DNA of 64,000 bases. It comes from Xestospongia bergquistia (Eukaryota > Porifera > Demospongiae > Haplosclerida > Petrosiidae). The position numbers and the translations under genes were made by a program. How positions within the stretch are numbered: the stretch's first letter is position 1; each line of letters begins with the position of its first letter. Under the pieces are notes generated by a model. The model saw nothing but the letters and a program-made list of their open reading frames with translations, ran no database searches and was not told the DNA's origin. Location: NCBI GenBank assembly GCA_963965975.1, contig OZ014412.1:15018849-15082848 (forward strand), read 5' to 3'. Positions 1 to 64,000 of this stretch are shown here, piece after piece.

Positions 1-45
1 GCTGCTGACCAGCTGTGACATATGGGAGGAGAGTTGTCTGTAAGG

Positions 46-53
46 TATATAAA
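46..53 (+). promoter_or_regulatory. TATA box of broken gene A
   Basis: TATATAAA lies 88 bp before the position of the lost start codon. The context (GTCTGTAAGG before it, a TCAGATTAAAT-type leader after it) matches the promoters of the intact C and D genes. A CAGCTG site lies at 10-15 just upstream; its 52-bp partner would lie outside the window. Confidence 0.6.
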
Positions 54-140
54 GAACACTCTTCATTCTTTTTTTCAGATTATTTAAAAGACTTTCTTCA
101 GATTAAATCCCGCTTCAGCAAACAATCAGTTGAAAGAAAT

Positions 141-586
141 ATAAATCAATATTATAGTAATTATTTTAATAACATGTGTGCTTAACTTTGTGTTATCTAC
201 TTTGTAGCTTATAGTATTACTTTCTTAAACAAGTCAGGTAAGTTAGCGCTGGTTACATATGGACCTGCAAAGGATTGGTGAATTTCACATCCAAATGTTG
301 GTGGTAGTAAACTTTTTATTGAAGTAAGTTATAAATTATCAAATCAATGCATTTATTACATTAAACTTTCATACAGACTTGTGGCAAAGATTCAACAAGT
401 GGTACTTTCAAGATTAAAATTTTAAATGAAGAAATTCTGGTTAAGTTCATGTATGGAGAAGGACAAATGCCTTCCTTTGACTACTCAGTGTTGAGTGAAG
501 GTCCTTATGCAGTTCAAATAGTTAGCGGACCAAGCACTGAAGGTACTTCAGCTAGCTGCACTTTCGAAGTTTTTGATCTAAAATGA
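141..586 (+). pseudogene. Gene A: broken single-domain family member
   Basis: Three-exon copy of the window's main family: exon 1 equivalent 141-156, exon 2 208-323, exon 3 377-586, with GT-AG introns of 51 and 53 bp in the family's usual phases (1, then 0). Two lesions are visible. The start codon is ATA (141-143) where intact copies have ATG, and the W-W motif reads TGG-TGA, giving an in-frame stop at 279-281. Exon 3 is fully open and carries SGTFKI, a G-Q-M-P segment, EGPY and CTFEV, ending D-L-K at TGA 584-586. The promoter and splice sites are preserved, so inactivation looks fairly recent. A start at another ATG, or readthrough of TGA, cannot be excluded but is not suggested. A possible AATAAA polyadenylation signal lies at 730-735. 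Confidence 0.75.
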
Positions 587-905
587 ATATGACGATCTAC
601 AATGATAAAGTTGAAAGAAAGAATACAAACAATATAAATAGAGACTAAAGTTTTGCAGCCATTTATTTTTCATTTTCCTTATTTGATAGGCCTTTGTTTA
701 TTATTATGCACTCGTTAAAAAGATTTTTCAATAAAGCTAACATTATAACATTAAAATGGTTAATAAGCCAGAAGATTGCACAATATTTATTGTGAGAGTT
801 ATGCAGCAGAGTTATGTGACAATATAATAATACAGTACAAAAGAAGTTAATCCTAATAAATTGTTTTTAAAAATTGCACACAGCTTTAATATACTTTTGA
901 TAATT

Positions 906-962
906 ACAGCTGGCATCAGAAGGTGATAGATTTCAATCTTAAATTTAAGTAGCAACAGCTGC
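906..962 (+). repeat. Dispersed copy of paired-CAGCTG element
   Basis: About 57 bp bounded by CAGCTG at 907-912 and 956-961, with GGTGATAGATTTC between them. The same layout sits directly upstream of TATA in the C and D genes, but here there is no gene next to it. The foldback element at 969-1419 is inserted a few bases beyond its right edge. Confidence 0.6.
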
Positions 963-968
963 AAATCA

Positions 969-1419
969 TACGGAAGCCGAAGGCGGCCATCCATTTCTAC
1001 TTCGTAATTTCATATTCTACTTTGAAGTTTTTCAAAATTATTCCAATTCTACTTTGCAGTTTTCCCAATTCCAATTCTATTTTCTATTCTTCGATGGAAT
1101 ATTTAACAACTAATATCCTCTATCCCCACCCTAACCGGAAACATGTCGCTTCGCTCCATTCTAAGAGACGGCTCGCGGTGCTCGCTTTACTTCATGGAGC
1201 TCAATGAAGTAAAGCGCGAGCACCGCGAGCTGTCTCTTAGAATGGAGCGAAGCGACATGTTTCCAGTTAGGGTGGGGGGATAGGATTTTAGTTGTTAAAT
1301 GTTCCATCGAAGAATAGAAAATAGAATTGGAATTGGAAAACTTCAAAGTAGAATATGAAATTACGAAGTAGAATTGGAAATTACGAAGTAGAAATGGATG
1401 GCCGCCTTCGGCTTCCGTA
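969..1419. mobile_element. 451-bp foldback MITE with 6-bp target duplication
   Basis: The element is a nearly complete inverted repeat: about 225-bp arms meet at a short palindromic centre near 1196-1203. Both ends read TACGGAAGCCGAAGGCGGCC inward. It is flanked by AAATCA at 963-968 and again at 1420-1425, a clean target-site duplication. The arms are clearly more GC-rich than the surroundings, and the right arm has an extra repeat of about 20 bp. There is no open reading frame for a transposase, so this is a non-autonomous DNA element. Superfamily unassigned. The short ORFs within it are by-products of the palindrome. Confidence 0.85.
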
Positions 1420-1425
1420 AAATCA

Positions 1426-2065
1426 GCTTGTTAGCGGGAGAAGGTGATAGATTTCTTAAGTGCCAACAGCTGTCCTCTAATGTTATGTTTTTAAATACAG
1501 TGCAAACTGTGAAACTAGGTGATATCTTTCATAGCTGTTCTGCCTTACAACAATCATGCATGTTACAGGTAGTCAACAAGAAACTTTGATAAATGCTGTC
1601 ATACCTCAAGTTAAAAATTAAACTTGCTAAAATTTTTTTATATTTTACACAGGAGGCATATAAGCATTATTACTAAAGGTATTGCCATATATGGAAACTA
1701 CCAGTGTCGATGCTTCCATGCTGCCAGAAAATGAATGCAAAATGATTGTTAGTTTAAAAAAAGAGGTACATACTGACTCTACTGTAAGTAATTTGATAGT
1801 CTAAAAACATTTTGAAGAATTTAAAATACTTTTACTCAGCTGACTTTTTACTGCAAGAAAGGGAAATTGAACAATACAGAATACTTAACTAGGCAAAAGT
1901 TACCCAGCCTCCTAGTGTTGACAAATAAACCCAGCTAGACAGCTTTTGTACTGTACAGCTGGCTGTCCAATATACTGTTAATAATTGTAGCTGGCCATCT
2001 GTCTAAAATTAAATAAGCAAAAACTACAGAAAAGGACATCAACGAGAGAATGTGATAAATTTTCT
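1426..2065. other. Intergenic, CAGCTG-type repeats, no gene seen
   Basis: Contains degenerate copies of the CAGCTG-bounded short repeat (for example near 1440-1490 and 1985-2080). I see no exon of the family and no other coding region. Confidence 0.5.
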
Positions 2066-2524
2066 TTAAGGCGACAGGTGCTCCTTAATAACTTGGAAGG
2101 TGCAGTTAGCTGTCATACCTTCAACGAAAGGTCCATTAGTAATCTGAACAATATAAGGACCTGAGGTCAACTTTTTAGATGTAAGGGAGGCCTTTTGTCC
2201 AGGTTTGTAAGAAAAATCAACCTGAATTTCTTCACCTGAAACTAAAATCTTGAAAGTACCAGATGCTGAACCATGGCCAGTAACCTAAGTACAAATTTAT
2301 GCAATAAAGAACTGATTTCATGCTTTATAACAAACCTGGATAAAGCCTTGAGTATTTATCACGTTTGGACGTGAAAGCCACTATTCATTTACACTTCCAT
2401 ATGTAAGTATTATTGCTGCACCTGAACTGTTTAAGGCAGTAATATCAAACGCTATATACAAAGAAGAAAATATATCTCAGGCATACATATTAATAAAATA
2501 ATTACTGTAATAGTCACTGCTCAT
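2066..2524 (-). pseudogene. Gene B: broken single-domain family member
   Basis: Minus-strand copy: exon 1 2506-2524 (M-S-S-D-Y-Y), exon 2 2336-2451, exon 3 2066-2284, with introns of 54 and 51 bp in standard phases. Exon 2 reads FDITALNSSGAA and then has an in-frame TAG at 2381-2383 in place of the first Trp of the W-W motif. Exon 3 is open (SGTFKI, KPGQK, SGPY, CTFQV), but its last residues differ from the usual D-P-x-K end, finishing I-K-E-H-L-S-P. The TATA position has decayed (TATGAAAAG on the minus strand near 2620-2630). Exon 3 resembles genes E, G and H more than the C/D genes. Confidence 0.75.
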
Positions 2525-2739
2525 GTTTCTTTCAATAGAAGTCTGTTGACTATGAGCTGAAGAGGGATTTATAATCTGAAGAAAGTCTATTGACTGATAT
2601 GAAAACTAAGCTAAGAAGGTCTTTTCATACTTTACAGGCAGCTTCACTCCCATTTGTACAGCTGTCAAACTGCAATAGGTGAAAGATTTCATATTGTAGC
2701 TATTGAGAATGTAATTGCTACGCTGCATATATTGTTTGA

Positions 2740-2804
2740 TAATTACAGCTGGCCAACAGAAAATGGTGTAAGATTTTTTAATTGGACAAGGCAACAGCTG
2801 CCTT
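2740..2804 (+). repeat. Paired-CAGCTG element
   Basis: CAGCTG at 2746-2751 and 2795-2800 with GGCCAACAG and AAGGCAA inner flanks. It is one of several such units upstream of gene B. Another degenerate unit lies nearer the gene at about 2658-2725. Confidence 0.55.
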
Positions 2805-2860
2805 CTATTTATTTGCATGTAGATACCTTGTGTGTAAACAGAGAAGAAAAATGATATATT

Positions 2861-4423
2861 TATATGTTATAGGTAGAGTTAACAGGAGTTAGGAAAAAGC
2901 TGTATAGGCTCCCATTATTTAAAATTGCTGTAAAAAGTTACTAGAGAAATATCTTTTCAAAATAGACAAGGCAATACCTCCTCCTTTAGAGGCAACTATA
3001 ACATCAACTCCTAATAACTAATAGTTCCATTTATTGATACAATGAAACAAATTATTATGGTACTTTTTATATATAGAGTTGATACTTTATCAGGAACTGT
3101 AATCTGGTATGCATAATCTCATGTAAAATTTTAAAATATAGAAATAGACACTTATTCCTACCTTTTTATCAATTTAATTTTTGGTTTTAGAACTAAGCCA
3201 CTTAATTAGTCACAAAGTGCCACATCCTGGAAACTTGAATGTGAGTGTAGTATAACTAAGTAATAACATTTCAAATAAAATAAAATCTAAACCAGTGAAA
3301 GGGAGAAGGAGAAAGAGTGAAAGTTGTATGATGTGTATACATGTGTGTGTGAGAGAGAAAGAAAGAGAGAATGTACCATTTCTCACAACCTTTGAGGCTC
3401 CTAAAGCTAAAAGGAGATCGTGTGTTGCTCAGTTATTTTTAATCTAGTTACTGTAATATTTCTTCATTTTATCAATTGACATAAACAGATATCATCAATT
3501 ATTGATATACTTTGAACAAAACATGTGCAGGAGAAGGCAATATACAAGGTATAAATTGTCCTAGTTACTGCCATCCTATATAATACTAATAATTACATCT
3601 GTCTAAAAAGAGAAGGTGATTGATTTTCTATCTAGATAAAATAACAGCTGCCATTTCATTACTAGTTAGTATCTAGAGTCCAAAAAAGTGAATAGGCAAT
3701 ATAGATTTCTTACCTAGGCCACAGTTATTCAGCCTCCTAGTGTTGACAATGACACACATCTGTCAAAGAAATATGCAGCTTTTCTCCAATATACTGTTAA
3801 TAGTTACAGCTGGCCATCAGAAAGTGTTATATTTTATTCTGAAATGAACAAGGCAACAGCTGTAAATACAGACATCAATAGCAAAAGGTGAAAACTTTCT
3901 TGGAGGCAGCAGCTTCTCTCTATTGACTGTTCATACATGTAGTGCAAACAGTTGAGCTAGATGATATTTTTCACAACTACAAAACCTGTTGTTCCATTTG
4001 ATTAACATGCATGTTATAGGTACCAGTAGTGTACAGGAAAATGTGATAAATTCCTAAATAAGTCAAGCAAAATAGTGATGAAGACAAACTGAAAAATGAG
4101 TTCTTTAAAATGATTGTTATGACTCCGCGTAATATAGACCTGTAAATTAGGATTGACTTCTGGAGTACCGTCTTATTTATTTTCACGTACACTGTGATGA
4201 ATAACTCTCACAATATACACTGTGCAATCTCCTGGCTTAGTTAAGTATTTTGCTGTTATTATTAATGTTAGCTTTATTAAAAAAAATGACTGTTTTTTAT
4301 GTACATAATATAAAATAAGGCCTATATAATAAGAAAAACAAAAGAATTAGCTGAAAAATGTTAGTTTCTAATTGTATTGTTCTATATTTTGTTTTTCAAG
4401 TTTAGCATCAGAGCTCATTATTA
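2861..4423. other. Intergenic repeats at left edge of unit 1
   Basis: No gene seen. Holds GA- and TG-rich stretches near 3300-3375 and further paired-CAGCTG copies (3807-3812 with 3857-3862). From about 3590 it matches 11637 onward at very high identity, marking the start of a segmental duplication. Confidence 0.5.
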
Positions 4424-4470
4424 TTATTTCCTCGGATCAAGAACTTCAAAAGTGCATCAAGCGGTTACAT
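4424..4470 (-). pseudogene. 3' tail of a D-type exon 3
   Basis: The minus strand reads the end of exon 3 (C-T-F-E-V-L-D-P-R-K, then TAA at 4424-4426), preceded by an in-frame TGA just before the Cys. The rest of the gene is absent. Its 3' flank is also D-like, so this is the stump of a deleted D gene. Equivalents occur at 12428-12467 and 22947-22993. Confidence 0.65.
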
Positions 4471-4706
4471 CTTTTTTTTGTAGTTTTTATTGTTTTACGA
4501 ACAGCACAAATAAGTAAGTATATGTATTAATTTTTATTGATTTGTGACAGATTTTAGGAAGATGTAAAGTATGTTACTTAAATTTAACATTTTATGTAAA
4601 AACTCTAGCTTATTATTGTTGCTTTGAAAGCTTTTCTCATTACACTACCTATAATTAAAGTGACTGTAATCATTGTTTGATCTGTGAGTATATTTATATA
4701 TATTAT

Positions 4707-4762
4707 ATAGTATGAACACTGTTTATCTATATAAATGATATGATAAACAGTGTTGATACTAT
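4707..4762 (+). other. Hairpin with 21-bp arms, conserved between units
   Basis: Arms 4707-4727 and 4742-4762 pair with one mismatch around a 14-nt loop. Units 2 and 3 keep it (about 12717-12775 and 23229-23287). The visible changes in the right arm include an A-to-G that would still pair as G-U in plus-strand RNA. Function unknown; it may be an old element end. Confidence 0.5.
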
Positions 4763-4933
4763 ATTATGATAGATGTCAATATAATATTAATTGAAATGAA
4801 GTCCTATTCATCACAATATGTCTACAGTCGCTTTCTGTAACATGTAGTTAGAGAGCAACTGTTACTTTGTCCAAATAGGAAATCGATTGCTTTTCTGTTG
4901 TCCATCTGTAATGATCAAACAATATATGAAGGG

Positions 4934-5029
4934 CAGCTGTTGCTTTTAATATAACTATGAAATCTATCACCTAATGCTGTTTGGCCAGCTGTAACATATG
5001 GGAGGGAAGCTGTCTGTAAGGTATATAAA
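4934..5029 (+). promoter_or_regulatory. Promoter of gene C: paired CAGCTG plus TATA
   Basis: CAGCTG at 4934-4939 and 4986-4991 (52 bp start to start, about five helical turns), then TATATAAA at 5022-5029. Between the CAGCTG sites is GAAATCTATCACC, the reverse complement of the core of the dispersed element. CAGCTG fits an E-box for bHLH factors; factor binding is inference. Confidence 0.65.
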
Positions 5030-5125
5030 GACTTTTCTTAGCTCAGATTTTAGATCAGTCAAGAGTCTTTCTACAGATTAAATCAATCTTCAACTGACAA
5101 TCAACAGTCTTCATTTGAAGGAAAC

Positions 5126-5576
5126 ATGAGTAGTAATTATTTCGGTAATTATTTTAACAACATGTGTGTCTGACTTAGTGTTTTTTTCTTCATAGAATAT
5201 AATATTACTGTCTTAAGCAAGATAGGTAAGATAATACCAGTTACATATGGAAGTGTATATGAATGGTGGATCTCACATCCAAATCTTTTTTATACTCAAG
5301 CCTATATCCAGGTATATCATAAATAATCTTATCAGTGTTTTTACTAAACAAATTTTTATACAGGCTGTAGGCATGGATAGAGTGTCTGGCACTTTCAAGA
5401 TGACAATTTCAGATGAAGTAATTCAGGTTGATTTCAATTACGAAGATGGACAAATGCCTTCCTTAAACCATAAAACATTGAGCCCAGGTCCTTATGAAAT
5501 TAAGATGATTGGTGGAATCACTGTTGAAGGTTCAAAAATTAACTGTACTTTGGAACTTTATGATCCAAGGAAATAA
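5126..5576 (+). CDS. Gene C: single-domain family protein, 115 aa
   Basis: Three exons: 5126-5144, 5196-5311, 5364-5576, joined by GT-AG introns of 51 and 52 bp. The ATG at 5126 is chosen because it is shared by all intact paralogues and lies 97 bp after TATA. Leader M-S-S-N-Y-F, then YNITVLSKIG, EWWISHPN at the exon 2 end, then SGTFKMTISDEV, GQMPSL, SPGPYEIKMIGG and CTLELYDPRK. The alternating hydrophobic pattern suggests an all-beta fold. No signal peptide, transmembrane segment or Cys pairing pattern is visible. I do not recognise the family and assign no function. Almost identical to C2 at 13134. The longer ORF reading through intron 2 is a by-product. Confidence 0.85.
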
Positions 5577-7460
5577 TAATGACCTGTGATTCGAAATGTT
5601 GAAAAAAAGAGTGCAAAGCAGTACAAATAGAGACTAATGTTTTCCAGCTAATTTTTTGGTTTTCTTTATCATATAGGTCTTCATTTTATATTATGTACAT
5701 ATTTAACAATTTTTTTGCTAAAGCTAACATTAATAATAACAGTAAAATACTTAACTAAAATACTTAACTAAGCCAGGAGATTGCACAGTGTATATTATTA
5801 GAGTTATTCATCTAAGTGTATGTCACAACAAATAAGACAATATTGCAAAAGTCAATCCTAATTCACAGGTCTATTACGCTGAGTCATAACAATCTTCATC
5901 AACAGCAGTTCTGAAAGCAAAATAAGCTGAGATGTCCAAACCTTAACATGAGATTGCACACTGTATCTTGTGAGAGTTATTCAACAGAGTGTATGTGAAA
6001 ATAAAAAACACAGTACTGCAGAAGTCATTCTGATTATACATCCTTATTGTTTATAATGATGGTTGATAATTAGAGATAACAAACTTGATAGGTTTCAATC
6101 TTAAATTTTAAAGGTGACTGGTGCTTCCTTTGTTTTGCGTAACAGTTACATTGGCTAGGAGAAGAAAGTGATGTCTCCAAAGTAGAAACAGTAACATCTT
6201 TCTTCTAATGTTACTTGTACTTAAGTACTGAGGTATGTACTTGCAAGTACTTAAATACTTATAAGTACTTTGAAGTACCTTTAAGTCTTTTAAGTCCTTC
6301 TAATGTTATTGATCAAAGGTGTTACCTTTTCATACTTAACTGCATCAACCAGGTGCTAAATAGAGGTCAAAGACTCAAAGTTATCTCATGAGTAGTCATG
6401 CATATATAACTTATTCATTACTTAAGTACTTTCAAAAGTACTTGGCCCCATGTCTGATTGCAACAATACATGCATGGTTAGTATGTGACTGTTCCTAAGA
6501 ATGTCTTCTCCACATTTCAGATAATGTAAAAGGTTTATCTCACAAAGGTGTAGCCACAAGTCAAAACCCAAGACAAACAAATGAATTAGGTAAGTGACTT
6601 ATAACAGGTGAAGTCAGTGAAGCCATTAAAAAGGTAGACAACCATTCACTACTAGCAATTAGCATAAGACATAGAACTCAACCAGAAAACTTACACTATA
6701 TATTGTGGTCAATTATTGATTATCTATCCACCTGTACAGTCATGTCAACAACACCTTTACGCATGACTATTATATTAATAATTTATTTCCTTTTTGTTTC
6801 GTTTTAAGTAGACAATAAAGAATATATTAAATATTATAATAGCTGTAAGTATGGAAGAGATCACACTAGCTACTAAGGTTGATAAAAATATCAATGTAGT
6901 AATATTGTTACTAGTAGCAGTACTAGTAATGAAAGATAACTACTAACAGTAGGAATAATTGTAGTGGTAGTAGTAGCTAAACACAAATTGATATATTAAT
7001 TATTATCACTATATATGATAAGAGTGTCAGGTATATATTAAAATTCTATTGTAAATATTGTTATTGTACTTTTTCTAAGTATGAAGAAATAAGTATTGCA
7101 TTGTTCAAAGATGTTTACAGAGGTTTGAACCTTAATCAGTCACACCCAATTTAAAGCACTCATGGTAACAAAAAATTAAATTTGAAGTGGGTCATCAGTT
7201 ACTTTATGTGGTTATCTTTCATTTATTGGCTTCAAAATTCACATACAACAATATTATATAATGAGATATAATGAATCTAATTTAATAGATCAGACCACTG
7301 TTGTTAAACTAATTATGCTCACTTCTAGTATACTAATAAGGAATCTGTTATAACATAATTTAAATTGTTACAATATTGAGGATATTTAATTAGTTCTTAT
7401 AATGTTTGTAAATTGAAAGTAAATGGATAGAAGTATGTGACTAAAATGGATAGAAGTATG
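5577..7460. other. 3' flank of C and unit-1-specific insert
   Basis: 5577-6210 is shared with units 2-4. From 6212 to about 7460 unit 1 differs: an AAGTACTT-rich segment (6211-6450) is followed by about 1 kb that I cannot match elsewhere in the window. No gene seen. Confidence 0.5.
6211..6450. mobile_element. AAGTACTT-rich possible DNA-element end
   Basis: Repeated AAGTACTT motifs cluster at both ends (6217-6285 and 6421-6445). The right end, read inward from the minus strand, starts GGGGCCAAGTACTTTTGAAA, a layout seen in hAT-type elements. No clear target duplication and no transposase. Assignment is tentative. Confidence 0.25.
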
Positions 7461-7559
7461 TAACTGTTTAAGGCAGTAATATGAAATGCTACATACAAAG
7501 AAACAAATATCTCAGGCACACATATTATTAAAATAACTACTGTAATATTCACTGCTCAT
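7461..7559 (-). pseudogene. J1: 5' stump of a family pseudogene
   Basis: Exon 1 (7541-7559, with ATG) and the first bases of exon 2 survive and match J copies in units 2 and 4. Exon 3 and the rest of exon 2 were replaced by the unit-1-specific sequence ending near 7460. Confidence 0.55.
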
Positions 7560-9632
7560 ACATTTTTCAATAGAAATCAGTTTATATTACTATGAGCTGA
7601 AGAGGGATTTATAATCTGTAGAAAGTCATTTCAAAAAATCAACTAAGAAATATCTTTTATACCCTAATGAGAGTTTCCCTCCCATTTATGCTGCTGGCTA
7701 ACAGCAATAGGTGATAGATTTCATATCATATAGCTATAGAAAATGAAGCTGATGCTCTACATATATTGTTTGAATTACAGCTGGCCAACAGAAAATGGCG
7801 TAAGATTTCCTAGGTAGACAAAGCAACAGCTGCCTTTATTTATTTGCATGTTGATACCTTGTGTGTAAACAGAGTACATAAATGATATATTTTTTATGTT
7901 ATAGGTAGAGTTAACAGGAGTTAGGAAAAGCTGCTCAGGTTCCTATTTTTAAAAATTATTGTACAAAGTTAATGGAAAAGCCAATATCGTTTCAAAAATA
8001 GACAATGCGATATCACTCCATTTAGAGGCAGCTATATAAACATCATCTCCAAATAACTATTAGTTCTTATGAGATAAATTATTATGGTACTTTGTATACA
8101 TTGAATTCTATAATGAAGTTAATAATTTATCAGGTATCGTAATCTGGTATGTATAAAGTCATATAAAGTTATAAAATACGCAAATAGTCACTTATTCCAA
8201 TCCTTTCATCAAAATTAATTAATTATGTTGTTTGTGGTTTGTGAAGTAAGCTTATTTATGACTGGAAGTCACAAAGTGCCATCTCTGCAAACTTGAATGA
8301 TGAGTTCACTATAACTAATTATAAGCAATAACCTTTCAAATAAATAAAAAACTAAACCAGTGAAAGAGAGAAGTTGAGAGAGTGAAAGTTAGTGCACGTA
8401 AGGTGTGTGTGTGGATGTGTGTGAGAGAGAATGAAAGAGAGAATGTGCCACTTTTCACAAACTTTGAGGCTCTTCAAGCTAAAATGAGATTATGTCAACA
8501 CACTGCAGCCACAGATATTTTTTTCTAGTTATTTAATATCTCTTCATTTTTATCAATCTACATAAATAGATATCATCTATTTCTGATATACTTAGAGTAA
8601 AATAGGAGAAAGCAATAGACAAGGCAACAGTTATCCTAGTTACTGCTATCCTATATAATACTAATAATTACATCTGTCTAAAAAGAGAAGGTGATTGATT
8701 TTCAATCTAGATAAGATAGCAGCTGCCATTTCATCGCTGGTTAGTATCTAGAGTCCAAAAAAGTGAATAGGCAATATAGATTTCTTAACTAGGTCACAGT
8801 TATTCAGCCTCCTAGTGTTGACAATGGCTTACATCTATCAAACAAATTCACAGCTTTCCTCCATTGTACTGTTAATAATTACAGCTGGTCATCAGAAAGT
8901 GATAGATATCATTTTAAAACTAATAAGACAACAGATGCAAATACAGGTCATCAACAGGAAAAATGTGGAAATTTCTTGGAGGTAACAGCTGGTCTCTAAT
9001 GGCTGTTGATACAGGTAGTGCAAACAGCTGAACTAGATGATATTTTTCACAAATACAACAAGTATATCAGGATTAGATGATATCTGTTTATGTAGATTGG
9101 TAAAAATACAGAAATGTTAACATAACTAGATCTTAAGCAGCTCTATATTGACATAATCTCCTTTGTTTCATTTTAGCTTGCGAAGATTTAAAGATTATGG
9201 AGAATGTTTATAAGCCTCGTCTCTCTCTCTCTCTCTCTCCACTCATCACACACAAATATACTCTCTGAATTTTTATGGTTTGGACATCTCAGCCTGTCCA
9301 TTTGTTTTCAGAACTAGTATTGATGAAGATTGTTATGACTCGGTGTAACAGACCTGTAAATTTCGATTGATTTCTGCAGTAATGTTTTATTTGTTGTCGC
9401 ATACACTCAGATGAATAACTCTCACAATATACAGTGGAAAATCTCTTGGCTTAGTTAAGTAATTTACTGTTATTAATAATGTTAACTTTATCAAAATTGT
9501 TTTAAAAGTGCATATATATTATAAAATAAATGCCTATATAATAAGGAAAACCCAAAAATTTGCTACAAAATTTTAGTCTCTATTTGTACTGCTTTATATA
9601 TCGTTTTTCAAGTTTACCATCACAGCTCATTA
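7560..9632. other. Intergenic between J1 and D, repeats only
   Basis: No gene seen. Contains several paired-CAGCTG units, GA/TG-rich DNA near 8380-8450 and a TC repeat at 9220-9240. It continues into the D gene 3' flank. Confidence 0.5.
9220..9240 (+). repeat. TC microsatellite
   Basis: Short (TC)n tract in the D gene 3' flank. The same site has about 59 bp in unit 2 (16123-16181) and about 20 bp in unit 4 (31519-31538), so it has changed length since duplication. Confidence 0.8.
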
Positions 9633-10088
9633 TTATTTCCTTGGATCAATAACTTCAAAAGTGCAGAAAGCTGCTCCATCTTTAAGATAAGGTCCATTAA
9701 TTATCACAACTACGTAAGGACCCGCGCTCAACTGTTTATGTACCAAGGCAGGCAATTCTCCAGGATTGTACCTGAAATCAACTTCAATTACTTCATCTGA
9801 AATTGTCATCTTGAAAGTACCAGATACTGAATCCTCGCCACCAGCCTGTATAAATGTTTGTGTAATAAAAGCAGTGATTTGATTATTTAAGATATACCTC
9901 AATAGATATAGACCCTCCAGGATTAATAACATTTGGATGTGAAAGCCACCAATCCTTTACAGGTCCATATGTACATGTTATCACTGTACCTGTCCTGTTT
10001 AAGGCAGTAATATTATATACTACAAAGAAAAAACACTAAGTCAGGCAAACATATTGTTAAAATAATTACCGTAATAATAACTACTCAT
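9633..10088 (-). CDS. Gene D: single-domain family protein, 117 aa
   Basis: Minus-strand exons: 10070-10088, 9898-10019, 9633-9845, with introns of 50 and 52 bp. Exon 2 is 122 nt, two codons longer than in C genes. Leader M-S-S-Y-Y-Y, then YNITALNRTG, DWWLSHPNV, a Gly-rich NPGGSISIE stretch, then SGTFKMTISDEV, PGELPAL, SAGPYVVVIINGP and CTFEVIDPRK. All three exons are open and splice sites are intact. No secretion signal. Exon 3 differs from the C type mainly in the middle and before the C-terminus. Its 5' leader has the GAACGAATC form just before ATG, unlike D2. Function unknown. Confidence 0.85.
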
Positions 10089-10184
10089 GATTCGTTCAAT
10101 TGGAGAATATTGATTGCGAGTTGAAGAGGGATTTAATCTGTAGAAAGACTCTTGACTGATCTAAAATCTGAGCTAAGAAAAGTC

Positions 10185-10276
10185 TTTATATACCTTACAG
10201 ACAGCTTCCCATATGTGACAGCTGGCCAAACAGCAATATGTGATAGGTTTCATAGTTATAGTAAAAGCAACAGCTG
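10185..10276 (-). promoter_or_regulatory. Promoter of gene D: TATA plus paired CAGCTG
   Basis: TATATAAA on the minus strand at 10185-10192, with CAGCTG at 10219-10224 and 10271-10276, again 52 bp apart. Sequence and spacing mirror the gene C promoter, so C and D genes probably share control. Confidence 0.65.
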
Positions 10277-10289
10277 CCCTCCGTATAGT

Positions 10290-10962
10290 GCTAGCATTTC
10301 CTGGAACAATCATAATAAGCAAATTTATATGTTTAATAGACATTTTCTTGGAAATGAATTCATACATTGTATTCAAAGTTATATTGTATATAGTATATAC
10401 TATGACCATGGTGAGAATGTAAGTCTTACAACTTTGAAATCAGTACTTGCTAAGGGCTTCTATATGGGTATTTTGAGATTAAAACCATTCAAGCATATCG
10501 ATAATCATAATTCTTAGAATCAAACTTGAACAATATAATTACATTCCATAAATTTAATTATTAATAGCAATATTTACATGTGGTTTGGTACAATCTACTT
10601 GTAGCAGTCTAGTCGATTAATTAAGATACTATTATTATTAACTTGCATATAACTATAATACATGAAATAAGAGTTATACTATATATATATTTTGAGAGGT
10701 CAAGCCTGCACTCTTTTCCTTCAGAAGTACTTTTGAAACAAATTACGAAACTTAAATAACAATATACTAAAATATTGAGTGTGTTTCCATTGGTCACCAG
10801 ACATGTAAGTTAATTGACTCTAGTGTAGTTTATATATAATATATATTAAGTTAATAATAACATAAACATAATCAGCTTAAAGTGTGAGTACCTGTAACTG
10901 GTAGTTTACTAAACAGCTATTTACATTTATGAAGCCATCCATCACTGCAGATATATCTATTG
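10290..10962 (+). repeat. Dispersed repeat R, copy beside gene D
   Basis: Begins near CTAGCATTTCCTGGAA and runs through a TTGGTCACCAGACATG segment to GCAGATATATCTATTG. The same sequence recurs in both orientations over the rest of the window (for example 32590-33260, 41990-42670, 46140-47300, 53470-54400, 61810-63990). ORFs in it recur only because the DNA does. Origin unknown. Confidence 0.65.
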
Positions 10963-11636
10963 AAACAATTTCTTTTTTTATTAAAACACAAAAGACACTC
11001 AATAGCAAAGCTAATATGAAAAGCATCAAACCTCAATAGAAATAGGAAGTGAATGATATATAAAGAGTGATGATATTAACACGTGAATGAATGAATAAAT
11101 ATGAACAACATGTATGCTATATTTCTGATAATTTTAAAGTAAATAAGTAATATTTTGCTTGAACTGCCTTGCAGAGTTGAGATCTTTGAGTGATGAGAGA
11201 AGGAAATTCCACAATGAAATAGCACTGGGAAGGAAGGAGTTGATGGTAGCAAAAGATCTGAAGAAAAGCAGATTCAGGTTTAAAGAATGGGAAGAATGTA
11301 AATTATAAGAGGACTGGTTTTGAAATGAAAAAGAGCCAGCAGGAATGTAGAGCTTAGTAAAGATGAACTTGTATAAAAGGACAAGCTTGGATGTTGTTCT
11401 ACGGGAGGATAGAGAAGGAAGATTGAGAGTTGCAAAAGTAGAAGATAATTAGAGGTCCAATTTTTACTGCAGAGTTTTAGTGCAAAATATTGAACTTTTT
11501 CCAATTTATTGATGTTAGGAATGGAACACAGATCCCAAACAGACAAGCTGTACATAATGATGAGGAGGATTATTGTCAAGTACAATTTAATAAGAACAGA
11601 ATATAAAGAGTTAAAATAACATAAGAGATAAAATAA
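10963..11636 (-). mobile_element. Truncated LINE fragment, copy alpha
   Basis: The minus strand encodes the C-terminal end of a non-LTR retrotransposon reverse transcriptase (Y-L-T-I-I-L-x-I-I-M-Y-S-L-S-V-W-D). It is 5'-truncated and cut at 11636, where unit 2 begins. It matches copies at 26713, 33262 and 42671. Clade (CR1/Jockey/Rex-like) is a guess. Confidence 0.6.
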
Positions 11637-12427
11637 CAGCTGCCATTTCATCACTGGTTAGTATCTAGAGTCCAAAAAAGTGAATAGGCCACAGTTATTC
11701 AGCCTCCTAGTGTTGACAATGACACATATCTGTCAAAGAAATATGCAGCTTTTCTCCAATATACTGTTAATAGTTACAGCTGGCCATCAGAAAGTGTTAT
11801 ATTTTATTCTGAAATGAACAAGGCAACAGCTGTAAATACAGACATCAATAGCAAAAGGTGAAAACTTTCTTGGAGGCAGCAGCTTCTCTCTATTGACTGT
11901 TCATACATGTAGTGCAAACAGTTGAGCTAAATGATATTTTTCACAACTACAAAACCTGTTGTTCCATTTGATTAAGATGCATGTTATAGGTACCAGTAGT
12001 GTACAGGAAAATGTGATAAATTCCTAAATAAGTCAAGCAAATTAGTGATGAAGGCAAACTGAAAAATGAATTCTTTAAAATGATATTTATGACTCCGCGT
12101 AATATAGACCTATAAATTAGGATTGACTTCTGGAGTACTGTCTTATTTATTTTCACATACACTGTGATGAATAACTCTCACAATATACACATTGTGCAAT
12201 CTCCTGGCTTAGTTAAGTATTTTGCTGTTATTATTAATGTTAGCTTTATTAAAAAATGACTGTTTTTTATGTGCATAATATAAAATAAGGAAAACAAAAT
12301 ATAATAATAATAAAAAATAATAAAATTATATAATAAGAAAAACAAAAGAATTAGCTGAAAAATGTTAGTTTCTAATTGTACTGTTTTATATTTTGTTTTT
12401 CAAGTTTACCATTACAGCTTATTATTA

Positions 12428-12467
12428 TTATTTCCAAGAACTTCAAAAGTGCATCAAGCGGTTACAT
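12428..12467 (-). pseudogene. D-type exon 3 tail, unit 2
   Basis: Equivalent of 4424-4470, with an extra small deletion removing most of the D-P-R codons. The in-frame TGA before the Cys is retained. Confidence 0.55.
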
Positions 12468-12941
12468 CTTTTTTTGTGGTTTCTATTGTTTTACGAACAG
12501 CACAAATAAGTAAGTATATGTATTAATTTTTATTGATTTGTGACAGATTTTAGGAAGATGTAAAGTATGTTATTTAAATTTAACATTTTATATAAAAACT
12601 CTAGCTTACTATTATTGCTTTGAAGACTTTTCTCGTACATTATCTATAATTAAAGTCACTGTTATCATTGTTTGATCTATGAGTATATTAATGAGTATAT
12701 TTATATATATTATATAGTATGAACACTGTTTATCTATATAAATAATATGATAAGCAGTGTTGATACTATATTATGATAGATGTCAATATAATATTAATTG
12801 AAATGAAGTCCTATTCATCACAATATGTCCACAGTCATGTTTCTGTAACATGTAGTTAGAGAGCAACTGTTACTTTGTCCAAATAGGAAATCGATTGCTT
12901 TTCTGTTGTCCATCTGTAATGATCAAACAATATGTGAAGGG

Positions 12942-13037
12942 CAGCTGTTGCTTTTAATATAACTATGAAATCTATCAACTAATGCTGTTTGGCCAGCTGT
13001 AACATATGGGAGGGAAGCTGTCTGTAAGGTATATAAA
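12942..13037 (+). promoter_or_regulatory. Promoter of gene C2
   Basis: CAGCTG at 12942-12947 and 12994-12999 (52 bp) and TATATAAA at 13030-13037, the same arrangement as gene C. Confidence 0.65.
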
Positions 13038-13133
13038 GACTTTTCTTAGCTCAGATTTTTGATCAGTCAAGAGTCTTTCTACAGATTAAATCAATCTTCA
13101 ACTGACAATCAACAGTCTTCATTTGAAGGAAAC

Positions 13134-13584
13134 ATGAGTAGTAATTATTACGGTAATTATTTTAACAACATGTGTGTCTGACTTAGTGTTTTTTTCTTCA
13201 TAGAATATAATATTACTGTCTTAAGCAAGATAGGTAAGATAATACCAATTACATATGGAAGTGTATATGAATGGTGGATGTCACATCCAAATCTTTTTTA
13301 TACTCAAGCCTATATCCAGGTATATCATAAATAATCTTATCAGTGTTTTTACTAAACAAATTTTTATACAGGCTGTAGGCATGGATAGAGTGTCTGGCAC
13401 TTTCAAGATGACAATTTCAGATGAAGTAATTCAGGTTGATTTCAATTACGAAGATGGACAAATGCCTTCCTTAAACCATAAAACGTTGAGCCCAGGTCCT
13501 TATGAAATTAAGATGATTGGTGGAATCACTGTTGAAGGTTCAAAAATTAACTGTACTTTGGAACTTTATGATCCAAGGAAATAA
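13134..13584 (+). CDS. Gene C2: single-domain family protein, 115 aa
   Basis: Exons 13134-13152, 13204-13319, 13372-13584. Differs from gene C by only a few residues: leader Y for F, I-P-I-T for I-P-V-T, and EWWMSHPN for EWWISHPN. Exon 3 encodes the same protein as gene C, although the DNA has at least one silent change, consistent with recent duplication or gene conversion. Splice sites and promoter intact. Function unknown; same family as gene C. Confidence 0.85.
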
Positions 13585-14303
13585 TAATGACCTGGGATTC
13601 CAAATGTTGAAAAAAAGAGTGCAAAGCAGTACAAATAGAGACTAATGTTTTCCAGCTAATTTTTTGGTTTTCTTTATCATATAGGTCTTCATTTTATATT
13701 ATGTACATATTTAACAATAATATTTTTTTTGCTAAAGCTAACATTAATAATAACAGTAAAATACTTAACTAAAATACTTAACTAAGCCAGGAGATTGCAC
13801 AGTGAATATTATTAGAGTTATTCATCTGAGTGTATGTCACAACAAATAAGACAATATTGCAAAAGTCAATCCTAATTCACAGGTCTATTACGCTGAGTCA
13901 TAACAATCTTCATCAACAGCAGTTCTGAAAGCAAAATAAGCTGAGATGTCCAAACCTTAACATGAGATTGCACACTGTATCTTGTGAGAGTTATTCAACA
14001 GAGTGTATGTGAAAATAAAAAACACAGTACTGCAGAAGTCATTCTGATTATACATCCTTATTGTATATAATGATGGTTGATAATTAGAGATAACAAACTT
14101 GATAGGTTTCAATCTTAAATTTTAAAGGTGACTGGTGCTTCTTTTGTTTTGCGTAACAGTTACATTGGCTAGGAGAAGAAAGTGATGTCTCCAAAGTAGA
14201 AACAGTAACATCTTTCTTCTAATGTTATTGCATGCATGATTATACCTAGGATTTAAACAGAGAAACTAAGTGAACTGTTTTATTACTACATCAGCTGATC
14301 TTC

Positions 14304-14667
14304 CTAAATAACCTGAGCAATATAAGGACCTGAGCTCAACTTTCTAGATGTAAGGGAGGGCTTTTGTCTAGGTTTGTAAAAAAAATCAGCCTGAATTTTT
14401 TCACCTGAAACTAAAATCTTGAAAGTACTAGATGCTGAACTTTAGCCAGAAACCTATTACAAAGTAATGTAATAAATTCATTTTTTATAATAAATTTCTA
14501 AAAAACTTTTAGTATTTATTACGTTTGAAGACACTTTCATATGTAACCATGCATGTATTGTTGCAATCGAACTGTTTAAGGCAGTAATATGAAATGCTAC
14601 ATACAAATAAAGAAATATCTCAGGCACACATATTATTAAAATAATTACTGTAATATTCACTGCTCAT
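14304..14667 (-). pseudogene. J2: degenerate family member
   Basis: Exon 1 14649-14667 (M-S-S-E-Y-Y) is clean. Exon 2 starts at 14596 and reads HITALNSS, but the W-W-x-S-H-P region is lost and the reading frame is disturbed. Exon 3 (14304-14453) has an in-frame TAA at 14442-14444 within the SGKGSASGTF segment and ends early at TAG 14304-14306 after G-P-Y-I-A-Q-V-I. The gene has a TATA-like upstream sequence and CAGCTG units, but cannot make a family domain. Copies with the same lesions in units 3 and 4 show it was dead before amplification. Confidence 0.7.
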
Positions 14668-16121
14668 ACGTTTTTCAATAGAAATCAGTTTATATTACTA
14701 TGAGCTGAAGAGGGATTTATAATCTGTAGAAAGTCATTTCAAAAAATCAACTAAGAAATATCTTTTATACCCTAATGAGAGCTTCCCTCCCATTTATGCT
14801 GCTGGCTAACAGCAATAGGTGATAAATTTCATATCATATAGCTATAGAAAATGAAACTGATGCTCTACATATATTGTTTGAATTACAGCTGGCCAACAGA
14901 AAATGGCGCAAGATTTCCTAGGTAGACAAAGCAACAGCTGCCCTCTATTTATTTGCATGTTGATACCTTGTGTGTAAACAGAGTACATAAATGATATATT
15001 TTATATGTTATAGGTAGAGTTAACAGGAGTTAGGAAAAGCTGCTCAGGTTCCTATTTTTAAAAATTATTGTACAAAGTTAATGGAAAAGCCAATATCGTT
15101 TCAAAAATAGACAATGCGATATCACTCCATTTAGAGGCAGCTATATAAACATCATCTCCAAATAACTATTAGTTCTAATGAGATAATTTATTATGGTACT
15201 TTTTATACATTGAATTCTATAATGAAGTTAATAATTTATCAGGTATCGTAATCTGGTATGTATAAAGTCATATAAAGTTATAAAATACGCAAATAGTCAC
15301 TTATTCCAAGTGTGTATGTGTGTAAGAGAGAGAATGAAAGAGAGCATGTATCATTTTTCACAAACTTTGAGGCTCTTCAAGCTAAAATGAGATTATGTCA
15401 ACACACTGCAGCCACAGATATTTTTTTCTAGTTATTTAATATCTCTTCATTTTTATCAATCTACATAAATAGATATCATCTATTTCTGATATACTTAGAG
15501 TAAAATAGGAGAAAGCAATAGACAAGGCAACAGTTATCCTAGTTACTGCTATCCTATATAATACTAATAATTACATCTGTCTAAAAAGAGAAAGTGATTG
15601 ATTTTCAATCTAGATATAATAGCAGCTGCCATTTCATCGCTGGTTAGTATCTAGAGTCCAAAAAAGTGAATAGGCAATATAGATTTCTTAACTAGGCCAC
15701 AGTTATTCAGCCTCCTAGTGTTGACAATGGCTTACATCTATCAAACAAATTCACAGCTTTCCTCCATTCTACTGTTAATAATTACAGCTGGTCATCAGAA
15801 AGTGATAGATATCATTTTAAAACTAATAAGACAACAGATGCAAATATAGGTCATCAATAGGAAAAATGTGAAAATTTCTTGGAGGTAACAGCTGGTCTTT
15901 AATGGCTGTTGATACAGGTAGTGGAAACAACTGAACTAGATGATATTTTTCACAAATACAACAAGTATATCAGGATTAGATGATATCTGTTTATGTAGAT
16001 TGGTAAAAATACAGAAATGTTAACATAACTAGATCTTAAGCAGCTCTATATTGACATAATCTCCTTTGTTTCATTTTAGCTTGCGGAGATTTAAAGACTA
16101 TGGAGAGTGTTTATAAGCTTC

Positions 16122-16182
<61 letters not shown>

Positions 16183-16574
16183 CTCATCACACACAAATGT
16201 ACTCTCTGAATTTTTATGGTTTGGACATCTCAGCCTGTCCATTTGTTTTCAGAACTAGTATTGATGAAGATTGTTATGACTCGGTGTAACAGACCTGTAA
16301 ATTTCGATTGATTTCTGCAGTAATGTTTTATTTGTTGTCGCATACACTCAGATGAATAATTCTCACAATATACAGTGGGAAATTTCTTGGCTAAGTTAAG
16401 TAATTTACTGTTATTAATAATGTTAACTTTATCAAAAATTGTTTTAAAAGTGCATATATAATATAAAATAAAGGCCTATATAATAAGGAAAACCATAAAA
16501 TTTGATACAAAATCTTAGTCTCTATTTGTACTGTTTTATATATCGTTTTTCAAGTTTAGTATCACAGCTCATTA
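14668..16574. other. Intergenic J2-D2, repeats only
   Basis: Same composition as 7560-9632: CAGCTG-bounded units, GA-rich DNA near 15310-15350 and a long TC tract. No gene seen; the short ORF over the TC tract is low-complexity. Confidence 0.5.
16123..16181 (+). repeat. Expanded TC microsatellite
   Basis: About 59 bp of uninterrupted (TC)n at the site that has about 21 bp in unit 1. Confidence 0.9.
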
Positions 16575-17031
16575 TTATTTCCTTGGATCAATAACTTCAA
16601 AAGTGCAGAAAGCTGCTCCATCTTTAAGATAAGGTCCATTAATTATAACAACTATGTAAGGACCCGCGCTCAACTGCTTATATGCCAAGGTAGGCAATTG
16701 TCCAGGACTGTACTCGAAATCAACTTCAATTACTTCATCTGAAATTGTCATCTTGAAAGTACCAGATACTGAACCCTCGCCACCAGCCTGTATAAATGTT
16801 TGCGTAATAAAAGCATTGATTTGATTATTTAAGATATACCTCAATAGATATAGACCCTCCTGGATTAATCACATTTGGATGTGAAAGCCACCATTCCTTT
16901 ACATTTCCATATTTACACGTTATCACTGTACCTGTCCTGTTTAAGGCAGTAATATTATATACTACAAAGAAGAAAACACTAAGTCAGGCAAACATATTGT
17001 TAAAATAATTACCGCAATAGTTACTACTCAT
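16575..17031 (-). CDS. Gene D2: single-domain family protein, 117 aa
   Basis: Minus-strand exons 17013-17031, 16840-16961, 16575-16787. Leader M-S-S-N-Y-C, then YNITALNRTG, KEWWLSHPNV, NPGGSISIE, SGTFKMTISDEV, SPGQLPTL, SAGPYIVVIINGP and CTFEVIDPRK. All open. The bases before ATG are GAAGGAAAC, as in C genes, not the GAACGAATC of gene D, which suggests that the 5' part was exchanged with a C-type gene. Function unknown. Confidence 0.85.
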
Positions 17032-17125
17032 GTTTCCTTCAAATGAAGACTATTGATTGCGAGTTGAAGAGGGATTTAATCTGTAGAAAGACTCTTGACT
17101 GATCAAAAGTCTGAGCTAAGAAAAG

Positions 17126-17223
17126 TTCTTATATACCTTACAGACAGCTTCCCTCCAATATGTTACAGCTGACCAAACAGCAATAGGTGATAGATTTCAT
17201 AGTTATAGTAAAAGTAACAGCTG
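17126..17223 (-). promoter_or_regulatory. Promoter of gene D2
   Basis: TATATAAGAA on the minus strand at 17126-17135; CAGCTG at 17166-17171 and 17218-17223, 52 bp apart. Confidence 0.6.
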
Positions 17224-17231
17224 CCTTCCAT

Positions 17232-19840
17232 ATATTGTTTGATCATTACAACTGGTTAACAGAAAGGTTGTGAATTTCCTAAATGGATAAAGTAACATGT
17301 TACAGAAGCCTAAGGCGGATATCAATTTTTCAATTTCCTTTGCTGATGAGAAAATTCCAATATACTGTTGATAATTACAGCTGGCCATCTGAAAGTGATA
17401 GATTTCATTCTGAAATGAACGAGGCAACAACTGCAAATATAGTCATCAATAGCAAATAGGTAAAACTTTTCTTGGAGGCAGCAGCTGCCCTCTAATGGCT
17501 GTTGATTCATGTAGTGCTAACAGCTGAACTAGAAGATATTTTTCACAACTACAACAGCTGTTGTTCCATTTGATCAACATGCATGTTATAGGTAGTTATA
17601 CCACACATCTGTCAAAGAAATACATGTATGATTTTCTAAGTGGACAAGACAATAGCTGTGTTCTATTCATTAGCACGTTGATACCTTGTGTGTAAACGGA
17701 GAAAAAAATGATGTATTTATATGTTATATAGGTATAGTTAACAGGAGTTAGGAAAACACTGTACAGGCTACCATATTTAAAATTACTGTAAAAGGTTACT
17801 GAATATCTTCCAAAATAGACAAGGTAGTACCTCCTCCTTTAGAGGCAACAATAACATCAACTCCTAATGACTAATAGCTCTATTTATTGATACAATGAAA
17901 CAAATTATTATGGTACTTTTTATATATAGAGTCGATACCTTATCAGGTACTGTAATATGGTATACATAATCTCATGTAAAATTTTAAAATATGGAAATAG
18001 TCACTTATTCCAACCTTCTTATCAAATAAATTTTGTGGTTTGTGAACTGAGCCACTTAATTAGCCACAAAGTGCCACCTCCTGGAAACTTGAATGTGAGT
18101 GCAGTATAACTAAGTAATAACATTTCAAATGAAATAAAAATCTAAACCAGTGATAGAGAGAGGGAGAAAGATTGAAAGTTAGTGCATGTATGGTGTGTAT
18201 ACATGTGTGTGAGAGAGACAATGAAAGAGAGCATGTACCATTTTTCACAACCTTTAAGGCTCCTCAAGCTAAAATAAGATCTCGTGCTGCTCAGTTATTT
18301 TTTACTTTAGTTACTGTAATATCTCTTCATTTTATCAATTGGCATAAACAGATATTATCAATTATTGATATACTTAGAACAAAACATGTACAGGAGAAGG
18401 CAATATACAAGGTATAAGTTGCCATAGTTACTGCCATCCTATATAATACTAATAATTACATCTGTCTAAAAGGAGAAGGTGATTGATTTTCTATCTAGAT
18501 ATGACAACAGCTGCCATTTCATTACTGGTTAGTATCTAGAGTCCGAAAAAGTGAAATAGGCAATATAGATATCTTAACTATGCCATAGTTATCCAGCCTC
18601 CCAGTGTTGACAATGGCACACATCTGTCAAAGAAATACACAAGTTTCCTCCAATATACTGTTAATAATTACAGCTGGCCATTAGAAAGTGCTAGATTTCA
18701 TTTTGAAATGAACGAGGCAACAGCTGCAAATACAAGTCATAAATAGCAAAAAGGTGAAAATTTTTTTGGAGGCAGCAGCTGCCCTCTAATAGCTGTTGAT
18801 ACATGTAGTGCAAACTGCTAACTTGTTTTGAAAATAGTATTTATCTTTAATTAATCACTGATAATTTAGTGCACTTATAGAGGGATTGAGAATTGTAGCA
18901 ATTAAGTTAATTAAGCTACTATTACATATTAACTAATATTAAAAGTTATACTATGGAAAGCATTATATGTAATATCTGGAAGTTGATTAACTGAAGTCCA
19001 TGACATCCAATTATGGTAAATTCCTGGAATAAACATTAATTTTATTTTCCTTTTGTAGTCTATAGAATTAAATAATGTTTATAGAATGAGCTTTTGGAAG
19101 AGCATACTGAGATTAAAACTACACTTTATCTTATGGAATTGACATCATGAAATGTTTGAGTTAAGTTTAGAACAATATTCAAACATATCCTAAAATCAAT
19201 ATAGTATTAATATTTATAGCTAATAAGTAATTAAGGTAATTATAATTTGTAAATTAAATTAATATAGATGTTATATGGGAGGTTTACTCACCAGCTGTAT
19301 TTTATCAGTTGTAAGTAGCATATCATTTGTTATGCTCTTGACTAACAACCTTGTAGGTTGTTCTACTAATCACTTCAAAGTAATGAGATAAATAAAGTGT
19401 TCCTTTCTTAACAAAATGTAAGTTGGAACATTGTTAGAACTGTATAGGAAGAGGTGTGAAGATAACTTGACTTAATATTGCAGATACTGCATTCTCTTGT
19501 AACTATATACAACATGCATGACTTTGTATTCAGAACTGCTGTTGACACAAATATTTATGACTCACTATAATAGACCTGTAAATTATGATCGACTTCTGCA
19601 ATGATGTCATATTTTATTATCAGATATACCCTTCTACATAACTCTCACAATATACATGTGCAATCTCCAGACAAAATTAAGTATTTTAATGTTATCATTA
19701 ATGTTACCTTTATAAAAATTTTTTAAACAACTTAACAATAAAAAATGGCGTATATAATAAGAGAAACAAACAAACAAAAAACTTTAGTCCATATATGTAC
19801 TGTAATGTATTCCCTGTAAGTTTGCCATCACGCCTCATCA
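17232..19840. other. Intergenic with CAGCTG-bounded repeats
   Basis: Rich in the short repeat (clear pairs at 18671-18676 with 18721-18726, plus single sites near 17480 and 18779), GA/TG-rich DNA near 18155-18230, and AT-rich sequence from 18830 on. The 3' flank of gene E begins near 19550. No gene seen. Confidence 0.5.
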
Positions 19841-20291
19841 TTATTTTCTTAAATCAAGGACATAGAAGGTACAGTGGGCTGTCATACCTTCAACATAAGG
19901 TCCATTAGAAATCTGAACAATATAAAGATCTGGGGTCCTCTTTATATATGTAAAGGAAGGCTTTTCTCCAGGTTTGTAAACAAAATCAACCAGAATATCA
20001 CCACCAGGAACTAAAATCTTGAAAGTACCAGATGCTGAACCTTTGCCAGAAACCTGAATACAAATTTATGCAATAAAAATACTGATTTCATAGTTTATAA
20101 CAAAACCTGGATAAAGGCTTGAGTGTTAATCACATCTGGGTGTGAAAGCCACCAATCATTTACGTTTCCATATTCAACCACTTTTGCTGCACCTGTGCTG
20201 TTAATGGCAGTAATATTATAAGCTACAAAGAAGAAAACATTAACTCAGCACACACATCTTTAAAATAATTACTGAAATAATATTTGCTCAT
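19841..20291 (-). CDS. Gene E: single-domain family protein, 115 aa
   Basis: Minus-strand exons 20273-20291, 20107-20222, 19841-20053, introns 50 and 53 bp. Leader M-S-K-Y-Y-F, then YNITAINSTGAAKVVEYG, DWWLSHPDV, then SGKGSASGTFKILV, KPGEKPSF, an unusual K-R-T-P-D-L-Y-I where most copies have a L-x-x-G-P-Y segment, GPYVEG and CTFYVLDLRK. Open throughout. It belongs with B, G and H (GSASGTFKI subgroup) and is the only intact copy of that subgroup in the left half. The TATA position reads GTGTAAATG, weaker than in C/D. Upstream CAGCTG sites at 20434-20439 and 20475-20480 are 41 bp apart, not 52. Confidence 0.8.
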
Positions 20292-20859
20292 CTTTCTTTC
20301 AAATAGAAGTCTGTTGACTGTGAGCTGAATAATCTGAAAGGATTAATAATCTAAAAGAAGTCTCTTGGCTGATCTTAAAGCTGAGTTAAGAAAGGTCATT
20401 TACACCTTGCAGACAGCTTTCCTCCCTTTTTTACAGCTGGCTAACAGCAATAGGTGATAGATTTCATATAGTAACAGCTGCTCTGCATATACTGTTTGAT
20501 AAATACTGCTGGCAGACAGAAAATGGTGCAAGACTTTCCAAGAGGACAAGACAACAATTGTCTTCTTTTTATTTACATATTGATAACATGTGTGACAACA
20601 GAGAAGATGAAGGATATGTCATAGATATAGTTAACAGGAGTTGGGGAAAAGCTGCACAGGCTCCCATTATATAAATTACTGCACAAAGTTACTGGAGAAA
20701 CCAATATCTTTCCAAAGTAGACAAGACAATACCTCTCCTTTTAGCGGCAACTATAACCATAAACATCATCTAATAACTAATAGTTCTGTTTGTCAATACA
20801 ATGAGACAAATTATTATAGTACTTTTATATATTAAGTTCTATAATAGAGTTGATACTTT

Positions 20860-22374
20860 TTTAGGTACTGTAAACTAGTATTCATAAACTCATATAAACT
20901 CATAAAGGAATTCATAATTTCATAAACTCATAAAGGTAAACTAGTATTCATAAACTCATATAAATTATAGATAGAGATAATTGTGTTTGAATGTGGTCAT
21001 CATCACATACGTCAAAGCAGTAATGTCAAAACTCGAGGAGGAATTCTAGAGATCATGTATACCCTGCAAGATCAATGAAGTTAGACCTTGTGACGTCAAG
21101 TACATCTTCATTTTTTGCACATGCCAGAAGCACAATTGATTAAGACTAAAGTTCAAAACAAGTAGGAACTCACTGGAGCAATTATTACATAAGCCAATAT
21201 CATAATACCTTGTAGATAGATCATTTGTTTCATTATAGTTGTTAGATTATTTTTTAGTGTATAAAAATAATGTGAATTATCTACTCAATCACCTATATCC
21301 CTTCCACATACACCTAACGTCATTCATATTATTGGTCTGCATGATGTTTGGTCTTTGATACGACACAATGATTTGCACTGGACATAAAATTTAATATAAG
21401 TTAACTTTATCAACAGGATTGGTGGAGTTTTTAGGATGAAATTTGAGAACTATTGATTGACCTTTAGTTCTGTCACATGATACATAAGATACCTTACTTT
21501 AAGTGGTGGAGTCAAATTATATCAAAACTGCCGATATTTTATCTTTGGCTTTGATATCTGATTCAAATTTTCTATATTTTTAGAACAAACATCACAATCC
21601 ATGACAAAAATTCATATTCAATAAGATCACAGCCAGTCCACCTAAACTTTCACTCTTAACTCCTCCAAACATGTACAATTGTACTTACAAAATGTACAAG
21701 AAAAAAATACTGACACTAGAGAGAACTCAGAAAAAACAATTAAATAGTACTATTTATAATTTAACATGTGATCCTCATCTGTGTAATTATTATGGATTAT
21801 GATCATAGTCAATCATTACTAGCAATGATTGGTTATAGTTTTTGTTGAGAAGAAATAATTTGAGCAGACAACGTAGCTATCTTCACGTAATACTAGAGTA
21901 TCTATAGAATGACTATACAGACACAACCAAATAGACTTTACAGAAATAAGTGAAAAGAATATAGACAAGAGCATCAATAAACAACAACGACAACAACAAT
22001 ACACGTGCTAAGTCACACATTATATACACAGTCAAAGTTCTAGAAAGTTCCAGATAGTACTATTTGTTCACACCTAATAACAATAATTATAATGAGAGCA
22101 TACAGGAAGTACAATTAGATAAAACTGTCTTATCTTCAACAAATTTCACCTTTTGCTCTCCAGATATCAACATTCAATGAAACTGTAGTTGTTGTCATAT
22201 GTAGTTAGGAATTCATTCACCCTAACCTTTTAGGCAGCTGTAATTATCAATTAAGATTACAGAGAATAGCAGTACTAATCTACTTATGAAATCATGCACC
22301 CTACCTAAACTTTCAGGCAGCAAGGGCAGCTGTTACCCTGTCTATTGCCTTCAACTATTTTATTTTAAGTATAT
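20860..22374. other. Unclassified AT-rich stretch, no gene seen
   Basis: Starts with short tandem CATAAACTCATA repeats (about 20878-20966). The rest has no exon of the family and no convincing ORF. Near 22140-22340 it matches 35690-35880, a shared repeat containing CAGCTG. Confidence 0.45.
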
Positions 22375-22946
22375 TAGTAATGAATGATATTTGTTTATGT
22401 AGATTGATAAAAATACAGAACTGTTAACATAGCTAGATCCTTAAGAAGCTCTATATTGACATAATCTCCTTTGTTTCATTTTAGATTGAGGAGATTTAAA
22501 AATTATGGAAAGTTTTTATAAGCTTTCTGTCTGTCTATCTCTTGGCTTCACAATTTATAATCCACACACACATCCTCTTTAAGTTGTTAAGGTTTGGACA
22601 TCTCAGCTTCTTTTTTGCTATCAGAACTGCTGTTAATGAAGATTGTTATGACTCCGCGTAATAGACCTGTAAATTAGGATTGACTTCTGCAGTACTGTCT
22701 TATTTATTTTCACATACACTCTGATGAATAACTCTCACAACATACACTGTGCAATCTCCTGGCTTAGTTAGTATTTTGCTGTTATTATTAATGTTAGCTT
22801 TATTAAAAAATGACTGTTTTTTATGTATATAATATAAAATAAGGCCTACCAAATAAGAAAAACAAAAGAATTAGTTGAAAAATGTTAGTCTCTAATTGTA
22901 CTGTTTATTTATCTTTTTTAAGTTTAGCATCAGAGCTCATTATTAT

Positions 22947-22993
22947 TATTTCCTCGGATCAAGAACTTCAAAAGTGCATCAAGTAGTTACATC
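22947..22993 (-). pseudogene. D-type exon 3 tail, unit 3
   Basis: Same stump as at 4424-4470, encoding C-T-F-E-V-L-D-P-R-K, with the TGA before Cys retained. Confidence 0.6.
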
Positions 22994-23424
22994 TTTTTTT
23001 GTACTTTCTATTGTTTTACGAACAGCACAAATAAGTAAGTATATGTATTAATTTTTATTTGATTTGTGACAGATTTTAGGAAGATGTAAAGTATGTTATT
23101 TAAATTTAACATTTTATATAAAAACTCTAGCTTATTATTGTTGCTTTGAAAGCTTTTCTCATTACACTATCTATAACTAAAGCGACTGTTATCATTGTTT
23201 GATCTGTGAGTATATTTATATATATTATATAGTATGAACACTGTTTATATATATAAATGATATGATAAGCAGTGTTGACACTATATTATGATAGATGTCA
23301 ATATAATATTAATTGAAATGAAGTCCTATTCATCACAATATGTCCACAGTCAGTTTCTGTAACATGTAGTTAGAGAGCAACTGTTACTTTGTCCAATAAG
23401 GAAATCGACTGCTTTTCTGTTGGC

Positions 23425-23547
23425 CAGCTGTAGTGATCAAACAATATATGAAGGGCAGCTGTTGCTTTTAATATAACTATGAAATCACCTAATGCTGTTT
23501 GGCCAGCTGTAACATATAGGAGGGAAGCTGTCTGTAAGGTATATAAA
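23425..23547 (+). promoter_or_regulatory. Promoter of gene C3
   Basis: CAGCTG at 23456-23461 and 23504-23509, here 48 bp apart because four bases (TATC) are missing between them. There is an extra CAGCTG at 23425-23430. TATATAAA is at 23540-23547. Confidence 0.6.
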
Positions 23548-23643
23548 GACTTTTCTTAGCTCAGATTTTTGATCAGTCAAGAATCTTTCTACAGATTAAA
23601 TCAATCTTCAACTGACAATCAACAGTCTTCATTTGAAGGAAAC

Positions 23644-24094
23644 ATGAGTAGTAATTATTACGGTAATTATTTTAACAACATGTGTGTCTGACTTAGTGTT
23701 TTCTTCTTCGTAGAATATAATATTACTGTCTTAAGCAAGATAGGTAAGATAATACAGAATACATATGGAAGTGTATACGAATGGTGGTTCTCACATCCAA
23801 ATGTTTTTTATACTCAAGCCTATATCCAGGTATATCATAAATAATCAAATCATTTTTTTTACTACACAAATTTTTATACAGGCTGTAGGCATGGATAGAG
23901 TGTCTGGCACTTTCAAGATGACAATTTCAGATGAAGTAATTCATGTTGATTTCAATTACGAAGCTGGACAAATGCCTTCCTTGGACCATAAAATGTTGAG
24001 CTCAGGTCCTTATAAAGTTAAGATGATTGGTGGAATCACTGTTGAAGGTTCAAAAATTAACTGTACTTTGGAAATTTATGATCCAAGGAAATAA
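23644..24094 (+). CDS. Gene C3: single-domain family protein, 115 aa
   Basis: Exons 23644-23662, 23714-23829, 23882-24094. The most divergent C copy: I-I-Q-N-T before Y-G, EWWFSHPNVFY, I-H-V-D-F, E-A-G-Q-M-P-S-L-D-H, SSGPYKVK and CTLEIYDPRK. All exons open, promoter and splice sites intact. The 3' flank carries a 0.65-kb insertion (24193-24838) absent from the other C copies, which would lengthen or change the 3' UTR. Function unknown. Confidence 0.85.
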
Positions 24095-24192
24095 TAATGA
24101 ATTGTGATTCCAAATGTTGAAAAAAAGAGTCCAAAGCAGTACAAATAGAGACTAATGTTTTCCAGCTAATTTTTTGGTTTTCTTTATCATTT

Positions 24193-24838
24193 CAGCATCC
24201 TGTCACGACCACAGTGGCCAGTTGCAATGTGAGCTTTGCTGATGATGTCGTAGGTGCTATTACAACACATTAAAGGAAGTGTGAACTGCTCTGAACTATG
24301 TATGATAAATCCTTAGAGTAGTCATCAAAGCTATGGATGTGGTTACACAGATTTCTTTGATTGGAAACACTATTGACACCTCAACCTGTGTAAGACTACA
24401 TTAAAGGAAGTATTAACTGCTCTAAGACTACATTAAAGGAAGTATTAAAGGAAGTATAAACTGCTCTGAACTATGATAAATCCTCAGAGTAGTCATCAAA
24501 GCTATGGTATTATTTCCAGTTTCATCAAAGATGTCTCATTGTGGTGATTGTTCATGAAAATCTGTAATAAAGAATTGTGTACAGATATTAAAACTAATCG
24601 TATATTTATGAATAAACGTCCTTACAATACTTAAACAATGCTGAATTTCTACCAATATATCACATTCAGTGATTTTGCAAAATAACAAGAGCCTCATTTC
24701 AGTGATTTCATGAAATCACTAGAAATTTTAGTGAATTTATGAAGTCCCTAAGTGAAATAGTGATTTCACAAACTCCCTGAAAGTTTCAGGGATTTCACAA
24801 AATCCCTATTTAGACAATCTTACTGTAACATATATATA
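24193..24838. mobile_element. Insertion in the 3' flank of C3, type unknown
   Basis: Interrupts sequence that is continuous in the other C copies (TTTATCAT before, ATAGGTCTTC after). Contains two imperfect copies of a segment with CATTAAAGGAAGT and GTAGTCATCAAAGCTATGG, a perfect 20-bp palindrome at 24701-24720 and further foldback GGGATTTCAC/GTGATTTCAC motifs. No ORF, no clear target duplication. Confidence 0.45.
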
Positions 24839-25477
24839 TAGGTCTTCATTTTATATTATGTACATATTTAACAATTTTTTTGCTTAAGCTAACATTAATA
24901 ATAACAGTAAAATACTTAACTAAAATACTTAACTAAGCCAGGAGATTGCACAGTGTATATTATTAGAGTTATTCATCTGAGTGTATGTCACAACAAATAA
25001 GACAATACTGCAAAAGTCAATCCTAATTCACAGGTCTATTACGCTGAGTCATAACAATCTTCATCAACAGCAGTTCTGAAAGCAAAAAAAAGCTGAGATG
25101 TCCAAAACTTAACATGAGATTGCACACTGTATTTTGTGATAGTTATTCAACTCTTGTGAGTGTTATTCATCAGAGTGTATGTGAAAATAAAAAAAAAACA
25201 ATACTGCAGAAGTCATTCTGATTATACAACCATATTGTATATAATGGTATTTGATAATTAGAGATAGCCAACTTGATAGGTTTCAATCTTAAATTTTAAA
25301 GATGACTGGTGCTTCCTTTGTTTTGCGTAACAGTTACAGTGGTTGGCAGAAGAAAGTGATGTCTCCAAAGTAGAAACAGTAACATCTTTCCTCTAATGTT
25401 ATTGCATGCAGGATTATACCTAGGATATAAACAGAGAAACTAAGTGAACTGTTTTATTACTACATAAGCTGATCTTC

Positions 25478-25727
25478 CTAACTAACCTGAGCACTATAAG
25501 GACCTGAGCTCAACTTTCTAGATGTAAGGGAGGGCTTTTGTCCAGGTTTGTAACAAAAATTAACCTGAATATTTTCACCTGAAACTAAAATCTTGAAAGT
25601 ACTAGATGCTGAACTTTAGCCAGAAACCTATTACAAAGTAATGTAATAAATTCATTTTTTATAATAAATCTCTATAAAACTTTAAGTATTTATTACATTT
25701 GAAGACACTTTCATATGGAACCATGCA
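25478..25727 (-). pseudogene. J3: truncated J pseudogene
   Basis: Exon 3 (25478-25627) has the same TAA in the SGKGSASG segment as J2 and ends at TAG 25478-25480. Exon 2 survives only as a short piece and stops at the hairpin breakpoint. Exon 1 is missing. Confidence 0.65.
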
Positions 25728-25758
25728 TGATTACGTGCATGGTTCCATATGAAAGTGT
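25705..25758. repeat. Perfect hairpin at an inversion junction
   Basis: Arms 25705-25727 and 25736-25758 are 23-bp perfect inverted repeats with an 8-nt loop. The left arm is native J exon 2 sequence. The right arm is a reversed copy of it placed next to DNA matching the gene F promoter in reverse. Confidence 0.85.
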
Positions 25759-26712
25759 ACGTGCAGCACGTACATCCGTTTAACCACAGATAATTGACGT
25801 AACACATGACCGGATGTTAATCTAAACTATATACAGTGACAGTTAACATAAGTCCTTGTAGACTTTTTAAAGAAACTATATATATGATGACTGTCATATT
25901 TACAAACGAGTAGTTCTCATCTTTATTTGTGTACTGGTATGTCTTTTGGCGAAAGGTTCTACCAATATAATAACTTCTGTGTAAAAAGCTCTCAACTCTA
26001 CTAACTTGTTACATTACAAATTATTATTAAATTTTGCTTCTAATAAGTTTACAGTCATACATTCAATAGAAACAAGTAATAATTGACACTATATAGGTAA
26101 TAGTCCAACTACTAACCACTATGAAGGAATTAACATGCTAGTTTAGTAAGTAGAGGAAATACTAAGTTCATAATTTTGGTACCAAATCAAAAATTAAATA
26201 ATAAAATATTGAGGGTGTTACCATTGGTCATCAGTAATGATATCATTGTGGTGATAGGAATATCATAGTATAGGTAAATCCAGTGACATTATATGCACTT
26301 TAAGCTGATTATGTTAATGTTATTATATATATTATATATAGGAAGTACAATATGTATAGGATTATATATATGGTCTCAGAGTCAATGAACTTACATGTCC
26401 AATTATAGAACTAGCATTTCCTGGAATAATCATAATAAGCAAAATTATATATTTAATAGAAATTTCTTGGAAATGAATTCATACATTGTCTTCAAAGAGC
26501 TCTATTGTATATAGTATATACTATGACCATGTTGAAAATGTAAGACTTACAAGTTTGTTAATTGTACTTGTTAGGGGCTTCTATATGAGTATTCTGAGAA
26601 TAAAACCATTTAAACATATGGATAATTATAATTCTTATAATCAAACTTCAACAATCTTTGAATGTGTAATGTACTATAATATCAGTAGTCCAATTCAGGT
26701 AATAAATATTTT

Positions 26713-27454
26713 ATGAACTCTAACCTCTCCTGGTCTACTCACATCAATGAAACCTGTTCTAAGGCCAAGAAACTGCTTGGCCACATCTGTCGTCAATTTT
26801 ACTATAACTCTTCTTATTCTGTTCTTATTAAATTGTACTTGACAATAATCCTTCCCATCATTATGTACAGCTTGTCTGTTTGGGATCTATATTCCATTCC
26901 TAACATCAATAAGTAGGAAAAAGTTCAATATTTTGCCCTAAAACTCTGCAGTAAAAATTGGACCTCTAATTATCCTCTACTTTTACAACTCTTCAATCTT
27001 CCTTCTCTATCCTCCTGTAGAACAACATCCAAGCTTGTCCTTTTATATAAGTTCATCTTTAGTAAGCTCTACATTCCTGCTGGCACTTTTTCATTTCAAA
27101 ACCAGTCCTCTTATAATTTACATTCTTCCCATCCTTTAAACCTGAATCTGCTTTTCTCCAGATCTTCTACTACTCTTAACTCCTTCCTTCCCAGTGCTAT
27201 TTCCTTGTGGAATTCCCTTCTCTCACACTCAAAGATCTCAACTCTGCAAGTCAGTTCAAGCAAAATATTACTTATTTACTTTAAAATTATCAGAAATATA
27301 GCATACATGTTGTTCATATATATTCATTTGTTCATCTGTTAATATCATCACTCTTCATATATCATTCACTTCCTATTTCAATTGTTTTTGATGCTTTTCA
27401 TATTAGCTTTGCTATTGAGTGTCTTTTGTGTTTTAATAAAAAAAGAAATTGTTT
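26713..27454 (+). mobile_element. Truncated LINE fragment, copy beta
   Basis: Encodes N-L-S-W-S-T-H-I-N-E-T-C-S-K-A, then a Y-L-T-I-I-L-P-I-I-M-Y-S-L-S-V-W-D segment and later F-L-P-S-A-I-S-L-W-N-S-L, the usual order at the C-terminal end of CR1/Jockey-like reverse transcriptase ORFs. An in-frame TAG follows N-I-N-K. The endonuclease and the catalytic reverse transcriptase motifs are absent. The 3' end reads TTTTAATAAAAAAAG. Confidence 0.65.
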
Positions 27455-28142
27455 CAATAGATATATCTGCAGTGATGGATGGCTTCATAAATGTAAATAG
27501 CTGTTTAGTAAACTACTAGTTACAGGTACACACACTTTAAGCTGATTATGTTAATGTTATTATTAACTTAATATATATTGTATATAAACTACACTAGAGT
27601 CAATCAATTACATGTCTGGTGACCAATGGAAACACACTCAATATTTTGGTATATTGTTATTAAAGTTTTGTAATTTATTTCAACAGTACTTCTGAAGAGA
27701 AAGAGTGCAGGCTTAGACCTCTCGAAATATATATATAGTATAACTCTTATTATATATATAATAATTATATGCAAGTTAATAATAATAGTATCTTAATTAA
27801 CCAACTAGACTGCTACAAGTAGACAGTACCAAACCACATGTAAATATTGGTATTAATAATTAAATTTATGGAATGTAATTATATTGTTCAAGTTTGATTC
27901 TAAGAATTATGATTATCTATATGTTTGAATGGTTTTAATCTCAGAATACTCATATAGAAGCCCTTAACAAGTACTGATTTCAAAGTTGTAAGACTTACAA
28001 TCTCAACATGGTCATAGTATATAGTATATACAATACAACTCTTTGAAGAGAAAGTATGAATTCATTTCCAAGAAAATATCTATTAAATATATGAATTTGC
28101 TTATTATGATTATTCCAGGAAATGCTAGTACTATATGGAGGG

Positions 28143-28234
28143 CAGCTGTTGCTTTTACTATAACTATGAAACCTATCACATATTGCTGTTTGGCCAGCTG
28201 TAACATATGGGAAGCTGTCTGTAAGGTATATAAA
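28143..28234 (+). promoter_or_regulatory. Promoter of gene C4
   Basis: CAGCTG at 28143-28148 and 28195-28200 (52 bp), TATATAAA at 28227-28234. It lacks the GGAG-containing bases found between the proximal CAGCTG and TATA in C, and so matches gene D's promoter more closely. Confidence 0.65.
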
Positions 28235-28330
28235 GACTTTTCTTAGCTCAGATTTTAGATCAGTCAAGAGTCTTTCTACAGATTAAATCAATCTTCAACT
28301 CGCAATCAACAGTCTTCAATTGAACGAATC

Positions 28331-28781
28331 ATGAGTAGTAATTATTACGGTAATTATTTTAACAACATGTGTGTCTGACTTAGTGTTTACTTCTTCATAG
28401 AATATAATATTACTGTCTTAAGCAAGATAGGTAAGATAATACCAATTACATATGGAAGTGTATACGAATGGTGGTTCTCACATCCAAATCTTTTTTATAC
28501 TCAAGCCTATATCCAGGTATATCATAAATAATCAAATCATTTTTTTTACTACACAAATTTTTATACAGGCTGTAGGCATGGATAGAGTGTCTGGCACTTT
28601 CAAGATGATAATTTCAGATGAAGTAATTCAGGTTGATTTCAATTACGAAGCTGGACAAATGCCTTCCTTAAACCATAAAATGTTGAGCCCAGGTCCTTAT
28701 GAAATTAAGATGATTGGTGGAATCACTGTTGAAGGTTCAAAAATTAACTGTACTTTGGAACTTTATGATCCAAGGAAATAA
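28331..28781 (+). CDS. Gene C4: single-domain family protein, 115 aa
   Basis: Exons 28331-28349, 28401-28516, 28569-28781. Protein of C type: YNITVLSKIG, EWWFSHPNLFY, SGTFKMIISDEV (I for the usual T), EAGQMPSL, SPGPYEIKMIGG and CTLELYDPRK. The promoter, 5' leader (GAACGAATC before ATG) and intron 1 are of D type, matching D4 in reverse. The gene is therefore a natural chimera with a D-type front and a C-type body. Open and intact. Function unknown. Confidence 0.85.
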
Positions 28782-29494
28782 TAATGACCTGTGATTCGAA
28801 ATGTTGAAAAAAAGAGTGCAAAGCAGTACAAATAGAGACTAATGTTTTCCAGCTAATTTTTTGGTTTTCTTTATCATATAGGTCTTCATTTTTTATTATG
28901 TACATATTTAATAATTTTTTTGCTTAAGCTAACATTAATAATAACAGTAAAATACTTAACTAAAATACTTAACTAAGCCAGGAGATTGCACAGTGTATAT
29001 TATTAGAGTTATTCATCTGAGTGTATGTCACAACAAATAAGACAATATTGCAAAAATCAATCCTAATTCACAGGTCTATTACGCTGAGTCATACCAATCT
29101 TCATCAACAGCAGTTTTGAAAGCAAAAAAAAGCTGAGATGTCCAAACCTTAACATGAGATTGCACACTGTATATTGTGAGAGTTATTCATCAGAGTGTAT
29201 GTGAAAATAAAAAAACAGTACTGCAGAAGTCATTCTGATTATACATCCTTATTGTATATAATGATGGTTGATAATTAGAGATAACCAACTTGATAGGTTT
29301 CAATCTTAAATTTTAAAGGTGACTGGTGCTTCCTTTGTTTTGCGTAACAGTTACATTGGCTAGCAGAAGAAAGTGATGTCTCCAAAGTAGAAACAGTAAC
29401 ATCTTTCCTCTAATGTTATTGCATGCATGATTATACCTAGGATTTAAACAGAGAAACTAAGTGAACTGTTTTATTACTACATCAGCTGATCTTC

Positions 29495-29859
29495 CTAACT
29501 AACCTGAGCACTATAAGGACCTGAGCTCAACTTTCTAGATGTAAGGGAGAACTTTTGTTTAGGTTTGTAACAAAAATTAACCTGAATTTTTTCACCTGAA
29601 ACTAAAATCTTGAAAGTACTAGATGCTGAACTTTAGCCAGAAACCTATTACAAAGTAATGTAATAAATTCATTTTTTATAATAAATTTCTAAAAAACTTT
29701 TAGTATTTATTACGTTTGAAGACACATTTCATATGTAACCATGCATGTATTGTTGCAATCGAACTGTTTAAGGCAGTAATATGAAATGCTACATACAAAT
29801 AAAGAAATATCTCAGGCACACATATTATTAAAATAATTACTGTAATATTCACTGCTCAT
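29495..29859 (-). pseudogene. J4: degenerate family member
   Basis: Exon 1 29841-29859, degraded exon 2, and exon 3 29495-29644 with the same in-frame TAA seen in J2 and J3. Ends at TAG 29495-29497. Confidence 0.65.
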
Positions 29860-31934
29860 ACGTTTTTCAATAGAAATCAGTTTATATTACTATGAGCTGA
29901 AGAGGGATTTATAATCTGTAGAAAGTCATTTCAAAAAATCAACTAAGAAATATCTTTTATACCCTAATGAGAGCTTCCCTCCCATTTATGCTGCTGGCTA
30001 ACAGCAATAGGTGATAAATTTCATATCATATAGCTATAGAAAATAAAACTGATGCTCTGCATATATTGTTTGAATTACAGTTGGCCAACAGAAAATGGCA
30101 CAAGATTTCCTAAGTAGACAAGGCAATAGCTGCCCTCTATTTATTTGCATGTTGATACCTTGTGTATAAACGAAGTAGATAAATGATATGTTTTATATGT
30201 TATAGGTAGTGTTAACAGGAGTTAGGAAAAGCTGCTCAGGTTCCTATATTTTAAAATTATTGTACAAAGTTAATGGAAAAGCCAATACCGTTCCAAAATA
30301 GACAATGCAATATCACTCCATTTAGAGGCAGCTACATAAACATCATCTCCAAATAACTATTAGTTCTAATGAGATAAATTGTTATGGTACTTTTTATACA
30401 TTGAATTCTATAATAAAGTTAATAATTTATCAGGTACCGTAATCTGGTATACATGAAGTCATATAAAGTTATAAAATACGCAAATAGTCACTTATTCCAA
30501 CCTTTTCATCAAAATTAATTAATTTTGTGGTTTGTGGTTTGTGGTTTGTGAAGTAAGCTCATTTATGACTGGAAGTCACAAAGTGCCATCTCTGCAAACT
30601 TGAATGGTGAGTTCACTATAACTAATTATAAGCAATAACCTTTCAAATAAATAAAAAAACTAAACCAGTGAAAGAGAGAAGGAGAGAGAGTGAAAGTTAG
30701 TGCATGTAAGGTGTGTGTGCTGATGTGTGTGAGAAAGAATGAAAGAGAGAATGTGCCACTTTTCACAAACTTTGAGGCTCTTCAAGCTGAAATGAGATTG
30801 TGTCAAGACACTGAAGGCTCTAGCTATTTAATATCTTTTCATTTTTATCAATCTACATAAATAGATATCATCTATTAGTGATATACTTAGAGTAAAACAG
30901 GGGAAGGCAATAGACAAGGCAACAGTTGTCCTAGTTAGTGCTATCCTATATAATACTAATAATTACATCTGTCTAAAAAGAGAAGGTGATTGATTTTCTA
31001 TCTAGATAAGATAGCAGCTGCCATTTCATTACTGGTTAGTATCTAGAGTCCAAAAAAGTTGAATAGGCAATATAGATTTCTTAAATAGGCCACAGTTATT
31101 CAGCCTCCTAGTGTTGACAATGGCTTACATCTATCAAACAAATTCAAAGCTTTCCTCCATTATACTGTTAATAACTACAGGTGGTCATCAGAAAGTGATA
31201 GATATCATTTTAAAACTAATAAGACAACAGATGCAAACACAGGTCATCAACAGGAAAAATGTGGAAATTTCTTGGAGGTAACAGCTGGTCTCTAATGGCT
31301 GTTGATACAGGTAGTGCAAACAGCTGAACTAGATGATATTTTTCACAAATACAACAAGTATATCAGGAGTAGATGATATCTGCTTATGTATATTGGTAAA
31401 AATACAGAAATGTTAACATAACTAGATTCTTAAGCAGCTCTATATTGACATGATCTCCTTCATTTCATTTTAGCTTGCAGAAATTTAAAGATTATGGAGA
31501 GTGTTTATAAGCTTTGTCTTTCTCTCTCTCTCTCTCTCCACTCATCACACACAAATATACTCTCTGAATTTTTATGGTTTGGACATCTCAGCCTGTCCTT
31601 TTGTTTTCAGAACTGGTGTTGATGAAGATTGTTATGTCTCGGTGTAATAGACCTGTAAATTTCAATTGATTTCTGCAGTAATGTTTTATTTTTTGTCCCA
31701 TACACTCAGATGAATAACTCTCACAATATACAGTGGGAAATCTCTTGGCTTAGTTAAGTAATTTACAGTTATTAATAATGTTAACTTCATCAAAAATTGT
31801 TTTTAATAATTGCATATATAATATAAAATAAAGGCCTATATAATAAGGAAAACCAAAAAGTTAGCTACAAAATCTTAGTCTCTATTTGTATTGATTTATA
31901 TATTGCTTTTCAAGTTTACCATCACAGCTCATTA
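29860..31934. other. Intergenic J4-D4, repeats only
   Basis: Counterpart of 7560-9632 in unit 1, with CAGCTG units, GA/TG-rich DNA near 30670-30750 and a TC repeat at 31519-31538. No gene seen. Confidence 0.5.
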
Positions 31935-32390
31935 TTATTTCCTTGGATCAATAACTTCAAAAGTGCAGAAAGCTGCTCCATCTTTAAGATAAGGTCCATT
32001 AATTATCACAACTACGTAAGGACCCGCGCTCAACTGTTTATGTACCAAGGCAGGCAATTGTCCAGGATTGTACCTGAAATCAAATTCAATTACTTCATCT
32101 GAAATTGTCATCTTGAAAGTACCAGATACTGAACCCTCGCCACAAGCCTGTATAAATGTTTGTGTAATAAAAGCACTAATTTGATTATTTATGATATACC
32201 TCAATAGATATAGCCCCTCCAGGATTAATCACATTTGGATGTGAAAGCCACCAATCCTTTACATATCCATATGTACACGTTATCACTGTACCTGTCCTGT
32301 TTAAGGCTGTAATATTATATACTACAAGGAAAAAACACTAAGTCAGACACACATGTTGTTAAAATAATTACCGTAATAATTGCTACTCAT
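31935..32390 (-). CDS. Gene D4: single-domain family protein, 117 aa
   Basis: Minus-strand exons 32372-32390, 32200-32321, 31935-32147. Leader M-S-S-N-Y-Y, then YNITALNRTG, KDWWLSHPNV, NPGGAISIE, then C-G-E-G-S (Cys where D and D2 have Gly), SGTFKMTISDEV, E-F-D-F, NPGQLPAL, SAGPYVVVIINGP and CTFEVIDPRK. Open. Together with C4 it forms a convergent pair, with the two promoters facing each other across the 3.9-kb centre of the inverted repeat. Function unknown. Confidence 0.85.
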
Positions 32391-32486
32391 GATTCGTTCA
32401 ATTGAAGACTGTTGATTGCGAGTTGAAGAGGAATTTAATCTGTAGAAAGACTCTTGACTGATCTAAAATCTGAGCTAAGAAAAGTC

Positions 32487-32578
32487 TTTATATACCTTAC
32501 AAACAGCTTCCCATATGTTACAACTCGCCAAACAGCAATATGTGATAGGTTTCATAGTTATAGTAAAAGCAACAGCTG
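32487..32578 (-). promoter_or_regulatory. Promoter of gene D4
   Basis: TATATAAA on the minus strand at 32487-32494 and CAGCTG at 32573-32578. The proximal site, 52 bp away at 32521-32526, has mutated to CAACTC, so this promoter has only one intact CAGCTG. Confidence 0.6.
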
Positions 32579-33261
32579 CCCTCCATATAGTGCTAGCATT
32601 TCCTGGAATAATCATAATAAGCAAATTTATATATTTAATAGATATTTTCTTGGAAATGAATTCATACTTTCTCTTCAAAGAGTTATATTGTATATAGTAT
32701 ATATTATGACCATAGTGAGAATGTAAGTCTTACAACTTTAAAATCAGTACTTGCTAAGGGCTTCTATATGAGTATTCTGAGATTAAAACCATTCAAGCAT
32801 ATCGATAATCATAATTCTTAGAATCAAACTTGAACAATATAATTACATTCCATAAATTTAATTATTAATACCAATATTTACAAGTGGTTTGGTACTGTCT
32901 ACTTGTAGCAGTCTAGTCGGTTAATTAAGATACTATTATTATTAACTTGCATATAATTATAATACATGAAATAAGAGTTATAATATATATATATTTCGAG
33001 AGGTCAAGCCTATACTCTTTCCCTTCAGAAGTACTGTTGAAACAAATTACGAAACTTAAATAACAATATACTAAAATATTGAGTGTGTTTCCATTGGTCA
33101 CCAGACATGTAAGTTGATTGACTCTAGTGTAGTTTATATACAATATATATTATTAATAACATTAACATAATCAGCTTAAAGTGTGTGTACCTGTAACTGG
33201 TAGTTTACTAAAGAGCTATTTACATTTATGAAACCATCCATCACTGCAGATATATTTATTG

Positions 33262-34000
33262 AAACAATTTCTTTTTTTATTAAAACACAAAAGACACTCA
33301 ATAGCAAAGCTAATATGAAAAGCATCAAAAACAATAGAAATAGGAAGTGAATGATTTATGAAGAGTGATGATATTAACACGTGAATGAATGAATATATAT
33401 GAACAACATGTATGCTATATTTCTGATAATTTTAAAGTAAATAAGTAATATTTTGCTTGAACTGCCTTGCAGAGTTGAGATCTTTGAGTGATGAGGGAAG
33501 GGAATTCCACAATGAAATAGCACTGGGAAGGAAGGAGTTGAGGGTAGTAGAAGATCTGGAGAAAAGCAGATTCAGGTTTAAAGGATGGGAAGAATGTAAA
33601 TTATAAGAGGACTAGTTTTAAAATGAAAAAGAGCCAGCAGGAATGTAGAGCTTACTAAAGATGAACTTGTATAAAAGGACAAGCTTGGATGTTGTTCTAT
33701 GGGAGGATAGAGAAGGAAGATTGAAGAGTTGCAAAAGTAGAGGATAATTAGAGGTCCAATTTTTACTGCAGAGTTCTAGTGCAAAATATTGAAGTTTTTC
33801 CAATTTATTGATGTTAGGAATGGAATATAGATCCCAAACAGACAAACTGTACATAATGATGGGAAGGATTATTGTCAAGTACAATTTAATAAGAACAGAA
33901 TAAGAAGAGTTATAGTAAAATTGACGATAGATGTGGCCAAGCGGTTTCCTGGCCTTAGAACAGGTTTCATTGATGTAAGTAGACCAGGAGAGGTTAGAGT
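33262..34000 (-). mobile_element. Truncated LINE fragment, copy gamma
   Basis: Same element as the beta copy, here with a longer open C-terminal frame (33618-34004) because the TAG after N-I-N-K is not present. Inserted into repeat R at the same place as the beta and delta copies, so all four moved with the surrounding DNA. Confidence 0.65.
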
Positions 34001-34893
34001 TCATAAAATATTCATTGCCTGAATTGGACTACTGATATTATATTACATTAAACATTAAAGATTGTTGAAGTTTGATTAAAAGAATTATAATTATCCATAT
34101 GTTTAAATGGTTTTATTCTCAGAATACTCATATAGAAGCCATTAACAAGTACAATTAACAAACTTGTAAGACTTACATTTTCAACATGGTCATAGTATAT
34201 ACTATATACAATAGAGCTCTTTGAAGACAATGTATGAATTCATTTCCAAGAAAATGTTTATTAAATATATAAATTTGCTTAATATGATTATTCCAGGAAA
34301 TGCTAGTTCTATAATTGGACATGTAACTTGACTCTTAGACCTTATATATAATCCTATACATAGTGTACTTCATATATAATATATATAATAACATTAACAT
34401 AATCAGTTTAAAGTACATGTACCTGTCATTGGATTTACCTATACTATGATATTCCTATCACTGCAAAGATATCATTACCGGTGACCAATGGTAACACCCT
34501 CAATATTTTAGTATTTAATTTTTGATTTTGTACCAAAATTATGAACTTAATATTTCTCTCTACTTACTAAACTAGTATGTTAATTCCTTCATAGTGGTTA
34601 GTAGTTGGACCATTAACTATTATAGTGTCAATTATTACAAGTTTCTACTGAAGGTATGACTGTAAACTTATTAGAAGCAAAATTTAATAATAATTTGTAA
34701 TGCAACAAGTTAGTAAAGTTGAGAGCTTTTTACACAGAAGTTATTACATTAAAATTGGTAGAACCTTTCGCCAAAAGACATACCAGTACACAAATAAAGA
34801 TGAGAACTACTTGTTTGTAAATATGACAGTCATCATATATATAGTTTCTTTGAAAAGTCTACAAGGACTTATGTTAGCTGTCATTGTAGATTA

Positions 34894-34969
34894 ACATCCG
34901 GTCATGTGTTACGTCATTATCTATGGTTAAACCGGATGTACGTCGTACACGTAATCGAAAATATAAAAA
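34894..34969 (+). promoter_or_regulatory. F promoter: inverted ACCGGATGT pair, TTACGTCAT, TATA
   Basis: ACATCCGGT 34894-34902, TTACGTCAT 34909-34917, ACCGGATGT 34931-34939, TATAAAAA 34962-34969. The same order and spacing occurs in G and H. ACCGGATGT fits ETS-type and TTACGTCA fits CREB/ATF-type consensus sites; binding is inference. Confidence 0.6.
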
Positions 34970-35063
34970 GGCCTTTCTTAGCTTAGTTTTTCAGATTAGT
35001 CACTAGATTCTTTCTAATTTAGTCGTTCTTCAGCTCAGTCAGCAAACTTCAATTGAAAGAAAC

Positions 35064-35192
35064 ATGAGTGTTGATTACAGTAATTATTATTTTAATAATA
35101 TGTGTGATTGAGTTAACGTTTTCTTCTTTATATATAGCATATGATATTACTCTCCTAAACAGTTCAGGTGCAGCGATAGTGATTACATATGA
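35064..35192 (+). pseudogene. Gene F: truncated family member
   Basis: Exon 1 35064-35079 (M-S-V-D-Y) and the first part of exon 2 from 35138 (YDITLLNSSGAAIVITY) match genes G and H. Homology stops at about 35192, before the W-W motif, and exon 3 is missing. A read-through frame continues to 35286 with unrelated residues. The promoter is complete, so a short transcript is possible. Confidence 0.75.
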
Positions 35193-37053
35193 AATCTATA
35201 CTTTCTCTACTAAAATAGTTAAATGTTACTTAAATGAAAAGGTGTTACAACCTATCTTTCTCTTATCTTTTGTCAAAAACAATTGAGGACACATTATATT
35301 TATAAGAGTTATCAAAATTGGAAATGTGATTATGTAATAAAGAAATGCTATCAAAATTTACATTTAAAATACTTTCATGATTTTCACTTTTATTCCATCT
35401 GAAAGCTAATTGGCTTGTTAGTACACTCATTGTGTAATTAAAGGAGCTAAATTTAGCTGTTGCCATTTAGGATATTGATCATCTTCTTTATGCAGTTGTT
35501 GAGCTACATTTGCAGCTGTCACTTTTTTACTTTGAGATTAAAATCTATCACCTTCGTATGGACAGCTGCAGTTATCAACAGTATATTAGAGGGGAGCTGT
35601 CTAGATATTTCCAAGCTGTGTGTAATTTTCAACACTAGAGAATTGTCTAGATCTTGACTTGCATTTCTAGTTAAGTAGTCTATTATGCTTAATTTCACCT
35701 TTTGGTCTCCAGATATCAACATGCAATGAAACTGTAGTTGTTGTCATATGTAGTTAGGAATTCATTCACCCTAACCTTTTAGACAGCTGTAATTATCAAG
35801 AATATAGAAAATGGCAGTAGTTAGGGCAGCTGTTACCCTGTCTATTGCCTTCTTCTGTTTATTTTAAGTATATCAGTAGTAGATGATATCTATTTATGTA
35901 CATTGATAAAAATACATTAGACTATTAACATAACTAGATTCTTGAGCAGCTCTAAGTTGACATGATCTCTTTTTGTTCATTTTAGCTTGATGACATTTAA
36001 TGGTAATGAAAAGTGGTAATAAGCTTTCTCTCTCTAGCTCTTCACACATCATCACACACATAAGTTATTAACTAATTTTGTTATATTTGATCTCATATTT
36101 TGTTTTATAACTAGTAATAATTAATTTATCAATATATCCTTGGAAATATAAATACATTCCATTAATTTAGTTATTAATCCCAATATTAATTTATAGTTGG
36201 TTTGGCATTGTCTAAGTGGAGGTGTCTAGTCAGTTAATTGAGTTATTATTAATATTAACTTAATAATAATTATACATAAATAATATTACACTTTATATAG
36301 GATTATAAAATGTTTAAAATATATTCAACTGACTATTTAAAATATAGTACTATCAATTAATGAAATAAACATTTATCAAATTTTGTAGACATTTTCTTAG
36401 AATGCATGTATCCATTGTCTTCTAATAGTTATATTGTATAGTATCAAATATGGTATGACCACGTTGTTATAGGATAAGTCTTACAAATTCGTTATCTGAA
36501 CTTTAAATAGGGTTTTTGTATGAGTATAATGAGATTAAAACTAATTAATTTATGCTCATAATTTCTTAGAAATATAATTCTTTATAATTAATTATCAATG
36601 TCAATATTTACATGTGGTTTAGTATTGTCTAGTTGGAGCAGTCTAGTCAGTTAATTAAGTTACTATTTAATATAATCATACATGAACTGCAGTCATTATA
36701 CTATCAACAGGATTATATATTTTATCTGAATGTCAATTGAGTGAATCCATGATGTCCAAATATGGTCAATTCCTAGAAAAACAATTTTCAAAATAGTATT
36801 TAATTATGCACCCTGCAAAATTGAATAATATGGACAGTTTCTTAGAATAACCTCATATGATAATTTCTGAGAGTTATACTAAATGTAGTATAAAATGTAT
36901 CATGACCATCTAGTTAAATGGGTAAGTCTTACAAGGTTGTTATTGTAACCTACAAAAGCCTTCTAAATGGGATAATGTCAAAAGTCTTAAGTGCCACAAT
37001 AAAATTAATTTCTACAAATTATTGTTTGCCTTTATGTAATATAAAAAATTATA
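35193..37053. other. AT-rich intergenic, no gene seen
   Basis: Contains CAGCTG sites near 35514-35600, a repeat shared with 22140-22340 (35690-35880), then fragments of repeat R. No exon of the family recognised. Confidence 0.45.
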
Positions 37054-37617
<564 letters not shown>

Positions 37618-37741
37618 CAAACAACAGTTTATTCTCTATATATAGCTTTGAAAATGTATTTCAGCACTGCTTAGACTCTGATTAGGGCATAGCTGTTATG
37701 ACATATAAGATGACTTAACGGATATATATATTGTGTGTGTA

Positions 37742-37925
37742 TCTATGAGATATATAAAGACCTTCCTTAGCACAGTTTTCAGTATAGTCAAGCAATTATT
37801 TTCAGATTAAATCCCTTTTCAGTTCGCAGTCAGCAGACTTCAATTCTTTTTGCTTATTGTAGTCCTTTATTTTTATTATGTATTTGTTAAAAAGGTTATC
37901 AATGAAGCTATCATAGATAATAGCT
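37742..37925 (+). pseudogene. Promoter and leader fused to 3' UTR, coding region lost
   Basis: TATATAAA at 37751-37758 is followed by a leader (CCTTAGCACAGTTTTCAG ... CAGACTTCAATT) like those of the family, but at about 37845 it joins directly to sequence matching the family 3' UTR (CCTTTAT ... TTGTTAAAAAGG). No ATG, exon or stop lies between. The downstream flank to about 38060 matches the flank of gene I (61180-61330), so a gene I-like copy was deleted. Confidence 0.6.
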
Positions 37926-38060
37926 CTAAAATAGTTTAAACTGGGAGATTGTGGATGTCATATAGTGTGAGAGCTATGAAGTATACAACACTAAAGTCTG
38001 ACAAACAAGAAAAACCAGTTTTGTGTCTTTAATAACCAATACAATTTATAATCTTAAAGA

Positions 38061-39086
38061 ATCTTTACTCCACTGACAATCCACCAGCTTTATAATTATA
38101 TGCAATAGTTGCTGTAACTATTAGTTTGATTTTGCCAGCTATACTGGATTGGAAATATGTAACTTCCTTGTTAATATCAATAAACTGTAGATTATGTAAA
38201 GAAATAATTATTATTATTATTAGGACATTATGGATGACTATATGTGCATTACAAAATTATTATTGTATTATGAATTAAATATTAGTTTACAATATTATAC
38301 CTCTAAACTTCAAATTGACACTATATATATAGTTAATAGTCCAACCCCAAATCTTTAATTAAGTGATGTGGAAATATTTTAGGAATATATATGTCTACAT
38401 CATTTATGATGTCATAAATAAACTTAATTGTGATGAGTAGGTCTATTTGAGGAAGTGAGCACAAATGGACATCAATTTAATTGATTTTACAAATTTTTGT
38501 GTTGGTAATAATTTACAGTAATATATTATATTCATATATTGAGTACTTCAAAATCCAAAATTAAAATAGCTAAATAGTTTTTTGGTTAAATATTGGTTAG
38601 CATTGGTGACCAGTTATAATGTCAATGTGGTGATAAGAATATCACAGTATAATAAGTTCATTGACAGGTACATTCATTTTAAGCTTATTAAGCAAACATT
38701 ATACTAACTTGATATATGTTATACCACCTTCTTTAAACAACATTCACTTTTTGTGATGACAAGTCACTACTACAAAATAGATTAATTATCCCCTTTTATG
38801 GTACTCAAATTCTGTCTATAATCATATATATATTCCACTAAATAAAGTTTTATAATAACCTTGCAAGACTTAGTCATCAACAATATACATTGCTGATGAA
38901 TGTTTCTTATATTGTTACACTATACTAAGACTTTTGTAAAAAAGTGATTTTATTGTTAATATTAATGATAAAATAATGGCCTACACAAAAAAGGTTTAGT
39001 TTCAAAATTGTACTTGATTAATGTAGTTTCCTTTTAACATGATTGTAACAACTCATACTCTGAAATATGAATTTGTTATTATTCAA
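38061..39086. other. AT-rich intergenic, no gene seen
   Basis: Matches parts of 61380-61760 downstream of gene I. Toward 38950-39086 it becomes the 3' flank of gene M. No coding region recognised. Confidence 0.45.
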
Positions 39087-41294
39087 TCAGATCTCAGTAA
39101 TTTGCAGAGTAGCATTAGCTTTCATGTCTTTCGCAGATGGTTCTTTAACAATATTGACATGAACATGACCTGCACTCAGTTTAATAGGTTTAATAGTAGG
39201 CTTTCCTCTGGCAGAATAATCAAATTCAATCGGGACCTTTTCACTTGCAATTAATATCTTAAAAGTACCGGAGACCTTGTCAACGCCAGTAGCCTGGAAA
39301 ACATCTATAATATTCTGATAGGATTGTTCATATTACATACCTTAATAACACCATTGGCAAAAATGGTGCTAGGGTTGCTTGGACTCCATGATTGATGCAC
39401 TGCACCATATTCAATTACTGCTACCTGACCAATATTGTTTATAACATCAATAGTATAAGCTGTCAATATAGACAAGACAATAAAATGGAACATTAAGGCC
39501 ATGTTATTGAAATTATCAACTCCTTACTTAGGTCACTTGTTATCTGGAACGAAACCTGAGCTTCTAAACCGATAACGGTAGGCCCATTAAGAACCACAAT
39601 AGAATTTGGACCAGTAACTAACATTTTAGAAGTAAAGGTGGGGTTTTGTCCAGCAGCAAAATTAAATTTAATCTCAAATTTTTCACTTTTGATAGAAATT
39701 ATAAAAGTACCACTTACACATTCATCACCAGATGCCTATAAAATCATTTACATTGAACTGCTTAAAGTATTTAGTATAATTATGTACCATGATATGGCCA
39801 TTACGACCTGATTCAACTGTGCTTGGGTTCTTGGTGCTCCAAGTGTTATGAACACTTTTATATTCAATCATTGCCTCCTCACTGCTGCTGTTTAAGAAAT
39901 CAATACTGTATTCTGTCAATATATAAACAAACATATAATAGTGAAGTCATAAATATTACTTGTATTTCTTGTTATCTGAAATGAAACATTAGCTGTTGAA
40001 CCATCAACAGTTGGTCCATTAAGAATCACAACAGCATCAGAACCTTTAGTCAACTTTTTAGCATTAAATACAGGCTTCTTTCCAGCCGTGTAGTCAAATT
40101 CAATTTGAAATTTTTCACTTCCAAGCAAAATAATAAAAGTACCAGATACTTTGAGATAGTCACCATTAGCCTGTTAACATTAACATACTCACTATATATC
40201 ATCAACACATTTACCTTGATATACCCTTTGTCAACAATTACACTTGGATTGCCAGGGCTCCACCAGTCATGAACATCTCCATATTGAATGATGGCATCTT
40301 CACCAGTTTGGTTTATACATTCCATATCATAAGCTGTCACCACTATATATAGATCAAAAGTTTTGAAATTAGAACATATTAAAGTAATCACTGTTACCTT
40401 TATTTTTACAAATCTTAAAAGATACATGAGCTGTAAAGTTTTCAACTTTTGGTCCATTAAGTATCACAATACTATCTGGACCAGATGTCAATTTTTTAGT
40501 GTCAAAAGTGGGCTTTTCTCCAATACCAAAACTAAAATCAATTTGAAATTTCTCACTTCCAACCAAAATCATAAAAGCACCACTGACATTTTTATCACCA
40601 GTAGCCTATAAAATATTTATATTTCACTAATTAAGGTATTAATGTATTATATGTACCATGATATGGCCATTGTCACCTGATTCAACTGAGCTTGGGTTAT
40701 TGGTGCTCCAAGCATTATGTACACTTTCATACTGAATCATTGCTTTCTCACCAGAACTGTTTAAGAAATCGATACTATAAGCTGTCACTGCTATAGATAT
40801 AAAAATGTTAAAACAGAAGATATGTTATTAAAATCATTGTTACTTTCTGGGCTTCTTGATATTTTGAAAGAAACATGAGCTGTGAGGTTTTCAACAGTTG
40901 GTCCATTAAGTATCACAATACTATCAGGACCAGACGTCAACTTTTTACTGTCAAACGTAGGCTTTCCTCCAACAGAAAATTGAAATTTAAATTGAAATTC
41001 TTCATTTCCAAGAAATATCATAAAAATACCACTAACATATCCATCACCAGTAGCCTACAAACATTGATATACATACTAATGACATAGAATATATATAACA
41101 TACCATGATATGGCCTTGTTTAGATACCACATTAGAGTTGCCAGGGCTCCACTCGTCGTGAACATTGCCATATCTTATGACTGCTTTCTCACCAGTATTG
41201 TTTGTAAAATCAATATTATAAGTGCAAGCTGTCAATACACACAGGGCACATATTATTAAAAATAATTATTATGATTACCAATTTTTTCAGTCAT
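39087..41294 (-). CDS. Gene M: five-domain family protein, 554 aa
   Basis: Eleven exons on the minus strand: 41279-41294, 41104-41228, 40844-41054, 40657-40781, 40398-40605, 40215-40333, 39960-40170, 39788-39912, 39537-39735, 39341-39459, 39087-39293. Introns are 44-77 bp, all GT-AG, and the frame stays open from ATG to TGA 39087-39089. After leader M-T-E-K-I come five copies of the domain, each made of two exons: first half with Y-x-I/M-[DE] ... N-x-[ST/I]-[GS] ... Y ... W-S-[PT]-x-N, second half with G-x-x-x-V-S-G-x-F (Leu in place of Val in D3), a G-x-x-P/N segment, G-P/S-[DN] ... LNGP in domains 1-4, and an A-x-V-S-F end. Between-domain introns are phase 1, within-domain introns phase 0. 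Only domain 3 keeps W-W; the others have a single Trp. No signal peptide. The acceptor of exon 4 could be 9 nt earlier. Function unknown. Confidence 0.8.
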
Positions 41295-41382
41295 CTTTCT
41301 CAAATTTGCTAGCTGTAAGCTGAAGAACGATAAAATCTCAAAATATCTCTTGACTGAAATGAAAATTGAACTGAGATATCGC

Positions 41383-41410
41383 TTTTTATAGACGCGCTCA
41401 TGTGCACGTG
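41383..41410 (-). promoter_or_regulatory. Promoter of gene M: CACGTG plus TATA
   Basis: TATAAAAA on the minus strand at 41383-41390, with CACGTG at 41405-41410 inside GTCACGTGCAC. Gene I has the same pair at similar spacing. No paired CAGCTG here. Confidence 0.55.
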
Positions 41411-41989
41411 ACGAGGTACAAAATTTAAGGGAAGTTAGAATTCAATTTTATTGGACATGATGGACACCCTAAAAGATATTCCTATTCATTGCATCACTAA
41501 TTTCTCACTAGTATAGTCAATTCAAATGTTCTAATCAAAGCAACATGATGTAATATCAATATTTTCATGATCCAGGAATAACTTAATGCTAACTAACTAT
41601 TATATTATACTTGATGTTATGCTTATTCAAAGTTAAATGAAGTACTAGTACTTCATATCATAAACCTTATATATTTCTCTGTAGACTACAAGTCTGAGCT
41701 GTTAAATATTAAGGAATGAACATGCTTATTTATTAAGTAAAGACATTGATAATAAGTTCATAATTTTGGTACAAAATCAAAAATTAAATAGTAAATATTG
41801 ACGGTTACCATTGGTTACCAGTCATTATATCGTTGTGGTGATAGGAATATCACAATATAGGCAAATTCAATGACAGGTAAACTCACGAGCTGATTAATCT
41901 AATATTATTATTAACTTAATATATATTATATATGACGTACACTATGTATAGGATTCCAACTTCTCAGAGTCAATGAACTTACATGTCCA
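41411..41989. other. Intergenic upstream of gene M, no gene seen
   Basis: AT-rich. From about 41700 it carries parts of repeat R (CCATTGGTTACCAGTCAT, GTGGTGATAGGAATATCAC). No coding region. Confidence 0.45.
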
Positions 41990-42670
41990 ATTATAGTACT
42001 AGCATTTCCTGGAATAATCATAATAAGCAAATTTATATATTTAATAGACATTTTCTTGGAAATGAATTCATACTTTCTCTTCAAAGAGTTGTATTGTATA
42101 TTATATATACTATGACCATGTTGTGAATGTAAGTCTTACAAGTTTGTTATCAGTACTTGTTAAGGGCTAAGAGTATTCTGAGAATAAAACCATTCAAGCA
42201 TATCGATAATCATAATTCTTAGAATCAAACTCGAACAATATAATTACATTCCATAAATTTAATTATTAATACCAATATTTACATGTGGTTTGGTACTGTC
42301 TACTTGTAGCAGTCTAGTCAGTTAATTAAGATACTATTATTATTAACTTGCATATAATTATTATACATGAAATAAGAGTTATACTATATATATATTTCGA
42401 GAGGTCTAAGCCTGCACTCATTCACTTCAGAAGTACTTTTGAAACAAATTACGAAACTTAAATAACAATATACCAAAATATTGAGTGTGTTTCCATTGGT
42501 CACCAGACATGTAAGTTGATTGACTCTAGTGTAGTTTATATACAATATATATTAAGTTAATAACAACATTAACATAATCAGCTTAAAGTGTGTGTACCTG
42601 TCATTGGTAGTTTACTTAACAGCTATTTACATTTATGAAGCCATCCATCACTGCAGATATATATCTATTG

Positions 42671-43410
42671 AAACAATTTCTTTTTATATTAAAACACAAA
42701 AGACACTTAGTAGCAAAGCTAATATGAAAAGCATCAAAAACAATTGAAATAGGAAGTGAATGATTTATGAAGAGTGATGATATTAACAGGTGAATGAATG
42801 AATATATATGAACAACATGTATGTTATATTTCTGATAATTTTAAAGTAAATAAGTAATATTTTGCTTGAACTGACTTGCAGAGTTGAGATCTTTGAGTGA
42901 TGAGGGAAGGGAATTCCACAATGAAATAGCACTGGGAAGGAAGGAGTTGAGGGTAGTAGAAGATCTGGAGAAAAGCAGATTATGGGTTAAAGGATGGGAA
43001 GAATGTAAATTATAAGAGGACTGGTTTTAAAATGAAAAAGAGCCAGCAGGAATGTAGAGCTTACTAAAGATAAACAAGTATAAAAGGATAAGCTTGGATG
43101 TCGTTGTACGGGAGGATAGAGAAGGAATATTGAAGAGTTGCAAAAGTAGAGGGTAATCAGAGGTCCAATTTTTACTGCAGAGTTTTAGGGTAAAATATTG
43201 AACTTTTTCCAATTTATTGATGTTAGGAATGGAATATGGATCCCAAACAGACAAGCTGTACATAATGATGGGGAGCATTAATGTCAAGTACGATTTAATA
43301 AGAACAGAATAAGAAGAGTTATAGTAAAATTGACGATAGATGTGGCCAAGCAGTTTCTTGGCCTTAGAACAGGTTTCATTGATGTGAGTAGACCAGGAGA
43401 AGTTAGAGTT
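42671..43410 (-). mobile_element. Truncated LINE fragment, copy delta
   Basis: Same 5'-truncated element as the other three, inserted into repeat R between TCTATTG and ATAAAATAT. R copies without it (for example near 49640 and 53460) show the uninterrupted site. Confidence 0.65.
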
Positions 43411-44301
43411 TATAAAATATTGATTGTCTGAATTGGACTACTTATATTATATTACATTACACATTCAAAGATTGTTGAAGTTTATTATAAGAATTATAAT
43501 TATCCATATGTTTAAATGGTCTTATTCTCAGAATACTCATATAGAAGCCCTTAACAAGTACAGTTCACAAACTTGTAAGTCTTACATTTTCAACATGGTC
43601 ATACTAAATACTATATACAATAGAGCTCTTTGAAGACAATGTATGAATTCATTTCCAAGAAAATTTCTATTAAATATATAAATTTGATTATGACTATTCC
43701 AGGAAATGCTAGTTCTATAATTGGACATATAAGTTCATTGACTCTGAGACCTTACATATAATCCTATAGATATTGCACTTCCTATATATAATATATATAA
43801 TAACGTTAACATAATCAGCTTAAAGTTCATGTACCTGTCACTGGATTTATCTATACTATGATATTCCTATCACCACAATGATATCATTACTGGTGACCAA
43901 TGGTAACACCCTCAATATTTTATTATTTAATTTTTGATTTTGGTACCAAAATTATGAACTTAATATTTCTCTTTACTTACTAAACTAGTATGTTAATTCC
44001 TTCATAGTGGTTAGTAGTTGGACCATTAACTATATAACGTCAATTATTACAAGTTTCTATTGAATGTATGACTGTAAACTTATTAGCAGCAAAATTACAT
44101 AATAATTTGTAATGTAACAAGTTAGTAGAGTTGAGAGCTTTTTACACAGAAGTTATTATATTAAAATTGGTAGAATCTTTTGCCAAAAGACATACCAGTA
44201 CACAAATAAAGACGAGAACTACTCGTATTTAAATATGACAGTCATCATATATATAGTTTCTTTGAAAAGTCGACAAGGGCTTATGTTGTCATTGCAGATT
44301 A

Positions 44302-44385
44302 ACATCCGGTCATGTGTTACGTCATTATCTATTGTTAAACCGGATGTACGTTGTGCACGTAATCATGTGTTGTAAAATATAAAAA
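44302..44385 (+). promoter_or_regulatory. Promoter of gene G
   Basis: ACATCCGGT 44302-44310, TTACGTCAT 44317-44325, ACCGGATGT 44339-44347, TATAAAAA 44378-44385; the same composite as F and H. Confidence 0.6.
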
Positions 44386-44479
44386 GGCCTTTCTTAGCTT
44401 AGTTTTTCAGATTAGTCACTAGATTCTTTCTGATTAAGTCGTTCTTCAGCTCAGTCAGCAAACTTCAATTGAAAGAAAC

Positions 44480-44930
44480 ATGAGTGTTGATTACAGTAAT
44501 TATTATTTTAATAATATGTGTGATTGAGTTAACGTTTTCTTCTTTATATATAGCATATGATATTACTCTCATAAACAGTTCAGGTGCAGCAATAGTGATT
44601 ACATATGGAACAGCACATAATTGGTGGCTTTCACACCCAGAAGCGATAAATAGTCAAGGATTTATCCAGGTTTGTTAAAGATATGAACTTTATTACATAT
44701 ATATTTGTATTCAGGTTACTGGTAAAGGTTCAGCATCTGGTACTTTCAAGATTTCAGTTAAAGGTGAAGAAATTAAGGTCGATTTTTCTTATGTTCCTGG
44801 AAAAACACCCACTCTTACATCTGAAAAGTTGACCCCAGGTCCTTATGTTGCTCAAAAAACTAATGGACCTTATGCTCAAGATATGACAGCTAAATGCACT
44901 ATCCAAGTTGTTGATCCACAAACTAATTGA
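44480..44930 (+). CDS. Gene G: single-domain family protein, 115 aa
   Basis: Exons 44480-44495, 44554-44669, 44715-44930; introns 58 and 45 bp. Leader M-S-V-D-Y, then YDITLINSSGAAIVITYG, HNWWLSHPEA, GKGSASGTFKISVKGEE, PGKTPTL, TPGPYVAQ, TNGPYAQD and CTIQVVDPQTN. Leader exon is 16 nt instead of the 19 nt of C/D genes. The ATG at 44480 is followed by an in-frame splice. The alternative frame through intron 1 is open and hydrophobic but has no ATG and a TGA directly before it. Intact; no function assigned. Confidence 0.85.
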
Positions 44931-45482
44931 TGAGCTTTGATGCTTTATTTGAAAAAGGGAACACTTAACAGTACAAAATAGAGACTAAAGTTTTGTAGAT
45001 ATTTTTTTGTATAGGCCATTATTTTTGATTAGTTTCTTGTTAAAACTTTTGTTTAAAACTTTTGGTAAAGATAATACTATAAAAAACACTAAATTATTTT
45101 ATCAAATGCAAGTATTAAACAGGTATATTAGTAAAAATGGACACAATTGTCTCTATCACATTGATTTACATTTAAAGACGTTTCATGACAATAGAGGAAC
45201 TTGTAGAAATTGATCATATGATACATATCTATTATGTTAAGTCATAACAAACTGTTTTAACAGTACGTCTGAAGGAAATGAGTACAGCCTTAGACCTCCC
45301 AAAGATATATATATAATATAACTCTTATTTTATGTATAATAATTGTATACAAGTTAATGATAATAGTACTTTAATTAACTGACTGGACTGCTACAGTACC
45401 AAAACCACATATAAATATTGGTATTAATAATTTAATTTATGGAATGTATTAATTATAATTACAATCTATATGAAATAAATTA

Positions 45483-45692
45483 CATGTGACCTGATTTGCA
45501 AAAAGGGATTACTTCTGTCAAGAACTGATTTGTGAAAAAACAGTGTTAAACATATCAACTTGAAAATCAATTTCTCATACATAAAAAATGGCAACTGTAG
45601 ATGTTTAAGATGTTTTAACAATGGTCTGTTCACAAATTAGGTCACAAATGTTTTGACAGAAGTGGTCCGTTTTTGCAAATCCTGTCACACAT
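45483..45692. mobile_element. 210-bp MITE with long imperfect terminal inverted repeats
   Basis: The left end reads ATGTGACCTGATTTGCAAAA. The right end read inward is TGTGTGACAGGATTTGCAAA, and similarity continues through ACTTCTGTCAA for about 40 bp per side, then more weakly. Copies at 52463-52682 and 56313-56489 (internally deleted). No ORF; superfamily unassigned. Confidence 0.6.
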
Positions 45693-46989
45693 GATTGTTT
45701 GTGTGATTTTGATAAATCTCAATTTATTCTAATATCTAGTATTATTACATGATCTTATTATTAATGTTTATCATATTGTACTTTGTATATAACACATAAT
45801 GATAGTAAGTTAAGTAGCTTACTAGACAGATAATTACATTTATGAAGCAAGCCTACTGCTGATATATCTATCAACAATAATGATATAATTCATAAAATAT
45901 TTATTGCCGAATTGGACTACTGATATTATAGTACATTACACAAGCAAAGATTGATTATAAGAATTATAATTATCCATAATTATGTTTAAATGGTTTTATT
46001 CTCAGAGTACTCATATAGAAGCCCTTAACGAGTACAGTTAACAACTTTGTAAGGCTTAAATTCTCAACACGGTCATATTATATACTATATACAATATAAC
46101 TCTTTGAAGACATTGTATGAATTCATTTCCAAGAAAATATCTATTAAATATAAATTTATAAATTTGCTCATTATGTTTAAATGCTAGTTCTATAATTGGA
46201 CATGTAAGATCATTGACTCTGAAACCTTACATATAATCCTAATCATAGTGTACTTCATTCATATATAATATATATAATAACATTAACATAATCGTCTTAA
46301 AGTGCATGTACCTGTCACTGGATTTACCTATACTATGATATTCCTATCACCACAATGATATCATTACTGGTGACCAATGGTAACACCCTCAATATTTTAG
46401 TATTTAATTTTTGATTTTGGTAACAAAATTATAGACTTAATATTTCTAACTAATTACTAAACTAGCATGTTCATACTACTTACTAAACTAGCATGTTCAT
46501 TCCTTCATAGTGGTTAGTAGTTTGACTGTTAACTATATAGTGTCAATTAATACAAGTTTCTACTGAAGGTATGACTGTAAACTAATTCAATAATAACTTG
46601 CAATGCTATACAACTCAGTAGCGTTGAGAGCTTTTTACACAGAAGTTATTATATTAAAATATGTAGAGCCTTTTTGCCAAAAGACATAACAATACACAAA
46701 TAAAGACGAGAACTACTCGTATTTAAATATGACAGTCATCATATATATAGTTTCTTTGAAAAGTCGACAAGGACTTATGTTAACTGTCATTGCATATATA
46801 GTCCACATATATGTCCATGTCTCTATAGTAGACCTATTATATTGTACTTTGTATATAATACATAATAATAGTAAGTTAAGTAGTTTTCTAGAGAGCTAAT
46901 TATATTTATGAAGCCATCCACCACTGGAAATATATCTATTGATAATAATGATAAAATTCATAAAATATATATTGCCTAAAATGGACAAC

Positions 46990-48150
46990 TGATAATATAT
47001 TACACACTCAAATATTTTTCAATTGATTCTAAGAATTATAATCATATGTTTGAATGGTTTTATTCTCAAAATACTCATAAAGAAGCCCTTACCAAGTAAT
47101 GAAAGCAAAGTTGTAAGACTTACATCCTCAACATGGTCATACTATATACAATATAACTCTTTGAAGACAATGTATGAATTCATTTCCAAGAAAATGTCTA
47201 CTAAATATATAAATTTGCTTATTATGATTATTCCAGGAAATGCTAGTACTATAATTGGACATGTAAGTTGATTGACTCTGAGACCTTATATATAATCCTA
47301 TACATAGTGTACTTTTTATATAATATATTAATTTAGTGATAACATTAACATTATTAGCTTAAAGTTCATGTACCTGTTATTGGATTTACCTGTACTGTGA
47401 TATTCCTATCACCACAATGATATAGGTACTGGTGACCAATGTCATATTATACTACTATATACAATATAACTCTTTGAAGACAATGTATGAATTCATTTCC
47501 AAGAAAGTACCAGATGTTGAACCTTGACTTTGAGACATTATTTATAATCTTATATACATAGTGTACTTCATATATAATATATATTAAGTTAGTGATGACA
47601 TTAACATAATCAGCTTAAAGTGCATGTACCTGTCACTGGATTTACCTATACTGTGATATTTCTATCACCACAATGATATCATTACTGGTGACCAATGGAT
47701 ACACCCTCAATATTTTGCGATATCGTTATTTGAGTTTATTACCACAATAATTATAAACTTAATGTTAATCTGTCTACTTGCTAAATTAGCATGTTAATTC
47801 CTTCAAAGTGGTTAGCATTAACTATATAATATCAATTATTACAAGTTTCTACTGAAGGTATTATTCTAATATCTAACTTTATTACATGATCTTATTATAT
47901 ACATGTCTATCATATTGTACTTTATATATAATACATAATGATAGTAAGTTAAGTAGCTTACTAGACAGCTAATTACATTTATGAAGCGAGCCTACTATTG
48001 CCGAATTGGACTACTGATATTATAGTACATTACACATGCAAAGATTGTTCAAGTTTGATTATAACAATTATAATTATCCATGTGTTTAAATGGTTTTATT
48101 CTCAGAATACTCATATAGAAGCCCTTAACAAACTTGTAAGGCTTAAATTC
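46990..48150. repeat. 1.16-kb block duplicated at 53515-54672
   Basis: The two copies keep a constant offset of 6523 bp at several points across the block, so few or no indels separate them and the duplication is recent. Confidence 0.75.
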
Positions 48151-51100
48151 TCAACACGGTCATATTATATACTATATACAATATAACTCTTTGAAGACTG
48201 CATGTTCCTGTCACTGGATTTACCTATACTGTGATATTCCTATCACCACAATGATATCATTACTGGTGACCAATGGTAACACCTTCAATATTTTACTATA
48301 CTTACTAAACTAGCATGTTCATTCCTTCATAGTGGTTAGTAGTTGGACAATTAACTATATAGAGTCAATTAATACAAGTTTCTACTGAAGGTATGACTGT
48401 AAACTAATTCAATAATAACTTGCAATGCAACAAGTCAGTAGCGTTGAGAGCTTTTTAAACAAAAGTTATTATATTAAAATTGGTAGAATCTTTTTGACAA
48501 AAGACATACCAGTACGAGAGTTATATTGTATATAGTATATTCTATGACCATGGTGAGAATGTAAGTCTTACATTTTTGTCATCAGTACTTGCTAAGGGCT
48601 TCTATGTGAGTATTCTGAGATTAAAACCATTCAAGCATATGGATAATCATAATTCTTAGAATCAAACTTGAACAATATAATTGCATTCCATAAATTTAAT
48701 TATTAATACCAATATTTACATGTGGTTTGGTACTGTCTACTTGTAGCAGTCTAGTCAGTTAATTAAGGTACTATTATTATTAACTTGCATATAATTATTA
48801 TACATGAAATAAGAGTTATATTATATATATTTTTGGGAGGTCTATGGCTGCACTCATTCCCTTCAGAAGTACTGTTGAAACAAATAACAAAAATCAAATA
48901 ACGATATACCAAAATATTAAGTGTGTTTCCATTGGTCACCAGACATTTAAGTGATTTACTCTAGTGTAGTTTATATACAATATATATTAAGTTAATAATA
49001 ACATTAACATAATCAGCTTAAAGTGCATATACCTGTCACTGGATTTACCTATATATACTGTGATATTCCTATCACCACAATGATATCATTACTGGTGACC
49101 TATGGAAACACCTTCAATATTTTACTATTTAATTTTTGATTTTGGTACCAAAATTGTAAAGATAATATTTCTCTTTACTTACTAAACTAGCATGTTTATT
49201 CCTTAATAGTAGTTAGTATTAACTATATAGTGTCAATTATTACTGAAGGTATGACTGTTAACTTATTAGAAGCAAAATTACATAATAATTAGTAATGAAT
49301 GCAACAAGTTAGTAGAGCTGAGAGCTTTTTACATAGAAGTTATTATATTAAAATTGGTAGAACCTTTTTGACCAAAGACATACCAGTACACAAATAAAGA
49401 CGAGAACTACTCGTATTTAAATATGACAGTCATCATACATCTAGTTTCTTTGAAAAGTTGACAAGGACTTATGTTAACTGTCACTGTATGTAGTCAACAT
49501 ATATGTCCATGTCTCTATTCATTAGTAGACCTATTATATTGTACTTTGAATATAATACATAATGATAGTAAGTTAAGTAGTTTTCTAGACAGTTAATCAC
49601 ATTTATGAAGCCATTCATTACTGCAGATATATCTATTGATAATAATGGTAAAATTCATAAGATATATATATTGCCTAAAATGGACTACTGGTAATATATT
49701 ACACACTCAAATATATTTCAATTGATTCTAAGAATTATAATCGTATGTTTGAATGGTTTTATTCTCAATATACTCATAAAGAAGCCCTTACCAAGTAATG
49801 AAAGCAAAGTTGTAAGACTTACATCCTCGACATGTCATACTATATACAATATAACTCTTTGAAGACAATGTATGAATTCATTTTCAAGAAAATGTCTACT
49901 AAATATAAATTTGCTTATTATGATTATTCCAGGAAATGCTAGTACTATAATTGGACATGTAAGTTGATTGACTCTGAGACCTTATATATAATCCTATACA
50001 TATTGTACTTCCTATATAATATATTAATTTAGCGATAACATTAACATAATCAGCTTAAAGTTCATGTAACTGTCACTGGATTTACCTATACTGTGATATT
50101 CCTATCACCACAATGATATCATTACTGGTGACCAATGGAAACACCTTCAATATTTTACTATTTAATTTTTGATTTTGGTAACAAAGACATATATCTCTCT
50201 ACTTACTAAACTAGCATGTTCATTCCTTCATAGTGGTTAGTAGTTGGACTATTAACTATATGGTATCAATTATAACAAATTTCTACTGAAGGTATTATTC
50301 TAATATCTAGCATTATTACATGATCTTATTATATAAATGTCTATCATAATGTACTTTATATATAATACATATAACGATAGTAAGTTAAATAGCCTACTAG
50401 ACGGATAATTACATTTATGAAGTCTACTGCAGATATATCTATCGACAATAATGATATAATTCATAACAAATTTATTGCCGAATTGGACTACTGATATTAT
50501 AGTACATTACACATTCAAAGATTTTTCAAGTTTGATTTTAAGAATTATAATTATTCATTTGTTTAAATGTTTTTATCTTCATATAGAAGCCTTAACAGGT
50601 ACAGATAACAAAGTTGTAAGACTTACATTCTTAACATGGTCGTATTATATACTATATACAATAATTATAACTCATTGAAGACAATGTATGAATTCATTTC
50701 CAAGAAAGTACCAAATGCTGAACCTTGACTCTGAGACGTTATTTATAATCCTATACATAGTGTACTTCATATATAATATATATTAATTTAGTGACAACAT
50801 TAACATAATCAGCTTAAAGTACATGTACCTGTCATTGGATTTAAATATACTGTGATATTCCTACCACCACTATGATATCAGTACTGGTGACCAATGGATA
50901 CACCCTCAATATTTTGCTATATTGTTATTTGCCGCAATAATTATAAACTTATAATGTTAATCTGTCTACTTACTAAACTAGCATGTTAATTCCTTCAAAG
51001 TGGTTAGTAGTTGGAGCATTAACTATATAATGTCAATTATTACAAGTTTCTACTGAATGTATGACTGCAAACTTATTAGAAGCAAAATTTAATAATAATT

Positions 51101-51296
51101 TGTAATGCAACAAGTTAGTAAAGTTGAGTTTTTTACACAGAAGTTATTACATTAAAATTGGTAGAACCTTTTGCTAAAAGACATACCAGTACACAAATAA
51201 AGATGAGAACTACTCGTATGTAAATATGACAGTCATCATACATATAGTTTCTTTGAAAAGTCGACAAGGGCTTATGTTAACTGTCATTTCAGATTA

Positions 51297-51380
51297 ACAT
51301 CCGGTCATGTGTTACGTCATTATTTATGGTTAAACCGGATGTACGTCGTGCACGTAATAATGTGTTGTAAAATATAAAAA
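51297..51380 (+). promoter_or_regulatory. Promoter of gene H
   Basis: ACATCCGGT 51297-51305, TTACGTCAT 51312-51320, ACCGGATGT 51334-51342, TATAAAAA 51373-51380. Confidence 0.6.
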
Positions 51381-51474
51381 GGCCTTTCTTAGCTTAGTTT
51401 TTCAGATTAGTCACTAGATTCTTTCTGATTAAGTCCTTCTTCAGCTCAGTTAGCAAACTTCAATTGAAAGAAAC

Positions 51475-51926
51475 ATGAGTGCTGATTACAGTAATTATTA
51501 TTTTAATAATATGTGTGATTGAGTTAACGTTTTCTTCTTTATATATAGCATACGATATTACTCTCATAAACAGTTCAGGTGCAGCAATAGTGATTACATA
51601 TGGAACAGCACATAATTGGTGGCTTTCACACCCAAATGTGATAAATTCTGAAGGATTTATCCAGGTTTGTTATAAAGTATGAACTTTATTACATATATAT
51701 TTGTATTCAGGTTACTGGTAAAGGTTCAGCATCTGGTACTTTCAAGATTTTAGTTAAAGGTGAAGAAATTCAGGTCGAGTTTTCTTATGTTCCTGGAAAA
51801 AACCCCACCCTTAAACCTCATAACTTGACCCAAGGTCATTATGATGCTCAGATTACTAATGGACCTTATGCTCAAGATATGACAGCTAAAGCCACTATCC
51901 AAGTTGTTGATCCACAACGTAAATGA
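51475..51926 (+). CDS. Gene H: single-domain family protein, 115 aa
   Basis: Exons 51475-51490, 51549-51664, 51711-51926; introns 58 and 46 bp. Closest to gene G: leader M-S-A-D-Y, YDITLINSSGAAIVITYG, HNWWLSHPNV, GKGSASGTFKILVKGEE, PGKNPTL, then T-Q-G-H-Y-D-A-Q where G has T-P-G-P-Y-V-A-Q, TNGPYAQD and A-T-I-Q-V-V-D-P-Q-R-K. The Cys before T-I/F-x-V that nearly all single-domain copies keep is Ala here. Intact. Its 3' end and flank are duplicated at 55738. Confidence 0.85.
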
Positions 51927-52462
51927 TGAGCTTTGATGCTTAATTTGAAAAAGGGAACACATAACAGTACAAAATAGAGACTAAAACTTTGTAATTATTT
52001 TTTTCGTTCCCTTTTTGTATAGGCCATTATTTTTGAATAGTTTTTTTGTTAAAAATTTTTGGTAAAAATAACATTATAAAAAACACTGAACTACTTATCA
52101 AATGCAATTATTAAATAACAATGAAAGTATATTAGTAAAGATGGACACAATTGTCTCTATCACATTGATTTACAGTTAAGACTTTTCATGACAATAGAGG
52201 GACTTGTAGAAATTGATCATATGTTACATATCTATTATGTTAAGTCATAACAAACTATTTCAACAGTACTTCTGAAGGGAATTAGTACAGCCTTAGACCT
52301 CCCAAATATATATATATATATATAATATAACTCTTATTTTATGTATAATAATTGTATAAAAGTTAATAATAATAGTACTTTAATTAACTGACTAGACTGT
52401 TACAGTACCAAACCACATGTAAATATTGATATTAATAATTAAATTTATGGAATGTATTAATT

Positions 52463-52682
52463 ACATGTGACCTGATTTGCAAAAAGGGATTACTTCTGTC
52501 AAAATATTGTGAGCTGAATTGTGAAAAAACACTGTTAAACATATCACCTTGAAAATCAGTTTCTTGTACATATAAAATGGCAACTGTAGATGTTTAAGAT
52601 GTTTAAACAGTGGTCTGTTCACAAATTAGGTCACAAATGTTTTGACAGAAGTAATCCCTTTTTGTAAATCCTGTCACACATG
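52463..52682. mobile_element. MITE copy 2 (family of 45483-45692)
   Basis: Full-length copy, in the same relation to the 3' flank of H as the first copy is to the 3' flank of G, so it probably predates the G/H duplication. Confidence 0.55.
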
Positions 52683-53514
52683 ATTGTTTGTGTGATTTTG
52701 ATAAATCTCAATTTATTCTAATATCTAGCATTATTACATGATCTTATTATTAATGTCTATCATATTGTACTTTATATATAATACATAATGATAGTAAGTT
52801 AAGTAGCTTAGTAGACACTAATTTCATTTATGAAGCGAGTCTACTGCAGATATATCTATCGACAATAATGATATAATTCATAAAATATTTATTGCCGAAT
52901 TGGACTAGTGATATTATAGTACATTACACATTCAAAGATTGTTCATGTTTCATTATAAGAATTATAATTATCCTTATGTTTAAATGGTTTTATTCTCAGA
53001 ATATTCATATAGAAGCCCTTAACAAGTACTGTTAACAACTTGTAAGGCTTAAATTCTCAACACGGTCATATTATATACTACATACAATATCACTCTTTGA
53101 AGACAATGTATGACTTCTTTTCCAAGAAAATATCTATTAAATATAAATTTATAAATTTGCTTATTATGTTTAAATGCTAGTTCTATAATTAGACATGTAA
53201 GATCATTGACTCTGAAACCTTACATATAATCCTAACTAGTATTTAAATATGACAGTCATCATACATATAGTTTCTTTGAAAAGTCGACAAGGACTTATGT
53301 TAACTGTCATTGCATATAGTCAACATATATGTAAATGTCTCTATTCATTAGCAGACCTATTATATTGTACTTTGTATATAATACATAATGATAGTAAGTT
53401 AAGTAGTTTTCTAGGCAGCTAATCACATTTATGAAGCCATCCATCACTGCAAATATATCTATTGATAATAATGATAAAATTCATAAAATATATATTACCT
53501 GAAAAGGACTACTG

Positions 53515-54672
53515 GTATTATATTACACACTCAAATATTTTTCAATTGATTCTAAGAATTATAATCATATGTTTGAATGGTTTTATTCTCAAAATACTCA
53601 TAAAGAAGCCCTTACCAAGTAATGAAAGCAAAGTTGTAAGACTTACATCCTCAACATGGTCATACTATATACAATATAACTCTTTGAAGACAATGTATGA
53701 ATTCATTTCCAAGAAAATGTCTACTAAATATATAAATTTGCTTATTATGATTATTCCAGGAAATGCTAGTACTATAATTGGACATGTAAGTTGATTGACT
53801 CTGAGACCTTATATATAATCCTATACATAGTGTACTTTTTATATAATATATTAATTTAGTGATAACATTAACATTATTAGCTTAAAGTTCATGTACCTGT
53901 TATTGGATTTACCTGTACTGTGATATTCCTATCACCACAATGATATAGGTACTGGTGACCAATGTCATATTATACTACTATATACAATATAACTCTTTGA
54001 AGACAATGTATGAATTCATTTCCAAGAAAGTACCAGATGTTGAACCTTGACTTTGAGACATTATTTATAATCTTATATACATAGTGTACTTCATATATAA
54101 TATATATTAAGTTAGTGATGACATTAACATAATCAGCTTAAAGTGCATGTACCTGTCACTGGATTTACCTATACTGTGATATTTCTATCACCACAATGAT
54201 ATCATTACTGGTGACCAATGGATACACCCTCAATATTTTGCGATATCGTTATTTGAGTTTATTACCACAATAATTATAAACTTAATGTTAATCTGTCTAC
54301 TTGCTAAATTAGCATGTTAATTCCTTCAAAGTGGTTAGCATTAACTATATAATATCAATTATTACAAGTTTCTACTGAAGGTATTATTCTAATATCTAAC
54401 TTTATTACATGATCTTATTATATAAATGTCTATCATATTGTACTTTATATATAATACATAATGATAGTAAGTTAAGTAGCTTACTAGACAGCTAATTACA
54501 TTTATGAAGCGAGCCTACTATTGCCGAATTGGACTACTGATATTATAGTACATTACACATGCAAAGATTGTTCAAGTTTGATTATAACAATTATAATTAT
54601 CCATGTGTTTAAATGGTTTTATTCTCAGAATACTCATATAGAAGCCCTTAACAAACTTGTAAGGCTTAAATT
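53515..54672. repeat. Second copy of 46990-48150
   Basis: See the first copy. The 3' edges part at about 54672, where this copy continues with ATGGTCATATT in place of ACGGTCATATT and then 120 bp not present in the first. Confidence 0.75.
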
Positions 54673-55737
54673 CTTCACATGGTCATATTATATACTATAT
54701 ACAATATAACTCTTTGAAGACAATGTATAAATTCATTTCCAAGAAAATATCGTATTAAATATAAATTTATAAATTTGCTTATTATGAATGTTTCAGGAAA
54801 TGCTAGTACTATAATTGGACATGTAAGTTCATTGACTCTGAAACCTTATTTATAATCCTATACATAGTGTACTTCATATATTATATATACAATAACATTA
54901 ACATAATCAGCTTAAAGTGCATGTACATGTCACTAGATTTACCTATACTGTGATATTCCTATCACCACAATGATATCATTACTGGTGACCAATTAAAACA
55001 CCTTCAATATTTTACTATTTAATTTTTGATTTTGGTACCAAAATTATGAACTTAATATTTCTCTCTGCTTACTAAACTAGCATGTTCATTCCTTCATAGT
55101 GGTTAGTAGTTGGACTATTAACTATATAGTGTCAATTAATACAAGTTTCTACTTAAGGTATGACTGTAAACTTATTCAATAATAACTTGCAATGCAACAA
55201 GTCAGTAGCGTTGAGAGCTTTTTACACAGAAGTTATTATATTAAAATTGGTAGAATCTTTTTGACAAAAGACATACCAGTACACAAATGAATTCATACAT
55301 TGTTTTCAATGAATTATATTGCATATAGTATATACTATGACCATGTTGAGAATGTAAGTCATACACATTTGTCATCAGTAAGGGCTTCTATATGAGTATT
55401 CTGAGATTAAAACCATTCAAGCATATCGATAATCATAATTCTTAGAATCAAACTTGAACAATATAATTACATTCCATAAATTTAATTATTAATACCAATA
55501 TTTACATGTGGTTTGGTACTGTCTACTTGTAGCAGTCTAGTCAGTTAATTAAGATACTATTATTATTAACTTGCATATAATTATTATACATGAAATAAGA
55601 GTTATACTATATATATTTCTGGGAGGTCTAAGGTTGCACTCATTCCCTTCAGAAGTACTTTTGAAACAAATAATGAAACTTAAATAACAATATACTAAAA
55701 TATTGAGTGTGTTTCCATTGGTCACCAGACATAAAAA

Positions 55738-55780
55738 AGCTAAAGCCACTATCCAAGTTGTTGATCCACAACGTAAATGA
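55738..55780 (+). pseudogene. 3' end of gene H, duplicated fragment
   Basis: Matches gene H from A-K-A-T-I-Q-V-V-D-P-Q-R-K to its TGA, with the following 1.3 kb also duplicated (51886-53230 against 55738-57080). No promoter or upstream exons; joined to an R copy at 55737. Confidence 0.75.
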
Positions 55781-56312
55781 TGAGCTTTGATGCTTAATTT
55801 GAAAAAGGAAACACATAACAGTACAAAATAGAGACTAAAACTTTGTAATTATTTTTTTCGTTCCCTTTTTGTATAGGCCATTATTTTTGAATAGTTTTTT
55901 TGTTAAAAATTTTTGGTAAAAATAACATTATAAAAAACACTGAACTACTTATCAAATGCAATTATTAAATAACAATGAAAGTATATTAGTAAAGATGGAC
56001 ACAATTGTCTCTATCACATTGATTTACAGTTAAGACTTTTCATGACAATAGAGGGACTTGTAGAAATTGATCATATGTTACATATCTATTATGTTAAGTC
56101 ATAACAAACTATTTCAACAGTACTTCTGAAGGGAATTAGTACAGCCTTAGACCTCCCAAATATATATATATATAATATAACTCTTATTTTATGCATAATA
56201 ATTGTATACAAGTTAATAATAATAGTACTTTAATTAACTGACTGGACTGCTACAGTACCAAACCACATGTAAATATTGGTATTAATAATTAAATTTATGG
56301 AATGTATTAATT

Positions 56313-56489
56313 ACATGTGACCTGATTTGCAAAAAACACTGTTAAACATATCACCTTGAAAATCAGTTTCTTGTACATATAAAATGGCAACTGTAGATGT
56401 TTAAGATGTTTTAACAATGGTCTGTTCACAAATTAGGTCACAAATGTTTTGACAGAAGTAATCCCTTTTTGTAAATCCTGTCACACATG
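56313..56489. mobile_element. MITE copy 3, internally deleted
   Basis: Carried in the duplicated H 3' flank; lacks about 40 bp near its left end compared with copy 2. Confidence 0.5.
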
Positions 56490-57080
56490 ATTGTTTGTTT
56501 GATTTTGATAAATCTCAATTTATTCTAATATCTAGCATTATTACATGATCTTATTATTAATGTCTATCATATTGTACTTTATATATAATACATAATGATA
56601 GTAAGTTAAGTAGCTTAGTAGACACTAATTTCATTTATGAAGCGAATCTACTGCAGATATATCTATCGACAATAATGATATAATTCATAAAATATTTATT
56701 GCCGAATTGGACTAGTGATATTATAGTACATTACACATTCAAAGATTGTTCATGTTTCATTATAAGAATTATAATTATCCACATGTTTAAATGGTTTTAT
56801 TCTCAGAATATTCATATAGAAGCCCTTAACAAGTACTGTTAACAACTTGTAAGGCTTAAATTCTCAACACGGTCATATTATATACTACATACAATATCAC
56901 TCTTTGAAGACAATGTATGAATTCATTTCCAAGAAAATATCTATTAAATATAAATTTATAAATTTGCTTAATATGTTTAAATGCTAGTTTTATAATTGGA
57001 CATGTAAGTTCATTGACTCTGAAACCTTATATATAATCCTATACATAGTGTACTTCATATATAATATATATGATAACATT

Positions 57081-60000
57081 AACATAATCAGCTTAAAGTG
57101 CATGTACCTGTCACTGGATTTACCTATACTATGATATTCCTATCACCACAATGATATCATTACTGGTGACCAATGGAAACACCCTCAATATTTTAGTATT
57201 TAATTTTGATTTTGGTAACAAAATTATAGACTTAATAATTCTCTCTACTTACTAAACTAGCATGTTCATTCCTTCATAGTAGTTAGTAGTTGGACTATTA
57301 ACTATATAGTGTCAATTAATACAAGTTTTTACTGAAGGTATGACTGTAAACTAATTCAATAATAACTTGCAATGCAACAAGTCAGTAGCGTTGAGAGCTT
57401 TTTACACAGAAGTTATTATATTAAAATTGGTAGAATCTTTTTGACCAAAGACATACCAGTACACCAAAAAAGACAAGAATTAGTCGTATTTAAATATGAC
57501 AGTCATCATATATATAGTTTCTTTGAAAAGTCAACAAGGACTTATGTTAACTGTCACTGTATATAGTCAACATATATGTCCATGTCTCTATTCATTAGTA
57601 GACCTATTATATTGTACTTTGAATATAATACATAATGATAGTAAGTTAAGTAGTTTTCTAGACAGTTAATCACATTTATGAAGCCATCCATCACTGCAGA
57701 TATATCCATCGACAATAATGATATAATTCATAAAATATATATTACCTGAAATGGACTACTGGTATTATATTATGTTACACATTTAAATATTGTTCAAGTA
57801 TGACTCTAAGAATTATAATTATCGATATGCTTGAATGGTTTTATTCTCAGAATACTCATATAGAAGCCCTTAGCAAGTACTGATGACAAATGTATATGAC
57901 TTACATTCTCACCATGGTCATATTATATACTATATACAATATAACTCTTTGAAGACAATGTATGAATTCATTTCCAAGAAAATGTCTATTAAATATAATA
58001 TAAATTTGCTTATTATGATTATTCCAGGAAATGCCTAGCACTATAATTGGACATGTAAGCTCAGAGACATATTATATAATCCTATACATAGTGTACTTCA
58101 TATATATATATTATTTTAATGACAACATAATATGTCTAAAGTTCATGTACCTGTCACTGGACTTACCTATACCTGATATTCCTATCACCAGTTAAGATAA
58201 GATACTATTAATTAAGATAGTAATTAATAATTAATTATTATTTAATCAATTAAGATACTATTACAACTAACTTGCAAAATATAATTATAGACAAAATAAG
58301 AGTTATTCTATATAATTTTGGGAAGTTCTAAGGCTGTACTTATTTCCTTCAGAAATACTGTTCAAACGGTTTGTTATGACTTAACATAATAGATATGTAA
58401 CATATGATCAATATCTACAAGTCACTCTACTGTCAAGAAACTCCTTAACTGTAAATCTATGTGATAAAGACATTTGTGTCCATCTTTACCAATACACTTT
58501 CATGAATTATATTATTATTAAAGGGTTTCTTTTTGAGTATACTGAGAATAAAGCCATTTAAGCATATGGACAATTACAATTCTTAGAATCAAAATTGAAC
58601 AATTTTTGAGTGTGTAATATAATATCAGTAGTCCATTTTAGGTAATATATATATTTTATGAATTATATTATTATTATTGATAGATATATCTGCAGTGATG
58701 GATAGCTTCATAAATGTAATTAGCTTTCTAATAAGTGCACTAAACTTACTATTATTATGTATTGTATACAAAGTACAATATAATAAGTCTACTAACCACT
58801 ATGAAGGAATGAACATGATAGTTTAGTAAGTAGAGAGATTAATATTAAGTTTATAATTATAATTATTTATTATCAATAAATATATCTAAAGTGATGGATA
58901 GCTTATATGTAATTAGCTGTCTAGCAAGCGACTTAACTTACTATCATCATACATTATACAGCAAATATATTATGGTAAATCTACTAATAAAGGGAGAGAC
59001 AGATATATGTGTTGATTAACCTAGATATGTTAATGAAGGACATATTAAGTATTGACATAATAGGATTATGTAATAATGCAAGAAATAGAACAATAAGAGA
59101 TTTTTTGAAATCACACATACAATCATATAATTGATTTTATTTATTGTCTAATGATAATTAATTTGTGATCAAATTCTTGGAAATATAATTACATTCCATC
59201 AATTTAATTAATACTATATAATAATATTTACATGTGGTTTGGTACTGTCTGGTTGAGCTGTCTAGTCAGTTAATTAAGTTAGTATCATTGTAGTCATAGG
59301 AATATAACAGTATATGTAAGTTCATTGACAGGTACACTCACTTTAACTTACAAGTGCAATTATAGTACTAGCATTTCCTGGAATAATTTTATCAAATTTA
59401 TATTTACTAGACAAATGAATTCATACATTGTCTTCAAAGAGTTATACTGTATATAGTATGACTTGTTGAGAATGTATGTCTTACAACTTTGCTTTCAGTT
59501 CTTGTTAAGGGCTTCTATATGAGTATTCTGAGATTAAATCTATACAAGCATATGAAGAATTATAATTCATAGTATAATAGATAATGGTAGTAAGTTAAGT
59601 AGCTTTCCAGACAGATCATTATATTTATGAAGTCATCGCTGCTAATAATTTAATTCACGAAATATAAATTGCCTGAAAAGAAGTACCAGTTTATATTATA
59701 TACTCAAACATTGCCAAATTTTAATTCACAAACTACAATATGCTAACTCTACTAATGAAAGAAGAGACAGACATATAAGTTATTGTATGACATTTACATA
59801 ATAGAACCATGTCATAATGCTAGATATTAGAACAATAAGAGATTTATCAGAATCACACATACAATCATATAATTGATTTCATATATTGCTTAATAGCTAA
59901 TGATAATTAATTTATAATTGGACATATAATTACATTCCATAAACTTAATTATTAATGATAATATGGCACTGTCTAGTAGGAGCTGTCTAGTCAATTAATT

Positions 60001-60507
60001 AAGTTACTATTATTAGTAGGTTAATAGACATGAATCATATTATATTATATAGAGGATTCTATATAATGTCTGAAAATCAATTAACTGAACTCCATGATGT
60101 CTAAATAGGGTTAATTCATGTAACATTAATTTTACAAATTTATATTTGATTATGTAACCTGTGAAATTGAATAATTTATAAATATTCTTAGAATAAATTC
60201 TTCATACAATTGATTTAAACTGTATATATTATATAGTGTGACCATATTGTTAGAGAATGAGTCTCATAATATTGATATTGTAGCTTAGTAAAGTCTTCTA
60301 CACTGAAATCATGACTTTCTTTACATGATCCATTCGTTGTATAAAGTACATAGTCTGCTATTGAAAACTAAATGACAACTAATAACAACCCACTCAAAAT
60401 AATCCCCTCAGTTAGCTTTGACAATTAATTTCTGCTCTAAGATATCACTTTATGGTCTAAACAGGGCGTAGTGTAATTATAAGATGATTAACGGCCTGTA
60501 TGTTGTG
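57081..60507. other. Intergenic R repeats, no gene seen
   Basis: Further R copies in both orientations and AT-rich sequence. No family exon or other coding region recognised. Confidence 0.45.
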
Positions 60508-60537
60508 CACGTGACACGTACGCGTAAGATATAAAAA
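60508..60537 (+). promoter_or_regulatory. Promoter of gene I: CACGTG plus TATA
   Basis: CACGTG at 60508-60513 within GTGCACGTGAC, then TATAAAAA at 60530-60537. Same composite as gene M. Confidence 0.55.
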
Positions 60538-60621
60538 GCTCTTGGTTAGCTCAGTTTTAAGTTCAGTCAAGCGATCTCTTTAAGAGCATATAACAGACAG
60601 CCGACTTCAATTGCAGGAAAC

Positions 60622-61046
60622 ATGACAGATGTACGTGGTAATTATTAAATGATACTTGTGTATGAATTAACACTTTCCTTTTAATAGTTTGTTCTATTCA
60701 AGTAAGAGATGATACAGATTATAAAATATTCCTTCATTATGGCGCTGTACATAATTGGTGGACCCATACACCACCCGTGATTGTTCACCAGGACTTTATC
60801 CAGGTATATCACTAAATAATCTATAATCAGTGTATTTAATGAATTATTTTGCAGGCTGAAGGCATTGATTATGTTTCTGGCACTTTCAGAATGAAAATTT
60901 TGGATGAACAAATTGTGGTATCTTTCAACACAAGGGAACCAGAGCAAATTAAAATTGATGAAAGTGGACAACGTTTTAAAGTTGCTATTGTTATACAACG
61001 CTCAGGTTTTGCTCTCGACGTTTATGATTCCAATAGAAAAAAATGA
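60622..61046 (+). CDS. Gene I: divergent single-domain family protein, 107 aa
   Basis: Exons 60622-60637, 60688-60803, 60855-61046; introns 50 and 51 bp in the family phases. Leader M-T-D-V-R, then C-S-I-Q-V-R-D-D-T, HYGAVHNWWTHTPP, D-F-I-Q at the exon 2 end, then YVSGTFRMKILDEQ. After that it departs from the family: the G-x-x-P-x-L and L-x-x-G-P-Y segments are replaced by a shorter T-R-E-P-E-Q-I ... G-Q-R-F-K-V stretch, and the end is D-V-Y-D-S-N-R-K-K. Exon 3 is 21-24 nt shorter. Open, with a good promoter and splice sites, so probably functional and specialised. Function unknown. Confidence 0.8.
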
Positions 61047-64000
61047 ACTGTGATGCCAAAATTGGTGATAGAAATAGTTACTACAGTTTTTCAACTATTT
61101 TAGTTTCCTTTATTGTAGGCCTTTATATTTTTGTAGTTGTTAAAAAAGTTTCTCAATGATCAAAAGATAGATAATAATACCAAATTACATAATTAATCCA
61201 GGAGATTGTGCATGTAGTGTGAGATCTCTGCAGTAATATATATATGACACTAAAGTCAGACATATATAATGAGACAATTCAGTTTTATACCAATGATGAC
61301 CAATACAATTTACAACTTTAAAGGATCTTGACTGCTCTGATCCTATTGGTCTGAATATTGCCTATTATTACTGACTTGGAAATTGCTTCCCTTTTAATAC
61401 CAATAATCTGTAGATTGTATTAAAAATTAATTATTATTATTAAGACATTTTTTATAATTGGATGACTGTAGATACATTACGAAATTATTAATATATTATG
61501 CTTTAAGAAAGTTTACAGTCATACTTGCTGTTAGTAGGAACTTCTAATAATTGACACTATATAGTTAATAGTCAAACATTTAATCTTAAATTAAGTTGTG
61601 TGGAAATATTAATTTTCTAGAATAGACATTATTCCAGGAATATTTCTACATCACTAACGACATCATAAATAAATTTAAATAAGTTCGTTCCAGGAAATGA
61701 CCGCAATAAATTTGATATTGTCAATAATACATAACCTAATTTACAGTTCATATATTATATGATATAGTTAGTAATTATAAGTAAAGCTGTTTAGTAGACA
61801 GCTTTAACTCAATTATAGTACTAGCAATTCGTAGAATAATTAATATTATGTTATCAAATTTATAATTAATAGAATTTTCTTGGAAATGAATTCATACATT
61901 TTCTTTTAAGAGTTATACTGTAAATAGTATGTAGTATGACCATGTTGAGGATATTAGCTTTATAACATTAACTTTGTTAGCAGTATTTGCTAAGGGCTTC
62001 TATATGAGTATACTGAGAATAAAATCATTCAAGCATATGAACAATTACAATTGATAGAATCAAAATTGAACAATCTTTGAGTCTGGAATATAATATCAGT
62101 AGTCCATTTCAGGCAACATATATTTTATGAATTAAATTGTTATTAGTGATAGATATATCTGCAGTGATATATAGATAGCTTGATAAATGTTATTCGCTAT
62201 CCAGTAAGCAATATAGCTTACTATCATTATGTATTATAAACATAATATATTATACTAAATCTACTAATAAAAGGAGAGAGAGATATATATATTGACTAAC
62301 CTAAATGGATTAATGAAGGACATAGTAGACATTTACATAATAGGATTATGTAATAATGCTAATAACTAGAACAAGAGATTTATCGAATCAAATATACAAT
62401 CATAATGATTTCATCTATTGTCTATAAATATAATTTATGATCAAGACTTGGTCTTGTGATAATTCTGTTATGGCTTTCATAATATTGATAAAACTATAGT
62501 ACAATCACTTTAAGCTTATTAAGTTAATTTTATTATTAACTTAACATATATTATATATGAAGTACACTATTGTATAGGATTCCAACTTCTCAGAGTCAAT
62601 GAACTACATGTCTAATTATAGTACTAGCATTTCCTGGAATAATCATTCTATCAAATTTATATTTAATAGACATTTTCTTGGAAATGAATTCATACATGTC
62701 CTCAAAGAGTTATATTGTATGTAGTATAATTATACTATGACCATGGTGAGAATGGAAGTCTTACAAATTTGTTATCAGTAAGTACTTGGTAATTGCTTCT
62801 ATATGAGTATGCTAAGAATAAAACCATTTAAGCATATGAACAATTACAATTCATAGAATCAAAATTGAACAATTTTTGAATGTGTAATGTAATAATATCA
62901 GTAGTCCCTTTCAGGCAATATATATTTTATGAATTAAATTAATATTAGCGATAGATATACCTGCAGTGATATATGTATATAGATAGCTTGATAAATGTTA
63001 TTCGCTATCCAGTAAGCGATATAACTTACTATTATTATGTATTATAAACAAAATATATTATACTAAATCTACTAATAAAGGGAGAGACAGATATATATGT
63101 TGATTAATGCATATGGGTTAATGAAGGACATAGTCGTTTACATAATAGGATTATGTAATAATGCTAATAAATAGAACAAGAGATTTATCGAATCACAAAT
63201 ACAATCATATAAATGATTTCATCTACTGTCCAATGATAATTAATTTCAAATTCTTGGTAATATAATTATATTCCATAAACTTAATTATTAATTATAATAT
63301 TATTTACATGTGGTTTAGTACTGTCTAGTAGAAGCTGTCTTGTCAGTTAATTAAGTTACTATTATTATTAACTTGCATATAGTTATTCTACATGAAATAA
63401 GAGTTAAACTACACTCACACACACATGTATATATGTAGTGTGGAAACGTGCTTCCTGTATAAATCTTGACAGGAATATCACATTAAAGGTAAGTCCAATG
63501 ACAGGTGCCCTCAGTTTAAGCTGATTAAGTTAATGTCAGTATTAACTTAATATATAATATATATTAACTACACTAGAGTCAATCAATTTACATGTCCAAT
63601 AATAGTACTAGTATTTCCTGGAATAATCATAATAATCTAATTAGACGTTTACAAGAAATAAATTCATACATCATCTTCAAGGAGTTATATTGTTTATTAT
63701 ATATAGGATGTAAATCTTACAACTCTGTTATCAGAACTTGCTAAGGGCTTCTATATGAGTATACTGAGAATAAAACCATTTAAGCACATGGACAATTACA
63801 ATTCACAGAATCAAAACTGAGCAATATTTGAGGATAATATCAGTAGTCCATATCAGGTAATTTATAGTTGATGAATTAAATTTTTATTATCAATAAAATT
63901 AATATATCTGCAGTGATAGATAGCTTCATAAATGTAACTAGCTGCCTAGCAAGCGACTTAACTTACATACATTATACAGCAAATATATTATGATATAATA
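61047..64000. other. 3' flank of gene I and R repeats, no gene seen
   Basis: 61180-61760 matches the flank of the deleted gene at 37742. From 61800 on, at least three R copies follow in one orientation (about 61810, 62620, 63610), forming an irregular direct repeat of about 0.8-1.0 kb. A short CA run is near 63414-63424. Confidence 0.5.

Follow-up and report, generated by a model that had tools for sequence, protein, structure and literature searches.

How does a free-standing protein domain become the repeating unit of a multi-domain gene? The question is raised by a gene, here called M, that is located within a 64,000-nucleotide stretch of the genome of the demosponge Xestospongia bergquistia (C2:15018849-15082848; hereafter the window, to which all positions without a contig name refer). 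Gene M lies on the minus strand, extends from its start codon at 41294 to the end of its stop codon at 39087, and encodes five head-to-tail copies of a domain of about 110 residues. With exon boundaries set by hand, the coding sequence comprises 1674 nt and specifies 557 amino acids; the ten predicted introns all carry GT-AG borders, are between 44 and 68 nt long, and follow the phases 1,0,1,0,1,0,1,0,1,0. An automatic splice chain yielded identical exons save for one donor at the end of B2, an in-frame alternative that leads to a coding sequence of 1662 nt. Each module consists of an exon A (119-125 nt) and an exon B (207-211 nt) separated by a phase-0 intron, and the modules are joined via phase-1 introns. 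The original prediction of a five-module gene assembled from two-exon 1-0-1 cassettes with ten introns is hence borne out, with exact coordinates and a frame that stays open throughout under the predicted splicing. The same organization is visible at the DNA level as direct repeats far above chance, with a 201-nt unit present five times (62-100% identity, spacing 432-449 nt) and a second unit of 122 nt.

The leader exon of M (16 nt; 41279-41294) codes for MTEKI plus one base of the next codon and is followed by a phase-1 leader intron of 50 nt (41229-41278); a TATA-box-like TATAAA is found 96 nt before the ATG (41385-41390, minus strand). Module 1 (40844-41228) is composed of exon A (41228-41104), a phase-0 intron (41103-41055) and exon B (41054-40844). 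Module 2 (40398-40781) is preceded by a phase-1 intron (40843-40782) and contains exon A (40781-40657), an intron (40656-40606) and exon B (40605-40398). The same arrangement is found in module 3 (39960-40333; preceding phase-1 intron 40397-40334, exon A 40333-40215, intron 40214-40171, exon B 40170-39960), in module 4 (39528-39912; preceding phase-1 intron 39959-39913, exon A 39912-39788, intron 39787-39736, exon B 39735-39528), and in module 5 (39087-39459; preceding phase-1 intron 39527-39460, exon A 39459-39341, intron 39340-39294, exon B 39293-39087 including the stop codon). A simple repeat of the TAGA/TTAG type, about 570 bp in length, is present 3' of the gene (37050-37617).

Iterated profiles of exon A and exon B (E<0.001), scanned against 156.8 kb (a 126.8-kb region around the window and three stretches of 10 kb each), returned 50 exon-A and 52 exon-B matches. 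Forty-two of the exon-B matches are connected to an exon A by a GT-AG phase-0 intron (the A|B intron), five have an exon A without such an intron, and five lack an exon A. The 42 clean copies correspond to 22 single-domain genes and 20 array modules; the latter belong to M (five), to two further arrays, M2 and M3 (seven each), and to a fourth, broken-looking array (one). An ATG and a phase-1 leader intron were modelled in 19 of the 22 single-domain genes, with leaders of 7-19 nt and, in some of them, two possible donors; the exceptions are one gene in which the ATG is changed to ACG, one with an in-frame stop, and the gene at C2:15093188-15093528, which yielded no leader model. In 17 of the 19 modelled genes, a TATA box is positioned 92-105 nt before the ATG, the range into which M also falls. 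Of the 12 single-domain genes in the window whose A|B intron is clean, 11 possess the leader; the neighbors of M have the same exon split, as had been claimed, and all but one of them also the leader intron. That the free-standing and the polymeric form, with a common exon structure, reside together in one window is confirmed. Since the two exons are common to the modules of M and about 20 single-domain genes, one chromosome region allows a direct comparison of the domain in its solitary and its repeated form; their common 5' end indicates that M retains the single-domain 5' end, to which cassettes have been added.

Single-domain genes supported by profile match and leader model (coordinates run from the exon A core to the last codon before the stop, with the leader upstream) are found on the plus strand at 5198-5573, 13206-13581, 23716-24091, 28403-28778 and 51551-51923, and on the minus strand at 9636-10017, 16578-16959, 19844-20220 and 31938-32319. 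A further one, with a 45-nt intron, is located at 44556-44927 (plus), and a divergent one at 60693-60929 (plus), whose listed end is provisional as exon B is recognized over its first 25 codons alone. A broken copy with an in-frame stop in exon A (2087-2446, minus) and three exon-B fragments without exon A (14307-14438, minus; 25484-25612; 29501-29629) were also detected; the fragments have similar flanks and are perhaps one decayed copy carried in segmental duplications. Searches of the whole genome (146.46-Mb assembly, 21 contigs) with two exon-B queries gave at least 47 and at least 46 matches, all of them within C2 14.98-15.47 Mb. Other frames in the window (33618-34028, 43027-43437 on the minus strand, and 26917-27342 on the plus strand) have no Pfam match above the cut-off and presumably resemble the C-terminal region of non-LTR reverse transcriptases. 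Elsewhere in the assembly, COX1-like pieces containing TGA, TAG and TAA stops occur on the nuclear contig C6 (3154917-3155898 and 3199148-3200446) and are perhaps nuclear copies of mitochondrial DNA. In the mitochondrial genome itself (18,997 bp), the COX1 frame reads through nine TGA codons, and within the first 9,999 bp the 12 tRNAs present there, like the three longest frames, are all on the same strand; we take the gene order around cox1 to be of the demosponge type.

Arrays M2 and M3 each comprise seven modules, 15 exons, 14 introns and 789 codons that are open throughout, with split and phases as in M; their splice chain was constrained to 1-0-1 phases, and hence demonstrates only that such an open model exists. 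Array sizes are thus 5, 7 and 7. M2 and M3 are carried on an inverted duplication (C2:14989390-14993190 versus 15013221-15009421) with 99.87% identity over 3801 bp, continuing at 97.63% over a further 2.5 kb, and the sixth inter-module intron measures 109 nt in M3 versus 66 nt in M2. In the fourth array (C2:15085185-15086625), one exon B lacks its exon A, and the donor of one A|B intron is GC rather than GT.

Could M be something other than one intact gene? That it represents several single-domain transcription units is a reading to which we attach almost no weight. It can draw on intron 9 of M, in which a hydrophobic open stretch starts with an ATG and shares the frame of module 5; in the M2 counterpart of this intron, however, inspection by hand showed no ATG in the corresponding frame after a TAA, modules 1-4 reach their donor without encountering a stop, and the intervals of 47-68 nt are too short for the TATA-to-ATG distance seen in the family. 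A decaying pseudogene or a tandem-repeat assembly artefact is likewise very improbable. Broken copies and near-identical duplications do exist in the cluster, and the fourth array looks broken, but M, M2 and M3 are open and have kept their splice sites, and corresponding modules of M and M2 differ at 3-12% of amino-acid-changing sites, so that M is not a collapsed copy.

For the history of the array, a maximum-likelihood tree of 35 domains was computed; M3, being almost the same as M2, was omitted. In this tree the 13 modules require two label changes, against a shuffled mean of 10.8; one single-domain gene (C2:15093188-15093528) sits among the modules, but on a long branch, which makes its place unsure. 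Modules 1, 3, 4 and 5 of M pair with modules 1, 5, 6 and 7 of M2, and module 2 of M groups openly with modules 2 and 4 of M2 (81/79), with M2 module 3 in the same six-row clade. Its nearest relatives are thus M2 modules 2-4, from which it differs at 3-7% of amino-acid-changing sites, and this closeness of one module to three indicates that array length was altered by whole cassettes.

The original prediction had ascribed the multiplication of the domain to duplication of a phase-symmetric exon cassette. A cassette-built gene is indeed present, but the free-standing gene does not provide such a unit: in 20 of the 22 single-domain genes a stop follows within 7 codons of the exon B core (the two divergent copies run on), and the free-standing unit is therefore not phase-symmetric, even though an intron 3' of the stop might be present in these genes. 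Because the single-domain gene has the 5' phase-1 intron only, the second phase-1 border came with polymerization. A possible source of this border is the leader intron. When hand-picked sets of the available introns (8 from leaders, 7 from between modules and 7 of the A|B type) were compared by means of dinucleotide shuffles, inter-module and leader introns gave a median z of 1.41 with 19 of 56 pairs above 2, versus 0.01 (2/49) for inter-module against A|B introns and -0.08 (2/56) for leader against A|B introns. A second control, in which donor-anchored scores were ranked against 3717 GTA...AG stretches from the same DNA, placed the likeness to the leader intron of the inter-module introns of M in the top 1.5, 8, 10 and 15% and that of the six in M2 in the top 1.5-11%, with A|B introns at 6-37% (M) and 7-65% (M2). 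These data are suggestive, and favor rather than prove an origin of the inter-module introns by copying of the leader intron. We envision that a single-domain gene gave rise to the polymer, mainly in one event: a leader-intron copy would have become attached to the end of exon B, whereupon splicing continued into the next domain; the arrays would then have grown and shrunk through in-register recombination. In-register growth by unequal crossing-over preserves the frame whatever the phase, and later growth thus needs no phase symmetry.

The domain itself is predicted to be small and beta-rich (all-beta). No domain match above the cut-off was obtained in Pfam, NCBIfam, PHROGs or PDB sequences, the weak names DUF4848, TREH_N and Melibiase_C having E values of 0.015 or worse, and no relative was detected in prokaryote genomes and viral contigs by single-protein scans, which are sensitive to close relatives only. 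Of two structure models, the more confident one (model 1, derived from the gene at 44556-44927 with the intron read through) has no fold match in the PDB or among viral models; in model 2, with which model 1 disagrees, one coherent group that includes the aegerolysin beta-sandwich ranks above all else. The fold may accordingly be of a known type, an aegerolysin/fruit-body-lectin-like sandwich, and the earlier designation as an unrecognized domain holds for its sequence but perhaps not for its fold. The aegerolysin profile PF06355 matched neither any of the 21 domain rows searched nor M as a whole, its single genome match (E 0.37) lying outside the region on C1; PF07367 had no match in the family or the whole genome; PF06369 had none in the family, and none in the whole genome, where no control genome matched either. 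The first strand begins about 6-10 residues after the initiator Met, which leaves no room for an N-terminal amphipathic helix. In M and the single-domain genes, the leaders contribute 2-7 residues before the domain, too few for a signal peptide, and none is visible by eye.

All ten module pairs within M have w values of 0.26-0.61, and corresponding modules of M and M2 have values of 0.37, 0.21, 0.63, 1.27 and 1.06; constraint is thus not uniform. For the single-domain genes, pN/pS was calculated for 16 of 19 prepared genes (one of the 16 without a clean A|B intron), which were arranged in groups. Pooled pairs, which overlap, gave 0.41-0.66 for exon A and 1.30-1.62 for exon B in three groups; exon B of the fourth group, a single pair, has no amino-acid-changing versus one silent change. 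Clear positive selection on exon B was expected, but seven independent sister pairs fall short of significance (exon B 1.47, 40 versus 8 changes, p 0.21; exon A 0.50, 16 versus 9; difference between exons p 0.08). Nor is variation focused on loops, as exon-B loops (1.27 bits) and regular structure (1.20 bits) do not really differ among 19 single-domain copies. A tandem duplicate (C2:15362778-15364931 versus 15366850-15368999, the second copy of which reaches the end of the fetched stretch, so that the duplication may be longer) has 18 mismatches over 2154 columns, 11 of which fall into the approximately 210 bp of exon B (Fisher p 1e-7). Ten of these lie in the profile-matched part and none of them is silent, while the eleventh swaps Ser/Arg in the tail; this cluster could also be a short conversion tract from another paralogue.

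The reading that we favor, at roughly even chances, is that M is one spliced gene of cassettes whose polymeric form arose mainly once and whose domain is an aegerolysin/fruit-body-lectin-like binder that gains avidity through repetition. A possible alternative, to which we give about one chance in three, accepts the gene model but regards the domain as a lineage-specific beta-sandwich unrelated to aegerolysins or lectins, in an intracellular repeat protein with a structural or scaffolding role. The missing sequence and profile matches, the failure of the more confident model to find a fold, the short leader and the constraint on module pairs within M are all consistent with it; the coherent group on top in model 2 argues against it, as does the concentration of amino-acid changes that the tandem duplicate shows in its exon B, a pattern unusual for a scaffold. 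Of comparable, likewise tentative standing is the proposal that the shared phases are mere inheritance and that ordinary unequal crossing-over between tandem genes built the array, with phase symmetry and a copied leader intron playing no causal part. The stop close to exon B in the single-domain genes, the retention of frame by in-register exchange in any phase, and the weak leader-intron likeness under the donor-anchored control speak for it. For two tandem genes to fuse, however, exon B must gain a donor at its end that is spliced in phase 1 to the acceptor of the following domain, and the inter-module introns are closer to the leader intron than chance.

Under the favored reading of a multivalent binder, the compact domain would bind lipids or glycans on the surfaces of foreign or damaged cells; single-domain paralogues would vary the binding face, while polymers would gain avidity. 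The proteins may be soluble surface binders, either released upon damage or acting inside cells. A more elaborate version, unlikely as a whole, combines a leaderless five- or seven-headed cytolysin/lectin-type sandwich, phase-1 symmetry through leader-intron copying, the occurrence of single genes, a module relative and polymers within 0.5 Mb, and single genes that serve as a recognition repertoire, diversifying chiefly in exon B.

How does this family compare with known systems? The M domain differs from aegerolysins (PF06355; ostreolysin A, pleurotolysin A, Cry34Ab1) by the lack of a profile match and by the disagreement of model 1. We know of no polymeric form of aegerolysins. In comparison with the fruit-body lectins and actinoporin-like proteins (AF superfamily; PF07367, PF06369), the M domain is polymeric, has no profile match, and has no room for the N-terminal helix. 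Fruit-body lectins and actinoporin-like proteins are about 140-180 residues long, versus about 110 for the M domain. According to PMC8778704, the actinoporin-like proteins of sponges mostly have no signal peptide, a trait resembling the M family, are often duplicated, and have a truncated or absent N-terminal helix region in the reported cases. A search of the open literature found no report of the M gene family, which, being unnamed, is not searchable by name.

Like the class 1-1 modules discussed in PMC8001218, the domains of M repeat in frame within one gene and are flanked by phase-1 introns, with domain borders coinciding with exon borders, except that the last module ends in a stop. In that paper, the predominance of class 1-1 modules is linked to extracellular proteins with signal peptides, intracellular cases such as titin also being named; intron insertion at domain borders is proposed as their origin, and both the route from domain to module and the dominance of phase-1 borders are treated as an enigma (PMC8001218). 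Measured against that account, the M family is unusual in having no visible signal peptide, in having a 5' intron only in its single-domain gene, and in containing a domain found, among the genome matches in their one region, only alone or as a homopolymer.

The region thus offers class 1-1 modules in a gene that has no visible signal peptide, and one of their border introns predates polymerization. An early-branching animal here preserves, in one place, the single-domain form together with polymers of different lengths, so that related sponges can be used to test the individual steps. Should the assigned fold prove correct, a multivalent form would be added to a group of defence-related surface binders.
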